From the NCBI RefSeq assembly GCF_015277775.1, contig NZ_CP063849.1:7641501-7705500 (forward strand): DNA of 64,000 nt, given 5' to 3'. The notes under the pieces were generated by a model that was given only the letters and a program-made list of their open reading frames with translations, was not told where the DNA came from and did not search any database. The stretch's first letter is position 1; each line of letters opens with the position of its first letter. This document shows positions 1 to 64,000 of the stretch, piece after piece. Position numbers and translations under genes: made by a program. This DNA is from Paludibaculum fermentans. Its GTDB lineage: Bacteria > Acidobacteriota > Terriglobia > Bryobacterales > Bryobacteraceae.

Positions 1-389
1 TTGTAGGCTCGCTTCCACTCGGCTTCGGTACAGAAGCCTTCGACGCGCTCCACCAGGACGCGGCCGTACCAGGAGCGGTCGAAGATGGCGATCTGGCCTT
101 TTTCCGGCAGCCGGCGCCAGAAGCGATAGAGGTAGTGGCGGGTCTTGTCTTCCCCTTGCGGCGCGCTGATGGGGTAAACGACGTAGCCGCGCGGGTCTAA
201 TTTCTCGGTGACGCGCTTGATGGCGCCACCCTTGCCGGCGGCGTCCCAGCCTTCGAAGGCGAGGACCACGGGGCGCTTCTGCTGGTACACCTGCCAACCG
301 AGCTCCCTGAGCTGGATCTGGCCGCGGGTGAGCCGTTTCGCATAGTCGGCACGATCGAGTTTCTGTTTGAGATCGAGGGTTTCCAGCAT
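1..389 (-). CDS. PPK2-family polyphosphate kinase / polyP:AMP phosphotransferase module (3' end outside window)
   Basis: The gene runs off the left edge, so only about 129 N-terminal residues are visible. They contain a Walker A-type loop (EGWDAAGKGG) and a Walker B/lid motif (FDRSWYGRV), followed by a VERVEGF segment typical of PPK2. The sequence closely follows what I remember of the catalytic second half of two-domain polyphosphate:AMP phosphotransferases, so it probably transfers phosphate between polyP and nucleotides in the cytoplasm. Its ATG (389-387) shares one base with the TGA of the preceding gene (391-389), so translation is probably coupled. It is the third gene of a ppk1-ppk2-ppk2 operon. 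The exact nucleotide preference (AMP, ADP or GDP) cannot be read from the sequence. Confidence 0.85.
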   Translation of the reverse strand, partial: MLETLDLKQKLDRADYAKRLTRGQIQLRELGWQVYQQKRPVVLAFEGWDAAGKGGAIKRVTEKLDPRGYVVYPISAPQGEDKTRHYLYRFWRRLPEKGQIAIFDRSWYGRVLVERVEGFCTEAEWKRAY

Positions 390-1198
390 CAGGCTTCTCC
401 GTTACCCTCGTTGTCCAGCGTGTCCATGATGCGCCGCAATTCGGCATCGTGGCGGATCTCCGCGGAGCCTTCCTCCACGGGCGGCACGTGGGGGCCCAGA
501 GCCTTTTCCAGGGCCGCATTGATGGTGAGGAAAACCTTGCGCCGGGCGTACCAGCGGGAGGTTGCCTCCACGATGGTCCACGGAGCGAATTCGCTCTCGG
601 TCAGTTCCAGCATCTCCTCGGCCGCTTCCAGGTACTGGTCGTAGAGTTTGTAGCGCGCCCAATCCTGGCTGGTGACGCGCCAGGATTCCAGCGGGTCGGC
701 CTCGATGTTCTCGAAGCGCCGCTTCTGCTCCTTCTTGCTGATGTGGAACCAGAACTTGAGAATGACGGTGCCGTCGTCGGCCAGCATTCGCTCGAAGTCG
801 AGGATGTCCTTGTAGGCTTTGCGCCAGGTCTTTTCGGGCACCACTTTTTCGACCCTCTCGTCCAGGACGCGGTGGTACCAGGAGTGGTCGAAGATGGTCA
901 TCTCTCCGCGATTGGGGGCCTTCAGCCAGAAGCGCCAGAGCCAGGGGTGATTCTGCTCGTAGGTGCGCGGCGGCTGGATGGAGTAGAGCTTGAAGCCGCG
1001 CGGATCCAGGCGCTGGGTGAGGGTGGAGATGGAGCTGCCTTTGCCGGCGGCGTCCCAGCCTTCAAAGAGGACGATGGAGGGGATGCGGTGGTCCCAGCAG
1101 GCCTTTTCGAGCGTATACAGCCGCCGCTGGAGCGCCGGCATCTCCTGCTTGTAGTCGGCACGCGCGAGCTTCCGTTTCAGGTTGACGTTTTCTAGCAT
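389..1198 (-). CDS. PPK2-family polyphosphate phosphotransferase, divergent copy
   Basis: A 269-residue single-domain PPK2 protein. The Walker A loop GWDAAGKGS is intact near residue 48. The second motif reads FDHSWYHRV instead of the usual FDRSWYGRV/FNRSWYNR, so an arginine that normally lines the polyphosphate/nucleotide site is a histidine. The ATG overlaps the last 7 nt of ppk1 (1192-1198), and the stop overlaps the start of the next PPK2 gene. In two-domain polyP:AMP phosphotransferases the first domain is the more degenerate one. This gene pair looks like the same arrangement split into two polypeptides, which is inference. It may be catalytic or may act as a structural partner of the downstream gene. 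Confidence 0.85.
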   Translation of the reverse strand: MLENVNLKRKLARADYKQEMPALQRRLYTLEKACWDHRIPSIVLFEGWDAAGKGSSISTLTQRLDPRGFKLYSIQPPRTYEQNHPWLWRFWLKAPNRGEMTIFDHSWYHRVLDERVEKVVPEKTWRKAYKDILDFERMLADDGTVILKFWFHISKKEQKRRFENIEADPLESWRVTSQDWARYKLYDQYLEAAEEMLELTESEFAPWTIVEATSRWYARRKVFLTINAALEKALGPHVPPVEEGSAEIRHDAELRRIMDTLDNEGNGEA

Positions 1199-3336
1199 CG
1201 GCTTTTCAGCAGGATCGCCTGGGCACTGTACGGTTTCTCGGACTCCTTGCGTTGGATTCGCTCATAGGTGCCGTCGGGCTTCATGCGGCGCGCTTTCACG
1301 TTGTCGGCCAAATAGACTGACAGGATTCTATCGCGGATCTGCCTCACCAGCGAGGCCCTTTGAATGGGGAACAGGGTTTCCACGCGGCGGTTGATGTTGC
1401 GCGGCATGATGTCGGCCGAGCCGATGTAGATTTCTTCTTCGCCGTCGTTGCGGAAGTAGAGAATGCGGCTGTGTTCCAGGAAGCGGCCCACCACGCTGAT
1501 GACGCGGATGTTGTCGCTGACGCCGGGCACGCCGGGCCGCAGGCAGCAGATGCCGCGGCAGAGGAGGTCGACCTGCACTCCGGCCTGTGACGCCTTGTAC
1601 AGCAGGCGGATGACGCGAGGGTCCACCAGCGCATTCATCTTCATGATGATGCGGGCGTCCTTGCCGGCTTTGGCGTGGGCGATCTCGCGTTGGATGAGCC
1701 CTTCGAGGCGCTGCCGCAGATTGATGGGCGCCACGAGGAGCTTGCGGTAGTCCGATTTGGCGGAGTAGCCGGTGAGGTAGTTGAAGAGATCGGTGCTGTC
1801 CGCGCCGAAGTCCTCGTCACAGGTAAACAGGCCCAGGTCCGTATAGAGATGCGCGGTGACGGCGTTGTAGTTGCCGGTGGAAAGGTGCACGTAGCGGCGC
1901 ATGAGGGTGCCCTCGCGGCGCACCACCATGGCCACTTTGCAGTGCACCTTCATGCCGACGAGGCCGTACACGACGTGAACGCCCTCTTTTTCCAGGGCGC
2001 GGGCCCACTCGATGTTGGACTCCTCGTCGAAGCGGGCTTTCAGCTCCACCAGGACGGCCACCTGCTTGCCGTTCTCGTTGGCTTCGAGCAGGGCTTCGAC
2101 GACGGGTGCGTTGCGGCCGACGCGGTAGAGCGTCATCTTGATGGCCAGCACCTGCGGGTCGCGCGCCGCCGCGCGGAGGAAGTCCACCACGGGCTGGAAG
2201 CTGTCGAAGGGCTGGTGCAGCAGGATATCGCCGCGGCGGACCATGCCGAAGATGTCCTCATCCTCAGCGAGTTGTTTCAGCGGAGCAGGCGTGAAGGGGG
2301 CATCCTTGAGTTCCGGACGGTCGAGCGAGGCCAGGTGCCGCAGGCGGACCAGGGAGAGCGGGCCTTCGGTTTTGTAGACGTCGGTGTCGTCGATCTCGAG
2401 GTTGGTCTTGAGGATCTCAAGCAGGCGCTCCGGCATTTGCTTTGGCACCTGCAGGCGGACGATGGCCCCGAAGCGGCGTTGGCGCACGCCTTCCTCGATG
2501 GTTTCGAGCAGGTCTTCCGCTTCGAGTTCCTGGATGGCCATTTCGGCGTCGCGGGTGACGTGGAAGGGATGCGACTCGACGATCTCCATGCCGGGGAACA
2601 GCGCACCGAGGTTGGCCTGGATCACCTGTTCGATCCAGACGAAAGACACGCCCTTGCCATTGCGTTTCAGGGCGCCGCGCTGCAGAGGCACCAATTGGGG
2701 CAGGGAATCGGGCACTTTGACGCGGGCGAAGTGTTCGACTCCGTTGGGATCGCGGATCAGCACCGACAGGTTCAGGCTGAGGTTTGAGATGTGAGGGAAG
2801 GGGCGGCCGGGATCGAAGGCGAGGGGCGTGAGCACCGGGTAGATGGTGTCGTCGAAGTAGCGCCGGGCATGGTCCTTCTGGTGCTCAGTCAGCTCCTTGT
2901 ATTCCAGGACGTGGATGCCGTGGGTGCGCAGTTCCTCCAGCAGCAGCCGCCGGCACGCCTGCGCATCCGCAAAGAGGGATTGGCAGTAGGTGCGGATAGC
3001 CTCCAGTTGGCGCGCTGGAGACATGCCGTCCGGACCGGCGTCGAGGATGCCGGATTCGATCTGGTTGGCCACGCCGGCCACGCGCACCATGAAGAACTCG
3101 TCCAGGTTGGAGCCGAGAATCGAGAGGAATTTGACGCGCTCCAGCAGGGGGTTGCTGGGATCGCGGGCCTCCTCCAGAACCCGGGACTGGAAAGCCAGCA
3201 GGCTGAGTTCCCGGTTCAGGTAGAGCGAAGGCGCATTGAGGTCGACCGGCGCCTGCTCCGGTTTCTCTTTCCTGGGGCTTCCTTTGGAGGTCGCGGCCGG
3301 AACTACTTTTTCTATTTTCCTTTTGTTGCCCGGCAT
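1192..3336 (-). CDS. ppk1: Polyphosphate kinase 1
   Basis: The protein has 714 residues from the ATG at 3336. An upstream in-frame extension to 3426 is less likely, because the conserved N-terminal block (LYLNRELSLLAFQSRV) begins about 40 residues after the chosen start. Hallmarks are SNLDEFFMVRVAG near the N-terminus, the KVHCK...RRYVHLSTGNYN block containing the autophosphorylated histidine region (E. coli His435 equivalent), and FLEHSRILYF containing the second conserved histidine (E. coli His592 equivalent). It makes long-chain polyphosphate from ATP, reversibly. It is the first gene of a three-gene polyP operon. The basic N-terminal tail (lysine/proline rich, about 35 residues) is an extension relative to the E. 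coli enzyme. The stop overlaps the next gene's start. Confidence 0.95.
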   Translation of the reverse strand: MPGNKRKIEKVVPAATSKGSPRKEKPEQAPVDLNAPSLYLNRELSLLAFQSRVLEEARDPSNPLLERVKFLSILGSNLDEFFMVRVAGVANQIESGILDAGPDGMSPARQLEAIRTYCQSLFADAQACRRLLLEELRTHGIHVLEYKELTEHQKDHARRYFDDTIYPVLTPLAFDPGRPFPHISNLSLNLSVLIRDPNGVEHFARVKVPDSLPQLVPLQRGALKRNGKGVSFVWIEQVIQANLGALFPGMEIVESHPFHVTRDAEMAIQELEAEDLLETIEEGVRQRRFGAIVRLQVPKQMPERLLEILKTNLEIDDTDVYKTEGPLSLVRLRHLASLDRPELKDAPFTPAPLKQLAEDEDIFGMVRRGDILLHQPFDSFQPVVDFLRAAARDPQVLAIKMTLYRVGRNAPVVEALLEANENGKQVAVLVELKARFDEESNIEWARALEKEGVHVVYGLVGMKVHCKVAMVVRREGTLMRRYVHLSTGNYNAVTAHLYTDLGLFTCDEDFGADSTDLFNYLTGYSAKSDYRKLLVAPINLRQRLEGLIQREIAHAKAGKDARIIMKMNALVDPRVIRLLYKASQAGVQVDLLCRGICCLRPGVPGVSDNIRVISVVGRFLEHSRILYFRNDGEEEIYIGSADIMPRNINRRVETLFPIQRASLVRQIRDRILSVYLADNVKARRMKPDGTYERIQRKESEKPYSAQAILLKSRC

Positions 3337-3490
3337 ATACGCTTCTAACAGGGTAGCGGACGGCCGCCACTGGCGCTGGGACGAGTTTCCCGCTCGACAA
3401 GATTGTGCGCCACGTTCTCTAATCAAACAAGGAGCCTGTGCCGCAGACAGCTTGAGGATGGCACCTGGCCGGGCAGGCTATGAGTACTTA

Positions 3491-5632
3491 ATGAGAGACG
3501 CTGGGAAACTACCCGCCTTCCGTTTGTGGACCAGTCTCCGCGTGCTGTTGAGCGTGGTTGCTGTGGTGGCGTGCGGCGGGGCCGCCGTGCTGATCTGGCA
3601 TCTCGGTATGTACCGGACGCTCAGCCAGCACGCGTTCCGCGTGGGTGCGGACAATGCTCCACCTTACAGTGTGCTGCGGCCGGGCCAACCGCCTACTGGT
3701 CTGGCTGTCGAAGTCCTGAGAGAAGCAGCGCGGCGCAAAGGCATCCGGCTGATCTTCGTGGAGACGCAGGTCGGGGTGGATGAAGCGTTCCGGCGCAATC
3801 TGGTGGATCTGTGGCCAGCGGCGACCGACACGCCGGAGCGGCGCAAGTGGCTGCATGTCTCCGATCCCTGGCTGATGAACCGGCTGTGCATCGTTTCCCG
3901 CAGCGACAACCCGGTCCACGCGATCGCCGACCTCAAGAACAAGCGTGTCGGCAGCGTTTACCTGCGCATCGTGAAAGAGATCGGCGGGCCGAATCCGCCG
4001 CCGGGCATGACCGCGCGAGAGGTTCCGGGCCGTGCGGAAGGGCTGCTTGCCCTCTGCCGGGGCGAGGTGGAGGCGAGCATTATCGAGCAGCGCTTCCTGG
4101 AGCAGAAACTGCTTGTCCGGCCGGCCGCCTGCGATGGGGTTTCGCTGGTTGTCATGAATGTGCCGAGCGCCGACCGCATGCTTTCGGTGCTCGCCAATGA
4201 ACAGAGTGCGGCGGCGGCGATCATGTTGCGCAAAGGGATCACTGAGATGAGCCGCGACGGTTCGTTCACGCACATCCTGGACTTCTGGTCCTCGTTCATG
4301 GGGAATGAAATGCGAATCGTTTCGGAGCTGGAGACGAAGGCCCGGCAGTCGCGCATTTCGTTCTATGGCACCGTGCTGCTGGCGATCATGGGCATCGTGC
4401 TGGTGGTGCAGAACGGCAGGCTGCGGCACGCCAACCGGCTGGCGGGCGCCGCCACACGGGCCAAGAGCGATTTTCTGGCCTCCATCAGCCACGAGATCCG
4501 TACGCCGATGAACGGGATACTGGGGATGTCGCACATCCTGCTGGAATCGCCCCTGCCGCGGGAGCAGCGTGAGCACGTGCAGATTATCGAGAGTTCCGGG
4601 CAGTCGCTGCTCCGCCTGATCAATGACGTCCTGGATTTCTCCAAGATCGAGGCCGGCAAACTGACGATCGAGCAGGAGGCCTTCAACCTGCGCCAACTGG
4701 TGCAACAGGTGGCGGCCCTGGTGCTGCCGAGCGCGGAAGCCAAAGGGCTCAAGTTAAACCTCTCGGTCGCCGGCGACCTGCCCGCGATGCTGGAGGGCGA
4801 CCCTGGCCGCATTCGGCAGGTGCTGCTGAACCTGGTGGGCAACGCCGTGAAATTCACTGAACAGGGCGCGGTGAGCGTGGAAGTTTCGATGGGGGAGGCT
4901 TCCGGCGAACTGGTGGCCGTGCGGATTGCCGTGCGCGATACGGGCATCGGTGTGGCGGCTGAGAATCTGCCCCACCTCTTTGAGAAGTTCTACCAGGCTG
5001 ACTCTTCCGCGTCCCGGCGCTTTGGCGGCACGGGCCTGGGGCTCTCCATCAGCCATGAGCTGATCCACCTGATGGGCGGCACGATCCAGGTGGAAAGCCA
5101 GCCTGGCACCGGCTCCAATTTCTGCGTGGAGCTCAAGCTGCGCCGGATCTCCGGAGTCTGGCAGGATGAGCTGGTTCCCGAGCCTGCCGCCGCGGCGAAC
5201 CTCCCGCCGACGCCGCGAGAGGGTTTGAAGGTGCTGCTGGTGGAAGACAACAAGGTCAATCAGCGAGTGGCGACACGGTTCCTGCAGCGCCTGGGCTGCG
5301 AGGTGGAACTCGCCGAGAACGGGTTGATCGCGCTGGACCGGGTCCGCGTGCTGGCGGACGGGTCGCGGTTCGATCTCATCCTCATGGATTGCTTCATGCC
5401 CGTGATGGACGGCTTTGTCGCCACGCGGAGCATCCGGGCCGTGGAGACTGCCGCCGGATGGCGGACTCCTGTCGTGGCGATGACGGCGTCCCTGCTGGAG
5501 GAAGACCGCCGGCGCTGCCGCGAAGCCGGCATGGACGACTACATTCCGAAGCCTGTGGATCCGGCTGAACTGCGACGGGTGGTGGCCCGCTTCGCTCCCG
5601 CGAAGGACGCGAGCCGGCCGGAGTCTGCCTGA
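3491..5632 (+). CDS. Hybrid sensor histidine kinase with periplasmic solute-binding-like sensor and C-terminal receiver
   Basis: The protein has 713 residues from the ATG at 3491; an in-frame ATG at 3458 is the alternative. The order is: transmembrane helix near residues 14-36; a periplasmic SBP_bac_3-like region about 45-270 (FRVGADNAPPYS, GLAVEVLREA); a second membrane helix (VLLAIMGIVLVV); HisKA with the H-box SHEIRTPMNG; HATPase_c with N-box (NAVKFTEQG), DTGIGV and GGTGLGLSIS; and a receiver domain with LVEDN, the phospho-acceptor in LILMDCFMPVMDG, and a terminal IPKPVD lysine. The architecture resembles BvgS/EvgS-type kinases that sense small ligands in the periplasm. No separate response regulator lies next to it, so output probably goes through an unlinked partner. 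It is divergent from ppk1 with about 150 bp between starts. Confidence 0.88.
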   Translation: MRDAGKLPAFRLWTSLRVLLSVVAVVACGGAAVLIWHLGMYRTLSQHAFRVGADNAPPYSVLRPGQPPTGLAVEVLREAARRKGIRLIFVETQVGVDEAFRRNLVDLWPAATDTPERRKWLHVSDPWLMNRLCIVSRSDNPVHAIADLKNKRVGSVYLRIVKEIGGPNPPPGMTAREVPGRAEGLLALCRGEVEASIIEQRFLEQKLLVRPAACDGVSLVVMNVPSADRMLSVLANEQSAAAAIMLRKGITEMSRDGSFTHILDFWSSFMGNEMRIVSELETKARQSRISFYGTVLLAIMGIVLVVQNGRLRHANRLAGAATRAKSDFLASISHEIRTPMNGILGMSHILLESPLPREQREHVQIIESSGQSLLRLINDVLDFSKIEAGKLTIEQEAFNLRQLVQQVAALVLPSAEAKGLKLNLSVAGDLPAMLEGDPGRIRQVLLNLVGNAVKFTEQGAVSVEVSMGEASGELVAVRIAVRDTGIGVAAENLPHLFEKFYQADSSASRRFGGTGLGLSISHELIHLMGGTIQVESQPGTGSNFCVELKLRRISGVWQDELVPEPAAAANLPPTPREGLKVLLVEDNKVNQRVATRFLQRLGCEVELAENGLIALDRVRVLADGSRFDLILMDCFMPVMDGFVATRSIRAVETAAGWRTPVVAMTASLLEEDRRRCREAGMDDYIPKPVDPAELRRVVARFAPAKDASRPESA

Positions 5633-5679
5633 ATCCACCTATCGATTGAGCCCCGGGCCGGATCTTCTAATATCGTAGA

Positions 5680-7671
5680 GTGACTGAGCCGGACCCCCAA
5701 CTGCGCGAGCTGACCGTCAAATCGGTTTTCCTCGGACTTTTCCTGGCCTTTGTATTCGGCGCCGCCAACGCCTACCTCGGGATGAAGGCCGGGCAGACCG
5801 TGGCCGCCACCATTCCGGCGGCGGTGATTGCCATGGCTTTGTTCCGGATTCCCGCGTTTCGCGGCGGCCTGCTGGAGCAGAACATTGCGCGTACGGCGGC
5901 CAGCGTCGGGGAGGCTCTGGTGGCCGGAGCGATCTTCACTCTGCCGGCGTTCCTGCTGGTGGAGATTGACGGGCAGAAGCTGTGGGCGGATCTGCGGGGG
6001 CACTACTGGCAAGGCGTCGTGATCCTGCTGGCGGGCGGGCTGGCCGGGATCTTCTTCATCATCCTGCTGCGGCGCGCGCTGTGCGTCGAGGCGGGTCTGC
6101 CGTTTCCGGAGAGCGTGGCCAGCTATGAGATCGTCAAGGCCGGGCAGGAGTCCGGCGACGCTCCGCGGTTGGTGTTTGGCGGGATGGCGTTCGGCGGGCT
6201 GATCCAGATTCTCAAGAGCGACAAAGGGCTGCAGATCTTCCAGGAGTACGCCGAAGGCTTCATCGCCTTCCCCCGCAGTGTCGTACGCCACTTCAATTTC
6301 TCCAAGGCGCCTATCGGAGCGGTCACGCACCAGGGCGGCATTCCCTGGTCGACGCCCGCATTGTCGCCTGCCCTGATCGGCATCGGTTATATCATCGGGC
6401 CGGAGTTGGCGTCGATCAACGTGGCGGGCGGGTTTCTCGCGTGGTGGGTATTGATCCCGCTGCTGCTGTTCTTCGATCCGGATCTGTCGAATCGCATCGG
6501 CGGAGCCGGGCACGATGTCGCTGCCTACACGCTCTGGTACAACATCGTGCGGCCCATCGCGGTGGGCATGATGCTGGTGGGCGCCGCGAATACGATGTTC
6601 TCGATGCGGAAGTCCATCGCGGAGTCGCTGATGGGCGCCTTCCGGGCTTCGGCGAAGTCGGCTCACGCGAGCGGGGAGGTGCCGCGCACGGAACGCGATA
6701 TTCCGACGAAGTGGGTGCTGCTGTGCATCCTGGCGCTCTTTGTGCCGGTCACGGCGATCTATTACGGGTTCACGGGCGGCATTGGGACGGCGATGGGTAC
6801 GGCGCTGGTCATGGGTGGCGCGGGGTTCCTGCTTTCGGCGGTCGGCGGGTACCTGGTGGGGCTGGTGGGCAGCTCGAACCAGCCGCTGAGCGGGCTGACG
6901 CTCTCCGCACTGATCCTTTCCGCATTGCTGATGCAGGCCATGGGCGTGAAGGGTGCGGCGGGTGTGGCGGCGGTTTTGGGTGTGGCGGCCGTGGTGGCCG
7001 TGGCCGTCTCCGTTTCCGGGTCGCTGATCCAGGATCTGAAGGCGGGACATCTGCTGGGCGGTACGCCGTGGAAGATGCAGGTGGTCGAGATCCTGGCCGT
7101 GATCCTGCTGTCGGTCTTCCTGATGGGGCCCATCATTGCGCTGCACGAGGCGAATCTGTCCACCGGCGGGATTGGCGGACGCGCGCTGCCGGCGCCGCAG
7201 GCCGGACTGATGGCGCAACTCGCCAAGGGCATCGTCAGCGGCGACATGGCCTGGGGGCTCCTGGCTATCGGTGCGGCGTTCGGATTGGCCCTGCTGCTGT
7301 GTGGGGCACGGGCCATGATGCTAATCGCAGTGGGCATGTACCTGCCGTTTGATACGAGCTCCGCCATCTTCCTGGGCGGGCTCATCAAGTGGGTGGCGGA
7401 CAAGGTGATGGCTTCGTATGGTCCCGAGATCAAGGCGAAGGCGGAGGAGGCGGGGACGCTGCTGGCGTCCGGGCTGATTGCCGGAGAGGCCGTTGTCGGC
7501 ATTCTGCTGGCTGTGCTGTTCCTGACTGGCGTTTCGTCGATTACGCACGTTTTCAGCGGGACGGACCAGTTCTCGTGGTTCCCGGCGTGGGGCGGGTGGC
7601 TGTCGTGGCTGCCGATGGCGGCGATCGCCTGGGTCCTGATCCGGGTGCCGATGCGGCGTTCCGGTCAGTAG
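5680..7671 (+). CDS. OPT-family oligopeptide transporter
   Basis: A 663-residue polytopic membrane protein with roughly 14-16 hydrophobic segments. The N-terminus (ELTVKSVFLG, then GAANAYLGMKAGQTVAATIP) is the family signature of bacterial OPT/YSL-type transporters, which import peptides or metal-peptide chelates with protons. The start is a GTG at 5680; the conserved ELTVK block begins nine codons later, so little can be missing. The Shine-Dalgarno is weak. The gene ends convergently with the following hydrolase and the two coding regions overlap by 7 nt, leaving no room for a terminator. The substrate cannot be inferred beyond peptide-like compounds. A GGT and a beta-lactamase-fold hydrolase lie within 6 kb, consistent with peptide scavenging but not proof of linkage. 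Confidence 0.9.
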   Translation: MTEPDPQLRELTVKSVFLGLFLAFVFGAANAYLGMKAGQTVAATIPAAVIAMALFRIPAFRGGLLEQNIARTAASVGEALVAGAIFTLPAFLLVEIDGQKLWADLRGHYWQGVVILLAGGLAGIFFIILLRRALCVEAGLPFPESVASYEIVKAGQESGDAPRLVFGGMAFGGLIQILKSDKGLQIFQEYAEGFIAFPRSVVRHFNFSKAPIGAVTHQGGIPWSTPALSPALIGIGYIIGPELASINVAGGFLAWWVLIPLLLFFDPDLSNRIGGAGHDVAAYTLWYNIVRPIAVGMMLVGAANTMFSMRKSIAESLMGAFRASAKSAHASGEVPRTERDIPTKWVLLCILALFVPVTAIYYGFTGGIGTAMGTALVMGGAGFLLSAVGGYLVGLVGSSNQPLSGLTLSALILSALLMQAMGVKGAAGVAAVLGVAAVVAVAVSVSGSLIQDLKAGHLLGGTPWKMQVVEILAVILLSVFLMGPIIALHEANLSTGGIGGRALPAPQAGLMAQLAKGIVSGDMAWGLLAIGAAFGLALLLCGARAMMLIAVGMYLPFDTSSAIFLGGLIKWVADKVMASYGPEIKAKAEEAGTLLASGLIAGEAVVGILLAVLFLTGVSSITHVFSGTDQFSWFPAWGGWLSWLPMAAIAWVLIRVPMRRSGQ

Positions 7672-9221
7672 GGCTTGGCGTCGGCGGCGACCGGCCGCAG
7701 GAAGAGATCGTGGAAGTCGAAGCTGAAGTCGGTGAGCGGCGAGACCGCGACCATCTTGGCGGAATCGATCTTGCCGTCGGGCTTCAGTGAAAACGTCATG
7801 TAAGCGTCCGCGAGCAGGGTGCGGTCGTTCCAGCGCGCGACAAACGTGTCGTACTGCCAGTGCACCAGTTCGCCGGTCAAGGAGGGGGAATGGCTGAAGC
7901 GGATCAGCAGCTTACCGTCCTTCTCCTCGATCAGGACGTCGCCGTACCAGGCATCGCGGAAGCGCCCGGCATAGCTGCTTAAAGGCAGGGCAGGTTTTGA
8001 AGCCGGATTGTGGGCAGCGACCGCCTTGCTGATGTTTTCACCGGCCTCGTCCAGGCGCGTGGCCTGGTAGGTGGCATAGGCTCCGACCCAATCCTTGGTC
8101 GGGGCGTTGAGATAGTGGTCCAGCACCGTGTAGGTGACTGCATTGAAGGCCGCGCCGACCTCCTGATTGGTGAAAACCAAAACGCCCAGCTTGAGCGACG
8201 GGATCATCGTGACGCGCGTGACCATGCCGGCCAGGCCGCCGGTATGATGAATCATCCTGGCGCCGCGGTAGTCTGACACCACCCAGCCTAGCCCGTAGGC
8301 CTGGAAGTTCGGCTTGGACTCGGAGAGTTCGCCGGGCGGGTTGCCCAGGGGCATCACCGTTTGGGCCGACCACATCTCCTGGCTCTGTTTGGCGCTGAAG
8401 AGGCGGGTTCCGTTGTACTCGCCGCCATTCAACTGCGCGACGACCCAGTGGGCCATCTCATTGACGCTCGAGTTGATGGCGCCGGCTGGTGCGTTGTTGT
8501 CGAGATTGGTGAGGGCGATGGGCTCCAGCTTCCCCTCGGCCGCGGCGTGCGGAGTCGCGTAGTCCATGCCCGGCTTGAGGACGGTGGAACTGGTGGTGGA
8601 ACGGGTCATGCCCAGCGGCTTGAAGAAGCGTTCACGAACGAAAGCGTCCCACGGCTTGCCGCTGACCGCTTCGATCACCTGGCCGGCCACCAGATAGAGC
8701 ACGTTGTCGTAGGCATAGCGGCTGCGGAAGCTGGTCGCGGGGCGCACCCAGCGCAGGCGCTTCACGATTTCAGCGGAGCTCAGGTTGCTGGTGGGAAAGA
8801 ACATCAGGTCGCCCGCGCCCAGGCCCAGGCCGCTGCGGTGCACCAGCAGGTCGCGGACGGTCATTTCGCGTGTGACGTAGGGATCGTACATCTGGAAAGC
8901 CGGCAGGTACTGGATCACGGGATCGTCCCAGCGGAGCTTGCCCTCATCCACCAGCATGGCCAGCGACGCGGAGGTGAACGCCTTGGTGTTGGAGGCGACG
9001 CCGAAGAGGGTGTCAGCCGTCACGGGGGCCGGATCCCCCAGCTTCCGCACACCATAGCCCTTGGCCATCACCAACTGGCCGTCCTTGATGACCCCCACGG
9101 CGATGCCGGGCACGTTGAACTCCTTCAAAGCACGTTCTACGACGGAGTCAAGATTCGGCTGCGCGAGGCCGAAGGATGGCAGTGCGAGGGCGAGGGTGAG
9201 AAGGGCGGTTGCGAGACGCAT
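7665..9221 (-). CDS. Secreted serine hydrolase, class C beta-lactamase / D-peptidase fold, with C-terminal DUF3471-like domain
   Basis: A 518-residue protein with a clear signal peptide ending near residue 21 (ALPSFGLAQ). The beta-lactamase-fold motifs are in order: SNTK (catalytic Ser and Lys of S-x-x-K) near residue 80, YDN (Y-x-N) near residue 165, and HTGG (KTG-equivalent) near residue 327. Residues about 420-510 form a lipocalin-like tail of the DUF3471 type found in many bacterial members. Likely substrates are D-amino-acid peptides, esters or cell-wall peptides. True beta-lactamase activity is not implied. The gene is monocistronic and its stop overlaps that of the OPT transporter. Confidence 0.85.
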   Translation of the reverse strand: MRLATALLTLALALPSFGLAQPNLDSVVERALKEFNVPGIAVGVIKDGQLVMAKGYGVRKLGDPAPVTADTLFGVASNTKAFTSASLAMLVDEGKLRWDDPVIQYLPAFQMYDPYVTREMTVRDLLVHRSGLGLGAGDLMFFPTSNLSSAEIVKRLRWVRPATSFRSRYAYDNVLYLVAGQVIEAVSGKPWDAFVRERFFKPLGMTRSTTSSTVLKPGMDYATPHAAAEGKLEPIALTNLDNNAPAGAINSSVNEMAHWVVAQLNGGEYNGTRLFSAKQSQEMWSAQTVMPLGNPPGELSESKPNFQAYGLGWVVSDYRGARMIHHTGGLAGMVTRVTMIPSLKLGVLVFTNQEVGAAFNAVTYTVLDHYLNAPTKDWVGAYATYQATRLDEAGENISKAVAAHNPASKPALPLSSYAGRFRDAWYGDVLIEEKDGKLLIRFSHSPSLTGELVHWQYDTFVARWNDRTLLADAYMTFSLKPDGKIDSAKMVAVSPLTDFSFDFHDLFLRPVAADAKPY

Positions 9222-9226
9222 TTTGA

Positions 9227-10747
9227 CTATTGTGCGTCAATCTCCGCCACGGCGGTAGGCCTCACCGCGCGCCAGCGTTTCAACCAATCGGCGGCGGCGG
9301 CGATGCCGGCGGAGAAGGGCTGGTCGTCCTTGCGCGGAGGACATACGGCGACAAAGGCCGTGCGGATCTCTTCGAGCAGCGGGCTGGTCTTCAACGGGCG
9401 CAGGCATTCCAGCGCCTGTGTCGCCGTCATCAGTTCGATGGCCAGCACCTGCCGGGTGAGCTCTACCACCTGGCGCAGTTTCAACGCCGAGGTCATGCCC
9501 ATGCTGACGAAGTCTTCCTTGTTGCCGCTGGTGGTGATGGAGCCTGGGGATGCCGGCGTGGCCAGCACCCGGCACTCGGCCACCAGGGCGGCCGCCGTCA
9601 CCTGCAGCATCATGTAGCCGGATTCGAGGCCGGGGTGATGCGCCAGGAAGGGTGGCAGGCCTTCGTTCAGGGCCGGGTTCACCAGGCGGTCGATGCGGCG
9701 TTCGCTGATGCCCGCCAGGGCCGTCAGGGCGATCGCCATGAAGTCCATCGCGAACGCGAGATGCTGGCCGTGGAAATTGCCGCCCGAGAGAGTCTCTTCC
9801 CCGAAGACGAGCGGATTGTCCGTGGCTGAGTTCAGTTCGATGCCGAAGACGCGCCGCGTCTCTGTCAGGGTGTCGCGAACCGCGCCGTGGACTTGGGGCG
9901 CGCAGCGGAGCGAGTAGGCGTCCTGAACCCGCCGGCACGCCTGGTGCGACGCCCGGATCTCGCTGCCTTCCAGCAGGCGCCGCAACAGCTTCGCGCTGGC
10001 AAGTTGTCCGGGATGGGGGCGGACTTCGTGGATACGCGGGTCGAAGGCCTTGGGCGTGCCGCGCAGGGCGTCGAGGGAGAGCGCGCAGGCGACGTCGGCG
10101 GCTTCGGCCAGATCTTCTGAGTCCAGCAGCGCCAGTGTGCCCAGGGCGAGCATGGCCTGGGTTCCGTTCACCAGGGAGATGCCTTCCTTGGAATGCAGGC
10201 GCAGGGGCTCGATGAGGGCGGCTGACAGGGCGGCTCCTCCGCTCATGCGCTGGCCCTGGTAGACGGCTTCGCCTTCTCCGATCAGCACGAGAGCGATGTG
10301 GGCCAGGGGGGCGAGGTCGCCGCTGGCGCCGACGCTGCCGCGGGAGGGGACCAGCGGGGTGACGCCTTTGTTCAAGAGACCGCAGATGCGCCGGGCGACG
10401 ACGGGCCGGATGCCGGAGATGCCCTTGGCCAGCACGTTGGCCCGGATCAGCATGATGGCGCGGACGACATCCTCCGGCAGGGGTTCGCCGACGCCGCACG
10501 CATGGGAGCGCACCACGTTGCGCTGCAGTTGTTCGAGTTCCTCGGGCGCGACGCGCGTGTCCGCCAACAGGCCGACGCCGGTATTCACGGCGTAGACGGG
10601 GGCTTCGCCGGCGGCGAGGCGGTCGATCACCTCGCGCGCGGCCTTCATGCGCTTGACGGCATGCGGGTCCAACTCGACTTCGCCGCCGTGGCGGGCCACC
10701 TGGGCGACATCTTCCAGGGTCAACGCGGATCCATTCAGACTAACCAT
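9227..10747 (-). CDS. hutH: Histidine ammonia-lyase family (MIO-dependent aromatic amino acid lyase)
   Basis: A 506-residue MIO enzyme. Ala-Ser-Gly at residues 141-143 (GSVGASGDLAPLAH) forms the methylidene-imidazolone cofactor. The catalytic tyrosine lies in VYAVNTGVG (residue 52), and a Ser-His pair (residues 81-82, RSHACG) sits at the position that distinguishes HAL from Phe/Tyr lyases. GGNFHGQ and SLRCAPQVHG are also conserved. It should deaminate L-histidine to urocanate. Two points weaken that call: the usual QEDHVSM block reads KEDFVSM, and no hutU, hutI or hutG is nearby. A good AAGG Shine-Dalgarno precedes the ATG. Its start is back-to-back with the SpoU methyltransferase (28 bp gap). 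Confidence 0.78.
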   Translation of the reverse strand: MVSLNGSALTLEDVAQVARHGGEVELDPHAVKRMKAAREVIDRLAAGEAPVYAVNTGVGLLADTRVAPEELEQLQRNVVRSHACGVGEPLPEDVVRAIMLIRANVLAKGISGIRPVVARRICGLLNKGVTPLVPSRGSVGASGDLAPLAHIALVLIGEGEAVYQGQRMSGGAALSAALIEPLRLHSKEGISLVNGTQAMLALGTLALLDSEDLAEAADVACALSLDALRGTPKAFDPRIHEVRPHPGQLASAKLLRRLLEGSEIRASHQACRRVQDAYSLRCAPQVHGAVRDTLTETRRVFGIELNSATDNPLVFGEETLSGGNFHGQHLAFAMDFMAIALTALAGISERRIDRLVNPALNEGLPPFLAHHPGLESGYMMLQVTAAALVAECRVLATPASPGSITTSGNKEDFVSMGMTSALKLRQVVELTRQVLAIELMTATQALECLRPLKTSPLLEEIRTAFVAVCPPRKDDQPFSAGIAAAADWLKRWRAVRPTAVAEIDAQ

Positions 10748-10775
10748 ACCTTCACGCTATCCTAGTCCTTTCATC

Positions 10776-11252
10776 GTGGATAGCCGATTGCCAGTCGTGG
10801 TCGTGCTCGATCATGTACGCAGCATGTACAACGTCGGAGCATTCTTTCGCACAGCCGACGCCGTGAGGCTCGAGCGCCTGGTGCTGTGCGGCATCACCGC
10901 GCACCCGCCGCAGGAGGGTATCGGCAAGACCGCGCTGGGCGCCGAAGAGACCGTGCCCTGGGAGTACCACACCGATGCGCTGGTGCCGCTACGCATGATG
11001 CGGGCGCGCGGCTACCATGTGGCGGCCATCGAAACCGGGGACTCCGCAACCGATATTTTCGACTGGCAGCCGAGTTGGCCTGTCTGTGTCGTCTTTGGCA
11101 ACGAGGTGGACGGTCTGGGGGAGGGCGTGCTGTCTTCCTGCGATGCCCACATCCGCCTGCCGATGAATGGTGTCAAAAACTCTTTGAACGTCGCCACCGC
11201 GGGCGGCGTCGTGGTGTACGAACTGCTGCGCAAATTCCGGGAGAGACGATGA
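10776..11252 (+). CDS. SpoU/TrmH-family RNA 2'-O-ribose methyltransferase
   Basis: The protein has 158 residues from a GTG at 10776; longer in-frame starts would run into hutH on the other strand. The three SpoU motifs are present: motif 1 NVGAFFRTADA, motif 2 VVFGNEVDGLG, and motif 3 IRLPMNGVKNSLNVATAGGV. These form the trefoil-knot SAM site. It lacks the N-terminal substrate-binding domain of RlmB, so it is a minimal TrmL/TrmH-like enzyme acting on tRNA or rRNA. Its TGA overlaps the ATG of the downstream gamma-glutamyltransferase (ATGA at 11249-11252), which implies translational coupling despite unrelated functions. Confidence 0.85.
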   Translation: MDSRLPVVVVLDHVRSMYNVGAFFRTADAVRLERLVLCGITAHPPQEGIGKTALGAEETVPWEYHTDALVPLRMMRARGYHVAAIETGDSATDIFDWQPSWPVCVVFGNEVDGLGEGVLSSCDAHIRLPMNGVKNSLNVATAGGVVVYELLRKFRERR

Positions 11253-13012
11253 ACCGACTTTTTCTGCTGTGCCCGCTTTTCGTGATGCTTGCCGGAGCTC
11301 AACCGGCCACCATGTTTCCGCCCGTGCGCGGGACGCGGGAGATGGTGGGGGCCGGCAACAACTTCCAGGTGGAGGCCGGATGGCGGATGCTGACCACGGG
11401 CGGCAACGCCGTGGATGCGGGGGTTGCGGGGATCCTGGCGGCCACGGTGACGGAGCAGTCGCGCATCGGGCTGGGGGGCGAGGTGCCGATTCTGATCCAG
11501 ATGGCCGGCAAGCCTGCCATTGCGATCAGCGGAGTTGGGACCGCCCCTGCGTTGGCCATACCGGAGTTTTACCGCGCCCGCAAGCCCGAGGCGTGGGAAG
11601 AGCCCAGCCGCATGGCTCCGATTCCTTCCATCGGGCTGAAGGCCGCCATTGTGCCCGGCATGTTCGACGGGCTCATCCTGGCGCTTTCGCAGCACGGCTC
11701 GAAATCGTATTGCGAGGTAGTCCAGCCCGCGATCGAGGCCGCGCATGGGTTTCCCATTCCGGATGAGTACGCTCGATTTATCGGTGAGCTCCGCAACTTC
11801 CTGCACCTGTGGCCTGCCTCCGAGCAGTTCTTTCTGCCCGGCGGGGAACCGCCCAAGCGCGGGGAAATCTTCCGATCGCCCACCCTTGCCGCCACGTTGG
11901 AGTCGCTCTGCACCATGGAGAAGAACGCCAAGGGCGACAGGGCCGCCAAGCTGCAGGCGGTGCGCGACGAGTTCTACAAAGGGTCCATCGGGCACAAGCT
12001 GGCCGATTTCTCGCAGGCCAACGACGGGCTGTTGCGGTACGACGATCTGGCGAAGTTCCATGCCGAGATCGACAAGCCGGCCGTCGGGACGTATCGCGGG
12101 TACGGCATTTTGAAGCCGGGCTTCTGGACGCAAGGGCCCGTCATGATCGAGGCGCTCAACATCCTGGAGCGCTTCGACCTGAAGGCCATGCGGCACAACT
12201 CGCCGGAGTATCTGCACACGGTGATCGAGGCTTTGAAGCTGGCCTTCGCCGACCGGGACCGCTATTACGGCGACCCCAAGTTTTCCAAGATCCCGGCCGA
12301 GGCGCTGCTTTCCAAGGAGTACGCAGCCGAGCGGGCCAAGCTGATCGACTCCGAACACGCGTCCATTGAACACAGGCCGGGCAACCTGGGCGGGCCGATG
12401 GCGCTGGCTGCCAACACCCATGGAGCGTCCATCGACCACGACACGACCTGTATCAACGTGGTCGACCGGTTCGGCAACGTCTTCTCGGCGACGCCCAGCG
12501 GGGCCTGGCTGCCGTCGGTAATCGCCGGGGATACGGGGATTCCGTACAGCATGCGGCTGGAGTCGTTTGTTCTCACCGCGGGTCATGCGAACCTGCTGGC
12601 GCCCGGGAAGCGGCCTCGCGTCACCTTGAGTCCCACCATCGTGTTGAAAGACGGCAAGCCGTGGCTGGCCATGTCGACGCCTGGCGGCGACAACCAGGAT
12701 CAGGCGATGCTGCAGGTGCTGCTCAACCTGATCGATTTTGGGATGAGCCCGCAGGAAGCCGTGGAAGTGCCGCGGCTGCAGACGGAACACTTCTACGCCT
12801 CGTTTGGGAATCACGAGTTCAGCCCGGGCCGGGTCAATATTGAATCCCGCATTCCCGAGGCCACGGCCAAGAAGCTGCTCGACAAGGGCCACCGGTTGGC
12901 CATCCTGGGGCCGTGGTCGAACGGCTCAGCGCCCACCGTCATCCGCATCGACAATGGGGTGCTGGACGGCGGTGCGGATCCGCGCCGGTCGCGGTTCATC
13001 TTCGGCCGCTAG
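11249..13012 (+). CDS. Gamma-glutamyltransferase family protein (Ntn hydrolase)
   Basis: A 587-residue secreted protein with signal sequence (LFLLCPLFVMLAGAQ). The GGT fold is recognisable from TGGNAVDAGVAG near the N-terminus, GLGGEVPILI, and the autoprocessing site HDTTCINVVDRFGN, where the first threonine of the small subunit should lie. The STPGGDNQDQ motif completes the active site. The family cleaves gamma-glutamyl bonds (glutathione) in the periplasm; related members act on other amides such as cephalosporins. The DTT-C processing site is less canonical than the T-T-H of E. coli GGT, so the substrate is uncertain. Translation is coupled to the SpoU gene by a 4-nt overlap. Confidence 0.83.
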   Translation: MNRLFLLCPLFVMLAGAQPATMFPPVRGTREMVGAGNNFQVEAGWRMLTTGGNAVDAGVAGILAATVTEQSRIGLGGEVPILIQMAGKPAIAISGVGTAPALAIPEFYRARKPEAWEEPSRMAPIPSIGLKAAIVPGMFDGLILALSQHGSKSYCEVVQPAIEAAHGFPIPDEYARFIGELRNFLHLWPASEQFFLPGGEPPKRGEIFRSPTLAATLESLCTMEKNAKGDRAAKLQAVRDEFYKGSIGHKLADFSQANDGLLRYDDLAKFHAEIDKPAVGTYRGYGILKPGFWTQGPVMIEALNILERFDLKAMRHNSPEYLHTVIEALKLAFADRDRYYGDPKFSKIPAEALLSKEYAAERAKLIDSEHASIEHRPGNLGGPMALAANTHGASIDHDTTCINVVDRFGNVFSATPSGAWLPSVIAGDTGIPYSMRLESFVLTAGHANLLAPGKRPRVTLSPTIVLKDGKPWLAMSTPGGDNQDQAMLQVLLNLIDFGMSPQEAVEVPRLQTEHFYASFGNHEFSPGRVNIESRIPEATAKKLLDKGHRLAILGPWSNGSAPTVIRIDNGVLDGGADPRRSRFIFGR

Positions 13013-13043
13013 CCTGGCGGTTGAGCTATGTTGGGAAGCAGCC

Positions 13044-14015
13044 ATGCTGCTGCCGATTTTGGCGCTCCTGATGGTCAGTCCGCCGGCCGAGACCGAACAC
13101 CTTCCTTCCGCGGCCGGATTTGTCACCATCTGGCGCACCCATGCGTTATCCGGCTCTGCCCACGCCGGGATTGAGCGAGCCTTCCTCTTGGTCCACGGTG
13201 CCGGCCGCAATGCCGAGGATTACTACCGTTGGGCCCTGGCTTCGGCCATGGCCGCCGGTGAGATCGAGAAGACGATCGTCATTGCGCCGCACTTCAAGTC
13301 GCGTGCCGGCGGCGATCCCGTCGAGGCCGGCGAGTTGGAATGGTCTGGAGGCGGCTGGGCCTCCGGTGAATTGTCCATCGCAGGCAAGACCACATCCTAC
13401 GATGTGATTGATCTGGTTCTGGAGATTCTGAACTCTTCTGAACGGTTTCCGGATTTGAAGGAAGTGGTGGTCGCCGGGCACTCGGCCGGAGGCCAGTTTG
13501 TCCAGCGCTACGCCGCGGTCAACCGCATGGAGGCCCGGATGCGCGTACCGGTCCGGTATGTGGCGGCCAACCCGTCCAGCTACCTGTACTTGAATGAACT
13601 GCGGATGCAACTGGGCGCAACCTGCTCAGAGAATGGGCGATGTACGGGCAAGTTCGTCAAGTATTGGGACGCGGCCAACTGCACCACGTACAATCAGTAC
13701 CGCTACGGAATGGAGAAGCGCACCGGGTATGCGGCGGGCACGTCGGAAGAGAACATTCTCGAACTCTATCCGCGGCGCAAGGTCACCTACATTGTCGGAG
13801 CGCTGGATACCCGCACAGACGACTCGAGCCTCGACCGTTCGTGCCGCGCCATCGCGCAGGGGCCGAATCGGAAGGAACGAGGCCTGATTTTCTACAACTA
13901 CATGAAAACGCAGTTCAACGCCGTGCACACCCTGGAAATCGCCCCGGGCTGCGGCCATTCCGCGGTGTGCGTGTTTGCCGGACCGGCCGGCGTCAAAGCG
14001 GTCTTCGGAAAGTAA
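13044..14015 (+). CDS. Secreted alpha/beta-hydrolase
   Basis: A 323-residue protein starting at an ATG 31 nt after GGT, with a short hydrophobic leader (LLPILALLMVSPP). The alpha/beta-hydrolase signature is present: oxyanion-loop HGAG near residue 53, nucleophile elbow GHSAGG near residue 150, a candidate acid in GALDTRTDD and a C-terminal histidine in GCGHSAVC. Several cysteine pairs (ATCSENGRC, ANCTT, DRSC, GCGHSAVC) suggest disulfides, consistent with export. The substrate is not identifiable; esterase or lipase-like activity is the default. It may be co-transcribed with the GGT. Confidence 0.75.
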   Translation: MLLPILALLMVSPPAETEHLPSAAGFVTIWRTHALSGSAHAGIERAFLLVHGAGRNAEDYYRWALASAMAAGEIEKTIVIAPHFKSRAGGDPVEAGELEWSGGGWASGELSIAGKTTSYDVIDLVLEILNSSERFPDLKEVVVAGHSAGGQFVQRYAAVNRMEARMRVPVRYVAANPSSYLYLNELRMQLGATCSENGRCTGKFVKYWDAANCTTYNQYRYGMEKRTGYAAGTSEENILELYPRRKVTYIVGALDTRTDDSSLDRSCRAIAQGPNRKERGLIFYNYMKTQFNAVHTLEIAPGCGHSAVCVFAGPAGVKAVFGK

Positions 14016-14017
14016 GC

Positions 14018-15316
14018 TCAGGCGTAGGTCTGGCGCCAGTCGGCCAGGCTTTTGGCCATAGTGTCGCGCACCGTCACATAACCGGGGTTGTCGTAGCGAT
14101 TGTTCTTCTCCAGCGAATCCTGACGGAGATCGTAGAATTCGTTCGAACCCTGGCCGCCGTCGCGGATGATCACCTTGTAGTAGTTGTCGCGGGCCATCTC
14201 GGTATCACCCATATCCGCGAACACCAGGTCCGACCAGGATTTCTTCTGCGCCGGTACGCGGTTCATGACGACCTGCAGGAAGTCGCGGCCGCACAAGGAC
14301 TTGGCGTCGGCCTTCAAGCCTGCCGCCGAGCATAGGGTGGGGAAGACGTCGTAAGCGCTCACGACTTCAGGCCGTGCGGCCTGGACCGGAAACATGCCGG
14401 GCCACTGCCAGATCATCGGTACGCCGACCGCCTCGTCGTACATGTTCGGCGGGTTGGAGGCCCGCCCGTCGCCCCAGAGCCCGTGCCGGCCCAGCAGGTG
14501 GCCCGACGTGCCGGTGAAGACGACCAGCGTGTTGTCGAAGAGGCCCTTGGCGAGGAGCTTGCCGGGCAAGGCGGCGAGTTGGCCGTCCAGTTCCGTTAGT
14601 CCGGCCGCATATTTGCGCAGGTTGCCCAGCGTGTCAGACAGGTATTCCTTGCCGAGCGCCGCATGCGCAGACACCGGCATGGTGCCGTAGCTCTCGAACT
14701 TCGCCGAGGCGAAGCGCGCGTGGAACTGTTTGGCGCTGCTCTGCTGGAGCAGCATCGGGCTGGGGTAGGAGAGCGCCAGGAAAAACGGGGCGTCCTTCTT
14801 CTGCTCGTCGAGGAAGGCCAGCGCCTGGCTGGTGACGGCTTCCGCACCGGAACCCTTGCCCGAGATAGCGGTTCCAGCCGAGCTGAACCCATGGCCGGGG
14901 GCGCCCGATGCGGCGTCCCACAGGCCCGCATAGCCGCAGCGGTAGCCGTTCTGCGACAACACATCCGATAGGAGTTTCTCGCTGGCGAACGAAGCCGGCA
15001 GGGCTGCTCCGGCGTCATGTAGGCCGTGCTGCCTGGGCGTCCGCCCGCTGAGCAAGGTGATGCGGTTGGGCGTCGCGGCGGGCGTGCAGGCGAAGCTCCG
15101 GACGAAGCGCGACCCGCCGGCCGCCATGCGGTCGATGTTTGGAGTGGGGATCTCCTGATTGCCGTAGCAGCCCAGGACCCACGAAGGGACTTCATCCGCC
15201 ATGATCAGCAGGATGTTGGGTTTGGGTCCGGGCGCATCGCCCTTCTTGCCGCGCCGTTGGGCGAAAAGAGGCGCAGCGGCGGCGCCGGTCAGGAATGTTC
15301 GTCGGGTCCAGTTCAT
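14018..15316 (-). CDS. Tat-exported sulfatase-like protein with atypical active-site motif
   Basis: A 432-residue member of the sulfatase/alkaline-phosphatase superfamily. The N-terminus has a Tat signal (TRRTFLTGAAA). PNILLIMADEVPSW provides the metal-binding Asp, and the C-terminal half has the NPPNMYDEAVGVPMIW and RDNYYKVI blocks. The sulfatase signature is normally C/S-x-P-x-R-x-x-L-L-x-G. Here the aligned segment reads A-T-P-N-R-I-T-L-L-S-G, with alanine (codon 15074-15076) at the formylglycine position and a CTP four residues earlier. Either the cysteine is displaced or the protein is not a functional sulfatase. It is tail-to-tail with the hydrolase, with a 2 bp gap. Confidence 0.8.
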   Translation of the reverse strand: MNWTRRTFLTGAAAAPLFAQRRGKKGDAPGPKPNILLIMADEVPSWVLGCYGNQEIPTPNIDRMAAGGSRFVRSFACTPAATPNRITLLSGRTPRQHGLHDAGAALPASFASEKLLSDVLSQNGYRCGYAGLWDAASGAPGHGFSSAGTAISGKGSGAEAVTSQALAFLDEQKKDAPFFLALSYPSPMLLQQSSAKQFHARFASAKFESYGTMPVSAHAALGKEYLSDTLGNLRKYAAGLTELDGQLAALPGKLLAKGLFDNTLVVFTGTSGHLLGRHGLWGDGRASNPPNMYDEAVGVPMIWQWPGMFPVQAARPEVVSAYDVFPTLCSAAGLKADAKSLCGRDFLQVVMNRVPAQKKSWSDLVFADMGDTEMARDNYYKVIIRDGGQGSNEFYDLRQDSLEKNNRYDNPGYVTVRDTMAKSLADWRQTYA

Positions 15317-15343
15317 CTTGCGAGCAACTCCAAACTATTTAGC

Positions 15344-16180
15344 CTACAGGACATCGGCAAAGCCGCGCTTCAGGTGGCGGAAGAACATGCCGCCAATCGC
15401 GAAGACGGCGATGGAAACGGCGGCAAGATAGAGGAAATCTTCGAGCGAGGGGATGGTGGCGGTCAGTAGCCGCTCCCGGTAGCCTTTCACGACGTAGGCC
15501 AACGGATTCCAGCGGATCAGGAAGCGTGCCCGGACTGGAAAGGCTGTTTCGTCGATAAAAATGGGGGTGATCCAGAACCAGGCCGTCAGCATGACAATCA
15601 CGACCTGGGCAGTATCGCGCAGGTACACCTGCAGGCTGGCGGCGATCCAACCCACGCCGATCGCGAAGAGCCCCAGAAAGACCGTATAGATGGGCAACAG
15701 CAGGATCAGGACACTGAAGTGTCCAGTGGTAAAGCGGACTACGCCGATGGCTATGGCAACGGCGAAGAGGTGGCTCCCCAGGGAGGACAAAAATAGAGTG
15801 ACCGGAACGATTTCCGAGGGAAAGACCGTTTTCGTAATCAGGTTCGACTGATCGAGCAGCGCCGTGGCGGAGCGTTGGACGGTATCACTGAAGAGCAGCC
15901 ACGGCAGATATCCACAGAAGAGGCAGAGGGTATAGTTTCCGCCGCAGGCCGCGCTGGGGGCGGGCGCCTTCATGCAGTACTGAAAGACGAAGACCCAACT
16001 GGCCAGGGTGACCAATGGATGGATCAGGGTCCAGAGCCACCCGGCGGCGCTACCGACAAAGCGCTGGCCGAAATCGCGGCGCACCATCTGGTAGATGAGG
16101 GCCCTGCGTTCGACCAGGACGCGCAGGAACATCGCGCCGGGCAGACGTAGACGGGGAGTCGGGATAGCTGCGGTGCTCAA
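15344..16180 (-). CDS. ABC-2 type permease for polysaccharide/O-antigen export
   Basis: A 278-residue membrane protein with six hydrophobic segments. It resembles Wzm/KpsM/TagG permeases: an N-terminal cytoplasmic lead-in (LIYQMVRRDFGQRFVGSAAGWLW), the GYLPWLLFSD segment and the C-terminal IRWNPLAYVVKGYRE motif. With a Wzt-type ATPase it would export a lipid-linked glycan or wall polymer. No ATPase or glycosyltransferase gene is adjacent in this window: the next gene downstream is the sulfatase-like gene and the next upstream is nuoA on the other strand. The partner must be encoded elsewhere. Confidence 0.82.
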   Translation of the reverse strand: MSTAAIPTPRLRLPGAMFLRVLVERRALIYQMVRRDFGQRFVGSAAGWLWTLIHPLVTLASWVFVFQYCMKAPAPSAACGGNYTLCLFCGYLPWLLFSDTVQRSATALLDQSNLITKTVFPSEIVPVTLFLSSLGSHLFAVAIAIGVVRFTTGHFSVLILLLPIYTVFLGLFAIGVGWIAASLQVYLRDTAQVVIVMLTAWFWITPIFIDETAFPVRARFLIRWNPLAYVVKGYRERLLTATIPSLEDFLYLAAVSIAVFAIGGMFFRHLKRGFADVL

Positions 16181-16209
16181 ACTTGAATTCTAGCAGGCCT
16201 GTTGAATAC

Positions 16210-16232
16210 GGACCTTCAGGTCCTTTTGAAGG
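16210..16232 (+). promoter_or_regulatory. Overlapping alternative hairpins upstream of nuoA
   Basis: Two mutually exclusive stems share the same bases. GGACC (16210-16214) pairs with GGTCC (16219-16223) around a TTCA loop and is followed by TTTT, like a short terminator. CCTTCA (16213-16218) can instead pair with TGAAGG (16227-16232). A TATATT box at 16243-16248 lies just before the nuoA ATG at 16255, so transcription may also begin downstream of the hairpins. The region separates the divergent ABC permease and nuoA. Confidence 0.3.
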
Positions 16233-16254
16233 CGTGCGGTGATATATTGGTGTC

Positions 16255-16611
16255 ATGCCCGAAGGGTATCTGCCAATCTTCATCTTCCTGGTCGTTGCGA
16301 CGCTGTTCCCTTTCATTCTTTTGATGCTCGCTCGCTTCGTCCGGCCCCAATTGCCATCGCTGGCCAAATTGGAGGCCTACGAGTGCGGTATCAAGGCGGC
16401 GTCCAACTCGCGCGGCAGGTACACGGTCCGCTTCTACATCGTGGCCATCCTCTTTGTGGTCTTCGACGTGGAAACCATCTTCCTCTTCCCCTGGGCTGTG
16501 CAGTTCAAGCAACTCGGCTGGTTTGGAGTGAGCGAAGTCACCGTTTTCCTGGCGATCCTGGTGGTCGGATACATCTGGGCATTCAAAAAGGGAGCTCTTG
16601 AGTGGGTCTAA
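16255..16611 (+). CDS. nuoA: NADH-quinone oxidoreductase subunit A
   Basis: A 118-residue protein with three transmembrane helices. The family signatures are clear: YECG in the first loop, then RFYIVAILFVVFDVE and FLFPWA in helix 2. NuoA is a small membrane subunit of complex I near the quinone site. It normally heads a nuoABCD... operon, but here the next gene (overlapping by 10 nt) is an unrelated secreted protein and no nuoB follows. There is no convincing Shine-Dalgarno before the ATG. nuoI lies about 5.7 kb away on the opposite strand, so complex I genes are dispersed in this genome. Confidence 0.93.
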   Translation: MPEGYLPIFIFLVVATLFPFILLMLARFVRPQLPSLAKLEAYECGIKAASNSRGRYTVRFYIVAILFVVFDVETIFLFPWAVQFKQLGWFGVSEVTVFLAILVVGYIWAFKKGALEWV

Positions 16612-18320
16612 TCAGAACTGGATGGGTCCCCGCAGTGTGTGTTGCGCTGGGACTGGCTGGAAGTGTGTCCGCGGCCCCGAGGCTGCGTCTCAGTAGCGCA
16701 GCGGTGGGCCCCATCAGCACGGCGAGCGCCGCCGATGCTCCGGCCCAGATGGTGGAAGCCTACAACATCGGCGATGGCCAACTCGCCCTGCAGGTCAGCT
16801 CCAATGCGCCGTGGCTGTCCGGGTATCTGGGTGAGGCCGCGAACTGCACCCTGCGCGCCGGACTTTGTACGCCGATCAACATCGCCTTATCCACCGCCTC
16901 GCTCGCCAAAGGCCGCTATACAGGCCTGCTCACAGTGGCCGACCCGAATGCTGTGGATGCGCCGCAGACCATCTCAGTGACGGTGCAGGTGGGCGGCTCC
17001 GTGCCGGATTCCATCGACTTCCACGTCGCGCCTGGCGGTTCTCAGGAATACGTGATTCAGGCCAACAACCTGCTCGGAATCATCCCTTCAACGGAAACCG
17101 GGGGCAGTTGGCTCAGCCTCCTGTCCGAAGGCGGCGGAAGCTTCCGGTTCAACTTCAACTACCGGATTCTGGCCCGGCACCTGGAAGGCATGGCGGACGG
17201 CCAATACGCCGGAAAGCTCAACGTATTCAATTCCGTCGTGAATGAGGAGAATAAGCAGGTTCCGGTCACCTTGACGGTGACCAGCGGACCGATCCTCGTG
17301 GTGCCGGAGCGGCTGATGCCCCGCCTGGCCGCGGGCGGACCCGCAATGACCGGCCTGCTCGCCCTGGGCAACCGAGGCGGCGGCGATCTGCAGGCATCCA
17401 GCGTGACCTGGACCACCGCCACCGGCGGCGATTGGCTGGCGGCGGAACTGGTCAGTGACGGCAGGGCCGTCGCTTATGCGGTGAACCAGGCAGGTTTGGA
17501 ACCGGGGCTGTATAACGGGGTCCTCGAAATTACTTCCAACGCATCGAAGTCAGTCCAGCAGATTCCCATCACTTTGGACGTGATGGCCGCTGAGTCGCCC
17601 ATGGTTGCGCCGGCATCGGTGCTGGATATTACTACCCTGGAGGCAGGCGCCGCCTTAGCTCCGGGTTCACTCGCCAGATTGCAGGGCACACAGCTTTCGG
17701 CGCAGCCGAAGGCGATCAATGAGGGCGTTCCTTTGCCCGATACGCTGGGTGGTGTTCGCGTGCTTATCAATGGCCTGCCGTCGGCGCTGTTTTCCGTGGC
17801 GCAGGACGAGATCCTGTTTCAACTCCCATATGGAATCGAAGCAGGCGAGGCACTGCTGCAGGTGGAGCGCGACGGGCAGCTAGGCAACCAGGTGGAGCTC
17901 ACGATCATCCCGCAGGCTCCGCGCGTGGAATTGGCCGGGTCAGGCACCTATGCGAAGGCCATGTTCGACGATGGCAGCCTGGCTCTTCCTTCCAGCCTGG
18001 GCGGACGTCCGGCCATGGCAGGCGAGACTCTGAATGTTGCCGTCACCGGACTGGGCCGCACGGAACCTGGGACCGCTACCGGCCAGGCGCCCGATCCGGC
18101 GAATCTCGTGGCAGCGCCGGTGCGCGTGTCGTTCGGCAGCAACCTGTTCAGCGAGGGCGTGGTGACCGATGCGGTGAGCGCTGGACTGATTCCCGGATTG
18201 CCCGGCCACTACAAGGTGAAAGTAACCGTGCCGGAGGGCGTCACCCCCGGCGACAGTGTCAACCTCATCGTCTTTGCGGGCGGTGTTGCCAGCAACAAAG
18301 TCCAAATCGCGATTCAATGA
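16602..18320 (+). CDS. Secreted BACON-like repeat protein with Solibacter-type (TIGR03437-like) C-terminal domain
   Basis: The protein has 572 residues. Translation starts at a GTG inside the end of nuoA, preceded by GGGAG at 7 nt spacing. A signal peptide covers residues 1-25 (ALGLAGSVSAA). Residues 30-330 contain about three beta-rich repeats with the pattern SWLS/LSVSS...GTYTGTITV seen in BACON/Ig-like adhesive modules. Residues about 345-572 match the C-terminal domain typical of many Solibacter secreted proteins (LAPGSLARLQGTQL, DTLGGVRVLINGLPSALF, QLPYGI). Function is unknown; these proteins are assumed to be cell-surface or secreted binding proteins. It overlaps the downstream AlaX gene by 4 nt. 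Confidence 0.8.
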   Translation: MGLIRTGWVPAVCVALGLAGSVSAAPRLRLSSAAVGPISTASAADAPAQMVEAYNIGDGQLALQVSSNAPWLSGYLGEAANCTLRAGLCTPINIALSTASLAKGRYTGLLTVADPNAVDAPQTISVTVQVGGSVPDSIDFHVAPGGSQEYVIQANNLLGIIPSTETGGSWLSLLSEGGGSFRFNFNYRILARHLEGMADGQYAGKLNVFNSVVNEENKQVPVTLTVTSGPILVVPERLMPRLAAGGPAMTGLLALGNRGGGDLQASSVTWTTATGGDWLAAELVSDGRAVAYAVNQAGLEPGLYNGVLEITSNASKSVQQIPITLDVMAAESPMVAPASVLDITTLEAGAALAPGSLARLQGTQLSAQPKAINEGVPLPDTLGGVRVLINGLPSALFSVAQDEILFQLPYGIEAGEALLQVERDGQLGNQVELTIIPQAPRVELAGSGTYAKAMFDDGSLALPSSLGGRPAMAGETLNVAVTGLGRTEPGTATGQAPDPANLVAAPVRVSFGSNLFSEGVVTDAVSAGLIPGLPGHYKVKVTVPEGVTPGDSVNLIVFAGGVASNKVQIAIQ

Positions 18321-19486
18321 CCGAACGCCTGTATTACACGGATTCCTCGCTCGCTGACTTCGAAGCCAGCGTGCTGAAAGTGGACGAGAGCCGTACCCGG
18401 GTCGTTCTCGACCGGACTGCGTTTTACCCCGATTCCGGCGGCCAACCGCGCGACCATGGCCAGATCAATGGCGTCGAGGTCGTCGATCTCGTGGAAGAAG
18501 AAGGCGAGCTGATTCACGTCCTGGGTGCAGCTCTGCCCGCGGTTGAAGCTGTCCAGGGGCGTGTGGACCGGGCACGCCGCTTCGACCATATGCAGCAGCA
18601 CAGTGGGCAGCACCTGCTCTCCGCCGTGTTCGATGCCCTGTTCGGGTACGCCACACTGAGCTTCCACATGGGCGCCGAGGCCAGCACCATCGAGTTGTCC
18701 GCGTCCGCCCTGGATTCCGGGCAGTGCCAGGCGGCTGAACGCCGCGCCAACGAGATCGTGTTCGAGAATCGTCCGCTTTCAGTGGCCTTCGAAGAGGCTG
18801 CCGAGGTGGAGGGGTTGCGCAAGGAGAGCAAGCGCGAAGGACTGCTGCGGATCGTATCGATCGAAGGGATCGACCGCTCGGCCTGCGGCGGTACTCATGT
18901 CCGGCACACGGGCGAGATTGGCCCGATCCTGCTCCGCAAGCTGGAAAAGATCAGGGGGAACGTCCGAGTCGAATTCCTGTGCGGACATCGCGCCGTACGG
19001 CGGGCGCGGCTTGATTACGATGCGCTCTCGCAGATTGCGCGGCTCTTCTCCTCCCCCCTGGATGACACTGCTGCTTTGGTCGCTGCCCAGTTGGAGGATG
19101 CTCGGGAGGCGGAAAAGAGCCGCCGTAAACTGGCGCTGGAGATGGCCGCTTGCCGTGGCCGCGAGCTCTACGCTCAAACCAGTGAGGGGCCCGATGGCCG
19201 CCGGCGGTACCTGGATCAGCGCGCCTCAGGACCTCTTGACGACGAAACACGGGCCGTCGGGCAAAGCTTCTGCGCGCAGTCCAATGGGCTTTATGTGGCC
19301 ACTTCCGCCCAGCCTGCAACGATCCTGGTGGTGGCCTCGGCGGATGCCGGAATCCACGCCGGAAATCTTCTCAAACAGGCTTTGGCTGCGGCAGGTGGAC
19401 GAGGCGGCGGAAATGCTCAGGTGGCGCAAGGCAGCCTCCCCTCGGCCGAGGCGGTGGCTGCCCTGTTACCTCAATTGGGCTTCTAG
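18317..19486 (+). CDS. Alanyl-tRNA editing protein, AlaX-L type with DHHA1 domain
   Basis: A 389-residue homologue of the AlaRS editing region. It begins with a tRNA-synthetase class II additional-domain-like segment (TAFYPDSGGQPRDHG) and then the zinc site QQHSGQH (HxxxH) near residue 93 and the CGGTHV box (CxxxH) near residue 191. The C-terminus has a DHHA1-like GGRGGGNAQVAQG motif. This large AlaX form hydrolyses mischarged Ser/Gly-tRNA(Ala). It starts with an ATGA overlap with the preceding secreted-protein gene and ends overlapping the transporter on the minus strand (19483-19486). The canonical alaS is not in this window. Confidence 0.88.
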   Translation: MTERLYYTDSSLADFEASVLKVDESRTRVVLDRTAFYPDSGGQPRDHGQINGVEVVDLVEEEGELIHVLGAALPAVEAVQGRVDRARRFDHMQQHSGQHLLSAVFDALFGYATLSFHMGAEASTIELSASALDSGQCQAAERRANEIVFENRPLSVAFEEAAEVEGLRKESKREGLLRIVSIEGIDRSACGGTHVRHTGEIGPILLRKLEKIRGNVRVEFLCGHRAVRRARLDYDALSQIARLFSSPLDDTAALVAAQLEDAREAEKSRRKLALEMAACRGRELYAQTSEGPDGRRRYLDQRASGPLDDETRAVGQSFCAQSNGLYVATSAQPATILVVASADAGIHAGNLLKQALAAAGGRGGGNAQVAQGSLPSAEAVAALLPQLGF

Positions 19487-20577
19487 CGGAGCGGCGCGAG
19501 CGAGAGCAAGGCCAACCCGGCAACGAACAGCACAAACATGAGGATCAGGCGAGTCCTGACTCCTCCCTGCGCGCCAGCGAACTCCTTCCAGATCAATAGG
19601 CCCCAAAGCGTGCTGACCAGGGTGGCGCCCTGCCCCATCGCGTAAGAGGTAGCCGGCCCGACGTTCACTGATTTCGGGGTACTGGAGGCCACGAAATTCG
19701 CGATACAGCCGATCGTCCAGATGATCCCGCCGAGCAGGCCGAGCAAATGCTGCTTGCCCGAGCCCTGGAAGTAGTCGCGCATGCCCAGCGGCGCTCCCTC
19801 CACCGGCATATTCATGAAGAAGATGTTGAACACCGGGGTCGACAGGAAGACACCTACTGCGAACAGGAACGCCGCCGCGTAGGGGCCAAGCCCCAGGTCG
19901 CTCTGTTTGCTCAATTCCACCAACGGGTAGAACAAGCCCATCAGGATGCCGGCGGCGAGGCTCAACATGATTCCCTTGAGTGGACCCGTCTTGGATCCCT
20001 TTGCGGAAGGCCGCTGGATGGCGCGAGCGCCCGGGACCGTCTTCAATTCCTCTGTCGCCACCACGGGACGCTTGGAGGCGTTGTATGCGGCGTGCGCCAT
20101 GGCCGTGGCCAGGATCGCCAGCAGAATCAAAGCCATTCCGCTGAACACGTAAATCGGGTTTCCGCTGGGCCGGATGATGTGATTCAGGACCGTCCCCACG
20201 ATCAAGGCCAAGCCGATGCCCACCGGGAAAGCGACAGAAAGTCCGGCAACCGAGATTGCCGCCACCAGCAGGATGTTGGCCAGGTTGAAGATGACGCCTG
20301 CCGCGAGAGCATACGCCATCTGGGTCTTGGACGCGACGGTGAGATTATCCACGAACGAGAATGCAGGGCCGGCGAGATCCGTGGTGGGGCCGTCGATGGA
20401 TCCGAACGTAAAGGCCGCTACGGTAGCCGCGATCAGCACTCCAATCGAATAATCGAAATAATACAGTTCAAAACGCCATTTGCCCGACAGCTTCAGGGTA
20501 TTCGCCCACGAACCCCAGCAGACCATCGATAGTACGGCCAGCAGGAGCGCGACCGCGTAGGTGGAAGGAATCATCAT
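19483..20577 (-). CDS. GRP-family (DMT superfamily) sugar/ureide-type permease
   Basis: A 364-residue protein with about ten transmembrane helices. The N-terminal MVCWGSWANTLKL motif (tryptophan plus W-G-S-W) and FNLANILLVAAISVAG resemble GRP (glucose/ribose porter) and RhaT-like DMT transporters; the middle has a cytosolic loop of about 35 residues. The likely role is uptake of a sugar or related small metabolite. The substrate cannot be told from sequence. It stands alone, convergent with the AlaX gene, and faces the 650 bp gap before ackA. Confidence 0.72.
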   Translation of the reverse strand: MMIPSTYAVALLLAVLSMVCWGSWANTLKLSGKWRFELYYFDYSIGVLIAATVAAFTFGSIDGPTTDLAGPAFSFVDNLTVASKTQMAYALAAGVIFNLANILLVAAISVAGLSVAFPVGIGLALIVGTVLNHIIRPSGNPIYVFSGMALILLAILATAMAHAAYNASKRPVVATEELKTVPGARAIQRPSAKGSKTGPLKGIMLSLAAGILMGLFYPLVELSKQSDLGLGPYAAAFLFAVGVFLSTPVFNIFFMNMPVEGAPLGMRDYFQGSGKQHLLGLLGGIIWTIGCIANFVASSTPKSVNVGPATSYAMGQGATLVSTLWGLLIWKEFAGAQGGVRTRLILMFVLFVAGLALLSLAPLR

Positions 20578-21224
20578 AAGGATTTAGTTCGTCTCGACGA
20601 CTTGCCTCAAACTCTGTACTATATAACAGCGAAACCGGGGAGGCCGCGTCCGAAGCGCCTCGGCGATTTGCATCTCTCTTCAGACGGCGTCCGTTCGGGG
20701 AGTTGGCGCCGGCTGCGGCACACAGGAATTTCCAGGCCGTCCGGGCACTCGTTGGTGTGTGCGCCACAACTTCATCCTGGCCGTGACTGCCGCGGGCGTT
20801 CGAGGTGATCCCCGAGGCCTCGCATCTCCATCCAACCGTTCCAACCGGAGACCGAATCGGGCTCTCCATCCCCCACGCCGCACGGCGCATCAAACCCACT
20901 CAGCCCGGACCGGCAATCGGAGCCCGGCGCGCAGGCGGGAGTCCAAAATAAGCACAGCCGCGATGCCTCCTCGCAGACGGCTGACCCGAAACACATTATT
21001 GCGCTTAATGGGGTCGAGGAAAAGCTCCATTTTGTTGGACGGGCGCGCGCAGCGGATGGCATTGGCCTCCAGATAGGGGAGCCGTGCGGAGGGTGACCCG
21101 TCCGGCTGTTTCACAACCCTGGGTGTCCTTCGTGAAATACTTCAATGGATATGCCGTGGTGCGCTGCCGCTTCCAGGTTGCTGCCTGGAAGGAGTGCGGT
21201 GCGATCGCGGCCGGCAGATAGTCT
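20578..21224. other. Intergenic region without a supported gene (647 bp)
   Basis: The region lies between the divergent transporter and ackA genes. I see no reading frame with a credible start, Shine-Dalgarno or family motif on either strand, and no tRNA-like fold. The 5' part contains AT-rich TACTATATAACA near 20618-20629 that could be promoter sequence. The only strong structure is the 8-bp inverted repeat listed separately at 21170-21191. It could hold a small RNA or a decayed gene, but nothing supports either. Confidence 0.5.
21170..21191 (+). promoter_or_regulatory. Perfect 8-bp inverted repeat upstream of ackA
   Basis: CTTCCAGG, loop TTGCTG, CCTGGAAG, ending 33 nt before the ackA ATG. 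It could be a dyad operator or an RNA hairpin in the leader. The right arm overlaps GGAAGGAG, which resembles a Shine-Dalgarno sequence but is too far from the ATG to serve it. Confidence 0.4.
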
Positions 21225-22328
21225 ATGCACATCCTAGTTCCCAACCTCGGCTCCACCTCCCTGAAGTACCAGATTCTGGATATGCCGGGCGAGCACGTGC
21301 TCGCCAGCGGCCGGTTTGAGCGGGTCACCGACTACCGCTCGGCGATAGGCGACATCCGCTCCGGCGACACCACGGTTGACGCGGTGGCCTTCAAATCGGT
21401 CCACGCCGGCCCCCACTACCGGGGCACTTTCGTCATTGACGAGGGAGTGGAGGCAGCCATGCGGGAGTTCCTGCTGGCTGCTCCGGTCCACAACGCCATC
21501 TACCTCACGGCGGTGGAGGCGTTCCGCGAAGCCATGCCCGGCGTCCCCCTGGTTGGCGCATTCGAGACGGAATTCCACCGGACCATGCCTGACTTCGCCC
21601 GCTTTTATGGCGTGCCGGCCGATTGGCGGACGCAGTTCGGGATTGAGCGGTATGGCTTCCACGGCGCCTCCCACGAGTTCATCAGCGGACGCGCGCCGGA
21701 GTTCCTGGGCCGCCCCAAGGACGAGTTGCGGACCATCAGTTGCCACCTGGGCGGCAGTTCCTCGATCTGTGCCATCGACCGCGGTGTGTCCGTCGATACA
21801 ACCATGGGGTTTTCGCCTCAATCGGGACTCGAGAACGCGACCCGCCACGGCGACCTGGATGTGTTCGCCGTACTGTACATGATGGACCGCAACAACTGGT
21901 CCACCGAAGAGGTGCGCGGGCAACTGGCGCGGACCAGCGGTCTGGCCGGTCTCTCCGGCATCCCGTGCGGGGACGTCCGCGACATCTCCGCTGCCGCCCA
22001 GGCCGGAAGCCAGGATGCGCAGCTTGCCCTGGATGTGTTCACCTACCAGGTTCGCAAGACGATCGGCGCCTATACGGCGGCGATGGGCGGGGTGGATGCG
22101 GTTGTCTTTACCGGCGGGATTGGCGAAAACTCCCCGGTGTTGCGGCGGAAGTCCTGCGAGGGCCTGCTGCACCTGGGCATCGAACTCGATGCTGAGCGCA
22201 ATGAAAAGGGCCAGGGCGACCGCCTTCTGTCCAGCGATAGCTCGCGGGTGAAAGTGCTGGCCCTGGCCGCAAATGAGGAGATCGTGGTGGCGCGCCGCGC
22301 CTACCGGGCTCTGACAGCCTCGGCCTAG
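21225..22328 (+). CDS. ackA: Acetate kinase family protein (divergent)
   Basis: A 367-residue ASKHA-fold acyl kinase. Recognisable blocks are NLGSTSLKYQ (phosphate-1 loop), RYGFHGASHEF, DTTMGFSP, ATRHGDLD (conserved active-site Arg), SGLAGLSG and FTGGIGENSP. It would interconvert acetate and acetyl-phosphate. It is about 30 residues shorter than typical AckA. The normally invariant GHRVVHGGE segment reads AFKSVHAGP, replacing the substrate-binding Arg (Arg91 of the Methanosarcina enzyme) with Lys, and HLGNG reads HLGGS. A different short-chain acid or a reduced-activity paralogue is possible. No pta or phosphoketolase gene is adjacent. Confidence 0.8.
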   Translation: MHILVPNLGSTSLKYQILDMPGEHVLASGRFERVTDYRSAIGDIRSGDTTVDAVAFKSVHAGPHYRGTFVIDEGVEAAMREFLLAAPVHNAIYLTAVEAFREAMPGVPLVGAFETEFHRTMPDFARFYGVPADWRTQFGIERYGFHGASHEFISGRAPEFLGRPKDELRTISCHLGGSSSICAIDRGVSVDTTMGFSPQSGLENATRHGDLDVFAVLYMMDRNNWSTEEVRGQLARTSGLAGLSGIPCGDVRDISAAAQAGSQDAQLALDVFTYQVRKTIGAYTAAMGGVDAVVFTGGIGENSPVLRRKSCEGLLHLGIELDAERNEKGQGDRLLSSDSSRVKVLALAANEEIVVARRAYRALTASA

Positions 22329-22343
22329 CGCGCCGGACGGGCG

Positions 22344-22853
22344 CTAATGCCCGCCTTCGGAAACATTCACCGGATGATCCAGTTTTAGCTTGCCGTCGGT
22401 GCCCGTGGGCGGGGCGGCAAGCAGCTTCTCTTTCCGGTAGACCAGGGTCGACGTGTTGTAGCTGGCGAGTTCGAAGCCATGCCCGTGGGTGATGGCGTCG
22501 GTCGGACAGGCTTCCACACAGTAGCCGCAGAAAATGCAGCGGCTGTAATCGATGTTGTAGACCTCGGCGTAGCGCTCGCCGCCACTTATGCGCACCTTTT
22601 CCGTGTTGTCGGCGGCCTCAATGTAGATGCACTGCGTAGGGCAGGCGGCCGAGCAGAGGAAACAGGCGACGCACTTTTCCAGGCCGTTTTCGTCGCGCTG
22701 CAGCACGTGCAGCCCGCGATACCGTTCCTGGAACTTCGGCGGGGCGTCGGGATAGTCGTCGGTGATGACGGGATTCATCATCTCTTTCAGAGTGATGCCC
22801 ATGCCCTTGGCGATTGCCGCGGCACCGGAGAGAATGTCGTTGATCGTCGGCAT
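22344..22853 (-). CDS. nuoI: NADH-quinone oxidoreductase subunit I (2[4Fe-4S] ferredoxin-like)
   Basis: A 169-residue protein with two perfect CxxCxxCxxxCP ferredoxin motifs (CVACFLCSAACP and CIFCGYCVEACP) and the NuoI-specific N-terminal region (KEMMNPVITDDYPD, ERYRGLHVL). It carries clusters N6a/N6b of complex I. It is encoded alone: the upstream gene is a thioredoxin-like protein and no nuoH or nuoJ flanks it. Together with the isolated nuoA this shows that the complex I operon is broken up. An intramolecular dyad (CGGGC..GCCCG, 22338-22353) covers the stop codon and may serve as a weak terminator between the convergent ackA and nuoI. Confidence 0.9.
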   Translation of the reverse strand: MPTINDILSGAAAIAKGMGITLKEMMNPVITDDYPDAPPKFQERYRGLHVLQRDENGLEKCVACFLCSAACPTQCIYIEAADNTEKVRISGGERYAEVYNIDYSRCIFCGYCVEACPTDAITHGHGFELASYNTSTLVYRKEKLLAAPPTGTDGKLKLDHPVNVSEGGH

Positions 22854-22891
22854 ATATTCCCAGCTACTGTCGCTCTCTTCTGCTTCCGTCC

Positions 22892-22908
22892 GGCTCCACC
22901 CGGGAGCC
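22892..22908 (-). terminator. Hairpin between thioredoxin-like gene and nuoI
   Basis: A 6-bp GC-rich stem (GGCTCC/GGAGCC) with loop ACCCG lies between the thioredoxin-like stop and the nuoI start. There is no T-run, so it may be a pause or processing structure rather than an efficient terminator. Confidence 0.3.
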
Positions 22909-22922
22909 TAGTTCTTCGAACC

Positions 22923-23405
22923 TCAACCAAACTTTGCTTCCGGCACCTTGTCGGTGGGCCGGAAGATCGCCCTGCCCGCCCGCTCGGCGAGCGTCTCCAA
23001 CTCGCGCTTGTGAAACCCCGTCCACGTCCACGAGATCCGGCGGTCCGGCTCAATCAGGAACATGGTAGGCACATGCGTAATGCCGTACGCGTTGCTCACC
23101 GGATAGCCGTCATCCGCCTTGTCCAGCAGATTCGGCAGCTCCACCTCAAACGCCTCGTTGAACTCCTGCGCCCGGTCTGCTTCGTCCTGGCAGACCGCCA
23201 CCACCTGAAACTGACTGTCCTGCAAACGCTGCAGATAGGGCAGCGTCAACTGGCACGTGGGGCAGGACACCTTGTAAAAAGTGACCAGCGCGGGACCCTT
23301 GGCAAGAATCTGTTCCAGGGAACGGCTGCCACCTCCCGCGAGTTCCAGTTGGAAATCCGGTGCGGTCTCGCCAGTCTCCAGGGTGCGTTCCGGCCCCTTC
23401 CCCAT
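22923..23405 (-). CDS. Thioredoxin-like / AhpC-TSA family protein
   Basis: The protein has 160 residues from the ATG at 23405, preceded by GGAAG; an in-frame TTG at 23423 is the alternative. It has the AhpC/TSA-type lead-in ETGETAPDFQLE, a CPTC redox motif in FYKVSCPTCQL near residue 46, and the cis-proline loop THVPTMFLI. No signal peptide is visible, so it is probably a cytosolic thiol peroxidase or TlpA-like reductase. It is upstream of nuoI and downstream of the flavoprotein at 23449-24726. All three redox genes are on the same strand and may be transcribed together. Confidence 0.8.
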   Translation of the reverse strand: MGKGPERTLETGETAPDFQLELAGGGSRSLEQILAKGPALVTFYKVSCPTCQLTLPYLQRLQDSQFQVVAVCQDEADRAQEFNEAFEVELPNLLDKADDGYPVSNAYGITHVPTMFLIEPDRRISWTWTGFHKRELETLAERAGRAIFRPTDKVPEAKFG

Positions 23406-23448
23406 ACGCTTCCAGTCTAACAACTTGCGAAACAGGAGCAGGGGCTCC

Positions 23449-24722
<1,274 letters not shown>

Positions 24723-24726
<4 letters not shown>

Positions 24727-25148
24727 TCGCGGACGCCACCCTTCTTACGCGCTCGCTGCGTCTCGACGAAATTGAGGATGTCGAAGGGCTTGGAATCCCG
24801 GTCGGGAAAACACAGGTTCACCGCCTCGACCTCGCTTTCAGCAATGCGGAAGACTGTCGCCAGTTTCGTGATCACCAGCAACTCGATCGTGCGGCGGTTC
24901 AGCCCGAACATCGGCATGACCCCGCCGGCTTTGTGGAACTTGGTGTGGGCCACGACCAGGCAGCCGAGGGCGCTGGAGTCGATGTAGTCCACGTCGCTGA
25001 AGTCCAGCACCACCTGCGTCCGGCCCTGCGTATATAGCGCGTCGAGCGTGTTGCGGAACGTCTCCACCGCTTCGCCGATCATCAGCCGGCCGTGCGGGGC
25101 CAGAATCATGACTCCGTCGTGCTCTCTGCGTTCTATTTCGAATGGCAT
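24723..25148 (-). CDS. STAS-domain anti-sigma factor antagonist-like protein
   Basis: A 141-residue protein. Residues about 1-110 form a STAS domain: VMILAPHGRLMIG, then VVLDFSDVDYIDSSALGCLVVAH with the phosphorylatable serine of the D-S-S-A-L-G motif, and a GLNRRTIELLVITKL helix. SpoIIAA/RsbV-like proteins regulate anti-sigma factors through serine phosphorylation. The tail of about 30 residues (RDSKPFDILNFVE) is an extension. No partner kinase or PP2C phosphatase is adjacent; instead a flavin disulfide reductase is coupled downstream. It is divergent from the glycosidase-like gene with a 23 bp gap between starts, so promoters must overlap the coding regions. Confidence 0.85.
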
Positions 25149-25171
25149 CGGAAACCTATATTGTATGTGCT

Positions 25172-27169
25172 ATGCAGTCTACCGCCATTACCCGCCGCCA
25201 ATTTGGGGCGCTGCTGGCCGCTTCGGCCGTTTCCACCGCCGAGGCCGCTCCGCCGCGCCTGCGGCGCTCTGAGAGTTACTTCGGACTCCATTTTGACCTG
25301 CATCCGAATGAGAAGGACACGGTTCTGGGGAGAGATGTTACAGAGGCGATGGTGGAGAACCTGTTGGCGCAGGCGCGGCCGGACTTTGTCCAGTATGATT
25401 CCAAGGGACATCCCGGCTGGCTCGGCTGGCCCTCCAAGGTGGGTCCGTCGGCGCCCGGCATCGTGCGGGACTCCCTCGAGATCTGGCGCAAGGTGACGGC
25501 CCGGCGCGGCGTGGCGCTTTACATCCATTTCTCCGGCGTCTGGGACAGTGAGGCCGTCAGGCGCCATCCGGATTGGGCGCGCGTCGGACCGGCCGGCGAG
25601 GCAGAGCCGAATCAGACGTCCACCTTCGGACCGTACGTCGATCAGTTGATGATTCCGGAGTTGCGCGAAGCCGCCTCGAAATACGAACTCGACGGCGCCT
25701 GGGTCGACGGGGAATGCTGGGCCACCAAACCGGACTATATCCAGGCGGCCCTGAAGGCCTATGGCAAGCCCGCTCCCAAGTCGTCTCGTGATCCCGGTTG
25801 GAACGACTGGTTGGAATTCCAACGGGAGCAGTTCCGTAAGTACGTCCGCCACTACGTAGACGAAGTTCACAAGACGAACCCGGGCTTTCAGATCGCCAGC
25901 AACTGGTTGTACTCCACGTTTGTGCCGGAGGAGCCGGACCTGCCTGTCGATTTCCTCTCCGGCGACTACCTGGGCAACGCCAGTATTTCCACCGCCCGGC
26001 TGGAGGCACGCTACATGGGGCAGACCGGCCGGCCCTGGGACCTGATGGCCTGGGGCTTCCAGCAGGCTCAGTCGAACGCCATCGGCCACGTTCACAAACC
26101 AGCCGTGCAACTGGAACAGGAAGCATCGGTGGTACTGGCCCAAAGCGGCGGCTTCCAGATCTACTACGTCCCCACGCGTGCGGGCTACTTCGAAGAGAGC
26201 CACGTCAAGACGATGGCGCAGGTGGGCAAGTTCTGCCGCTCCGTGCAGGCCGTTTCGCAACACACTGAGACGGTGCCGCAGATCGGGGTGGTCTTTTCCC
26301 GCGAAACGCTGTACCAGACCTCGAACAAGCTCTTCGGCGGGTGGGGGAAGGCCTCGGATCCGGCTCGTGGTTGGCTCGACCTGCTGCTCGGCTGCCAGTG
26401 GTCCGTGGACGTCCTGCCTGATTGGAAGCTCGATCGCGTGGCGGTCCGCTATCCGTGCATCGTACTGCCGGATTGGGCAGCGCCGGGCCAGCGGGTCAAG
26501 GATCAGTTGGTGCAGTACGTGAAGGGTGGGGGCAAGCTGATTGTCTGCGGCGCCGGCAACGCGGAGCTCTTCTCGGCCGAAACCGGCATTCGTCCGCTGG
26601 GGCCGCCGGCCGACACACCCGCCTTTGTGCAGGGTGCGGTATTGGGCAATGTGACGGGCCGATGGCTCGACTTCGATCCCGGCCTGGCTCAGGTGCTGGC
26701 GCGGCGATTCCCCGACTTGGACACCACTGCCGCAGGGACGCCCGCCGCGGTTTCCTTGAGTTTGGGGAAGGGCACGCTGGTGGTCTGCGCCGGCCCGGTG
26801 GGTACGGTCTATGCGGCCACGCATGCCGCGTCTGTGCGCACCTTCGCCCGCAATCTGGTCGCGCCCCTCTTCGAGCCTCTCGTCAAGGTAAGCGCACCGC
26901 CCTCAGTGGAGGTGGTATTGCGCAGGAAGAACAGCCAACTCCTGGTGCACCTGCTGAACGCCACCGACATGCAGGTGGCGGGAGACTACTCAACGGTGGA
27001 CTTCGTTCCCCCTCTGGCTGGTTTGAAGCTCTCCTTTGGGGCTCACAAGCCGAAGTCGGTTAAGTTGGAGCCGACGGGGCAAGCGCTCGAGCCAGCGCTG
27101 GTCGACGGGAGTTGGACGGTCGGAATTCCGGTCCTGGAGATGCATCTCGTGGCGGTCGTGGTAACATAG
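25172..27169 (+). CDS. Tat-exported glycoside-hydrolase-like protein (fucosidase-like barrel plus GATase/trimerisation-like domain)
   Basis: The protein has 665 residues from the ATG at 25172. The Tat signal has the twin-arginine motif TRRQFGALLAAS. The first half looks like a TIM barrel related to GH29 alpha-L-fucosidases: FGLHFDLHP, KGHPGWLGWPSK, and LDGAWVDGECW, where the Asp is a candidate nucleophile. Residues about 380-560 resemble the class I glutamine amidotransferase-like trimerisation domain of beta-galactosidases (PQIGVVFSRET, YVKGGGKLIVCGAG). The likely role is periplasmic cleavage of a plant or microbial glycan. The enzyme class is inferred from weak motifs only, so the substrate is unknown. 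Confidence 0.6.
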   Translation: MQSTAITRRQFGALLAASAVSTAEAAPPRLRRSESYFGLHFDLHPNEKDTVLGRDVTEAMVENLLAQARPDFVQYDSKGHPGWLGWPSKVGPSAPGIVRDSLEIWRKVTARRGVALYIHFSGVWDSEAVRRHPDWARVGPAGEAEPNQTSTFGPYVDQLMIPELREAASKYELDGAWVDGECWATKPDYIQAALKAYGKPAPKSSRDPGWNDWLEFQREQFRKYVRHYVDEVHKTNPGFQIASNWLYSTFVPEEPDLPVDFLSGDYLGNASISTARLEARYMGQTGRPWDLMAWGFQQAQSNAIGHVHKPAVQLEQEASVVLAQSGGFQIYYVPTRAGYFEESHVKTMAQVGKFCRSVQAVSQHTETVPQIGVVFSRETLYQTSNKLFGGWGKASDPARGWLDLLLGCQWSVDVLPDWKLDRVAVRYPCIVLPDWAAPGQRVKDQLVQYVKGGGKLIVCGAGNAELFSAETGIRPLGPPADTPAFVQGAVLGNVTGRWLDFDPGLAQVLARRFPDLDTTAAGTPAAVSLSLGKGTLVVCAGPVGTVYAATHAASVRTFARNLVAPLFEPLVKVSAPPSVEVVLRRKNSQLLVHLLNATDMQVAGDYSTVDFVPPLAGLKLSFGAHKPKSVKLEPTGQALEPALVDGSWTVGIPVLEMHLVAVVVT

Positions 27170-27186
27170 AAATGTCCGTGCAACGC

Positions 27187-27263
27187 GGGCCTGTAGCTCA
27201 GTTGGTTAGAGCGCTACCTTGACACGGTAGAGGTCACAGATTCGAGTTCTGTCAGGCCCACCA
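27187..27263 (+). tRNA. tRNA-Val (GAC anticodon)
   Basis: A 77-nt cloverleaf with CCA encoded. The acceptor stem GGGCCTG pairs with CAGGCCC, followed by discriminator A and CCA. The D-arm contains AGCTCAGTTGGTTAGAGC. The anticodon stem CTACC/GGTAG encloses loop TTGACAC with anticodon GAC at 27221-27223. The T-arm has TTCGAGT. It lies 17 bp after the glycosidase-like gene. Confidence 0.97.
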
Positions 27264-27277
27264 CCCACCCTTCCGCA

Positions 27278-27294
27278 TCGCCTTTAGCAGGCGA
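27278..27294 (+). terminator. Candidate hairpin downstream of tRNA-Val and cheR
   Basis: A 6-bp stem TCGCCT/AGGCGA with loop TTAGC sits 15 nt after the tRNA and about 38 nt beyond the cheR stop on the other strand. No U-tract follows on either strand, so it may act in both directions only as a pause or Rho-dependent site. Confidence 0.35.
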
Positions 27295-27331
27295 ACCATG
27301 TGCTCCGTCGGCGAATCCGGCCGGAGGTGCC

Positions 27332-28180
27332 TCACGGGACGCGGTAGAGCACGGCGCCGCAGGCCGGAATCAGTTCGTACCCGTCATCAAGCCCCAGCGT
27401 TGTCTCGCTCCCACCCAGCAGCAGATGCCCGCCTCGGAAGAGGGTATTCCGAATCTCGCCCAGGATGCGCCGCTTCGTCGGAACGTCAAAGTAGATCAGC
27501 ACATTCCGGCAAAAGACCACATCGAAAGGACCCATGGCGCCCATGCCCTGCCGCAGGTCGAATCGTTCAAACCTGATCATGTTCCGGATTTCGTCCCGGA
27601 TCACCCAGTCCAGCCCATCCCGCCGGAAATACTTCACCAGGTATTGGACCGGGAGCCCACGATTCACCTCGATCTGCAGGAAGCGGCCCTCGCGTGCCCG
27701 TTCAAGAATCTGATTGGACAGATCGGTGGCGGCAATCTGGATGTACCAGTCGTCCAGTCCCATCTCGCGCAGCATCATCGCCAGGCTGTAGGCTTCCTGG
27801 CCGCTGGACGCGGCGGCGGACCAGAAATTCAGCCTGCGCCGATCGCGGCGCCGCTCCATGAGTTGCGGCAGCACGATCCGGCGAAGGGCGTCGTATTGCA
27901 CGGACTCCCGGAAGAACATCGTCTCGTTCGTGGTCATGGAGTCCACTACCTGCTGACGCAGGCCTGCCGGGCTGACGGCCCGCAGCAACTTGCAAAGGTC
28001 GTTCAGTGAGCCCAACCTTTGTTTGGTTACGATCGGGCTGAGCCTCGCCTCCATCAGGTAGTGCTTGTCCTGATCCAGCACGATGCCCGATTCACGGTAT
28101 ACAAACTCCTGGAGAAATCGATAGTTCTCCGGATCCAGCCGGGCGTCTGCTTTTTCCGGCCCATTCAGCGTCGTGCTCAT
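27332..28180 (-). CDS. cheR: Chemotaxis protein methyltransferase CheR
   Basis: A 282-residue SAM-dependent glutamate methyltransferase acting on the chemoreceptor. It has the CheR N-terminal helical domain (GIVLDQDKHYLMEARL), the substrate and SAM region MTTNETMFFRES, motif I FWSAAASSGQEAYSLAM, the IAATDLSN loop and the conserved FDVVFCRNVLIYF box. There is no C-terminal pentapeptide-binding or TPR extension. It is the last gene of the che operon, 14 nt after cheB. Confidence 0.95.
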   Translation of the reverse strand: MSTTLNGPEKADARLDPENYRFLQEFVYRESGIVLDQDKHYLMEARLSPIVTKQRLGSLNDLCKLLRAVSPAGLRQQVVDSMTTNETMFFRESVQYDALRRIVLPQLMERRRDRRRLNFWSAAASSGQEAYSLAMMLREMGLDDWYIQIAATDLSNQILERAREGRFLQIEVNRGLPVQYLVKYFRRDGLDWVIRDEIRNMIRFERFDLRQGMGAMGPFDVVFCRNVLIYFDVPTKRRILGEIRNTLFRGGHLLLGGSETTLGLDDGYELIPACGAVLYRVP

Positions 28181-28194
28181 TCTGCTTATCGTCC

Positions 28195-29280
28195 TTAGGT
28201 TTTCCGGATTCGCCGCACGATTTCCGGCACTATCGAGTCCAGAGGCAGGATGGCGTCTGCCAGCCCGGCGGTGGCCACGGCGCCCGGCATCCCCCAGACA
28301 ACGCTGCTCGCCTCGTCCTGGGCCAGCACGGTGGCGCCGACGGCCTTCAAGGTGGACGCCCCGCGCAGTCCGTCGAGACCCATGCCGGTGAGTACGGCAG
28401 CCAGTACTCCTGCGCCGTACACCTCGCCAGCCGACCGGAACAGTACATCCACCGAGGGCCGGCAGGAGTTCTCCGGTGGCGATTGATCCAGCCGTATGGT
28501 GGCCCGGCCGTTCTCCCTCCTGACGCGCATATGGAAATCCCCGGCGGCGAGCACCACGGCGCCCGGCCGGACCGGTTCGCCTTCCGCCGCCTCAACGACG
28601 GGAAACGGACAGAGCCCGGACAATCTGTTCGCCAGCAGCTTGGTGAACTGTGCCGGCATGTGCTGGACAACCAGGATGGGCAACGCAAACTTCGGAGGGA
28701 AGCTTGGCAGGATGCTGGCCAGCGCCGCCGGGCCGCCCGTTGAGACCCCGATCACCACGGCTTGGCCCAGGCTGCGCTCTGCCTGGAATTGGGTTGGAGG
28801 CGCCGTGCCCGCCTGGCCACCTGCCCTTGCCGCCGACACTCGAAAGAATTGCCGGATCTTCGGCGCCAACTCACAGCGAACCCGGGCTGCGTCCTGCTCG
28901 GAGGGGGGCTCCTGGGGCGGCTTGGATACATAGTCGTCCACCCCCTGGGCCAGCGCCTCCAGTGTTGCCGGAGCGCCCCGTTCCAGTGCTGCGCTGATCA
29001 GGATTACCCGCATTTCCGGATACAGGCTGCGGACCCGGCGCAGGGTGTCGAGCCCGTCTTTGTCCCCGGCTTCCAGATCGAGAGTGAGAACATCGGGATT
29101 GATCTGGGGGATCCGCTCCAACGCGACCGTTCCGGTGGCGGCTGCTCCCACCACCTCGATGAGGGGATCTGCCTCAAGGGCGTGTGCCAGCAGCCGGCGC
29201 ACCATAACGGACTTGTCCACTACAAGCACCCGGATTCTCGACCCGGGTGCCAGTTCCCTTCGCGCTCGGGATGCATGCAT
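28195..29280 (-). CDS. cheB: Chemotaxis response regulator protein-glutamate methylesterase CheB
   Basis: The protein has 361 residues from the ATG at 29280, five nt after the cheY stop. It has an N-terminal receiver (residues about 15-130, phospho-acceptor Asp68 in VLTLDLE) and a C-terminal CheB methylesterase domain with catalytic Ser (GVSTGGPAAL), His (VVQHMPAQFT) and Asp (LTGMGLDG). It demethylates or deamidates the receptor in opposition to CheR. One oddity is that the acidic pair that binds Mg2+ in receivers (usually D-D-S) reads D22-K23-S24, so phosphorylation of this receiver may be altered. Confidence 0.93.
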   Translation of the reverse strand: MHASRARRELAPGSRIRVLVVDKSVMVRRLLAHALEADPLIEVVGAAATGTVALERIPQINPDVLTLDLEAGDKDGLDTLRRVRSLYPEMRVILISAALERGAPATLEALAQGVDDYVSKPPQEPPSEQDAARVRCELAPKIRQFFRVSAARAGGQAGTAPPTQFQAERSLGQAVVIGVSTGGPAALASILPSFPPKFALPILVVQHMPAQFTKLLANRLSGLCPFPVVEAAEGEPVRPGAVVLAAGDFHMRVRRENGRATIRLDQSPPENSCRPSVDVLFRSAGEVYGAGVLAAVLTGMGLDGLRGASTLKAVGATVLAQDEASSVVWGMPGAVATAGLADAILPLDSIVPEIVRRIRKT

Positions 29281-29285
29281 GGTCC

Positions 29286-29657
29286 CTACTCCAGCAACCC
29301 GATGATGCGCAACTTGTCCGCGATCATCTCCCGCGTGAACGGCTTCATGAGGTACTCGTTGGCTCCTGCTTCCATGGCCCGAACCATCTGGCCCATGCCC
29401 GTCTCGGTAGTGACCATGAGAAGTGCTGTCGATAGGGCCTCGGGCTTTGTCCTTACTGCCTGCACGAACTCCAGCCCCGTGATGCCAGGCATGTTCCAAT
29501 CGACAAGCACCAGATTCGGACACGAAAGCGGCGGTTCCAGTAACTTCAAAGCCTCGGTGCCACTGGCAGCCTGGGTTACCTCGAACCCGAGCGCTGCCAG
29601 TTCCCTGGACAGAATCATCCGCATTGCGCGTGAGTCATCCACCACCAGTGCGTTCAT
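29286..29657 (-). CDS. cheY: Single-domain CheY-like response regulator
   Basis: The protein has 123 residues from the ATG at 29657, 13 nt after the receptor stop. It is a stand-alone receiver with acidic pair VVDDSRAM, phospho-acceptor in LVLVDWNMPG, switch Thr (MVTTET) and lysine in LMKPFT. It should carry the CheA signal to its target (flagellar motor, pilus machinery or another effector). No CheZ, CheC or CheX phosphatase is present in this operon. Confidence 0.93.
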   Translation of the reverse strand: MNALVVDDSRAMRMILSRELAALGFEVTQAASGTEALKLLEPPLSCPNLVLVDWNMPGITGLEFVQAVRTKPEALSTALLMVTTETGMGQMVRAMEAGANEYLMKPFTREMIADKLRIIGLLE

Positions 29658-29670
29658 TGCCAGCTCCCCT

Positions 29671-31647
29671 TCAGATCGTGAATTCGCCAACCAGCTTCTG
29701 GAGATGGGCGGCCATCTGGCTGAGCGATCGGGCGGCTTTCTCTGAGTCGGCTGTGCCGGCTGTCGTGCTGCGCGCAGCCTCGGCTACGCCGGCATTGTTC
29801 TTGGCGATCTCATTCGTGCCCTTGGACGCTTCCATGACATTGCGCCCAATCTCATTGGTGGTGACCGTCTGTTCCTCCACGGCGGAAGCGATGGTGTTCG
29901 AAATGTCGTTGATCTGCGCGATGATGGCGGTGATTTCGCCAATTGCCTTGACCGCGCCGACAGTATCACCCTGAATGGCTTCGATCTTCTGGCCGATCTC
30001 CTCAGTCGCCTTCGCTGTCTCCTTCGCGAGTTCCTTGACTTCATTGGCGACAACCGCGAAGCCTTTGCCTGCCTCTCCGGCTCGAGCCGCTTCGATAGTC
30101 GCGTTCAGGGCCAGAAGATTCGTTTGCTGTGCGATGGAGGTGATCACCTTGATCACCTGGCCGATCTCGATGCTCGACTCACCCAGCTTAGTGATGGTCT
30201 GATTCGTGGTTTCCGCGGTGCTGACCGCGTTGCGGGCGACTCGCGCCGCTTCATTCGCGTTCTTGGCGATCTCGCGAATGGACGACTGCATCTGCTCGCT
30301 GCCGGAAGCCACCACGGAAACATTCTTGGAAACCTGTTCGCTGGCTGCGGAAACGACATTCGCCTGAGTCGCGGTCTCCTCCGCATTGCCCGCCAACTGC
30401 TGGCTGATCGAGCTCAGCTGTTCAGAGGCCGTCGACAGCGAACTGGCGTTTTGCGCAATCTGATGCAGGCTGCCGCGCAGATCGTCGGCCATCTTGTTGA
30501 TGTTGTCCTTGATGCTGGCATGGTCGCCCCGATACTGGCCTGCGACCCGTGCCGTCATATCCTTCCGCGCAATCCGCTCCAGCACGACCGCCGCCTCGTT
30601 GACCGGCTCCAGAACCGCATCCAGGGTCTTGTTGACACCTTCCACGATCGAGCGGTACCCGCCTTCAAACCGCGTGACGTCGCCGCGTGTCGATAGTTTC
30701 CCTTCTACCGCCGCCTTTGTGAGGGTCTCCGTCTCAGTTGCCAGGCGCCGCACCGCTTCCACCACTTTCACGAAGCTCTTGCCCAGCACATCCTTCTCCG
30801 AACTTGCCGTGATCTGCACATTGAAATCACCCGCGGCGATGCGCTGTGCTTGTTCAGCTCGCTCGCGAATCACAGCCGTCATCGTTCGAAAGGCGCGTGC
30901 CAGCAAACCAAGTTCATCCTTGGTGTCAAGCTCCACATTCACGCTGGCATCGCCCTCAGCCAACTGAGCCGCGGCGTTCTGCATCGCCTTCAGCGGCCGG
31001 CCGATCATTACAGCGAAAAGCATGCCCAAACCGATGGAGCTGAAAACGCCCAGTCCCAGGAATGCCATGATCTTGGTCCTGGCCTCACTGGCAGCTACTT
31101 CATTCGCCTTGCGGTCGGTTTCTGCTTGTTTGGCGTTGATGTCGATGAGCGCTTGTATGCTATTGCGTACTTCCGACTGCAACACCCGTAGCTGGCCAAA
31201 CATCATGTCCTTTGCCTGAGCCTCGCGGCCCGCCTGGACCAAGCCAATCACCTGGTCGCGCCCTCGTTTGTACGTGGGCCAGCTGGTGCGGAACTTCTCC
31301 AGCATCGACTTTTCCTCATCCGTGAGATTGGTCTTCGAGTACGCGTCGATGCGGGCCTCGAGCTTGTCATTGTCGTCCTGAATGGCGCTTACAGCCCGCT
31401 GCCGCTCCTCCTGGCTGTTGCTGAGCAGCATGTTGCGCACCTCGGTGCGAATGTTCAATACCGCTGCATTGGCGTACCCAAGATCACGAATGGGCACAAG
31501 GCGGTCAGCGTATAGCATGGACGACCGCTGATTCATTACGCTAAGGCCGGATAACCCAACCCAACCGATGAGCCCGGCAATGCACGCCACCAGGGCGAAC
31601 CCGGCCTGAAGCTTGGCGCCGATTTTCAAATTGTTAAACCACTGCAT
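29671..31647 (-). CDS. Methyl-accepting chemotaxis protein with several HAMP-like repeats
   Basis: A 658-residue chemoreceptor. It has TM1 at about 16-35; a periplasmic four-helix-bundle (4HB_MCP-like) region at 36-190; TM2 at about 193-215; and a classical HAMP at about 216-264 ([29 protein letters not shown]). Three further HAMP-like modules are visible at about 265-305, 306-348 and 349-395 (repeated GxF/GKL...G...V..VN and a final [10 protein letters not shown]). The signalling hairpin at about 510-560 carries the invariant tip [25 protein letters not shown] in overlapping short blocks. No C-terminal NWETF-type pentapeptide is visible. It lies between cheW and cheY. Confidence 0.93.
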
Positions 31648-31679
31648 GAAACGTCCCCTTCTTCGATCACTTGGCCGGC

Positions 31680-32159
31680 CTAGCAGGCCAGTTGCCCAAC
31701 CACCGCGTCGAGATTCAGCGTCTGCCGAATGTCCAGCACGAGCAGCAGGCGGCCCTTGAGTTTGTAAATGCCGCTGACGAGGCTGCGCAGAACCGGGTCG
31801 AGGCTCTCGGGAGGAGCTTCGAATGCCTGCTGTTCGCCTTCCACGACGTCCCCGATCTCATCGACCAACAGGCTCACGACCCCGTCTTCCGTCCTGACGA
31901 CGACGTTCATCGATTCTTCTCCGTCACCCCTGGAAGGCAATCCGAGGCGTTGACGCATCTCTATGGCCGTGACAATCTGGCCGCGCAGATTGATGAGACC
32001 TCGGATGACGGGTGGAGCCAGGGGCACCGGGGTCATCGCCTGGTGCCGCAGCACTTCCTGGACCTGGGTCACATCGGTGCCGAAATAGTGGCCGGCCACC
32101 ACGAAGGTGGCATAGCGGAGAGCTGCCGGACTGTCGATTGTTCTGTTTGCGGACGCCAT
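31680..32159 (-). CDS. cheW: Chemotaxis coupling protein CheW
   Basis: The protein has 159 residues from the ATG at 32159, four nt after the cheA stop. A CheW/SH3-like fold shows [44 protein letters not shown] and [11 protein letters not shown]. It couples the receptor to CheA. The central loop contains an extra acidic GDGEESM insert. It is the second gene of the che operon. Confidence 0.92.
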
Positions 32160-32163
32160 GGAA

Positions 32164-34413
32164 TCAGACTTTCTCCCTGGACAATTCACTGCTTCTGGAC
32201 TTTGAATCGATTGCGGCAGCCAGGCAGCTCAGCTCCACTTGCGCCGCGCTTGTGCTGCCGCCGATCCATTCAGCCCAGCCAACCCTGAGCACGGTCTCGA
32301 GGTCGAGCAGGTCGGTAAATCGTTGCCCGATGATCGCGGAGCCCAGCAGGCCACGCCGTCCGCTGGCTTGGCTCATGCTGGCGCTGTCCTCCACGATGTC
32401 TGCCAGGCCATCGATCAGGAGTCCCAGGGTGCGCTCGCCGGACTGGAAGACCACCGCCTGAACGGGGTCTTTTCCCGACGCTGTATCACCGAGGCCAGGC
32501 TCCAGAATCGGCGCCAGGGGGATCAGGGGTAGTATCCGTCCCCGATACTGCACCGCCAGCCGGTTGCCCGCCCGCTCCAATTGGGATTGTGGAAACTCCT
32601 CAAGCCTCGAGACCGTGGACAAGGGCACGGCCAGCCGCTCAAATGGCCCTGAACGAAACAGCAGGAACGCCTGCTTGCCAGCCGCTTCCTGGCCGGTCTC
32701 AGCGGCCTGCTCGCTGTGCTCCCGTTCGCGGCTGCTGTTCACCATTGCCCCGCAGCGCTGGGCAATGCCCAGTACGTCAAGGATTAGCGCCACACGGCCA
32801 TCACCCATGATGGTTGCGCCCGCATAGCAGGTCAGCCCCTTCAGGTGCTTGCCCAACGGCTTGACGACGATCTCCTGCGTATCCCGTATTCCATCCACCA
32901 CCAGCCCGAACTGGCGGTCCCCGGCCTGCAACACCGCAATGTTGACAACCTCGGAATCCTCTTCCCGCGCCGGGCATCCCAGCACCGTGCGCAGGTAAAC
33001 GATCGGCAGCAGATTGCCGCGCAGCCGGTACACCGCGGTCTCACGGATCCGCTCAATCGAATGACGCGCGGTGTCCCCCTCCAGCCTGACAAGCTCGATC
33101 AGGCTTACCTGGGGGATGATGAAGTGCATTGTGCCGCCCAAGGGGCCGGCCCGTTCAGGCCTGGGTGCTGAGCGCCGTTCTCCCAGCGCCACCACCAGTC
33201 CGGGAATGATGGCCAGAGTGAGCGGAATCTTCAGGCGGATCGTCGTGCCGGCTCCGGTCCGGCTTGAGACTTCGGCCGCGCCGCCAATCCGCTCGATGTT
33301 CGTACGCACTACATCCATGCCGACACCGCGGCCGGAGACGCTGGTGACCATCCGGGCGGTCGACAGGCCCGGCTCGAAGAGCAGGTTCAGTATTTCGCGC
33401 TCCGACAGCGATTCCGCCTGCGCTGGCCGCAGCAGGCCTGCTGCAATCGCCTTGGCCTTGACGGCCGCCGTGTCCACTCCACCGCCGTCATCGGCGATCT
33501 CGATAATCACCTGCCCGCCTTCGTGGAAAGCGCGCAGCGTGAGACGGCCCTCAATCGGCTTGCCCCTCGTCTTCCTCAGTTGCGGTTTCTCAATGCCGTG
33601 GTCGCAGCAATTCCGCACGATGTGCGTAATTGGATCCTTGATCGCTTCAATGATGGTTTTGTCCAGCTCAGTGCCGGCGCCCTCCATCTCGAGCGATATC
33701 CGCTTCCCACACGCCATCGCCACGTCGCGCACCAGCCGCGGCATCTTGTTCCAGACCACCCCGATGGGCTGCATCCGCGTCTTCATGACGCTCTCCTGCA
33801 GTTCCGAGGTGATGAGGTTCAGGCGCTGCGAGGACGATATCAGCGCGGCCCCTTCCTGGCTGGAGGTGAATTGAAGGATCTGATTCCTGGTGAGCACCAG
33901 CTCCCCAACCAGGTTCATGAGCTTATCCAAATGATGCACATCCACCCGTATGGCCGAATCGGCTACAACACTCTGGGCGCGTTGAGGCGCCGAATCGCCT
34001 TCCATCGGGGTGCGCGCGCCGGCTGGTTTGCCCTCATCCGTGGCGGCCTCCAGCAGGCGGCAGAGCTCATCATCATTGGTTTCGGCCTCGCGTCCCCCGG
34101 CTTCGATAGACCCCAGGTGGAGCCGCATGGCGTCGACAGCCCGCAGGATCAGTGAAGTCAGCCCGGTCGTCAGCTCCAGTTCAAACGAACGCAAGCGGCA
34201 TAGGATATTCTCCGCCTGATGGGCCACCCGCTCGAGCCGGCCGAAGCCCAGGAAACCACAAGTGCCCTTGATGGTATGGAAAGTTCGAAAGACTCCGGCG
34301 AGCAACTCCGGCTCACCTGGGTTCCGCTCCAGTTCCACCAGTTCCTGGTCCAGGCGGCTGAGGTTCTCACTGCTCTCGATCAAAAACTCTTTGATAACTT
34401 CCTGATCTTCCAT
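32164..34413 (-). CDS. cheA: Chemotaxis histidine kinase CheA with two CheW-like domains
   Basis: The protein has 749 residues from the ATG at 34413. It has an N-terminal Hpt domain with phospho-His46 (FHTIKGTCGFLGF), no evident P2 domain, a dimerisation helix pair (HHLDKLMNLVGELVLTRNQ), and a HATPase with N-box NCCDHGIE, G1 DDGGGVD and GRGVGMDVVR. Two consecutive CheW-like domains follow, at about 440-585 (LIELVRLEGD, VVDGIRDTQEIVVKPLG) and about 610-740 (FLLFRSGPFERLAVPLSTV, LLIDGLADIVED). The extra terminal CheW-like module may take part in array packing. It is the first gene of the operon, with about 308 bp of upstream sequence for its promoter. Confidence 0.94.
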   Translation of the reverse strand: MEDQEVIKEFLIESSENLSRLDQELVELERNPGEPELLAGVFRTFHTIKGTCGFLGFGRLERVAHQAENILCRLRSFELELTTGLTSLILRAVDAMRLHLGSIEAGGREAETNDDELCRLLEAATDEGKPAGARTPMEGDSAPQRAQSVVADSAIRVDVHHLDKLMNLVGELVLTRNQILQFTSSQEGAALISSSQRLNLITSELQESVMKTRMQPIGVVWNKMPRLVRDVAMACGKRISLEMEGAGTELDKTIIEAIKDPITHIVRNCCDHGIEKPQLRKTRGKPIEGRLTLRAFHEGGQVIIEIADDGGGVDTAAVKAKAIAAGLLRPAQAESLSEREILNLLFEPGLSTARMVTSVSGRGVGMDVVRTNIERIGGAAEVSSRTGAGTTIRLKIPLTLAIIPGLVVALGERRSAPRPERAGPLGGTMHFIIPQVSLIELVRLEGDTARHSIERIRETAVYRLRGNLLPIVYLRTVLGCPAREEDSEVVNIAVLQAGDRQFGLVVDGIRDTQEIVVKPLGKHLKGLTCYAGATIMGDGRVALILDVLGIAQRCGAMVNSSREREHSEQAAETGQEAAGKQAFLLFRSGPFERLAVPLSTVSRLEEFPQSQLERAGNRLAVQYRGRILPLIPLAPILEPGLGDTASGKDPVQAVVFQSGERTLGLLIDGLADIVEDSASMSQASGRRGLLGSAIIGQRFTDLLDLETVLRVGWAEWIGGSTSAAQVELSCLAAAIDSKSRSSELSREKV

Positions 34414-34721
34414 GGGCCTTGCTCGTTCAGAGGGTCGCTGCCCAGCTGGACGGTGGGCGGGCCGGCCATCGCATCTGCGCGCGATGCCGGGCTGAATCAA
34501 TCTGATTCCAGATACCCATATCGGTCTCCGTCGGGGCTCCGTGAAAAAGAATGATATTTAAGGAGCGGTTATTTCGGTATTATGTAGGTTAAAGTTTATT
34601 TATTTTGCAATGCGTGGATCGTCCCTCCTCCGGCGGAGTATGTTCGCCACTTAGCTGGAACATGAAGACGTTGAGGGTGTTAGAGTTCTTAATAGCTGAT
34701 TAAGAACAAAGCGAGTCCGCC
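34414..34721. other. Intergenic promoter region between cheA and the GH30 gene
   Basis: This 308 bp divergent region has no supported gene. It contains an unusually AT-rich stretch (about 34550-34615, with TTAAAGTTTATTTATTTTGC) that is the likeliest place for promoters in an otherwise GC-rich window, and a perfect 9-bp dyad immediately upstream of the GH30 start (listed separately). Confidence 0.5.
34685..34707 (+). promoter_or_regulatory. Perfect 9-bp inverted repeat (putative operator) before the GH30 gene
   Basis: GTTCTTAAT, spacer AGCTG, ATTAAGAAC, ending 14 nt before the ATG at 34722. The arms are AT-rich, unlike the surroundings, and the 23-bp length and symmetry fit a dimeric helix-turn-helix repressor site better than a terminator. 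No regulator gene is adjacent. Confidence 0.5.
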
Positions 34722-36254
34722 ATGAATCGAGCACTGCCTTCTCTTCTGCTGCTTTTCGTTTCGCTTGTTGCCCACGCCCAGCGCGTGGACACCATCTCTC
34801 TGGATACCGTCTACCAGCGGATCGACAACTTCGGTGCTTCCGATTGCTGGACCATGCAGAAGCTCTCGAGCTGGAGCCTCTCGTCCCGCGAACGCGTGGC
34901 CGATCTGCTCTTCTCGCAGTCCAACGGCATCGGGCTTAGTTGCTGGCGCTTCAATATCGGTGGCGGTACAAATGTGAAAATCACTCACCCCTGGCGGAGT
35001 CCGGAGACTTTTGAAGTATCCGAGGGTAAATACGATTGGACGCGCCAGGCGGGCGAGCGCTGGTTCCTGGGCGCGGCCAAACAGCGCGGTGTGCCTCAGT
35101 TCCTGGCCTTCGTGAACAGCCCGCCCGGCCGCATGACCCGCAACGGCCTCACCTTCACAACGAAAGGGGAAGGCAGCTCAAACCTGAAACCGGGCATGGA
35201 GCCGCAGTATGCACGCTACCTTGGCGACATCTTGAGCCACTTCCGCTCCAATCCTGACACGAGGGAGAGGCTCGATTTCCAGTACATCAGCCCGATCAAC
35301 GAGCCGCAGTGGCAATGGGATGGCACCTCCCAGGAGGGAACCAGGGCGAGCAACTCCGACATCAAGGCGATCACAAGAGCCTTGGCCGCCGAACTGAGCC
35401 GCCAGAAGCTGACTACGCGGATTGCCCTTGTCGAGAGCGGCAGCCTGCCGGATATGGTCCACCCTAATCCTGAGATGACCAAACAGTACGGATCCACCTA
35501 CGGAAACTACATTGATGAGTTCCTGGGTGACAGTTCCGTGGCTTCGCTGTTGGCGCCCATGTTTGGGTACCACGCCTACGGCTCCGATCGGTTGACAGGC
35601 TCCATCGTCGAGGATCGGCGGGTGCTCGCCGAACGGATGAAGAAATATCCACAGCAGCGGCTTTGGCAGACTGAATACTGCATTCTCGTCGGGCCGGAGG
35701 GCAAAGGAGGCAATAAGCGCGACCTGACGATGGCTACCGCCCTGGATGTCGCCCGCATCATTCACCTCGATATGGCCGTGGCGAACGCGTCGGCGTGGCA
35801 GTGGTGGACAGCTATGTCCCCCGAGGATTATAAAGACGGGCTCATCTATACCGATTACAAGAAACCAGGGGATCCCGAGTCCATCCTGCCGTCCCGGCTA
35901 CTTTGGGCGCTGGGGAACTACAGCCGCTTCGTGCGCCCCGGCATGTATCGTGTGGTGGTGGCCGGTGAACCGGACGACATCCGCGGACTGATGCGGACGG
36001 CCTACCTCGATGCGGAAGGCAGGCGCGTCGTCGTGGTTTACGTAAACGTAGGCCAGGCCCCCCAGAGTGTCACAGCGAAGTTTGATGTGGCGAAGCGCGG
36101 CTGGCGGCTGCGCCGGACCACACCCTGGGTCACGTCCGATCTTGAAGGCGACGAACTGAAGGCCTACCCTCGCCTCAAGCCGGGCGAGGCATTCCAGCTT
36201 CCTGCACGTTCCGTTGTCACGCTGGTCTCGGAGTTTGAACCTGCCGGGAAATAG
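34722..36254 (+). CDS. GH30-family glycoside hydrolase (endo-beta-1,6-galactanase-like)
   Basis: A 510-residue secreted enzyme with a signal peptide (LLLLFVSLVAHAQ). It has a (beta/alpha)8 barrel with a side beta-domain. IDNFGASDCW and LSCWRFNIGGG start the barrel, the acid/base Glu lies in SPINEPQWQW near residue 194 and the nucleophile Glu in LWQTEYC near residue 311. The C-terminal beta-sandwich (RVVVVYVN, ARSVVTLVSE) is typical of GH30. The sequence resembles fungal and bacterial beta-1,6-galactanases acting on arabinogalactan side chains; xylanase or glucosidase activity cannot be excluded. A dyad operator candidate precedes it, and a CE1-like esterase is convergent downstream. Confidence 0.82.
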   Translation: MNRALPSLLLLFVSLVAHAQRVDTISLDTVYQRIDNFGASDCWTMQKLSSWSLSSRERVADLLFSQSNGIGLSCWRFNIGGGTNVKITHPWRSPETFEVSEGKYDWTRQAGERWFLGAAKQRGVPQFLAFVNSPPGRMTRNGLTFTTKGEGSSNLKPGMEPQYARYLGDILSHFRSNPDTRERLDFQYISPINEPQWQWDGTSQEGTRASNSDIKAITRALAAELSRQKLTTRIALVESGSLPDMVHPNPEMTKQYGSTYGNYIDEFLGDSSVASLLAPMFGYHAYGSDRLTGSIVEDRRVLAERMKKYPQQRLWQTEYCILVGPEGKGGNKRDLTMATALDVARIIHLDMAVANASAWQWWTAMSPEDYKDGLIYTDYKKPGDPESILPSRLLWALGNYSRFVRPGMYRVVVAGEPDDIRGLMRTAYLDAEGRRVVVVYVNVGQAPQSVTAKFDVAKRGWRLRRTTPWVTSDLEGDELKAYPRLKPGEAFQLPARSVVTLVSEFEPAGK

Positions 36255-36298
36255 CCGGGCTTAGTCGCATGGTCCGACAGGGCGTAGCGGGTCTGCCT

Positions 36299-37468
36299 TC
36301 ATTCCCCTCGCCACAGCTTGGGCAGGAACCGGTAATAGAGAAGATGACGCCAGGTCGCCCAGTCGTGCCCGCCGTTGCCTCCGACATAGTATTCGTGGAC
36401 GATCTTGTGGTTGAGCAGCGCCTGGTGCAGCGCAACGCACCTCTCACCAATCCGCTCATTCGCCTCGCCTGTGCCCTGGCCCACGAACAGGTAGGCCACT
36501 TTCCTGTTGACGTCCGGATCGTTGAGGAATTTGCTGCTGGTTTTCTCACTGTCTGTGTCGCCTGCGCTGAGCACTCCGAAGGAGGCGAAGAGATCCAGGC
36601 TGTTGAAGCCGACGAACTGGGTGTGCCTTCCGCCCATCGACAAGCCCGATAGCGCGCGGCCTCGTGGATCCTTGCGCGTGCTGTACTGGCTGTCGACCAG
36701 GGGAATGATGTTCTGCCGCAGGTCCGCTTCGAACAACGGGAAGGTCAGTTCCGTGTGCCTGGGATGGTTCCGGTGCACCATTTGATTATTCGGGATGGCG
36801 ATAATCATGGGCAGCGCTTTCCCTTCCGCCAGCAGGTTGTCCATGATGAAACTGACTCGGCCATCGTAGATCCAGTTGTAGGCGAGTTCTCCGCTGCCGC
36901 CCAGCAGGTACAGCACTGGATAGCGCTTCGCCCGGTCATAGCCCGGCGGAGTGTAGACGTACAGTTCCCGCTCGCCATTCGTCACGCCGGAATGATAAAC
37001 GTGCCTGGTCACGTTTCCGTGTGGCACGTTTCTTGCGTCGTAGTACGCGGGCCCGTCGCCCGGCACAACGAGTTGGCTGAAGGCCGGTTGAGCCGCGGTG
37101 CCCGCGATCGTGTTGTTCGGATCCGCCATGCGCACTCCGTCCACGGTCAGGGAGTAAACATACATATCCGGCTTCAGCGGCCCAATCGTCAGGGTCCATG
37201 CTCCGTCGTCCCCCCTAAGGAAAGGCACCGGCTTGTTGGCCGCGCCCAGGGCGATCAGCAGGGCCGGGCCAGTCAGTTGGACCTCATGCGCCTGGGGCGC
37301 CTTCAGGCGGAACGTCACCATCCGGTCGTCCCGTACTTCCGGAGACAGGATGGCTGCGCCAAATGGGATGAGATTCTCAGTGTTCTTCTGCGGGTTATGG
37401 TCTAGGTTCACGTTCGCCTGCTGGGCGAACAGGGCGGGCAGGCAGGCAAGCAGGACGAGTGATCGCAC
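36299..37468 (-). CDS. Secreted CE1-like esterase (enterochelin-esterase/feruloyl-esterase type)
   Basis: A 389-residue protein with signal peptide (VLLACLPALFAQQ). Residues about 25-120 form an E-set/CBM48-like N-terminal domain (TFRLKAPQAHEVQLTG, WTLTIGPLKPDMYVYSLTVDG). The rest is a putative esterase: YPVLYLLGGSG oxyanion region, nucleophile in ALSGLSMGG near residue 272, and catalytic His in GGNGGHDW near residue 372. It probably removes feruloyl or acetyl groups from plant polysaccharides, which fits the adjacent GH30 enzyme. The two genes are convergent with a 44 bp gap. Confidence 0.82.
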   Translation of the reverse strand: MRSLVLLACLPALFAQQANVNLDHNPQKNTENLIPFGAAILSPEVRDDRMVTFRLKAPQAHEVQLTGPALLIALGAANKPVPFLRGDDGAWTLTIGPLKPDMYVYSLTVDGVRMADPNNTIAGTAAQPAFSQLVVPGDGPAYYDARNVPHGNVTRHVYHSGVTNGERELYVYTPPGYDRAKRYPVLYLLGGSGELAYNWIYDGRVSFIMDNLLAEGKALPMIIAIPNNQMVHRNHPRHTELTFPLFEADLRQNIIPLVDSQYSTRKDPRGRALSGLSMGGRHTQFVGFNSLDLFASFGVLSAGDTDSEKTSSKFLNDPDVNRKVAYLFVGQGTGEANERIGERCVALHQALLNHKIVHEYYVGGNGGHDWATWRHLLYYRFLPKLWRGE

Positions 37469-37619
37469 TATCGGTTACCTCAGGTTGGGGATCTTCCCTC
37501 GTAACGGTATACCCTGCGGCCCATCGCCTGCTAGTCCGTCCGCCAGCCGGGCCCGTGCATAAACCCCGGCGGTTCCACGGAAGGCCCGTTGCCCAGTGGT
37601 AGACTGTTGCGACGCTCTT

Positions 37620-38753
37620 ATGAACAAACGCTCGCTGGCTGCTGGTTGTGCCGCCGGATTTGCCTTTTCCGCCAACTACACGAATCATGCGCCCATGGTT
37701 CCGGCCCTGCGCGGTGAGTTCGGCTTCGACAATGCCAGCGCCGGGTTGCTCACCACAGGCATCTTCCTCACCCACGCCCTGATGCAGATTCCCGGAGGGC
37801 GGCTGGCCGATCGCTTCGGACCTGCCCGCGTGTTGACGTTCGCCCTCGCCTGGGTGGCCGTGGCGAATCTGGCGATCGCCTTCGCGGGCTCTTACTGGAT
37901 GCTTCTGTTCTGGAAGGCGTTTGCGGGCATCGGAACCGGCGCCTGCTTCACGGCGGGTGCCCGGTACATCGTCTCGTCCTTTGAGGGCCGCGAACTCCAT
38001 GTGGCGCAGGGTTTCTTTGGAGGTTCGGTGGTGCTCGGCTCCGGCTTCGTGCTGTTTGCGGTGCCGCAATTGCTGGGCGCCTTCGGCTGGCGGGGCGGGT
38101 TTGCCGGATCGGCGATTGTGGCGGCGGTCGTGTGGTTAGGTTGGCTCGTCTCCGCTCCGCCTGCCGCCTCTCGAACCCATTCCCCGGGGAGTCTCTCAGA
38201 GATGTTGCGGAGCCGCCAGTTGTGGCTGCTGGGGTTCATCCAGATGGCCTCGTTCGGGCTGGTCATCGTGGTGGGGACCTGGATCACCACACTGCTGAAA
38301 ACCGCCTTTCAAATGCCCCTCAAACAGGCAGGACTGCTGGGGTCTGCCGTACTTCTTCTCGGCATCGTCTCCCGGCCTCTCGGTGGCTGGCTGCTGCACC
38401 GCATTCGGATCCACACGCTCATTCAGTGTGCCCTACTGGCGAATGCGGCCGCGTGCGCCGCCCTTGCCTGGGGGCAATGGGTGGAACTCACGCTTGCGGC
38501 GGTCGCCGTCCTCGGGATAGGCTGCGGATTGCCGTATGCGGGTCTATTCAATCGGGCCGCCGCGCTCTTTCCTGGGCGCGCTGGGGCCGCCATGGGACTG
38601 GTGAACATGGTGGGGATCCTCATGATTCTCGCGGGTGCGCCGGCTGTCGGCTTCCTCGCCGACTGGACTGGCCAATTCCAATCGAGTTTCCTCGTGCTAG
38701 GCGGATTCTCTCTGGCGGCAGCCGCGTCGGCATCGGCAATTTCGGAGCAATAA
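37620..38753 (+). CDS. Major facilitator superfamily transporter
   Basis: The protein has 377 residues from the ATG at 37620 (GTG at 37596 is an alternative). It has twelve hydrophobic segments and the MFS motif A in loop 2-3 (GGRLADRFGPARV). The N-terminus FAFSANYTNHAPMVPAL resembles NarK/CynX or oxalate/formate-type anion carriers. The TAA stop shares a base with the ATG of the downstream acyl-CoA ligase (TAATG), so they form a two-gene operon. By association it may import the carboxylate that the ligase activates; this is inference. Confidence 0.82.
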   Translation: MNKRSLAAGCAAGFAFSANYTNHAPMVPALRGEFGFDNASAGLLTTGIFLTHALMQIPGGRLADRFGPARVLTFALAWVAVANLAIAFAGSYWMLLFWKAFAGIGTGACFTAGARYIVSSFEGRELHVAQGFFGGSVVLGSGFVLFAVPQLLGAFGWRGGFAGSAIVAAVVWLGWLVSAPPAASRTHSPGSLSEMLRSRQLWLLGFIQMASFGLVIVVGTWITTLLKTAFQMPLKQAGLLGSAVLLLGIVSRPLGGWLLHRIRIHTLIQCALLANAAACAALAWGQWVELTLAAVAVLGIGCGLPYAGLFNRAAALFPGRAGAAMGLVNMVGILMILAGAPAVGFLADWTGQFQSSFLVLGGFSLAAAASASAISEQ

Positions 38754-40159
38754 TGAACCTCATCCAGTTATTCGATCTCTCCTTGAAGGGCCGCCGCGAC
38801 GAGGTGGCGCTCGAGTTCAGTGGAGGCTCCTTCACCTTCGGAGAGATCGATGACCGCAGCAATCGCATGGCCGCCCTCTTTCAGCAGCGCGGGCTCGAGA
38901 AGGGCGACCGGCTGTGTGTCTACCTTTCCAACTGCGTCGAGCTCATCGACATCTACCTCGCCTGCGCCAAGCTCGGCGTCATCTTTGTTCCAATCAACAT
39001 CCTTTACCGCGAACGCGAGATTCTGCACATCCTCGCTGACTCCGGCCCCAAGGCCGTGATCACCGCGCAGGAGATGCCGGGCACTGTTCCCGTGTGGCCA
39101 ATCGCCGGACTGATCACTCCACCAGCAGCGGAGCGGCCCGATGTAGCCCTTAATGGCGATTCGCCGGCGGCGCTGGTGTACACCTCAGGAACCACCGGCG
39201 CCTCAAAAGGGGCGATCCTCACACACAACAACTTCGCGGTGAACGCAATCAATCTGAACGCGTGCTGGGACATCACGAAGACCGACCGATTTCTACTGGC
39301 GCTGCCGCTTTTCCACGTTCACGCGCTGGGCAACGGCCTGCACTGCTGGCTGATCAGCGGCTGCCGCATGCGCCTGCTGGAGCGCTTCGAGCATCAGAAA
39401 GCCGCCGCGGAGTTTCTCGACTACCGGCCTACCCTCTTCTTTGGCGTGCCGACTGTCTATGTGCGCCTTCTCGACTTCCCGGCTGACATCGCAGGTCAGG
39501 TGGGCCGCTTCATGCGGCTGTTTGTCTCCGGCTCGGCTCCACTGCCGCCGCAGGTCTTTGAGGAGTTTCACGCCAAATTCGGTCACACCATTCTGGAGCG
39601 CTATGGAATGACCGAGACCCTCATGAATATCTCAAATCCCTACGTGGGCGATCGCCGGCCTGGAACCGTGGGGCTTCCTTTGCCCGGCATCTCGGCACGG
39701 ATCGTGGATGGCGAACTCCAACTCCGGGGACCCAATGTTTGCGCCGGCTACTGGCGCCGCGAGGAGGCGACGAAAGCCGCGTTTGAAGATGGATGGTTCA
39801 AAACCGGCGACGTGGCCGAATGCTCGGCCGACGGGTACTACACTCTGTTGGGCCGCAAGAGTGACCTCATCATTTCGGGCGGGTTCAATATCTACCCCCG
39901 CGAGATCGAGGAGTTTCTGCTGGAGCAGGAGGAGGTCGCGGAAGCCGCCGTGGTAGGCGTCCCCGACCAGCTACGCGGAGAAATCCCCGTCGCCTACATT
40001 GTGCCCCGTGCCGCGATCGACGCCGCCACCCTGGATCTGCGCTGCCGGGCGAAACTTGCATCCTTCAAAGTGCCGCGCGATTTCCTCGCTGTCGACAAAC
40101 TCCCGAGAACCGCATTGGGCAAGATTCAGAAGCACCTGTTGCCTCCGTGGACGAAGTAG
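38753..40159 (+). CDS. AMP-dependent acyl-CoA synthetase, malonyl-CoA synthetase (MatB)-like
   Basis: The protein has 468 residues from the ATG at 38753, with GGAG 8 nt upstream. It is an ANL-superfamily enzyme: P-loop VYTSGTTGASKGAIL, motif ERYGMTETLMNISNPY followed by DRRPGTVGLPLPG, GRKSDLIISGGFNIYPREIE hinge region, and the catalytic lysine in LGKIQKHL. The YGMTET-x-MN-x-SNPY/RRPGTVG block and the compact length resemble malonyl/methylmalonyl-CoA synthetases (MatB/ACSF3) rather than long-chain ligases. The product would feed malonyl-CoA pools. Substrate assignment is from memory of the family and needs an assay. Confidence 0.78.
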   Translation: MNLIQLFDLSLKGRRDEVALEFSGGSFTFGEIDDRSNRMAALFQQRGLEKGDRLCVYLSNCVELIDIYLACAKLGVIFVPINILYREREILHILADSGPKAVITAQEMPGTVPVWPIAGLITPPAAERPDVALNGDSPAALVYTSGTTGASKGAILTHNNFAVNAINLNACWDITKTDRFLLALPLFHVHALGNGLHCWLISGCRMRLLERFEHQKAAAEFLDYRPTLFFGVPTVYVRLLDFPADIAGQVGRFMRLFVSGSAPLPPQVFEEFHAKFGHTILERYGMTETLMNISNPYVGDRRPGTVGLPLPGISARIVDGELQLRGPNVCAGYWRREEATKAAFEDGWFKTGDVAECSADGYYTLLGRKSDLIISGGFNIYPREIEEFLLEQEEVAEAAVVGVPDQLRGEIPVAYIVPRAAIDAATLDLRCRAKLASFKVPRDFLAVDKLPRTALGKIQKHLLPPWTK

Positions 40160-40246
40160 CGGAAAACCGCCCCTCGACGCACGACTCCCTTCCGCCGCGC
40201 ATCATCTTCGCTGCTGCTTCCGGTGTGCGAGCGGAGGCGGAGTTCT

Positions 40247-40314
40247 GATCCGGCCGCCCCAGCCAGGCCAACGGCAGGACGTGGGCCGGCTGGGGCGGGT
40301 GACTCTTCCGGATC
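40247..40314. repeat. Long imperfect inverted repeat between convergent operons
   Basis: Outer arms GATCCGG (40247-40253) and CCGGATC (40308-40314) flank inner arms CCGCCCCAGCC (40254-40264) and GGCTGGGGCGG (40288-40298). Inside these, GGCC (40266-40269) pairs with GGCC (40284-40287). That is 22 pairs interrupted by one bulged A and a 9-nt right-side bulge. It lies between two genes that end toward each other, so it could be a bidirectional terminator, or a REP/MITE-like element. Confidence 0.6.
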
Positions 40315-40358
40315 ACCCATTCGCTATGAACGCTGGCGATCCTTGCTGCGAAACCGCG

Positions 40359-40964
40359 CTAAGACTTAGTGACGACGAACTCGCCGTACTCGTGCCCGCA
40401 CTCGATTCCCTTGGTCTGCACAGTCCGGAATGTCCGCATGCCCTTCTGGCCGGTAACATCGTACGGGCCGCCGTACGCCAGGTCCATGAATGCGGCCGAA
40501 ATGCCCTGCAGCATGTAGGCTGCGGGTTTGCTGGCGGCCCCGTAGCTGACGATGTCGGCCTCATAGTAGTCGTAGGCGCGCACCACCATTCGCTCCCCCG
40601 GAACAAGTTCGGCAATTTCGCACTTCGCCCAGCCCCAGGCGGTAAGAACGGCAAACGCGCCGTGCAGAATGTCTTCCGGCACTTGCTCCACCATCGGAGC
40701 GATGACCGCGTTCCACTCTTCCGACGTAATGATCCCGTAGCCTGTGTGGTAGCCACACTCGTGTGCGGCGTTCACCAGCAGGAATTCTGCCGCTTCCGTT
40801 AGATCCAGCCCAACCTGCCGGGTCAGCCGTTCGGCAAACGAATTCCAAAGGACTGCCGGGAGCTGGTTCACAAACACGCCGAATGCAGGAATCAATCCTT
40901 CCTGATTCCCCCCAATATCGATCTTGGACAGGTTCTCGATGACTTTCTTGCGGTTGATTGACAT
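40359..40964 (-). CDS. V4R-like domain protein (last gene of five-gene operon)
   Basis: A 201-residue protein without signal peptide or membrane helix. The C-terminal half (residues about 105-200) has the order and spacing of 4-vinyl-reductase (V4R)-type small-molecule-binding domains: a strand-rich WAKCEIAELVPGERMVVRAYDYYEA, a helix AAYMLQGISAAFMDLAYG, then a glycine-cysteine turn GIECGHEYGEFVV at the end. The family binds hydrophobic ligands or aids tetrapyrrole and coenzyme chemistry. The N-terminal third is predominantly helical and unrecognised. AAGGAAGG precedes the ATG, 12 nt after the upstream gene. The V4R assignment is by pattern only. Confidence 0.55.
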   Translation of the reverse strand: MSINRKKVIENLSKIDIGGNQEGLIPAFGVFVNQLPAVLWNSFAERLTRQVGLDLTEAAEFLLVNAAHECGYHTGYGIITSEEWNAVIAPMVEQVPEDILHGAFAVLTAWGWAKCEIAELVPGERMVVRAYDYYEADIVSYGAASKPAAYMLQGISAAFMDLAYGGPYDVTGQKGMRTFRTVQTKGIECGHEYGEFVVTKS

Positions 40965-40976
40965 ACTCTGCCTTCC

Positions 40977-41513
40977 TTAGTTCGCCACCACCTCGAACCG
41001 CGAGCGCTCCGCGCCGGCAACAATGCTGGCCACTTCATTTGCGCTGAACGACCGCGGCTTCAGTCCGAAAACCGCCGCGAACAATGCCGTCACATAGCCG
41101 CACGTCACGTAGTTCACCGCCTGGTCGCGCTTGCCGAACTTCCTGATCCAGCCGGCATCCAGGTGCGAGGTCAAAAGCTCGACTTCGCCGCCACCTGCGC
41201 CTGCGCACGCCACCTTCAATTGCCCCAGGCCGCTGAACGCGTAGTATTGCTCGCCGATCAGAACGCGGTCGGCAATCGTTGCGATGCCTTGCTTGCGGTA
41301 GTAGTCCGACAGGATGTGGAAGAACGCATCCTCACTGACCTCTCGCAGCAGTTTCTTCCCATCAAGAAACGCACAGTCCTCCGCGAGTTGCGTGTACAGC
41401 GTCAGGTAGTGATGGCAGTGTAGAACATGAGTCACCCCGTTGATGTTGTGCCGCGACCGAACTGGGTCAAAAGTCCGCTCTATGATAAGTTCAGTTTTCT
41501 TATTAACCGGCAT
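40977..41513 (-). CDS. Probable second V4R-like protein
   Basis: A 178-residue soluble protein with a strong GAGGAGGAG Shine-Dalgarno. It begins with RTFDPVRSRHNINGVTHVLHCHHY, which carries two histidines and a cysteine in HCHHY (about residues 32-36). The C-terminus (VNYVTCGYVTALFAAVFG, then ANEVASIVAGAERSRFEVV) aligns in layout with the end of a V4R domain, but the usual cysteines of C-x(n)-G-x-x-x-C are alanine and arginine. HCHHY could be a metal or ligand site. I do not recognise a characterised homologue. It sits 12-13 nt from both neighbours in the operon and is probably a functional partner of the 201-residue V4R-like protein. Confidence 0.6.
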   Translation of the reverse strand: MPVNKKTELIIERTFDPVRSRHNINGVTHVLHCHHYLTLYTQLAEDCAFLDGKKLLREVSEDAFFHILSDYYRKQGIATIADRVLIGEQYYAFSGLGQLKVACAGAGGGEVELLTSHLDAGWIRKFGKRDQAVNYVTCGYVTALFAAVFGLKPRSFSANEVASIVAGAERSRFEVVAN

Positions 41514-41525
41514 TGCTTCTCCTCC

Positions 41526-41717
41526 TCACACGTTGGGGGCTTCCAGGCCCGTTACTTCGCGGATTGCGGCGCGGAATTTCTCAATAAGCTCCGGAGAATC
41601 CGGCGTTTGCTCCGCCTTGTTGGACGGCACCAGCGTCTTCATAGCGACCCGCATCTTTGCAGTCGCTCCGCCATGGTCGTGAACAAAATCGTAAAGTTTG
41701 ACTAGCTTTTGTGCCAT
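41526..41717 (-). CDS. Small conserved-looking protein of unknown function (63 aa)
   Basis: A 63-residue acidic/basic mixed protein starting at the ATG at 41717, with GGAGGA 6 nt upstream; a GTG two codons earlier is possible. It has no signal peptide and no cysteine. The pattern KLYDFVHDHGG-x-x-AKMRVAMKT, then PDSPELIEKFRAAIREVTG, looks like two amphipathic helices joined by a proline-containing turn, and ends with GLEAPNV. It overlaps the end of the 104-residue gene by 16 nt and lies 12 nt before the V4R-like gene. I do not recognise it. It may be a subunit, a carrier or a peptide substrate of the operon's enzyme. Confidence 0.65.
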   Translation of the reverse strand: MAQKLVKLYDFVHDHGGATAKMRVAMKTLVPSNKAEQTPDSPELIEKFRAAIREVTGLEAPNV

Positions 41718-42016
41718 AGACACTCCTCCACAGGTATTGCCTCAAGCGCATCGTTCCATGTGCGTCGAATTTCTTCTTTGTTCCGGCGCGGGAACGTGGC
41801 CCGGCAACTTGATTCGCCCTCCACTCCCTGTGCAATCAGTCCTTGTGCTGATCGCAAGCGGAAGTAGGGACGAGGGAAACTTGAGAAGTACTGAACTTCC
41901 CCGAGATGGCGCAGAGCGAGGATATTCTCCCTGGTCCACGCGGATGCGAGCAGATATCGATAGACGGCGCTGCCGTCAAAACAATCCTCCAATTTCACTA
42001 CTTCAACGATGTGCAT
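41702..42016 (-). CDS. Small protein of unknown function (104 aa) overlapping the PLP-enzyme gene
   Basis: A 104-residue soluble protein from the ATG at 42016, which lies inside the last 19 nt of the aminotransferase gene; the 3' end overlaps the 63-residue gene by 16 nt. Features are an acidic N-terminus (VEVVKLEDCFDG), ALRHLGEVQYFSSFPRPYFRLR, GVEGESSCRATFPRRNKEEI and a C-terminal cysteine (PVEECLWHKS). Three cysteines (about residues 12, 71 and 99) could accept or relay sulfur, which would fit the desulfurase-like gene upstream, but that is speculation. No recognisable family. The tight overlaps argue that it is a real gene. Confidence 0.6.
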   Translation of the reverse strand: MHIVEVVKLEDCFDGSAVYRYLLASAWTRENILALRHLGEVQYFSSFPRPYFRLRSAQGLIAQGVEGESSCRATFPRRNKEEIRRTWNDALEAIPVEECLWHKS

Positions 42017-43137
42017 CGGGATACTCTTGACACCGCGTCCAGTGCCTCCCCAACCTCCTCTTCCGTTGTGAAGCCCGAGATGCTGAACCGGACCGTTCCC
42101 TCTGGCGCGGTTCCGATCGCCTTGTGAATCAACGGCGCGCAATGGAGTCCGCTCCTGCAGGTGAGGCCAAAACTCTGCTGTAGACAATGCCCAAGTTCGG
42201 CTGCGGGCCATCCTGCGAGCTGCATTGAAACGATGCCCCCACTCTCGTTGCCCCCGCCTGCGAGAAAGACTCCTGGAATCTGCTTCAGTCCCCTGCGGAG
42301 CGCTGCAGCTCTTATGCTCTCCAGACTCCTGTGATCTGCGCTGTTCTGCGAATGCCATGCGAGAGCCGCCCTAAACCCCGCCAGCCCGGCAAGATTAGGT
42401 GTGCCGGCTTCCAGGCGCATGGGCATCTCTGGCGGATGCTCAGCCAGGTCGCTTCGTGCGCCTGTGCCGCCGACTACTGTCTGGTGCAGTTCTAATCCAG
42501 GTGCGACATACAGCGCGCCGACACCGGTGGGTCCATGGAGCCCCTTATTTCCATTGAAAGCAATCATGTCAGCGTGAAGCTCACTGGCCTTGCAATCCAG
42601 ATGGCCCACAGATTGGGAGGCATCCAGCAATGTAAGGGCCCCCGCGAAGTGTGCTTGGGCAAACAGACGAGGAACGTCTTCAACGTGTCCGGTTACATTG
42701 CAGCGGTGGTTCAGGATCACCAGTCGCGGCTCAAGCCGCAAGATCGATGAGTAGTCCTCTTCCAGCACGGCGCCTGTGGCATCACAGGCGACCACTCGCA
42801 CCCGGATTCCTGTTTCGCGCCGCAGTCGCTCCAGGGGACGCAGTACGGAATTGTGCGCTGCTGCGCTCACAGCCACCAGAGACCCATTGCCAAGCTTCAT
42901 GCCCAGAATCGACAGGTTCAGGGCATATGTCGCATTCGCGGTGAACACGATCCGGTTGCAGTCAGTTATGCCGAGCAACTCTGCTGCCTGCATCCTGCAT
43001 GCGCGTATGAGCCCCGATGCAGAGCCTGCATCCCTGTCGATGTCACCGACGGGAGTGGTCAGGGCGTCAGTCACGGCTTGGGCAACGCCCGGGGCTTTGG
43101 GCCAACCCTCCGCCGCATTATTGAGATAGCTCGACAC
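41998..43137 (-). CDS. Class V aminotransferase-fold PLP enzyme, cysteine desulfurase / selenocysteine lyase-like
   Basis: The protein has 379 residues from a GTG at 43137, chosen because the conserved YLNNAAEGWPKAPGV block begins four codons later; AAGGA precedes it. PLP-site features are ATYALNLSI, the histidine of NHRCNVTG, the Asp of DASQSVGH, the Schiff-base lysine of FNGNKGLHGPTG and the active-site cysteine loop RSGLHCAPL. This matches group II (SufS/CsdA-like) desulfurases, specifically the family often found beside selenium or sulfur-transfer genes. It should mobilise sulfur or selenium from (seleno)cysteine. No sufE, sufBCD, iscU or selD gene is adjacent. It is the first gene of a five-gene operon with two small proteins and two V4R-like proteins. 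Confidence 0.85.
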   Translation of the reverse strand: MSSYLNNAAEGWPKAPGVAQAVTDALTTPVGDIDRDAGSASGLIRACRMQAAELLGITDCNRIVFTANATYALNLSILGMKLGNGSLVAVSAAAHNSVLRPLERLRRETGIRVRVVACDATGAVLEEDYSSILRLEPRLVILNHRCNVTGHVEDVPRLFAQAHFAGALTLLDASQSVGHLDCKASELHADMIAFNGNKGLHGPTGVGALYVAPGLELHQTVVGGTGARSDLAEHPPEMPMRLEAGTPNLAGLAGFRAALAWHSQNSADHRSLESIRAAALRRGLKQIPGVFLAGGGNESGGIVSMQLAGWPAAELGHCLQQSFGLTCRSGLHCAPLIHKAIGTAPEGTVRFSISGFTTEEEVGEALDAVSRVSRCTSLK

Positions 43138-43686
43138 GCTTCCTTCGGTGTTTGGTGATCGGCTATATTGCGATTGAACTTTAGCGGCGAAATGCAAAAA
43201 GCGAGCAGTAGTGATGTGGCGCGGAGTTTGAATCTTTGAGTGAAAGTAAAGGAAGAAACCTTCTCCAATGTGTCGCACCAGCTGGTACGTGAATCTGAAC
43301 AGATCTATAAGCTAAGTGCGTACTCGTAATTATGCAGGATGATAGCGTATCGCGGTTGATTCGGCCGGCTGGGTCGGCGAGGCTAGCTATGTGCGCATGT
43401 CCGGTTGAACGCGTGAAAATGCAATACATGGAAGATGTACATTATGTAAAAGACGAGAGGTTAATTGGTGAAGATTGCCGAGAGCCGATCTGGTATTGTG
43501 GCAATGATACAAAGAACTACTCGAAGCTTAGGGTGCGAGCTTGGCCGGTCGATGGCGCAGCGTGCGTGAATTCAGATAGGAGGACGGCGGATGGGGAGGC
43601 CCGTTTCTGAATCATCCAGGCTGAAGTGGCGTCATTACAGCTTCCCATGCTTCTCGCGAAAGGCTATCGGACTGGCGCAGGCTGGG
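43138..43686. other. Intergenic region, lower GC, no supported gene (549 bp)
   Basis: The segment lies between the desulfurase operon start and the dioxygenase stop, and is visibly less GC-rich than its surroundings, with stretches such as TCTATAAGC and GTAATTATGC. It probably holds the operon promoter. An open frame at 43332-43610 on the plus strand lacks a ribosome-binding site and family motifs and is not called. The drop in GC could mark old foreign DNA or a regulatory region. Confidence 0.45.
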
Positions 43687-44415
43687 TTAGTCCTCATGCC
43701 AATGAAGGCCGCCGGGGAGTGCGCCGGAAGAGTACTCGATGTGAATGACTCTCCGGCGAGCGGGCTTTGCGGACGCCGAGGAAGCGTGCAGCAGCAGCGG
43801 CCTTAGGATCAGTACACTGCCGCGCGGACTTGCACACGTCTCCACTTGAATTTCCTTCGCGAGAGTCGTGATTTTCGCCGGACTCAGCCGCCCCAGCAGA
43901 TGAGTTCCAGGCAATACGCGCAGTGCTCCGTTGTCCGCCGGCGCATCGTCCAGGTGGATCCTCAGGGCCACCATCTCTTCCAGGACGCGTGCCGGCGGCT
44001 GGACGTGAACCACTCCCGCCTTAACACTCCATGGGCCGAACCCCTCAATCTCTCGGCGTTCCTTCACGCAGATCGTCAAATCCTGGTGCCAGGGCACCAG
44101 CCAGTTGGCCTCCGGGCGCTTGTCGAACAACAGGCCGCGAACGGGGCGCGCAGTATCGCCCAGAACAGACCGGGCCAGCGCGATCAGCGGTTCCGCCTCG
44201 GCCAGCTTGCGGACGGCCGGAGCGGCCGTCAGCAGATTGCGGATCGCATAGACACTTCCGCGGGAACGAACGTTGGTACTTCCTTCCACGTCCGCCAGCG
44301 CGCCCTCAAACGCAGCCAGCAGGCTTGGATCAATCGCGGATGGGCAGATCGCAAACCCCAGATCCTTCACGTGCGCCGCGATTTCAACTGGGCTGGCTGG
44401 ATACTTCCTGGTCAC
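43687..44415 (-). CDS. Phytanoyl-CoA dioxygenase family Fe(II)/2-oxoglutarate oxygenase
   Basis: A 242-residue double-stranded beta-helix enzyme. The iron facial triad is visible: HxD in PWHQDLTI near residue 109 and the distal His in LLLHASSAS near residue 208, followed by the 2-oxoglutarate-binding Arg (RRRVIHIEYS). DNGALRVLPGTH is the typical PhyH turn. It hydroxylates an unknown small molecule or lipid. The start is a GTG at 44415. It stands alone; the next gene upstream is an exported oxidoreductase 130 bp away on the same strand. Confidence 0.85.
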   Translation of the reverse strand: MTRKYPASPVEIAAHVKDLGFAICPSAIDPSLLAAFEGALADVEGSTNVRSRGSVYAIRNLLTAAPAVRKLAEAEPLIALARSVLGDTARPVRGLLFDKRPEANWLVPWHQDLTICVKERREIEGFGPWSVKAGVVHVQPPARVLEEMVALRIHLDDAPADNGALRVLPGTHLLGRLSPAKITTLAKEIQVETCASPRGSVLILRPLLLHASSASAKPARRRVIHIEYSSGALPGGLHWHED

Positions 44416-44545
44416 AACAACAAGGATAAGCGGTGCGCTCCGGTTAGCATGTCAGTGCCGGCTCTGCTCCCCTCTCCGTTCCGGAACCAACTGGGGCAGC
44501 ACCGTGGTAGCAGCGGCGCTCCAGGTGCTTGCCCGGCCTCTTCCT

Positions 44546-45742
44546 CTAAATGACCTTCCCGTCCGCGGTTCTCTTCACCTTGCGCTCTTCCTTGAAGGCG
44601 AGATTCGCCATGTGTGGGCCGGCCACGGCGGCCGCCGCGATCTCAATGGGACAGTTCGGTTCCTGCCGGCTTCGAATACAGTCCAGGAAGTTCTGTTGGT
44701 GCGCTTCGGGCTGGTCTGTGTCGCTCAATTCCCGGCTCGGCTCAGTGGGTACTTTCTGCGTCCAGGGCGTTGCCGACGCGCCCGCGTCCTGGTACACCCG
44801 CAACCCTTTGCGATCGAGCATCAGCGTCCCCGCTTCGCCCTGAAATCGGATCGACCAGTCGAAGTCATACGTGCTCCTGTAGTCCAACGTCCATGTCGCC
44901 AGGAACTCCGGATACTCAAAGGTCGCGTTGAAGACGTTGGGGACCTCGACGCCGGTGGCCTCTGTGATCCGCCCCTGGCACACCGCCGATAACGGAGCGC
45001 CCGAGTTTGTCATCCACTGGACCACGTCCATCAGGTGAGTCCCCTGGTCCGTCATGTTCCCGCCCGAGTAATCCCAGAAACCGCGCCACCACCGGAACCG
45101 CATCGGGTCCAGCGGCCTCTTCGGAGCGGAACCGAGGAACCGCGTCCAGTCCAGCTCACCAGGCAGCGGGGACTTGTCCAGCGGCAGGTCGAAGTGCCAG
45201 TTCCACCGCGCCTGCACCATCGAGATACGGCCGATGACGCCATCCTCGATCATTTTCTTGGCCTGCCGCACGAAGCCCATGCTGCGCCTCTGCATGCCGA
45301 TCTGCACCACCTGCTTCGTCTTGCGTACGGCCGCGATCATCTCGTCACTCTGTCTCAGCGTCAGCGAAAGCGGCTTCTCCAGGTAGAGGTCTTTGCGAGC
45401 GGCGAGCACTTTCTTCAGCATGGGGCAGTGCTGGTGATCCGGCGTAGCCACAACCACGAAATCGAGGCCCGGCTGCGCCAGCAATTCCTCATAGTCGCGG
45501 TAAGCCTTCACACCGGCTGGAGATTCACTGCGCGCCTTGTCCAGATAGGGCTGGTACACATCGCACAACGCTGCGCACTGCGCGCCGATCTTCTGGAACG
45601 CTCGATTCAGCCCGCCACCCCGGTTGCCCGTCCCGATGAGCCCGTAAGAGAGGCGGTCGTTCGCGCCCCAGGCGCTGGCGGGAACAATGATCGGCGCGGC
45701 GCTGATTGCGCCCGCAAGAAACTCTCGTCTGCTGGATGACAT
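44546..45742 (-). CDS. Tat-exported Gfo/Idh/MocA family oxidoreductase
   Basis: A 398-residue protein. The Tat signal SRREFLAGAISAAPIIV is at residues 4-20. The Rossmann domain begins at YGLIGTGNRGGG, with ALCDVY after strand 2, VVVATPDHQH, and the catalytic-loop EKPLSLTL near residue 122. The C-terminal domain has MTDQGTHLMDVVQW. The family oxidises or isomerises sugars and inositols with tightly bound NAD(P); export with bound cofactor explains the Tat route. The substrate is unknown. It is divergent from a second exported member at 46162. Confidence 0.85.
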   Translation of the reverse strand: MSSSRREFLAGAISAAPIIVPASAWGANDRLSYGLIGTGNRGGGLNRAFQKIGAQCAALCDVYQPYLDKARSESPAGVKAYRDYEELLAQPGLDFVVVATPDHQHCPMLKKVLAARKDLYLEKPLSLTLRQSDEMIAAVRKTKQVVQIGMQRRSMGFVRQAKKMIEDGVIGRISMVQARWNWHFDLPLDKSPLPGELDWTRFLGSAPKRPLDPMRFRWWRGFWDYSGGNMTDQGTHLMDVVQWMTNSGAPLSAVCQGRITEATGVEVPNVFNATFEYPEFLATWTLDYRSTYDFDWSIRFQGEAGTLMLDRKGLRVYQDAGASATPWTQKVPTEPSRELSDTDQPEAHQQNFLDCIRSRQEPNCPIEIAAAAVAGPHMANLAFKEERKVKRTADGKVI

Positions 45743-46161
45743 GACAACGCCCTCTCACTCGGCTGCGCGAAGCGTGGAAGTCCGCTCCGCTCTAGTTCAT
45801 CTGTTCTGGGGGGCGCTGCTCCTTTTCCAGACGGAGCCAGCCGCCCCACCGTGCGGCACTTCGAACGTATCAAATAGACACGGCAAATTCTGGTCTCCCC
45901 CCCTGGAGCATCCGCTTCGGCTGCTCCGTTCTCCATGCGGAGTAAGATGAGGTGGAAGCATCAGACTCTGGCGCTGAGGCGGGATTCCATTCAACTGAAC
46001 CTCACCTATTGCAGTACGGGACAGCGGATGCACGGCGTGCTCCGTCGGCTGCTCTGCAGCCCGTGGCAGTTCTCCATTTCCAGTCTAGGCATCCGCACCG
46101 TCGCATCTGGTTTCAACAATCGATCGCAAACCACTACGCTCTGGCCGGTAAGGGGGAATCA
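45743..46161. other. Divergent intergenic region between two Gfo/Idh/MocA genes (419 bp)
   Basis: No supported gene on either strand. It contains the interrupted hairpin at 45905-45927 and, just before the downstream start, AGGGGGAATC acting as ribosome-binding site for the gene at 46162. Open frames crossing it have no start signals of their own. Confidence 0.45.
45905..45927. promoter_or_regulatory. Two-step hairpin in the divergent intergenic region
   Basis: GGAGCA (45905-45910) pairs with TGCTCC (45922-45927). Inside it, CCG pairs with CGG across a CTT loop, separated from the outer stem by one T-C mismatch. No T-run follows. It may be a dyad operator or leader structure for one of the two divergent genes. 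Confidence 0.35.
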
Positions 46162-47463
46162 ATGAATCGTCGCTATTTCTTCATGGCGCCGCTGGTGGCA
46201 GTCGCCGGCCGCCGTCTGGCCGCCGCGCCCAGCGACAAGGTCCGGGTCGCTTGCGTCGGGGTCCGCAGCCAGGGTTGGGTGCACGTCCGCAAGTACGCCC
46301 AGCGGCAGGATGTCGACCTCGTTGCCCTCTGCGATGTCGACGACAACATCCTCAATGGACGCCTGGGGGAAGTCGAGAAGATGGGGCGCAAGCGCCCACA
46401 GGCCTACAACGACATTCGCAAGCTCCTCGAAGACAAGAGCATCGATGCGATCTCCATCGCCACCCCCAATCACCACCACACTCTCCAGACGATCTGGGGT
46501 TGCCAGGCGGGCAAGGACGTCTATGTGGAGAAGCCCTGTTCCCACGACATGTTCGAAGCGCGCCAGATTATGGCCGCGGCAAAGAAGTACGGGCGTCTCG
46601 TACAGCACGGCACCAACAGCCGCTCCAGCATCGCCCGCGAAGCGGTGAACCACCTCCACACAGGCTTGATCGGGGATGTCTACATGGCGCGCGGGCTGTG
46701 CTTCAAGCGCCGTGACACCATCGGACACGCGCCGGTGGAACCCGTTCCGGCGGGTGTCCATTACGACCTCTGGCAGGGGCCGGCTCCGCAGCACGCGTTC
46801 ACTCGCAATCGGTTTCACTATAACTGGCACTGGTTCTGGGACTACGGCAACGGCGACCTCGGCAATCAGGGCATCCATCAACTCGACGTGGCCCGTTGGG
46901 GGCTGGGTGTCAAATACCCCACGCGCATAACCGCCGCCGGCGGGCACTTTATGTTCGACGACGATCAGGAGACTCCGAACACCTTAAACGCCACCTTCGA
47001 ATTCAATGAGGGCGGCCACAAGAAACTGCTCGTCTTCGAAGTCCGCCACTGGATCAGCAACCACGAAGCCGGAATCGGGGAAGACGAGCCTGGCTCAACC
47101 AACACCGTGGGCGCCGTCTTCTATGGCAGTAAGGGCTATCTCTCCGTATGGGATGAGGACCACGGCCGCTACGAATCGCACCTGGGGAAAGAACGCACGC
47201 CCGGCCCCTCCGGTCGCGACCAGGGCGATAACTGGAGTAATTTCATCGACGCCGTGCGAAGCCGCAAGCAGTCCGACCTGAACGCACCCATCGAAGAAGG
47301 GGCCATCTCTACCACTCTCGTCCATCTGGCCAACATTTCTTATCGCGTCAACCGTTCCGTCACCTTCGACCCGCAGACCTGGACCTGCCCGGGCGATAAA
47401 GAAGCCACCGCCCTGTTCCGCCGCCAGTACCGGGCGCCTTTCATCGTGCCTGAACTGGTCTGA
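46162..47463 (+). CDS. Exported Gfo/Idh/MocA family oxidoreductase (second copy)
   Basis: The protein has 433 residues from the ATG at 46162, preceded by AGGGGGAA. The N-terminus MNRRYFFMAPLVAVAGRRLAAAP looks like a weak Tat signal. The Rossmann fold has VACVGVRSQGW, ALCDVDDN, ISIATPNHHH and EKPCSHDM near residue 121. The C-terminal domain has GNGDLGNQGIHQLDVARWGLG, typical of the exported subfamily abundant in Planctomycetes and Acidobacteria. The two neighbours share only the family fold and differ clearly, so they are paralogues rather than a recent duplication. Probable role: sugar oxidation at the periplasmic side. Confidence 0.85.
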   Translation: MNRRYFFMAPLVAVAGRRLAAAPSDKVRVACVGVRSQGWVHVRKYAQRQDVDLVALCDVDDNILNGRLGEVEKMGRKRPQAYNDIRKLLEDKSIDAISIATPNHHHTLQTIWGCQAGKDVYVEKPCSHDMFEARQIMAAAKKYGRLVQHGTNSRSSIAREAVNHLHTGLIGDVYMARGLCFKRRDTIGHAPVEPVPAGVHYDLWQGPAPQHAFTRNRFHYNWHWFWDYGNGDLGNQGIHQLDVARWGLGVKYPTRITAAGGHFMFDDDQETPNTLNATFEFNEGGHKKLLVFEVRHWISNHEAGIGEDEPGSTNTVGAVFYGSKGYLSVWDEDHGRYESHLGKERTPGPSGRDQGDNWSNFIDAVRSRKQSDLNAPIEEGAISTTLVHLANISYRVNRSVTFDPQTWTCPGDKEATALFRRQYRAPFIVPELV

Positions 47464-47558
47464 GTCCCTTCGAGCCGGAGCGTCGGTCGGGCCGCCGCTT
47501 AATTTGCCCCTTCCCACCCGTCTCTTAAGGTCCTAGACTCGGGGCAGGGAGGTACAGA

Positions 47559-48842
47559 ATGTCATCAACTCTCCCGCTCGCCGCTCTCTTGCTCCTCTCG
47601 GCGGTCCGCCCGGCGGACGCCTCCTGCGTCGTCACCCTCGACGTGGATTCGGTGGTCCATCCGGTCACGGTCGATCTCATCGACCGTTCGCTGATCGAGG
47701 CCCGGAATCGGCATTGCTCCCTGCTGCTCCTCCGCCTGAACACACCCGGCGGCTATCTCGAGGCGACCCGTTCCATCACCGAACTCATCATCTCCTCGAC
47801 TATTCCGGTGGCCGTCTATGTTTCGCCTGGTGGGGGCCGCGCCGCCTCCGCGGGCTTCCTCATTCTGCAGGCTGCCGACATCGCAGTGATGGCGCCAGGT
47901 ACACACACCGGAGCCGCCCATCCCATCTCTCTGGTAGGGACACCCGATGAGGTCATGAAAAAGAAGCTTGAGAACGACACGGCGGCCGCCCTGCGCACGC
48001 TCACTGATCGGCGCGGCCGGAACTCCGCTCTGGCTCAGAAAGCAGTGCTCGAGTCCGTCTCGTTTACAGACCAGGAGGCACTGAGCGGCCACCTCATCGA
48101 CTTCATTGCCCGCAATGACCGGGACCTTCTCACGCAACTCGCGACGCGCCCCATCCGGCGGTTCGATATGTCGACCCTCACGCTTGACCTGCACGATGCC
48201 GAATTGATCCCCTACCAGAGTTCCGTGCGCCAACGAATCCAACTGGCCCTCTCCGACCCGAACATCGCCCTGGCCCTCACCCTGCTGGGTGCTCTCTGCC
48301 TGTATATCGAGTTCAGTACCCCAGGGTTGTTCCTGCCCGGCGTGGCCGGCGCCCTCATGCTCCTCACGGGACTCTTCTCCCTTTCCGTGCTGCCGTTAAG
48401 TTGGTCCGGTGCGGCACTCCTGCTCCTCGCCGTTGCCTTCTTCGGTCTCGAATTGAAGTTCCCGACCCACGGAGTTCTCGGTGCTGGAGGAGCCGTGGCC
48501 ATGGTCTTCGGCGCTCTGCTGCTGGTCGACAGCCCCCTGCCCGAACTGCGCGTTCACCTCTCCACCGCGCTTGCCCTGGTTCTTCCCTTTACCGCCATCA
48601 CCGCGTTCCTCGTAGCCATTGCTGTGCGCGCCAGGTTGTCGGCGCCCGCCACGGGTCGCGAAACCTACCTCGGTGCTCGTGCGGTCACGCTCAGCCCCCT
48701 TCAGCCCGAGGGGCAGATTCTCTTCCATGGCGAAATCTGGCGAGCCCGTTCAACGGAACCGCTGCCCGCCGGCGCCTCCGTTCGCATCACTTCCATCGAC
48801 GGCCTCACCCTGGACGTCGAAGCTCAACCACCTGGAGACTGA
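47559..48842 (+). CDS. nfeD: NfeD-family membrane-bound serine protease
   Basis: A 427-residue protein with GGGAGG 6 nt before the ATG. A signal sequence (residues 1-22) is followed by a ClpP/crotonase-like protease domain: LNTPGGYLEATRSI, then the catalytic serine in GGGRAASAGFLIL (residue 97) and a lysine in EVMKKKLEND (about 134-136), forming the Ser-Lys dyad. Four to five membrane helices occupy about 230-360, and the C-terminus is an OB-fold NfeD domain (GARAVTLSPL, GEIWRARS). NfeD1b proteases cleave stomatin/slipin partners. The expected slipin gene follows but survives only as a remnant. Confidence 0.9.
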   Translation: MSSTLPLAALLLLSAVRPADASCVVTLDVDSVVHPVTVDLIDRSLIEARNRHCSLLLLRLNTPGGYLEATRSITELIISSTIPVAVYVSPGGGRAASAGFLILQAADIAVMAPGTHTGAAHPISLVGTPDEVMKKKLENDTAAALRTLTDRRGRNSALAQKAVLESVSFTDQEALSGHLIDFIARNDRDLLTQLATRPIRRFDMSTLTLDLHDAELIPYQSSVRQRIQLALSDPNIALALTLLGALCLYIEFSTPGLFLPGVAGALMLLTGLFSLSVLPLSWSGAALLLLAVAFFGLELKFPTHGVLGAGGAVAMVFGALLLVDSPLPELRVHLSTALALVLPFTAITAFLVAIAVRARLSAPATGRETYLGARAVTLSPLQPEGQILFHGEIWRARSTEPLPAGASVRITSIDGLTLDVEAQPPGD

Positions 48843-49064
48843 CCGGTTCGATACATTTCCATCTCATTCACCTCGCTCCTCTTCCTCGTCTTCGCGCCAA
48901 TTCACCGCACGTTCGACATCTCCCAGCGCAGCGATCTTGAAGAGACGCATCTCCACGAATTGCTGTCGGCGCGGGACAAACTCGGCGCCCCCCTTCAGGC
49001 CATCCTCGGCGGGAACACCACCTCCTGGGGCATCAAGGTTTCCATGGTAGAAGTGGAACACTAA
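48843..49064 (+). pseudogene. Slipin/stomatin (SPFH) gene remnant
   Basis: Read in the NfeD frame directly after its TGA, the DNA encodes PVRYISISFTSLLFLVFAP, a hydrophobic anchor like the slipin N-terminus, then jumps to LHELLSARDKLGAPLQAI and TTSWGIKVSMVEVEH before TAA. The latter matches the slipin segment with the pattern LDDLLSERD..L...LQ.I.D..T..WGIKV..VEI. The whole central SPFH domain (about 100+ residues) and the C-terminal coiled coil are missing, and no start codon is present. The gene appears to have suffered an internal deletion and 3' truncation. It lies exactly where a slipin normally follows nfeD. Confidence 0.7.
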
Positions 49065-49103
49065 GCACAAACTGCCGGCGCCCCGGCCCGCGCAGTCCGC
49101 TAG

Positions 49104-49442
49104 TCAAACAGCCGCTTCGTCTCTTTGGTCGTTGCGGATTCGGATCGCCTCCACAACCTCCGACACGAAGATCATTCCGTCGCCTGATCGGCCGGTCCAC
49201 GCCGCCTGCCGGATGGCTGCCAGCACTTCCTGCAGTTCACGGTCGCCAACGACAACTTCGATCTTCAGCTTGGCTGTGGGCCAGGCCTCGCTTTCGGCGC
49301 CGCGGTACAGCAGTGCGGCCTCTTCCCGCGATCCTCGGCCTCGCACTTCGAGAACCGTCATCCCGCCCACGCCGGCGTCCTCGAGACCCTGTTTCACTTC
49401 GTCCAGCTTGAATGGTTGGATAACCGCCTCGATCTTCTTCAA
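49104..49442 (-). CDS. glnB: PII-family nitrogen regulatory protein with altered T-loop
   Basis: A 112-residue protein colinear with E. coli GlnB without gaps. KKIEAVIQPFKLDEVKQGL opens the fold, the T-loop spans 37-55, and the B-loop signature TGRSGDGMIFV is intact, so ATP/ADP binding is expected. Tyr46 and YRGAE are kept, but the uridylylated Tyr51 is Ser and the following residues (EAWPTAK) differ from the usual MVDFLPK. Regulation by GlnD uridylylation is therefore unlikely. Neither amtB nor glnA is adjacent. It binds effectors (ATP, 2-oxoglutarate) and targets unknown partners. Confidence 0.88.
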   Translation of the reverse strand: MKKIEAVIQPFKLDEVKQGLEDAGVGGMTVLEVRGRGSREEAALLYRGAESEAWPTAKLKIEVVVGDRELQEVLAAIRQAAWTGRSGDGMIFVSEVVEAIRIRNDQRDEAAV

Positions 49443-49780
49443 TCGCCCCTCCGCTGAAATGAAACTGCCCGATAGAACTCAATCCAAGTGTGCAGCCGCC
49501 CGGAAAGGCGGCCTGGCCCTTCCACGCAGGCATACCCAACGGCCATGTCCGGTCGTCGAGTGGAGTGAAGAACGGCTCCGGCCCAACCCCAGTACCCGGC
49601 CATCGCCCGCGCAATCCACTCGGAATTCCCAGTGTAGCGAACCACCCTGCTCGCTCATTCCTACTGGCTGCCGCGAATCGGAAACACTCGGCAGAGTCGC
49701 CGGAAGCCCTTCCTTGCGCTCATCGCCGGCAATTCTTGCTTTCTTCCCCCAGCCGGCCGACTGCGGCCGTGCCACCAGGT
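49443..49780. other. Intergenic region without a supported gene (338 bp)
   Basis: Between the glnB start and the methyltransferase start. Several frames are open on both strands, but none has a good start signal or family motif. The region presumably contains the glnB and methyltransferase promoters. No hairpin stronger than 5 bp was noticed. Confidence 0.45.
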
Positions 49781-50539
49781 TTGGTATTCTGCGGGATCTT
49801 GCGACAAAAACTGAAAGAGACCATCCTCCCCCTGCTGCCGGAATCCTTTGCCCGCTGGTACCGGGCACCTCAGTGTCCCCCCGATGCACAGGAGCGTTTC
49901 GGCCATCTGACTCTGCTCGAAACGTTTACGACGATTTATCGCGAGCAGGTCTGGGGGCGTGCCCCCGGCCAGGACTTCTACTCCGGCACAGGATCTGAGG
50001 ATGAATTCGCCATCCCCTACGCCGACGCCCTCCAACGCTTCCTTGAGCGGCACGGGATTCACACTGTGACGGACCTGGGCTGCGGCGACTTCCGCGTAGG
50101 GCGTCGCGTGTCCGCCCTCGTGGATCAGTATCACGGCGTCGATTGCGTCCCGGAACTCATTGCGCATCTCAGCGCAACCGAAGCCCGTCCGGGCGTCTCC
50201 TTCCATTGTCTGGACCTCACCACCTCTTCACTGCCCCCGGCCGGCGCGGCACTCATCCGGCAGGTCCTGCAACATCTGTCGAATCGGGAGATCGCCATGG
50301 TTCTCAGGCAGTGCGCGGACTACCCGTTCATCATCGTGACGGAGCACCTCCCCGTCGGCTATTGCCCTTGCCCCAATCTCGACCAGCTTCACGGCCCAAA
50401 CCCCCGCCTGGTCGCCGGCTCCGGTGTCTATCTGGATCAGCCGCCCTTTTCCCTGAAATGCTCGGTACTCCTCGAGCTCCCTTGTTGCCACGATTCGGTC
50501 ATCCGCACCATCGTGGTCGACAACCGGGCCGGAAACTAG
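49781..50539 (+). CDS. Class I SAM-dependent methyltransferase
   Basis: The protein has about 252 residues. The start is uncertain: a TTG at 49781 or one at 49799 (preceded by GGGA) gives a protein beginning FCGILRQKLKETIL or RQKLKETILPLL. Motif I is VTDLGCGDFRVGR near residue 88, followed by YHGVDCVPELI (motif II acid), FHCLDLTTSSLP and LIRQVLQHLSNREI. The longer upstream open frame lacks conserved sequence. The substrate is unknown; the layout resembles small-molecule methyltransferases with DLGCGDF. A 99 bp gap separates it from the TPR gene. Confidence 0.75.
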   Translation: MVFCGILRQKLKETILPLLPESFARWYRAPQCPPDAQERFGHLTLLETFTTIYREQVWGRAPGQDFYSGTGSEDEFAIPYADALQRFLERHGIHTVTDLGCGDFRVGRRVSALVDQYHGVDCVPELIAHLSATEARPGVSFHCLDLTTSSLPPAGAALIRQVLQHLSNREIAMVLRQCADYPFIIVTEHLPVGYCPCPNLDQLHGPNPRLVAGSGVYLDQPPFSLKCSVLLELPCCHDSVIRTIVVDNRAGN

Positions 50540-50638
50540 CTCAGCACCGCCGGCGGAATCCGCATATCATCCCGCGAGAGGAGAGCCCGTCCCGCTCCCG
50601 GATCCGGCGCCCGCGGTCTGCTGTGGTACTACTCAATA

Positions 50639-51028
50639 ATGCGGCACCTTCTCCTCGGGCTCGTAGTGTGTCTCGCTGTTCCGCTGCCTGGTCAAAACAA
50701 CGGGCTCATCGATAGCCTCAATCGTCTCGATGCCGGCAATTTCGCGGAATCGGCCCGAATTTTGGAACAGGCTGGAGTTCGCGCCGGTTCCGATGCCCGC
50801 GCCCTCCTCACCTTGGGCGTGGCCTTGACCCTCTCCGGCCGCTTCGAGGAGGCGATCGAGCCGCTGCAGCGCGCCGTCCAGATCAAGCGCCTCGACGAGG
50901 CCACCCTCTGGCTCTACGCCTGCGAACGCATGTCCGGCATCGTCACCGAGGCACACGCCTACGGCATCCGCCGCCCTGGCATGCCGCTACGCCTGGAGGG
51001 CATGCTGCCGGCCGATCAGTCCTCCTGA
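50639..51028 (+). CDS. TPR-repeat secreted protein, N-terminal fragment (frameshifted)
   Basis: A 129-residue open frame with signal peptide (LLLGLVVCLAVPLPGQ) and two TPR-like helical pairs (GNFAESARILEQAG, GVALTLSGRFEEAIEPLQRAVQ). It stops at TGA 51026-51028, but the adjacent frame continues directly with DPAWLNEFGKLNLTIGRY, so the two parts belong to one protein of about 820 residues. The junction TCC-TGA-C is where one extra base would need to be skipped. Confidence 0.7.
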   Translation: MRHLLLGLVVCLAVPLPGQNNGLIDSLNRLDAGNFAESARILEQAGVRAGSDARALLTLGVALTLSGRFEEAIEPLQRAVQIKRLDEATLWLYACERMSGIVTEAHAYGIRRPGMPLRLEGMLPADQSS

Positions 51029-51170
51029 CCCTGCCTGGCTGAACGAATTCGGCAAGCTCAATCTCACCATCGGCCGCTACATCTCCGCCCGGCGCTACTC
51101 CACTCTTCTGCTCAACGATCAGCCCTCCAGCGCGCCGGCTCTGCTCCGCCGCGCCTGGTGCGCCGCCCGC

Positions 51171-53111
51171 ATGGGCGATGCCGCCCGCACGTCGGCCGAT
51201 CTCGATGCCGCGGCCCGATCCGACGCCGCCGCCACGGCGCAACTCCGCCCGCGCATTGAAGCCGACCTGGCCGCAAACCGCGTCACCGGCACCGCGGAAA
51301 GCCACCTGGCGGCACTGGAGACCGCGGTCCGGTCCGGCCAACCACTCAGCCAGCTCATCCCGCGCGCCAGGAATGTCCTCGCCGCCTTCACCGCGCAACG
51401 CCTGGTCTACGAAGAGAAATACACCTCAGATCGCGCCGCCTTCGAGGCCGCCCTGCGCTCGCAATCCGCCTCCGCCGATACCCGCGCTAACTATGCACGT
51501 TTCCTCGTCACCGAGGCCGATCTCAACCGCCGCGCCTACTCCGTCGAGCCTCGCCCTGTCATCGAGGCCCTGCGCATCGGCATGAACCCCGGCCGCGAAC
51601 TGTCACGCGCGCTGGCTGTCGTCGATCAGGCACTGGCCGCCAACCCCAATCACATCCGCGCCCTGCTGATGAAGGCCATCATTCTCGATCGGCTCGGCCG
51701 CTTTGAGGAGGGCAAGCCGCTGGTCGAACGGGCCTTCCGCCTCGCCCCCACCAATCCGGAAGCCCTGCGCCTGCGCAGCGAGTATCTCTGGAGCGCCAAC
51801 ATCGACGCGCTCGACAAAGCCACGGCTCTTCGAACCCCCACCATCGAGGGCATCCGCACCTACGACGAAGGCGACACCCGCGTCACCGAGACCACCTATC
51901 GCAATCCGTCCGCTTACGACCAGGGCCGGGCTGCCGCTCTGGAGGGTGCTGCTCAGGAGTTGCGGGCTGGCGCCCGCGCCGCGCTGGAGGCCGCGATCCG
52001 CGCCTCCGCCGGTACACCAGAGGGCTTCGCCCTCCAGGCCGAGGCGCATTCCGTGAATAAGCGCTTCGACGAGGCCCGCGCCGTGCTTCAGCAGGGGCTG
52101 GCCCGCTTTCCTCATTCGCTGGCGCTGTACGAAGCACTCGTTCGCCTCGCCAAACGAACCCGCGATCTGGACCTGGAAGACGACGCGCAGTCCTCCGCCT
52201 TCAATCTCTTCGAATCCACAGCCGGCCCCAAGCTGCGCAAAGCTTGGCGCGCCATCCTCCGCTCCGATTGGGCGGCCATGGATGCAGCCCTCAACGACGC
52301 TGTCCGCCTCGATCCCACCGACGCCCGCATCCCCGCCTACCGTGCCGTCGCCCTGGAACGGCAGGGCCGCAAAGCGGACGCGTCCGTTGCCTGGTTCACC
52401 GCTCTCGCTCTCGAAGAAGCCCGCCTTTCCTACGACGAATCCTCCGTCTCCGCCGGAGTCTCCCGCTCGCCCACCTCTCTCGGACTGGTACTCGCTCTCC
52501 GCCACCGTGCCATCGGCGCGGCGAACGATCCGGCCGCCATCCTGGACCTGGCGAAAGGCGCGGCTCTGCACGCCCAGCGAATCAACATCGGGGACCGCTC
52601 CATGCTCGTCTGGCGCTACCTCCTCCCCGATCCAGCCATCGAGTCCACGCCCGGCCGCGATCATGCCGGCCTCTATCGCTGGGCGCCCAACGCGGCAACC
52701 GTGGCCGCCACCGCGCACGTCGCCTATGGGCGTGCCCTCGCCGCCTCCGGCGACGCAACAACGGCCCGCGCCGAATTCGAACAGGCTGCGCTCTGGGGTC
52801 AGCCTGCCGGTGTCGACATCGCTCGCTCCGCTGGCGCCTCTGCCCCTTCCGATCTCGAACGCGACTTCAATAACGGTGTCGCCACCGGAGCCATCGCCGA
52901 GGCCTATCTGGAAATGGCCCGGCTGGCCGTCGCGGATAAGGATATGCGCACCGCTCTCGACTACTACAACAAAGCCGTCAACGCCAAGCCCTCACCAGCC
53001 GTGAGACGGGAACTCGAACAGGTGCTCGAAAGCATCCGCAACCCTAATCAACCCAATCCGCAGGAGCGGCGCCGCGTCAGCCCGTTCGGCCGGAAAAAGA
53101 ACCAGAACTGA
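51171..53111 (+). CDS. TPR-repeat protein, C-terminal part of the frameshifted gene
   Basis: From the ATG at 51171 this frame encodes 646 residues, but it is open back to about 51027, where it meets the N-terminal fragment. It is an alanine-rich, all-helical protein with many TPR-like pairs (ALLMKAIILDRLGRFEEGKPLVERAF in blocks, then GLARFPHSLALYEALVRLAK, LDPTDARIPAYRAVALERQGR and NNGVATGAIAEAYLEMARLAV, split here for brevity). It ends in a basic tail, RRRVSPFGRKKNQN. It is probably a periplasmic or membrane-associated scaffold. Codon use is normal, so either a sequencing indel or a recent frameshift mutation is likely. Confidence 0.7.
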   Translation: MGDAARTSADLDAAARSDAAATAQLRPRIEADLAANRVTGTAESHLAALETAVRSGQPLSQLIPRARNVLAAFTAQRLVYEEKYTSDRAAFEAALRSQSASADTRANYARFLVTEADLNRRAYSVEPRPVIEALRIGMNPGRELSRALAVVDQALAANPNHIRALLMKAIILDRLGRFEEGKPLVERAFRLAPTNPEALRLRSEYLWSANIDALDKATALRTPTIEGIRTYDEGDTRVTETTYRNPSAYDQGRAAALEGAAQELRAGARAALEAAIRASAGTPEGFALQAEAHSVNKRFDEARAVLQQGLARFPHSLALYEALVRLAKRTRDLDLEDDAQSSAFNLFESTAGPKLRKAWRAILRSDWAAMDAALNDAVRLDPTDARIPAYRAVALERQGRKADASVAWFTALALEEARLSYDESSVSAGVSRSPTSLGLVLALRHRAIGAANDPAAILDLAKGAALHAQRINIGDRSMLVWRYLLPDPAIESTPGRDHAGLYRWAPNAATVAATAHVAYGRALAASGDATTARAEFEQAALWGQPAGVDIARSAGASAPSDLERDFNNGVATGAIAEAYLEMARLAVADKDMRTALDYYNKAVNAKPSPAVRRELEQVLESIRNPNQPNPQERRRVSPFGRKKNQN

Positions 53112-53272
53112 CGTCTCGCCCGCAAGATCAGATTCATTCCCGGCGTGGGCCGCCAGGCGCCCCCGAAACCTGCCGCCGCTGCCCTCATCCGTTTCGGAAT
53201 ATCCACGCCAAAAGACCACGCACGATTTGATACGCAAAACATCGCTATTGGCATTTCCGATAGACTTTCCCC

Positions 53273-56176
53273 ATGTGGTGGAAGCAATTCATACTGATTT
53301 TGTGCGTGATCACGCCTTGTGCCGTCGCACAGACTGCCAATCTCCCGGCTATTCCGCTTCGCGAAACGGCCTCTGTCGCCAGGACCCCGCCCGATTGGCA
53401 GCGTTTGGCCGCACAAACAAAAAGCTCGCCGGCCCACGTCGTCGTCGAACTCGCATCGGCGGCCACTGCGTTGACGCGTGCGGCGCTGCGCGCCTCCGGC
53501 ATCGAAATTCAGGATTGGATTGACGGTACCCGCTACTACGCTGCGCTCGACGCGCGCGGCGTCGCTGCAACGGCTGGAACCCGCCCGGCTCTCGACGGCA
53601 TCGCCATCTACGACCTCACCCCGGCAGACAAGATCTCCAGCTACTTGAGCGGCCCCGCCAGTGCCAAATGGGCGAGCGCTGAATGGCAGGGCCGCCCCGC
53701 CGTCGACGTCGCCGTTCTTCTCTTTCCCGACGTATCGGTGGACGACGCGCTCAGCCAGGCGCGCAGCCAGGGTTGGGGCGTCCTCGGAGAGTCCGCCTGG
53801 CAGCACCGGATCACATTGCGCATCGCCCGGGACGAACTGAGTCAACTCGCCGCCCTCGATTTTGTCCGCCACATCCAGCCCACACCCCCCGCTCCAGTAC
53901 AGTTCGACAACTTCTGGTCCGCGCAACTTATGGAAGCCGACAAAGTGAATACCGGCTCAGGCAGCGTGACCGGTAAAGGCGTAAAAGTCGGAATGTGGGA
54001 CGGCGGCACCGTCGCCTCGCTGCCCGATTTCACCGGCAGGCTGAAATTCCTGGAACAGCCTTTCAGCGACGCACATGCCACGCATGTCGCCGGGACCCTC
54101 GCCGGCGACGGCTCAACCGAGCAGGCGCTCAGGGGCATCGCACCCGGCGCTCTCCTGTTCAGCGGCACATTTTATGGGGACGTCTTTGAGAAGATGCGGC
54201 TGGCCGTCGCATCCTCCGGCGTCCAGATCTCCCAGAACTCCTGGGGCGAAGCCATCTACGAGAGTCTTGGCAACTGCGAAATGTATGGAGAGTACACGCA
54301 GGAAGAACGGCTGGTCGATGCGCTGACGGTGAATCAGAACCTCAGTGTGGTCTTTGCCATGGGCAACCCTCGCGACTCCGGCGAGTGTGCCCTCTCCGCC
54401 CGCGCCGGCTACTACTCCGCAGGTATCCCCGCGTCCGCCAAAAACGCCATTGCCGTCGCGGCGGCCAGCCGCCAGTCCGACATCAGCACGTTCAGTGGTT
54501 TCGGGCCCACGCGCGACGGCCGCCTCAAGCCGGACGTGACCGCCCTGGGTGTCGATGTACGCAGCCTCGCTGTCGGTGGATCCCTGACGGCGAGCGGCAC
54601 TTCCATGGCGGCCCCAGCCATCTCCGGCATGCTCGCCCTCCTGGTGGAGCGGCTCCAGGCCCGCCAGGGCGATTCCCAGCCCAAGGCCTCCCTGCTCAAG
54701 GCGATCCTCCTTAACAGTGCTCGCGACGTCGGGAACCCGGGTCCCGACTACGTCTTTGGCTACGGCATCCCCAATGCCCCTGCCGCCATCGCCGCCGTCG
54801 ACGAGAATCGCTACCTCGTCAATAGGATCTCCAGCGGCAGCGCCAATCACACCATCACCGTGCCGGGCGGTGCGGGCACACTCAGGGTCATGCTGGTCTG
54901 GTCTGATGCCCCCGGTTCGCCGGAGTCCTCCACCAGTCTCGTGAACGACCTTGACCTCTCCCTCTCGCATGCTGGCGACCCCGTCGCACTGCCCCTGACC
55001 CTGAATCCCAGAAATCCAGCCGCCGATGCACAGCCCGCCGTGAACCGCCGGGATAACGTCGAGCAGGTGGTGATTCAGAATCCGCCCGCGGGCGATTTCA
55101 CTGCCGTGGTGTCCGCCTTCCGCATGGGCGGAGCCGAGCAGGAATACGCGCTCACCTGGACCTTCGAGTCCGTGCCCGTTCCTCCCTGCACCATTACAAT
55201 CGACAATTCCGTGCTCACTGCCGCGGAAACCGGCGGCACCCTGCCCGTGGTACTCACGCAATCCAATCAATGCCCTCCTGGTGAAATCGAGAACCCGTCA
55301 GGCTGGGTCCAGACCTCGGTTCCTGGCCCTCTACGCGGCAGTTCAGTCGTGAAGATGCGCCTCGATCCCAATCAGACCAGCGGGTCCCGCTCCACCATGT
55401 TGCGCCTGGCGGGGAAGGAACTGCGCATCAACCAGTCCGGTCCTTGTATCGTTGAGACTCTGCCTTCCTCGCTCGAGGTACGGAAATACCTGGGCATTAT
55501 GGATTGCATTTACTACGGCAGCCACGCCAAGCTTTTCACCTTCGATGCGAAGGCCGGCCAGACCGTATCCATCCAGATGGAATCGGCTGACTTCGACACC
55601 TATCTCGAACTGCTAGGGCCCAATTTGAACGTCGTCGCCTACGATGATGACAGCATCGGCAAAACAGATTCGAGGATTCCCGGTCCCACCGGCAGGCTCA
55701 CCCTGCCTTACTCCGGAACCTACACCATCGTTGCGACCTCTTACGCCCTGCACGAAGGAACCTTCGTCATGAAGGTCGAATTCGGAGGACCACAGGACCC
55801 TCCGCCTGCTGACGTTTTCCCCCGCCAGATCACCGGCTGTCCTTTCACCGCGCCAGGCCAGTTGACCGACTCCTCGTCCGCCGACGGCAGGCGCGGCGCC
55901 CTCTATCGTACCCAGGCCTATGCGCTCCAGGCCTTCGCCGGCCAGCGGCTCGACATCTCTGTCTCCGAGGCCGATTTCGACAGCTTCGTCTACCTCATCT
56001 CACCCACGGGCGGTATCCTGGCAACCAACGACGACGATGCGGCGGGCACTGGTTCCCGCATCACCGAAACACTTCCGCTGGGCGGTACGTGGCGTATTGA
56101 GGTGACCTCCTTTGCGCCGTTCATAACCGGGAACTATCAACTGCAGGTCATGGGCTGTCCGCCCGTCGCCAAGTGA
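53273..56176 (+). CDS. Secreted S8 subtilisin-like protease with tandem PPC domains
   Basis: A 967-residue protein. It has a signal peptide at 1-19 (ILCVITPCAVAQ) and a long N-terminal pro-region to about 210. The peptidase S8 catalytic triad is: Asp in VGMWDGG near residue 240, His in DAHATHVAGTLAGDG near residue 269, and Ser in TASGTSMAAPAISG near residue 443, with the oxyanion Asn in VFAMGNPRD. A P-domain-like beta-sandwich follows (about 515-635). Two bacterial pre-peptidase C-terminal (PPC) domains occupy about 730-840 and 860-967 (SADFDTYLELLGP, EADFDSFVYLISP). It degrades proteins outside the cytoplasm. Confidence 0.88.
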   Translation: MWWKQFILILCVITPCAVAQTANLPAIPLRETASVARTPPDWQRLAAQTKSSPAHVVVELASAATALTRAALRASGIEIQDWIDGTRYYAALDARGVAATAGTRPALDGIAIYDLTPADKISSYLSGPASAKWASAEWQGRPAVDVAVLLFPDVSVDDALSQARSQGWGVLGESAWQHRITLRIARDELSQLAALDFVRHIQPTPPAPVQFDNFWSAQLMEADKVNTGSGSVTGKGVKVGMWDGGTVASLPDFTGRLKFLEQPFSDAHATHVAGTLAGDGSTEQALRGIAPGALLFSGTFYGDVFEKMRLAVASSGVQISQNSWGEAIYESLGNCEMYGEYTQEERLVDALTVNQNLSVVFAMGNPRDSGECALSARAGYYSAGIPASAKNAIAVAAASRQSDISTFSGFGPTRDGRLKPDVTALGVDVRSLAVGGSLTASGTSMAAPAISGMLALLVERLQARQGDSQPKASLLKAILLNSARDVGNPGPDYVFGYGIPNAPAAIAAVDENRYLVNRISSGSANHTITVPGGAGTLRVMLVWSDAPGSPESSTSLVNDLDLSLSHAGDPVALPLTLNPRNPAADAQPAVNRRDNVEQVVIQNPPAGDFTAVVSAFRMGGAEQEYALTWTFESVPVPPCTITIDNSVLTAAETGGTLPVVLTQSNQCPPGEIENPSGWVQTSVPGPLRGSSVVKMRLDPNQTSGSRSTMLRLAGKELRINQSGPCIVETLPSSLEVRKYLGIMDCIYYGSHAKLFTFDAKAGQTVSIQMESADFDTYLELLGPNLNVVAYDDDSIGKTDSRIPGPTGRLTLPYSGTYTIVATSYALHEGTFVMKVEFGGPQDPPPADVFPRQITGCPFTAPGQLTDSSSADGRRGALYRTQAYALQAFAGQRLDISVSEADFDSFVYLISPTGGILATNDDDAAGTGSRITETLPLGGTWRIEVTSFAPFITGNYQLQVMGCPPVAK

Positions 56177-56530
56177 CGCCCAAGCGCCGAACGCATGGAT
56201 ATATCCGGTGGGGCAAACTTCAACCTGAATGAGTCCGGCGAGCATCCCGCCGGCCCGGCTCGACTGGGCAATTGTCAGATAGCTGCGCCGGTCATTTAGC
56301 GCAAATGGGAGGAGAACAGACATCGACCATATGTGGTCAGGTGACCCGGATTCGTCAGGAATGAAGTCAGGGCCGGCATCGCCGGGGGAGTGAACCAAGG
56401 GAATCGCTGCCTGGGTACTTTGATTCCGAAAGTCGTTGAATGGCGGATCGTCCGCTGCTGTTCCGAAACCATCCCGGCGCTCTCGAAACGCGCCTTCGAT
56501 TCGGCTGCTCCGATCTGCCGTTTCCACCGC
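56177..56530. other. Intergenic region without a supported gene (354 bp)
   Basis: It lies between the protease stop and the DksA/TraR-like stop, which face each other. I see no credible coding frame. The region is probably the 3' flanks of two convergent genes; no convincing terminator hairpin with a T-run was found. Confidence 0.4.
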
Positions 56531-56920
56531 TCACCCGGCCATGGCAAGATCGTCGCTCAGAAACTCCACGCCTTCTCTCGCTGCCCGATCAGCCACGTCC
56601 TGGCAGTGGACACAGCGCGAGGCCCAGGGTACAACGGCCAGGCGTTTCGGATTGATCTCCTGGTCGCACTCAATGCAGATGCCGATGGTGCCGTCCTGCA
56701 CCCGCCGGATGGCCGCCTTCACCTCCCGCAGCACCTTCGACTCCCGGTGCGCGTTCAGAATTGCCAGATCGCGCTCCGAGGCGTATTGGATCTCATCCAT
56801 ATGGTCCGCGCTCTTCTCGATGGCAATCCCATCACGCACCTTTAATTCATGAAGGAGTTCGGATTCTTTCTGCTCCAGGATGACCTTTAACTCGCTTGCT
56901 ACGCTCTTTGTTTTTTTCAT
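56531..56920 (-). CDS. DksA/TraR-family C4 zinc-finger protein
   Basis: The protein has 129 residues from the ATG at 56920 (GGAG 6 nt upstream). A basic N-terminus is followed by a coiled coil of about 60 residues (ELKVILEQKESELLHEL) and the zinc finger CIECDQEIN...CVHC (two CxxC pairs). The C-terminus resembles DksA/TraR, which binds in the RNA polymerase secondary channel to modulate initiation with ppGpp. The acidic residues at the coiled-coil tip (normally DxxDxA) are not obviously conserved: the tip reads SADHMDEIQYASERD. A function as general stress regulator is inferred. Divergent from the patatin gene. Confidence 0.85.
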   Translation of the reverse strand: MKKTKSVASELKVILEQKESELLHELKVRDGIAIEKSADHMDEIQYASERDLAILNAHRESKVLREVKAAIRRVQDGTIGICIECDQEINPKRLAVVPWASRCVHCQDVADRAAREGVEFLSDDLAMAG

Positions 56921-57163
56921 CGTCGTCTCCTTGCCGCCTCTCTGCTGTGCCTTCTCCAAGCACGCTCCGGTCCAATCCGGGTGTTCTGTGCCGGATTCTC
57001 CGCTTCTTCCTTCTCGGAGTTCCTCCCTCCGGCTCGAAGTTCGGCCCTCGGCATGCTCTATCCAGGCTTCGGCTACTCGCAGCCAGGCCGCCGGTCTCCG
57101 GCCGGCCATGAACGGGTTTCGCCCGTCTCAACTGGCGCGGCGTCCAGTGCCCTTAGGAGATAG

Positions 57164-59359
57164 GTGAAAGCGACTTTCTTTATCCTGCCCGCGGCCCTAC
57201 TGATGCTGGCGGGCCCGGCTTGCCCACAGCAGGCCCCCCAGGCCGCTCGCCGCCCCCGCGTGGGCCTCGTGCTCGCCGGCGGTTCCGCGAACGGCCTTGT
57301 CCACGTGGGCGTCATCCGCTGGCTCGATGAACATCACATCCCGGTCGACTACATCGCCGGAACGAGCATGGGCGCCCTCATGGGCGCTCTCTACGCGACC
57401 GGCCGCAGCCCCCAGGAAATGACCGCCTTTGTCGATGCCATCGATTGGCCCGCCACTCTGCGCGTGAACACGCCTTTTCAGAGCCTCTCGTTCCGCCGCA
57501 AGGAAGACCGCCGGCAGTTCCCCACGGCCATCGAAGTCGGACTCAAGGGCGGCTTCAAACTGCCCATGGGCCTCTCCCCGGGCCATGGCGTCGGGTTGGT
57601 CATCAGCCGCGCCACTGCCCCCTACGAGCATTTGAAAAACTTCGATCAGCTACCCATCCCCTTGCGCTGCGTGGCGACTGACCTGGTCCGCGGCGAGGAG
57701 GTCGTCTTCTCCAACGGGTCACTCTTCGACGCTCTCCGCGCCACCATGTCGATCCCTGGCGTCTTCGCTCCGCTTCGCCTCGGCAATCAAGTGTTGGTCG
57801 ACGGCGGCGTTTTGAATAACCTGCCCGTCGATGTGGTCCGGGCCATGGGCGCCGACGTGGTCATCGCCGTCGGCCTCGATACTTCCGAAACCGACGGCGG
57901 CTACGACAATCTCCTCTCCGCCGTGCGGCGGTCTCTCGGCATCATGGTTTCCGCCAACGAGAAGCGGAACATGAAGAACCTCGGCAAGGCTGACCTCATC
58001 CTCCTCCCGGACCTGTCAGGCTTCGTCGGCAGCAGCTACAGCGAAAGCACGGGCTTGGCCGATCGTGGCTATGAAGAGGCCGGCCGCAAGGCGCGCTTCC
58101 TCCAAACCCTCGCCGTGAACGAATCCGAGTGGGCCGCGCTCAAGGCCGATCGCGCCGGCCGCCGCCGGCCAGAGTGGATTCAACCGCAGTTCCTTGAGGT
58201 GCAAGGCATGGTAGGTATCAAAAACGAGCGCCTCCCAACCAGCCTCAGCGGAGAACTCGGCGTCCCGCTCACTCAGCCGAAACTGGAGGATCAGCTCACC
58301 GAGATCACCGGCCTCGGCCGCTACAAGTCGGCGGACTACGGCTTCCTGCAGCGGGATGGCCGTGAAGGGATTCAGGTCCGCGTCCACCCCAAAAACTACG
58401 GCCCCCCGTTCCTCAACACCGGCGTTTTCGTCTCCGGGTCGAACTCAGAGGGCCTCAAGCTTGGCATCGCGGGGCGCCTGACCATCATGGACCTGCTCAT
58501 CCCCGATTCGGAATGGCGCACCGACTTCAGCCTGGGCACCGACAACCGGGTAGCCACCGAATACTATGCCCGCCTGAAGCAGACACGTCTCTTCCTGGCT
58601 CCGGGCGGGTTCCTGTCCCAGAGATCTCAGGAATTTTACAATCACGGCAGCACGTCGCTGTATTCGTACAAGGTCAGGGAGACCGGTGGGACGTTGGATC
58701 TCGGATACTCGCCCGGGCGTTTCTCGGAAATTCGCGTGGGCTACAAAGTCAGTTCCCTGCACACCTATGTCACCAGCGGAACCTCCGGTGCCCAGCCGCT
58801 CAGCGGCCAGGTCCGTGCGGCGCATGCCCGCTTTGCTTACGACCATGTGGACCACATCGTACCCACTCGCGGCATCTACTTCACCTTCGACGGGCAGTGG
58901 GCCGACCGCTGGCCCGGCGCGCGCAAGCAGTTTCCCATTCTCGAGTCGAGAATCGCCTACGCCCGGCAGTTCGGCGATTCGTATTCCATCGTCGAATCCG
59001 CTAGCGGAGGGACGACCGTCAGCAACATGCAGGGCTTCCCGCCCTTTACCTTGGGCGGACCAACCCGCCTCGCCGCCCTGGCTCACTACCAGCTCATCGG
59101 CAACCACTACTACTACAACGGCTTCTACGTGATGCGCTCGCTCGCTGACCAGAAAGTGCCGCTTCTGCGGGGTTTTCGCGCCATGCTGGGCTACGAAACA
59201 GGCAACGCGTTCAGCGCCGGTGATCCGCTGCGGCCATTCAACGACGGTGTCGTCGGGCTCATCCGCGAAACGCCCGTTGGGGTGGTCTTCCTCGGCGGCA
59301 GTGTGGGCGAGCGCGGAGAGAGAAAGATCTTCATCAGCATCGGCCGGTTCTTCTTCTAG
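57164..59359 (+). CDS. Patatin-like phospholipase with outer-membrane beta-barrel (type Vd/PlpD-like)
   Basis: The protein has 731 residues from a GTG with AGGAGA 3 nt upstream. It has a signal peptide (residues 1-22), then a patatin domain at about 31-240: oxyanion motif VLAGGSANGLVHVG, nucleophile serine in GTSMGALMG near residue 68 and the DGG catalytic Asp near residue 209 (VLVDGGVLNNLP). A POTRA-like linker (about 330-400) is followed by a C-terminal beta-barrel rich in alternating aromatic strands and ending in GERKIFISIGRFFF, with terminal Phe as outer-membrane signal. Such proteins expose or release a lipase at the surface. The usual Arg of GGGxRG is Asn here. Confidence 0.85.
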   Translation: MKATFFILPAALLMLAGPACPQQAPQAARRPRVGLVLAGGSANGLVHVGVIRWLDEHHIPVDYIAGTSMGALMGALYATGRSPQEMTAFVDAIDWPATLRVNTPFQSLSFRRKEDRRQFPTAIEVGLKGGFKLPMGLSPGHGVGLVISRATAPYEHLKNFDQLPIPLRCVATDLVRGEEVVFSNGSLFDALRATMSIPGVFAPLRLGNQVLVDGGVLNNLPVDVVRAMGADVVIAVGLDTSETDGGYDNLLSAVRRSLGIMVSANEKRNMKNLGKADLILLPDLSGFVGSSYSESTGLADRGYEEAGRKARFLQTLAVNESEWAALKADRAGRRRPEWIQPQFLEVQGMVGIKNERLPTSLSGELGVPLTQPKLEDQLTEITGLGRYKSADYGFLQRDGREGIQVRVHPKNYGPPFLNTGVFVSGSNSEGLKLGIAGRLTIMDLLIPDSEWRTDFSLGTDNRVATEYYARLKQTRLFLAPGGFLSQRSQEFYNHGSTSLYSYKVRETGGTLDLGYSPGRFSEIRVGYKVSSLHTYVTSGTSGAQPLSGQVRAAHARFAYDHVDHIVPTRGIYFTFDGQWADRWPGARKQFPILESRIAYARQFGDSYSIVESASGGTTVSNMQGFPPFTLGGPTRLAALAHYQLIGNHYYYNGFYVMRSLADQKVPLLRGFRAMLGYETGNAFSAGDPLRPFNDGVVGLIRETPVGVVFLGGSVGERGERKIFISIGRFFF

Positions 59360-59565
59360 CAGCGCTGGGCAGTCAGGGCAAACGCCCAGGTGGCTCAATG
59401 GGCCGGGCGAACCGGCAGCGGACGGCAGGAGGTGGGCAGCACGACAACCAATCAATCCAGCAGGATAGACGGGCAGAATTGCCTCCCTCTGCCGTGTCAA
59501 CGCACGGACTCCTGCCGCCGTTGCCGTACTTTCGCCGCGCACGGGCTCCGAACCCCAGGGACGCC

Positions 59566-60003
59566 ATGAGCCTCCGCGCCTGGGCCAGGATCCTCATCGC
59601 CGCATCGTTCTTCATCTCAGGGCTGGCGGAGACGCTCAGCGCCACCGGCTTTGTGATCGAGGTCTCGCCGAAGGCCAACTGGGACTCCGATGCCCATACC
59701 CTGGCCCTGGGCGGTGTCGTCCAAATGACTGCCGCCGCCATGCTCGTCCTGGGCCGCAAGACTCACTGGGCCCTGGCCGCCCTCATCGCCTATCTCACTC
59801 TCGGCAGCATCTTTTGCATTCTGCCCCGTTTCTTCACGCCCGACGCCGCTGGCAGTCCCATCGCCAGCCTGCTCAGCAATATGGCTGTCATCGGAGGCCT
59901 GCTCCACTGGCTCCACCTCGAGCGCGCTCCGCAAGAGAAGGAATGGGCTGGGCGATCCGGTATCTCCTCGCACGGCAAATCCAATTCTTCACCTTGGGAT
60001 TGA
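59566..60003 (+). CDS. Small DoxX-like membrane protein
   Basis: The protein has 145 residues from the ATG at 59566 (AGGGA 5 nt upstream). Four hydrophobic segments are visible, starting with ARILIAASFFISGLAE and ending near NMAVIGGLLHWLHL. The first helix pattern and overall length fit DoxX/DoxD-type membrane proteins, often linked to thiosulfate oxidation or redox stress, though the family also includes general membrane proteins. The C-terminal tail is hydrophilic. It lies between the patatin gene and the ECF operon and belongs to neither clearly. Confidence 0.7.
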   Translation: MSLRAWARILIAASFFISGLAETLSATGFVIEVSPKANWDSDAHTLALGGVVQMTAAAMLVLGRKTHWALAALIAYLTLGSIFCILPRFFTPDAAGSPIASLLSNMAVIGGLLHWLHLERAPQEKEWAGRSGISSHGKSNSSPWD

Positions 60004-60289
60004 CGCGCCGGTCCTCGCCTCCGGCAATCCACTGCCCTGTCCGCGCATGGTCAAATGACCACTCCCGGTCAGTCGAAACGCCTCAACTCCTCCCGACTCG
60101 TTTCCAGGCCGCTGCACCTGCCTGCCCGGGCTGCGTGCCGGCAGCGGCAGCTCGGAAAAGCGTGTCAGTCTAAGTGTTTTCAGCAGGATCCCGCATCCCC
60201 CAGCCCACCCGGCCCGCCATGCGCTAATAGAAAGTAAAGCAACCGGTCGAACGCTTCGCCCTGCTCAATCGTCTGTAGGGCGGAACGAA

Positions 60290-60898
60290 ATGAGCATGGT
60301 CACTTTAGCCATGCCGGTAACGGCAGCCAATCGATTGACAGGACCAACCCAACCCGGCCTTCCTGAGGACGCCCCGCTGGCTCAGCGCTGCCGCCTGCGC
60401 GAAGTCCCCGCCTTCGAGGAGCTCTTCCACCTTCACAGCCCGCGCCTGAAATCGGTCGCCTGGAACCTCCTGCGCCGCCGGCAGGATGCCGAGGACGCCG
60501 TCCAGGAAACCTTCCTGAAAGCCTACCGTCACATCGGGACCTTTCACGGAAATTGCACACTCGCCACCTGGCTCTGCCGCATTCTCATCAACACGTGCCG
60601 CGACATGGCCAGCCGCCATAGCCGCCGCTTCGAGCACTCTTCCGACGAGTTGGACGTGCACTCGTCTCACGGCGTCGATCCGACGCTCGCCCTGGTCCTC
60701 GAACAGGCGCTAAGCTGTCTCAGCCCCATCCTGCGCGAGGTCTTTCTCCTCGCCGAGAGCGAGGGCTTTTCTCATCCCGAAATCGCCTCGATTCTCGACA
60801 TCGATGCGGGCACGTCGCGCAGCCGCCTCTGCGAGGCTCGCCGCCAACTCCGCCAGGCGCTTCTCTCCCGGCGGGAGGATCTATCACCCCATGCATGA
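60290..60898 (+). CDS. ECF-type RNA polymerase sigma factor
   Basis: The protein has 202 residues. Region 2 (AFEELFHLHSPRLKSVAWNLL, RRQDAEDAVQETFLKAYRH, FHGNCTLATWLCRILINTCRD) and region 4 (LSPILREVFLLAESEGFSHPEIASIL, AGTSRSRLCEARRQL) are well conserved; region 3 is absent as in other ECF sigmas. It heads an operon with an overlapping anti-sigma factor and a DUF4097-like protein. Its own promoter is probably autoregulated, though I could not identify a motif in the 286 bp upstream. The stop overlaps the anti-sigma start by 8 nt. Confidence 0.9.
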   Translation: MSMVTLAMPVTAANRLTGPTQPGLPEDAPLAQRCRLREVPAFEELFHLHSPRLKSVAWNLLRRRQDAEDAVQETFLKAYRHIGTFHGNCTLATWLCRILINTCRDMASRHSRRFEHSSDELDVHSSHGVDPTLALVLEQALSCLSPILREVFLLAESEGFSHPEIASILDIDAGTSRSRLCEARRQLRQALLSRREDLSPHA

Positions 60899-61535
60899 CA
60901 TCGATTGCGCTCAATTCCAATCCGCTCTCGACAACGCCTCGCCCGAGGATCTCGTCCTGGCGCGCCGCCACGCCGGGCAATGCGACGCCTGCCGCCGCGA
61001 ACTCGAAGCCTGGGACCAGGTCGCCCAATGGGCCGCGGGGCGCCACCGCGAGTGGGACGCCCCCCATCTCTGGCCTCGCGTCGAATCGGAACTCAGGCAG
61101 GAATCTGTCCGGTCGAAACTCCGCTTCTTCCCGTCGCCCCGCGTCTGGGCCGCCATCGCCGCCCTGCTGCTGGTCGCGCTCCCGGTGCTGTGGTACGTCC
61201 GGCGAGGTGCAGCCCAACCCGGGCTCAGCAAAGACTTCATCACGGCCCAGGCACTCCAGGACGTTGAAGCCTCCCGCTCGGCCTATGTCCAATCCATCGA
61301 CAAGCTCAGCCAGTTGGCCCAGCCCGCCCTCAACAACGACAACCTGCAGGTGATGGCCGCTTATCGCGACAAACTCCAGCTCCTCGATCAGGCGATCGCC
61401 GAGACCCGCGCCGCCGCCGCCGGAAACCGTCTGAATGCCCAGGTCCAGAATCAGCTCGCCGCCCTGCTTCACGAGAAGCAGCGCACGCTCAAAGAGGTAT
61501 TGAACTATGCCGGTCCGAAACAAAACAGCCTTTAG
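60891..61535 (+). CDS. Membrane anti-sigma factor with zinc-finger (ZAS/HC2-like) N-terminus
   Basis: The protein has 215 residues from the ATG at 60891, overlapping the sigma gene by 8 nt. The N-terminal zinc motif HAGQCDACRRELE (H-x3-C-x2-C) with preceding CAQFQSALDN is typical of anti-sigma factors that bind ECF sigmas. There is one transmembrane helix at about 82-100 (FPSPRVWAAIAALLLVALPVLWYV in overlapping short blocks) and a periplasmic part with long helices and coiled-coil propensity (QALQDVEASRSAY, QLLDQAIAETRAAA). It should hold the sigma factor until a signal releases it, perhaps through proteolysis. Confidence 0.85.
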   Translation: MHDIDCAQFQSALDNASPEDLVLARRHAGQCDACRRELEAWDQVAQWAAGRHREWDAPHLWPRVESELRQESVRSKLRFFPSPRVWAAIAALLLVALPVLWYVRRGAAQPGLSKDFITAQALQDVEASRSAYVQSIDKLSQLAQPALNNDNLQVMAAYRDKLQLLDQAIAETRAAAAGNRLNAQVQNQLAALLHEKQRTLKEVLNYAGPKQNSL

Positions 61536-63003
61536 TGCCGCCGCTCTCGCCGCCTGCGCCCTGGTCTTCGGCGCCCAGCAGGAAGCTACGCGCGATATCA
61601 ACAAGACCCTGGTGCTCAGGGCCGGACAGCGGCTTCGCGTCGAGAACAAATTCGGCCCGGTGAACGTCCGGGGAACCTCCCGCGGAGACGTCTCGGTTCG
61701 CGCCACCATCCGCGTCGCCGCCGAGGATCGCACGCAAGCCGAAGCCCTCATGAACGAGATCCGCGTTGAGGCTGAATCCACGGCCGACGGCGCCCGTGTC
61801 GCCACCATCTATCCCGACGACTCCGTGCGGGGTGGCCTCTTCCGCCGCATGCGCCGCAACAATATCTCTTACTCGGTGAGCTACGAGATCGAAATTCCGC
61901 AGTCGGCTTCCCTGGACGTCGCCAACGCGTTCGGTTCCATTGCGGCCTCCGGGCTAAACGCCGGCGTCCAGATCTCCGGAGCCAACGGCGCCGTGCGCCT
62001 CGACGACAGCGGCGGCGTGGCCACCATCGAAAACCGTTTTGGAGCCGTCGACGTCGGCCGCCACAAGGGGGATGTCACCATCCGCAACACAAACGGCGCG
62101 GTCACCGTCACCGACGCCGCCGGCCTAGTCAATGTGACGAATGGCTTCGGAGCCGTGCGCCTCACCCGCATCGGCAAGGGCACCACGGTGGTCAATAAGA
62201 ACGGCGAAGTCATTCTCGACGATAGCGGTCCGGCCAATCTCTCCAACTCGTTCGCCCAGGTCACCGCCCGTCAGGTGAAGGGCGACCTCACGGTCAACTC
62301 CACCAACTCCGCCATCGATGCCAGTTCCATTGCGGGCGCCGCCAATCTGCGCACCTCCTTTGGAAAGATCACGCTCACCCATGTGGGCCGGCACGCCTAC
62401 GTCGTCAACCAGAACGGGGAGATCGTCGTGGAAGATGCCGCCTCGGCTGACCTCACCACGACCTTCGCCCCCGTGGTGGTCCGCCAGGTGAAGGGTTTCC
62501 TCAAAGTCAGTTCCGGCAATGGCGCCGTCAACGCCTCGTCCATTGGCGGTTCCGCCGCGGTCCAAACCTCATTCGGCCCGGTCGATCTGCAGTCGGTGAA
62601 TGGAGAGGTCACCGTCACCGACAACAACGGTTCGGTCACGGTGGACAACGCAGGCGGGAAGATCTCGGTCAAGAACTCCTTCGGCTCCGTCAACCTGAAA
62701 GGCGCCAGGGGGCCCGTCTCCGTCCAGTCCCAGAACGGAGCAGTCTCCGCCCAACTCTCCGGCCGCGGCTGCCAGCCCGCCGACATCCAGACCTCCTTCG
62801 CCCAGGTGCGCCTCACCCTGCCAGAAACGGCCAATTACGATGTCGTGGCGAGCACCAGCTTCGGTGGCATCCGCTCCGACTTCCCACTCACCATGCAGGG
62901 TGAGCTGAACCAGTCGTCGGTCCGCGGGAAACTAGGCCAGGGCGGCTGCAGCTTGCAGGTCACCAACCGCAACGGCGGCATCGAATTCCTGAAAGGCCGG
63001 TAA
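61507..63003 (+). CDS. DUF4097-like beta-repeat protein coupled to the ECF/anti-sigma pair
   Basis: The protein has 498 residues with signal peptide (FSAAALAACALVFGAQ). From about residue 45 to 495 it is built of short tandem repeats of about 20-25 residues, alternating NGxVxVxDxxG and NxFGxVxLxxxxG, for example NKFGPVNVRG, NAFGSIAAS, NRFGAVDVG, NGFGAVRLT, NSFAQVTAR and TSFGPVDLQ. The pattern predicts a right-handed beta-solenoid. DUF4097 proteins are frequently linked to ECF sigma or anti-sigma genes. It overlaps the anti-sigma gene by 29 nt. It is probably an exported structural or sensing protein; the function is unknown. Confidence 0.82.
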   Translation: MPVRNKTAFSAAALAACALVFGAQQEATRDINKTLVLRAGQRLRVENKFGPVNVRGTSRGDVSVRATIRVAAEDRTQAEALMNEIRVEAESTADGARVATIYPDDSVRGGLFRRMRRNNISYSVSYEIEIPQSASLDVANAFGSIAASGLNAGVQISGANGAVRLDDSGGVATIENRFGAVDVGRHKGDVTIRNTNGAVTVTDAAGLVNVTNGFGAVRLTRIGKGTTVVNKNGEVILDDSGPANLSNSFAQVTARQVKGDLTVNSTNSAIDASSIAGAANLRTSFGKITLTHVGRHAYVVNQNGEIVVEDAASADLTTTFAPVVVRQVKGFLKVSSGNGAVNASSIGGSAAVQTSFGPVDLQSVNGEVTVTDNNGSVTVDNAGGKISVKNSFGSVNLKGARGPVSVQSQNGAVSAQLSGRGCQPADIQTSFAQVRLTLPETANYDVVASTSFGGIRSDFPLTMQGELNQSSVRGKLGQGGCSLQVTNRNGGIEFLKGR

Positions 63004-63019
63004 GTCCAGACCGGCACCG

Positions 63020-63055
63020 GGAGGCTCGCTCGCGGCCAACCCCGCTCGAGCCTCC
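63020..63055 (+). terminator. Hairpin downstream of the ECF operon
   Basis: A perfect 9-bp stem GGAGGCTCG (63020-63028) and CGAGCCTCC (63047-63055), with an 18-nt loop, 16 nt after the DUF4097 stop. No T-run follows, so it may be a Rho-independent-like pause or an RNA stabiliser. It is the only clear structure in the gap before prmA. Confidence 0.4.
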
Positions 63056-63119
63056 GCCTGGGATAAAGTGCCGGTTGCGGAGTTCTGGCGTCCGCTCCGC
63101 CAGTGCGCTACCCTGCAAG

Positions 63120-63911
63120 GTGCCCTACCGCATCGATATCGCTGATCCGCCGGATGACGCGCTCGACCTCCTCATCGAGTTGGGGGCCCTGGATATCGAG
63201 CAGCTTGCCGGCGGCCTCGCCGCCATCCTCCCCGACTCCGTCCAGCCCGAGGCCGTCGCTCTCGCCTTGCGATCCGCGTCCATCACCGTCTCGCCCGCCC
63301 AGGGCCGCGACAACGACTCGGTCTGGCTCCTGCGCACCGCACCCCTCCGCGCGGGTGGAATCCTGGTGGTCCCGCCGGGCGTCGATGCTCCGGAAGGGTC
63401 CCTCCGCCTGGCGGACTCCGAGGCTTTCGGTACCGGCCATCACCCCACAACGGCTCTCTGCCTGGAGGTCCTGGCGGAGATCATCGCCGAGGACCACCCC
63501 TCGTCCGTTCTCGATGTCGGCACAGGCTCCGGGATCCTGGCACTGGCCGCCCTGCTGCTGGGAGTGGACAAGGCCACAGGCATCGATATCGAACCGGCCG
63601 CCCTCGAAGCGGCCGCCGCCAACGCCCGCCTGAATCACCTGGGCCGCCGGCTCCGCTTGATCCTGGGCGGGCCCGAAGCGGTCGAAGGCGCCTGGCCCCT
63701 GGTAGTGGCAAACGTCCTCACCGCGCCCCTCATTGAGATGGCTCCGATGCTGGTGCGCCGCCTGGGTCACCGCGGCCGCCTCATCCTGTCCGGCATCTCC
63801 ACCACGCTGGAAGCCGAGGTCCGCCAGGCCTACCGCCATGTGGGCGTCAATTGCACCGCTTCGCAGACCCGCGACGGCTGGATAGTCCTCCTCGGGCAGG
63901 CGTCCTGGTAG
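63120..63911 (+). CDS. prmA: Ribosomal protein L11 methyltransferase
   Basis: The protein has 264 residues from a GTG at 63120 (upstream in-frame TTG at 63075 possible). The PrmA signature SEAFGTGHHPTT (residues about 105-116) is the substrate-recognition loop; motif I DVGTGSGILALAALLL, GIDIEPAALEAA and VVANVLTAPLIEMAP complete the SAM site. It trimethylates lysines and the N-terminus of L11. The N-terminal L11-binding domain is present but divergent. The start codon has a weak Shine-Dalgarno. Nothing further is called to the window end (63912-64000). Confidence 0.88.
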   Translation: MPYRIDIADPPDDALDLLIELGALDIEQLAGGLAAILPDSVQPEAVALALRSASITVSPAQGRDNDSVWLLRTAPLRAGGILVVPPGVDAPEGSLRLADSEAFGTGHHPTTALCLEVLAEIIAEDHPSSVLDVGTGSGILALAALLLGVDKATGIDIEPAALEAAAANARLNHLGRRLRLILGGPEAVEGAWPLVVANVLTAPLIEMAPMLVRRLGHRGRLILSGISTTLEAEVRQAYRHVGVNCTASQTRDGWIVLLGQASW

Positions 63912-64000
63912 CGGAGTCCAACTCCACGGCCGCGCTTCTGCCTCCCTCGTACGGACCCCGTGTCTCCTGTAGCTCTCCGCCGGAGGGCCGATCAGTTGGT

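Follow-up and report, generated by a model that had tools for sequence, protein, structure and literature searches.

The window analysed here, a stretch of 64,000 nucleotides from Paludibaculum fermentans (Acidobacteriota), carries five closely spaced genes on the minus strand:

41998..43137, minus strand: P1, 379 aa, GTG start; class V PLP enzyme of the cysteine-desulfurase type, EF2568-like
41702..42016, minus strand: P2, 104 aa; small, with Cys12 as its one invariant cysteine
41526..41717, minus strand: P3, 63 aa; small protein
40977..41513, minus strand: P4, 178 aa; V4R-superfamily protein A, predicted, with an HCHH motif at residues 32-35
40359..40964, minus strand: P5, 201 aa; V4R-superfamily protein B, predicted, with an invariant Cys70
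43138..43686, minus strand: intergenic stretch upstream of P1; a promoter is presumed here from composition

Translated at these coordinates, all five frames were free of internal stops. P1 and P2 overlap by 19 nt and P2 and P3 by 16 nt, and gaps of 12 nt each separate P3 from P4 and P4 from P5. Shine-Dalgarno-like sequences were seen by eye before P1 (GAAGGA), P3 (GGAGGAG), P4 (GAGGAGGAG), and P5 (GGAAGG), and P2 starts inside the P1 frame. Re-reading the sequence thus bore out what the first-pass annotation had described: five minus-strand genes at these coordinates, starts with their own Shine-Dalgarno sequence or coupled by overlap, and a 104-aa protein with three cysteines (Cys 12, 71, and 99 of P2). 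Longer open frames enclose P2 (218 aa) and P1 (426 aa), and the starts originally chosen for both agree with starts in relatives. The G+C content at 43200-43599, within the upstream stretch, was 0.50, the lowest of any 400-base bin between 34000 and 50000. For sigma-54-like sites, the window's count of 55 fell short of the 75 that chance alone would give. The operon is flanked by metabolic genes.

Genome searches within the phylum recovered P4, P5, and P1 together in nine other genomes, and P2 in eight of these nine, which are all those whose contig extends that far. Relatives of P2 were found in eight other genomes and relatives of P3 in five, every time with P4, P5, and P1. The first-pass annotation had let its idea of a joint system stand or fall with the co-occurrence of the small proteins and the PLP enzyme, and this held in 8/8 loci for P2 and 5/5 for P3, counted over loci that were all found via P4 or P5, so that any P2 or P3 standing apart from these genes would escape. 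The order is P1-P2-P3-P4-P5 in the window and (P3-)P4-P5-P1-P2 elsewhere, with P3 directly upstream of P4 in all five loci with a relative (L040, L109-L112); since the order is permuted and the set is still complete, it is kept together by selection. Where P4 and P5 are separate genes, P1 was present in 10/10 loci and lay immediately behind P5 in nine of them (in L111, P1 is truncated by the contig end). In all nine copies, the P2 start as placed here ranges from a 19-nt overlap with the end of P1 to a position 2 nt past that end. P1, P2, P4, and P5, joined by P3 in one subgroup, form a recurring unit, and the five-gene set looks like a real, undescribed working unit within scattered genomes of one phylum.

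Further searches added little to this distribution. An exact-peptide scan of genome contigs returned 71 stretches for P0002, none of them confirmed, and 38 for P1, among them one contig-end fragment (L003) with a LNNAAEGWPKAPGV start. A single weak match of P0005 in the L003 genome (E 0.03) was judged to be chance, and G425 and G468 were dropped as further loci as their frames overlap longer frames. In viral contigs, the exact-peptide scan gave no stretch for P0005 and nine for P0004, with none confirmed. Tblastn with P0005, P0004, P0002, and the L041 fusion found no match in plasmids, and with the L041 fusion none in phages.

A sister group of nine loci (type II) carries P4 and P5 fused into one gene, and no desulfurase was found in the available stretches of these loci, which implies that the V4R pair can function without one. 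The V4R Cys-x7-Cys pattern occurred in P4 in 9/9 type II loci and in 0/10 of the loci with the desulfurase (type I); the C-terminal zinc or redox cysteine pair of V4R domains is therefore missing from P4 in all ten. The branch between the two cysteine patterns has a length of 2.24, and the presence of P1 changes on the same branch, so that the pattern amounts to one contrast and not to nineteen independent ones.

P1 reached 209.7 bits against Pfam Aminotran_5 (gathering cut-off 21.5), which places it in the class V aminotransferase fold. Its best NCBIfam matches, both covering nearly its full length, were TIGR01977 (EF2568) with 300.4 bits and the selenocysteine lyase SclA (NF040779) with 224.5 bits, below the curated cut-off of 377 and far below that of 525, respectively. 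Relatives of P1 also stayed below 377 (312.3 bits in L040 and 324.8 in L049), and for the window P1 all 25 NCBIfam models listed had cut-offs above its score. K198 and C333, which we take to be the PLP lysine and the active-site cysteine, are invariant in the nine complete type I copies, and both motifs are visible in the cut tenth; the cysteine in GLHCA is kept in 10/10, the cut L111 copy included. In a tree of 34 rows, the six type I copies included formed one clade (97/95), placed with EF2568-like rows. Near the N-terminus, Asn stands in 10/10 type I copies (LN) where 28/28 other class V rows have Asp (LD). The residue before the PLP lysine is His in eight of the nine complete copies but Asn in the window P1, whose activity may therefore be altered. 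Judged from sequence, P1 is a predicted cysteine desulfurase of the group II type with a clade of its own and its catalytic residues kept.

P2 had no match in Pfam or NCBIfam. Cys12 is invariant in 9/9 copies (the window and eight relatives), and the invariant residues of type I P2 are C12, F44, F47, P50, F52, G64, and G67. A single-sequence structure model (pLDDT 62.8) gave no Foldseek match under E 0.001. The earlier suggestion that a small protein serves as acceptor or carrier is consistent with P2 because of this one invariant cysteine. The protein encoded after the fused V4R gene, also small, was at one stage read as a homologue of P2 in all loci, with a seed that included L041 and L050. 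This reading was withdrawn, since a comparison of independent profiles (0.1%, E 0.55) scored no better than reversed controls. The protein is a positional counterpart of P2 with an invariant cysteine of its own.

P4 and P5 had been assigned to V4R from the letters alone. In profile-profile comparison with 14 V4R proteins (hhalign), P4 scored 90.1% (E 1.6e-6) and P5 94.3% (E 1e-7, 151 columns), with reversed controls at 0.5% or less. By this comparison the V4R assignment holds, which was the other condition that the first-pass annotation had set for its system idea. The Pfam family gave no such support: with a gathering cut-off of 31 bits, PF02830 matched neither P4 nor P5 of the window nor any protein of its own genome, and no scanned copy in relatives reached the cut-off, the best scores being 14.7 bits for P4 of L040 and 13.2 in L050. 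The HCHH of P4 (V-x-HCHH) and C70 of P5 are each invariant in 19/19 copies. The single-sequence model of P5 (pLDDT 60.7) gave no Foldseek match under E 0.001, and Pfam recognised no DNA-binding domain in P4 or P5. According to PMC10933270, the zinc site of mouse TRAPPC3 is likewise replaced, so that the missing cysteine pair is compatible with V4R superfamily membership.

The neighbours of the relatives, which were out of sight of the first-pass annotation, include response regulators, DUF4388, Robl_LC7, and ParA-type ATPases, and suggest a signalling context. V4R pairs adjoin DUF4388-Robl_LC7 genes in L049, L095, L098, and L099, and the roadblock identity of these DUF4388-Robl proteins is backed by Pfam. 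It was weak for c35 (79%) and reached c10 via c35, with one sub-cut-off LAMTOR5 match. Neither c2 nor the sequence preceding P3 in L040 and L109-L112 gave such support (no Pfam match in L110). The L109 locus has a protein with Fe_hyd_lg_C and Fer4 domains (E 4.1e-32), placed after the response regulator and before P3; a scan of the ten type I loci, several of them short, with this protein (E up to 1e-5) showed it in L109 only. No small GTPase was found among the neighbours scanned with Pfam. The window itself holds no roadblock or ParA frame, and its nearest response-regulator-like frame lies about 10.7 kb from the operon.

Known systems resemble parts of this set. In SufS-SufE and CsdA-CsdE, too, a group II-type desulfurase is encoded next to a small protein that conserves a single cysteine, but P2 matches nothing in Pfam or NCBIfam and shares its operon with V4R genes in place of Fe-S assembly genes. 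P1 resembles EF2568 and SclA but differs by its scores below both curated cut-offs, its separate clade, and LN for LD. DmpR is a dimeric V4R sensor with redox or ligand input. According to PMC3729527 and PMC10933270, MsvR and PoxR are dimeric sensors of the same kind, and all three share the V4R-superfamily domain; P4 and P5 differ in lacking a recognised DNA-binding domain and the C-terminal Cys pair, and in forming a pair of adjacent, unlike V4R proteins. The cysteines of the V4R domain have been implicated in the redox-dependent way in which MsvR binds DNA (PMC3729527), and in Thor-TRAPPC3 and PoxR they are zinc ligands (PMC10933270). The V4R pairs here adjoin roadblock genes, which recalls TRAPPC3 (Bet3) and Asgard TRAPPC3, relatives described as dimers in PMC2253512 and PMC10933270; the latter treats V4R and roadblock families together for Asgard archaea and eukaryotes, whereas the present loci are bacterial with a ParA-type ATPase nearby.

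We tentatively favour, at somewhat less than an even chance, a conserved sensory unit that brings its sulfur supply along, in which the desulfurase charges P2 for the V4R sensor pair. P1 would draw sulfur from cysteine and carry it as a Cys333 persulfide, and P2, from its overlapping or abutting frame, would accept it on Cys12; this transfer from P1 to P2 is one that we infer. P2 would pass the sulfur to the P4-P5 pair, on HCHH of P4 and Cys70 of P5, or alternatively to a ligand or metal site within the pair. In place of the cysteines that bind zinc or form disulfides in other V4R domains, the sulfur state would set a conformation, and the signalling partners seen next to the relatives (response regulators, roadblock, and ParA-type proteins) may read it. 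The window has the core alone, with no such partner adjacent.

Sulfur could instead be a building block and not a signal, with P1 and P2 maturing an Fe-S or thio-cofactor of the V4R pair (HCHH) or of a neighbouring redox sensor. The conserved V-x-HCHH is a plausible metal site and the hydrogenase-like protein of L109 fits, but the nine loci in which no desulfurase was found conserve HCHH just as well, that protein was seen in L109 only among the ten type I loci scanned, and IscU, SufB, and SufU were not matched among the five proteins (Pfam, NCBIfam); we consider this reading somewhat unlikely. Rather less probable still is that P1, instead of donating sulfur, makes or degrades a small molecule sensed by the V4R pair, for instance a further derivative of cysteine, selenocysteine, or an amino-thiol, with P2 as a V4R partner. 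The sub-cut-off NCBIfam scores and the Asn in place of Asp agree with it, as does the hydrophobic ligand binding thought to occur in V4R domains (PMC2253512), but a simple lyase need not keep the GLHCA cysteine.

The first-pass annotation had named sulfur and selenium alike as what such enzymes deliver, and the selenium part has lost ground. If P1 were a selenocysteine lyase that supplies SelD or a selenoprotein, this would suit its second-best match and the presence of selD above cut-off in 5/6 tested type I genomes, in that of the window with an in-frame TGA. P1 is nevertheless far below the SclA cut-off, selD exceeds its cut-off in 2/2 tested type II genomes too, and G331 (94% complete) has the complete operon while its selD score stays at 62.5 bits, against a curated cut-off of 125, which leaves this reading improbable. 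P1 as DndA or SspA of an anti-phage Dnd or Ssp system (DNA phosphorothioation) is hardly credible: its PADLOC matches to the SspA and DndA models (140 and 127 bits) are expected of other desulfurases too, and neither the other four window proteins nor three P2/P3 relatives had a PADLOC match at E up to 0.01, no Dnd or Ssp partner appeared among the five operon proteins, and the flanking genes are metabolic. Equally slight is the chance that unrelated genes merely adjoin, as the lack of matches to P0005 and P0002 in the other 298 sampled genomes of the class would allow, given that the set recurs in nine other genomes and in two gene orders.

Most of what is known of desulfurases concerns Fe-S clusters, tRNA, and cofactors. 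Among open-licence PMC papers, none was found that joins V4R domain, cysteine desulfurase, and operon, or persulfide and V4R, and none whose title or opening lines of the abstract treat a desulfurase-roadblock link of this kind. The sulfur-supplied sensory unit would tie a desulfurase to a V4R sensor pair inside a signalling neighbourhood, and the loci show that bacteria, too, have genes for V4R (TRAPPC3-like) and roadblock proteins next to each other. A genomic context is gained for two families of small proteins that have no Pfam score over cut-off, and the type I and type II loci, which differ in the desulfurase and in the V4R cysteines, offer a natural comparison for what V4R domains sense. 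It is unlikely, though conceivable, that the unit is a bacterial switch in which P1 persulfidates a TRAPPC3-like V4R heterodimer via P2, read by roadblock, ParA-type, and two-component partners; if true, this would be signalling by enzymatic persulfidation.

The five minus-strand frames called in the first-pass annotation proved to be real:

41998-43137, minus strand: P1, desulfurase-type PLP enzyme, 379 aa, GTG start
41702-42016, minus strand: P2, 104 aa
41526-41717, minus strand: P3, 63 aa
40977-41513, minus strand: P4, V4R-superfamily protein, 178 aa
40359-40964, minus strand: P5, V4R-superfamily protein, 201 aa

The genes flanking the operon are metabolic by Pfam. One side carries an AMP-binding enzyme, an MFS transporter, an esterase, and GH30; the other has PhyH, two GFO/IDH/MocA proteins, and NfeD. 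G+C in the 400 bases upstream of the operon was 0.50, the lowest bin between 34000 and 50000.

Within the one phylum searched, the unit is sparse and patchy. The operon-protein queries P0005 and P0002 each matched only the window's own genome among 299 genomes sampled from its class, and this genome holds one P5. Five rows were returned from 247 phylum genomes with query P0004 (E up to 0.01): the own genome, G331, G479, and two that were dropped. G331 carries all five genes in a row in the order P3-P4-P5-P1-P2, with identities to the window of 60, 44, 43, 36, and 33% for P5, P4, P1, P2, and P3, respectively. P5 profile positives occurred in 4/396 phylum genomes, 13/148 genomes in the class of G632, and 5/142 in the class of G331, overlapping samples that hold 19 distinct positive genomes, the window's included. 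Genome contigs, plasmids, phages, and viral contigs, searched with single-sequence queries (partly exact short peptides), yielded nothing beyond a fragment in an uncultured Bryobacteraceae MAG. In this locus (L003:1-6198), putative FmdE-type protein, permease, and thioredoxin-like genes, named by eye, lie beside a desulfurase fragment; the contig stops within the desulfurase and leaves any remainder of the operon beyond the sequence.

Two architectures were distinguished. Type I comprises ten loci with separate P4 and P5 together with P1 (window, L040, L049, L095, L098, L099, L109, L110, L111, and L112). P2 was found in all nine with sequence remaining, the L111 contig stopping inside P1 just past GLHCA, and its start as placed here ranged from 19 nt inside to 2 nt behind the P1 end. 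P3 was found in six of the ten (window, L040, and L109-L112). Type II covers nine loci in which fused P4 and P5 are followed by a different small protein, which carries an invariant Cys of its own (9/9):

L050:5166-9893, type II module
L100:4640-9258, type II module
L101:5456-10052, type II module
L096, L097, L102-L104, L041, further loci with the type II module

The nine type II stretches, 3.6 kb (L103) to 16 kb in length, gave no P1 match with an E-value of 1 or lower. The presence of P1 in 10/10 type I versus 0/9 type II loci (Fisher's test 1.1e-5) counts as one evolutionary contrast, because in the P4+P5 tree a single long branch (2.24, support 100/100) separates the two types.

Pfam places P1 among the class V PLP enzymes. 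The nearest NCBIfam models were TIGR01977 (EF2568) and SclA, with scores below both cut-offs, and the 60 solved-structure matches listed were mostly desulfurases. In PADLOC, the sole matches among the operon proteins were SspA and DndA models, both for P1. Residues K198, C333, H95, D172, and Q175 were invariant in all nine complete type I copies, among which Asn rather than His precedes the PLP lysine in the window alone. LN was present in 10/10 type I copies and in the L003 fragment, while 28/28 other class V rows (L031 left out) had Asp at that place. In a tree of six type I copies (those of L109-L112 left out) with 28 further class V proteins sampled from the class, type I formed one side of a branch (97/95) present in 96% of bootstrap trees; 0/500 label shuffles were as low. 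This clade grouped with EF2568-like rows. Long branches lead to the window and L040, whose joining, the program warns, may be false.

P2 matched neither Pfam nor NCBIfam, and its single-sequence structure model was of poor quality; C12, F44, F47, P50, F52, G64, and G67 were invariant in 9/9 type I copies. P3 had Pfam and NCBIfam matches below cut-off only.

P4 and P5 had no Pfam match and NCBIfam matches below cut-off only, and relatives barely touched Pfam V4R (E 0.034 and 0.098). Against solved structures, a five-row P4 profile placed MJ1460, a V4R structure, behind unrelated chains (E 0.89), and the P5 profile matched nothing in the PDB set. Since this signal was weak, profiles were compared with one built from stand-alone V4R proteins, 14 of the 30 V4R loci returned (the other 16 unused). 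P4 scored 90.1% (E 1.6e-6, 48 C-terminal columns) and P5 94.3% (E 1e-7, 151 columns), each E-value applying to one single comparison; P4 against P5 gave 83.4%, and reversed controls at most 0.5%. The V4R-like assignment made in the first pass was thereby borne out. The single-sequence model of P5 was poor.

Invariant in 19/19 copies were V30, H32-C33-H34-H35, D46, G95, G97, G109, W122, K125, G127, G139, and E160 of P4, and C70, S81, E83, Y134, E135, A158, M160, and L162, among others, of P5. A C-terminal Cys-x7-Cys of P4 occurred in 9/9 type II and 0/10 type I loci, and P5 has Cys at the first of the same two columns in 8/9 and 0/10, respectively. The conserved V4R cysteines C232 and C240 of MsvR belong to the residues altered by mutation in a study of redox-dependent DNA binding (PMC3729527); their spacing equals that of the type II P4 motif, and the columns are presumably the same. 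PMC10933270 describes zinc bound through cysteines in Thor-TRAPPC3 and PoxR and a replaced zinc site in mouse TRAPPC3. The V4R domain, homologous to Bet3, is thought to bind hydrophobic ligands (PMC2253512).

A response regulator with DUF4388 lies upstream of P3 in L040 and L109-L112 (5/5), followed by a stretch or short protein of no recognised family, and sigma-54 response regulators occur at greater distance in L040, L109, and L110. At L109:4986-6326, a Fer4 and iron-only hydrogenase large-subunit C-terminal (Fe_hyd_lg_C) protein sits between response regulator and P3; a scan of the remaining type I loci gave no match to it. A SpoIIE-type phosphatase gene (L112:4757-5761) converges on P2, facing the operon end. 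A gene combining DUF4388 with the roadblock family Robl_LC7 directly precedes P4 in L049, L095, L098, and L099 (4/4), and a ParA-type ATPase and neighbour group c35 lie behind P2 in the latter three. Type II neighbours, in loci of unequal length, were groups c2 (9/9), c6 (7/9), and c10 (6/9) and a ParA-type ATPase (5/9). Three copies of c2 and two of the type II small protein had no Pfam match over cut-off. Group c6 had response-regulator and TPR matches below cut-off only, and its copy in L101 had no match within E 0.001. Group c10 may be roadblock-like: it is homologous to c35 (96.9%), which in turn resembles Robl_LC7 (79%).

In the window, roadblock, c2, c10, c35, and ParA models found no matching frame (E up to 0.01). 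A model built from the relatives' response regulators matched frames at 28195-29690 (minus) and 3236-5632 (plus), the closer one lying some 10.7 kb away from the operon (E 2e-10 to 5e-5; two of three overlap one another). The sigma-54-like pattern TGGCAC-N5-TTGC had a single exact match, at 37022-37036 (plus) within a minus-strand esterase gene, and looser matches were fewer than chance.

The P1/P2/P4/P5 unit, the V4R kinship, the retained catalytic residues, and a cysteine invariant in P2 are the supported steps of a route in which sulfur would pass from P1 to P2 and on to the V4R pair. Readings in which the sulfur goes into building a cofactor, or in which P1 acts on a small molecule sensed by the V4R pair, are close rivals. 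Delivery of selenium would fit selD above cut-off in 7/8 genomes tested, but is unlikely because G331 has all five genes and selD not over cut-off. The selD of the window genome (G000:C1:9301580-9302485, outside the window) has one in-frame TGA, as do copies in several relatives, which suggests a putative selenocysteine-containing SelD.

No open-licence paper was found to join V4R domain, cysteine desulfurase, and operon, or V4R and persulfide, subscription papers lying outside this coverage. Known families are newly combined in this operon, which also encodes two uncharacterised small proteins; under the sulfur route, sulfur on the V4R pair would serve as a signal.
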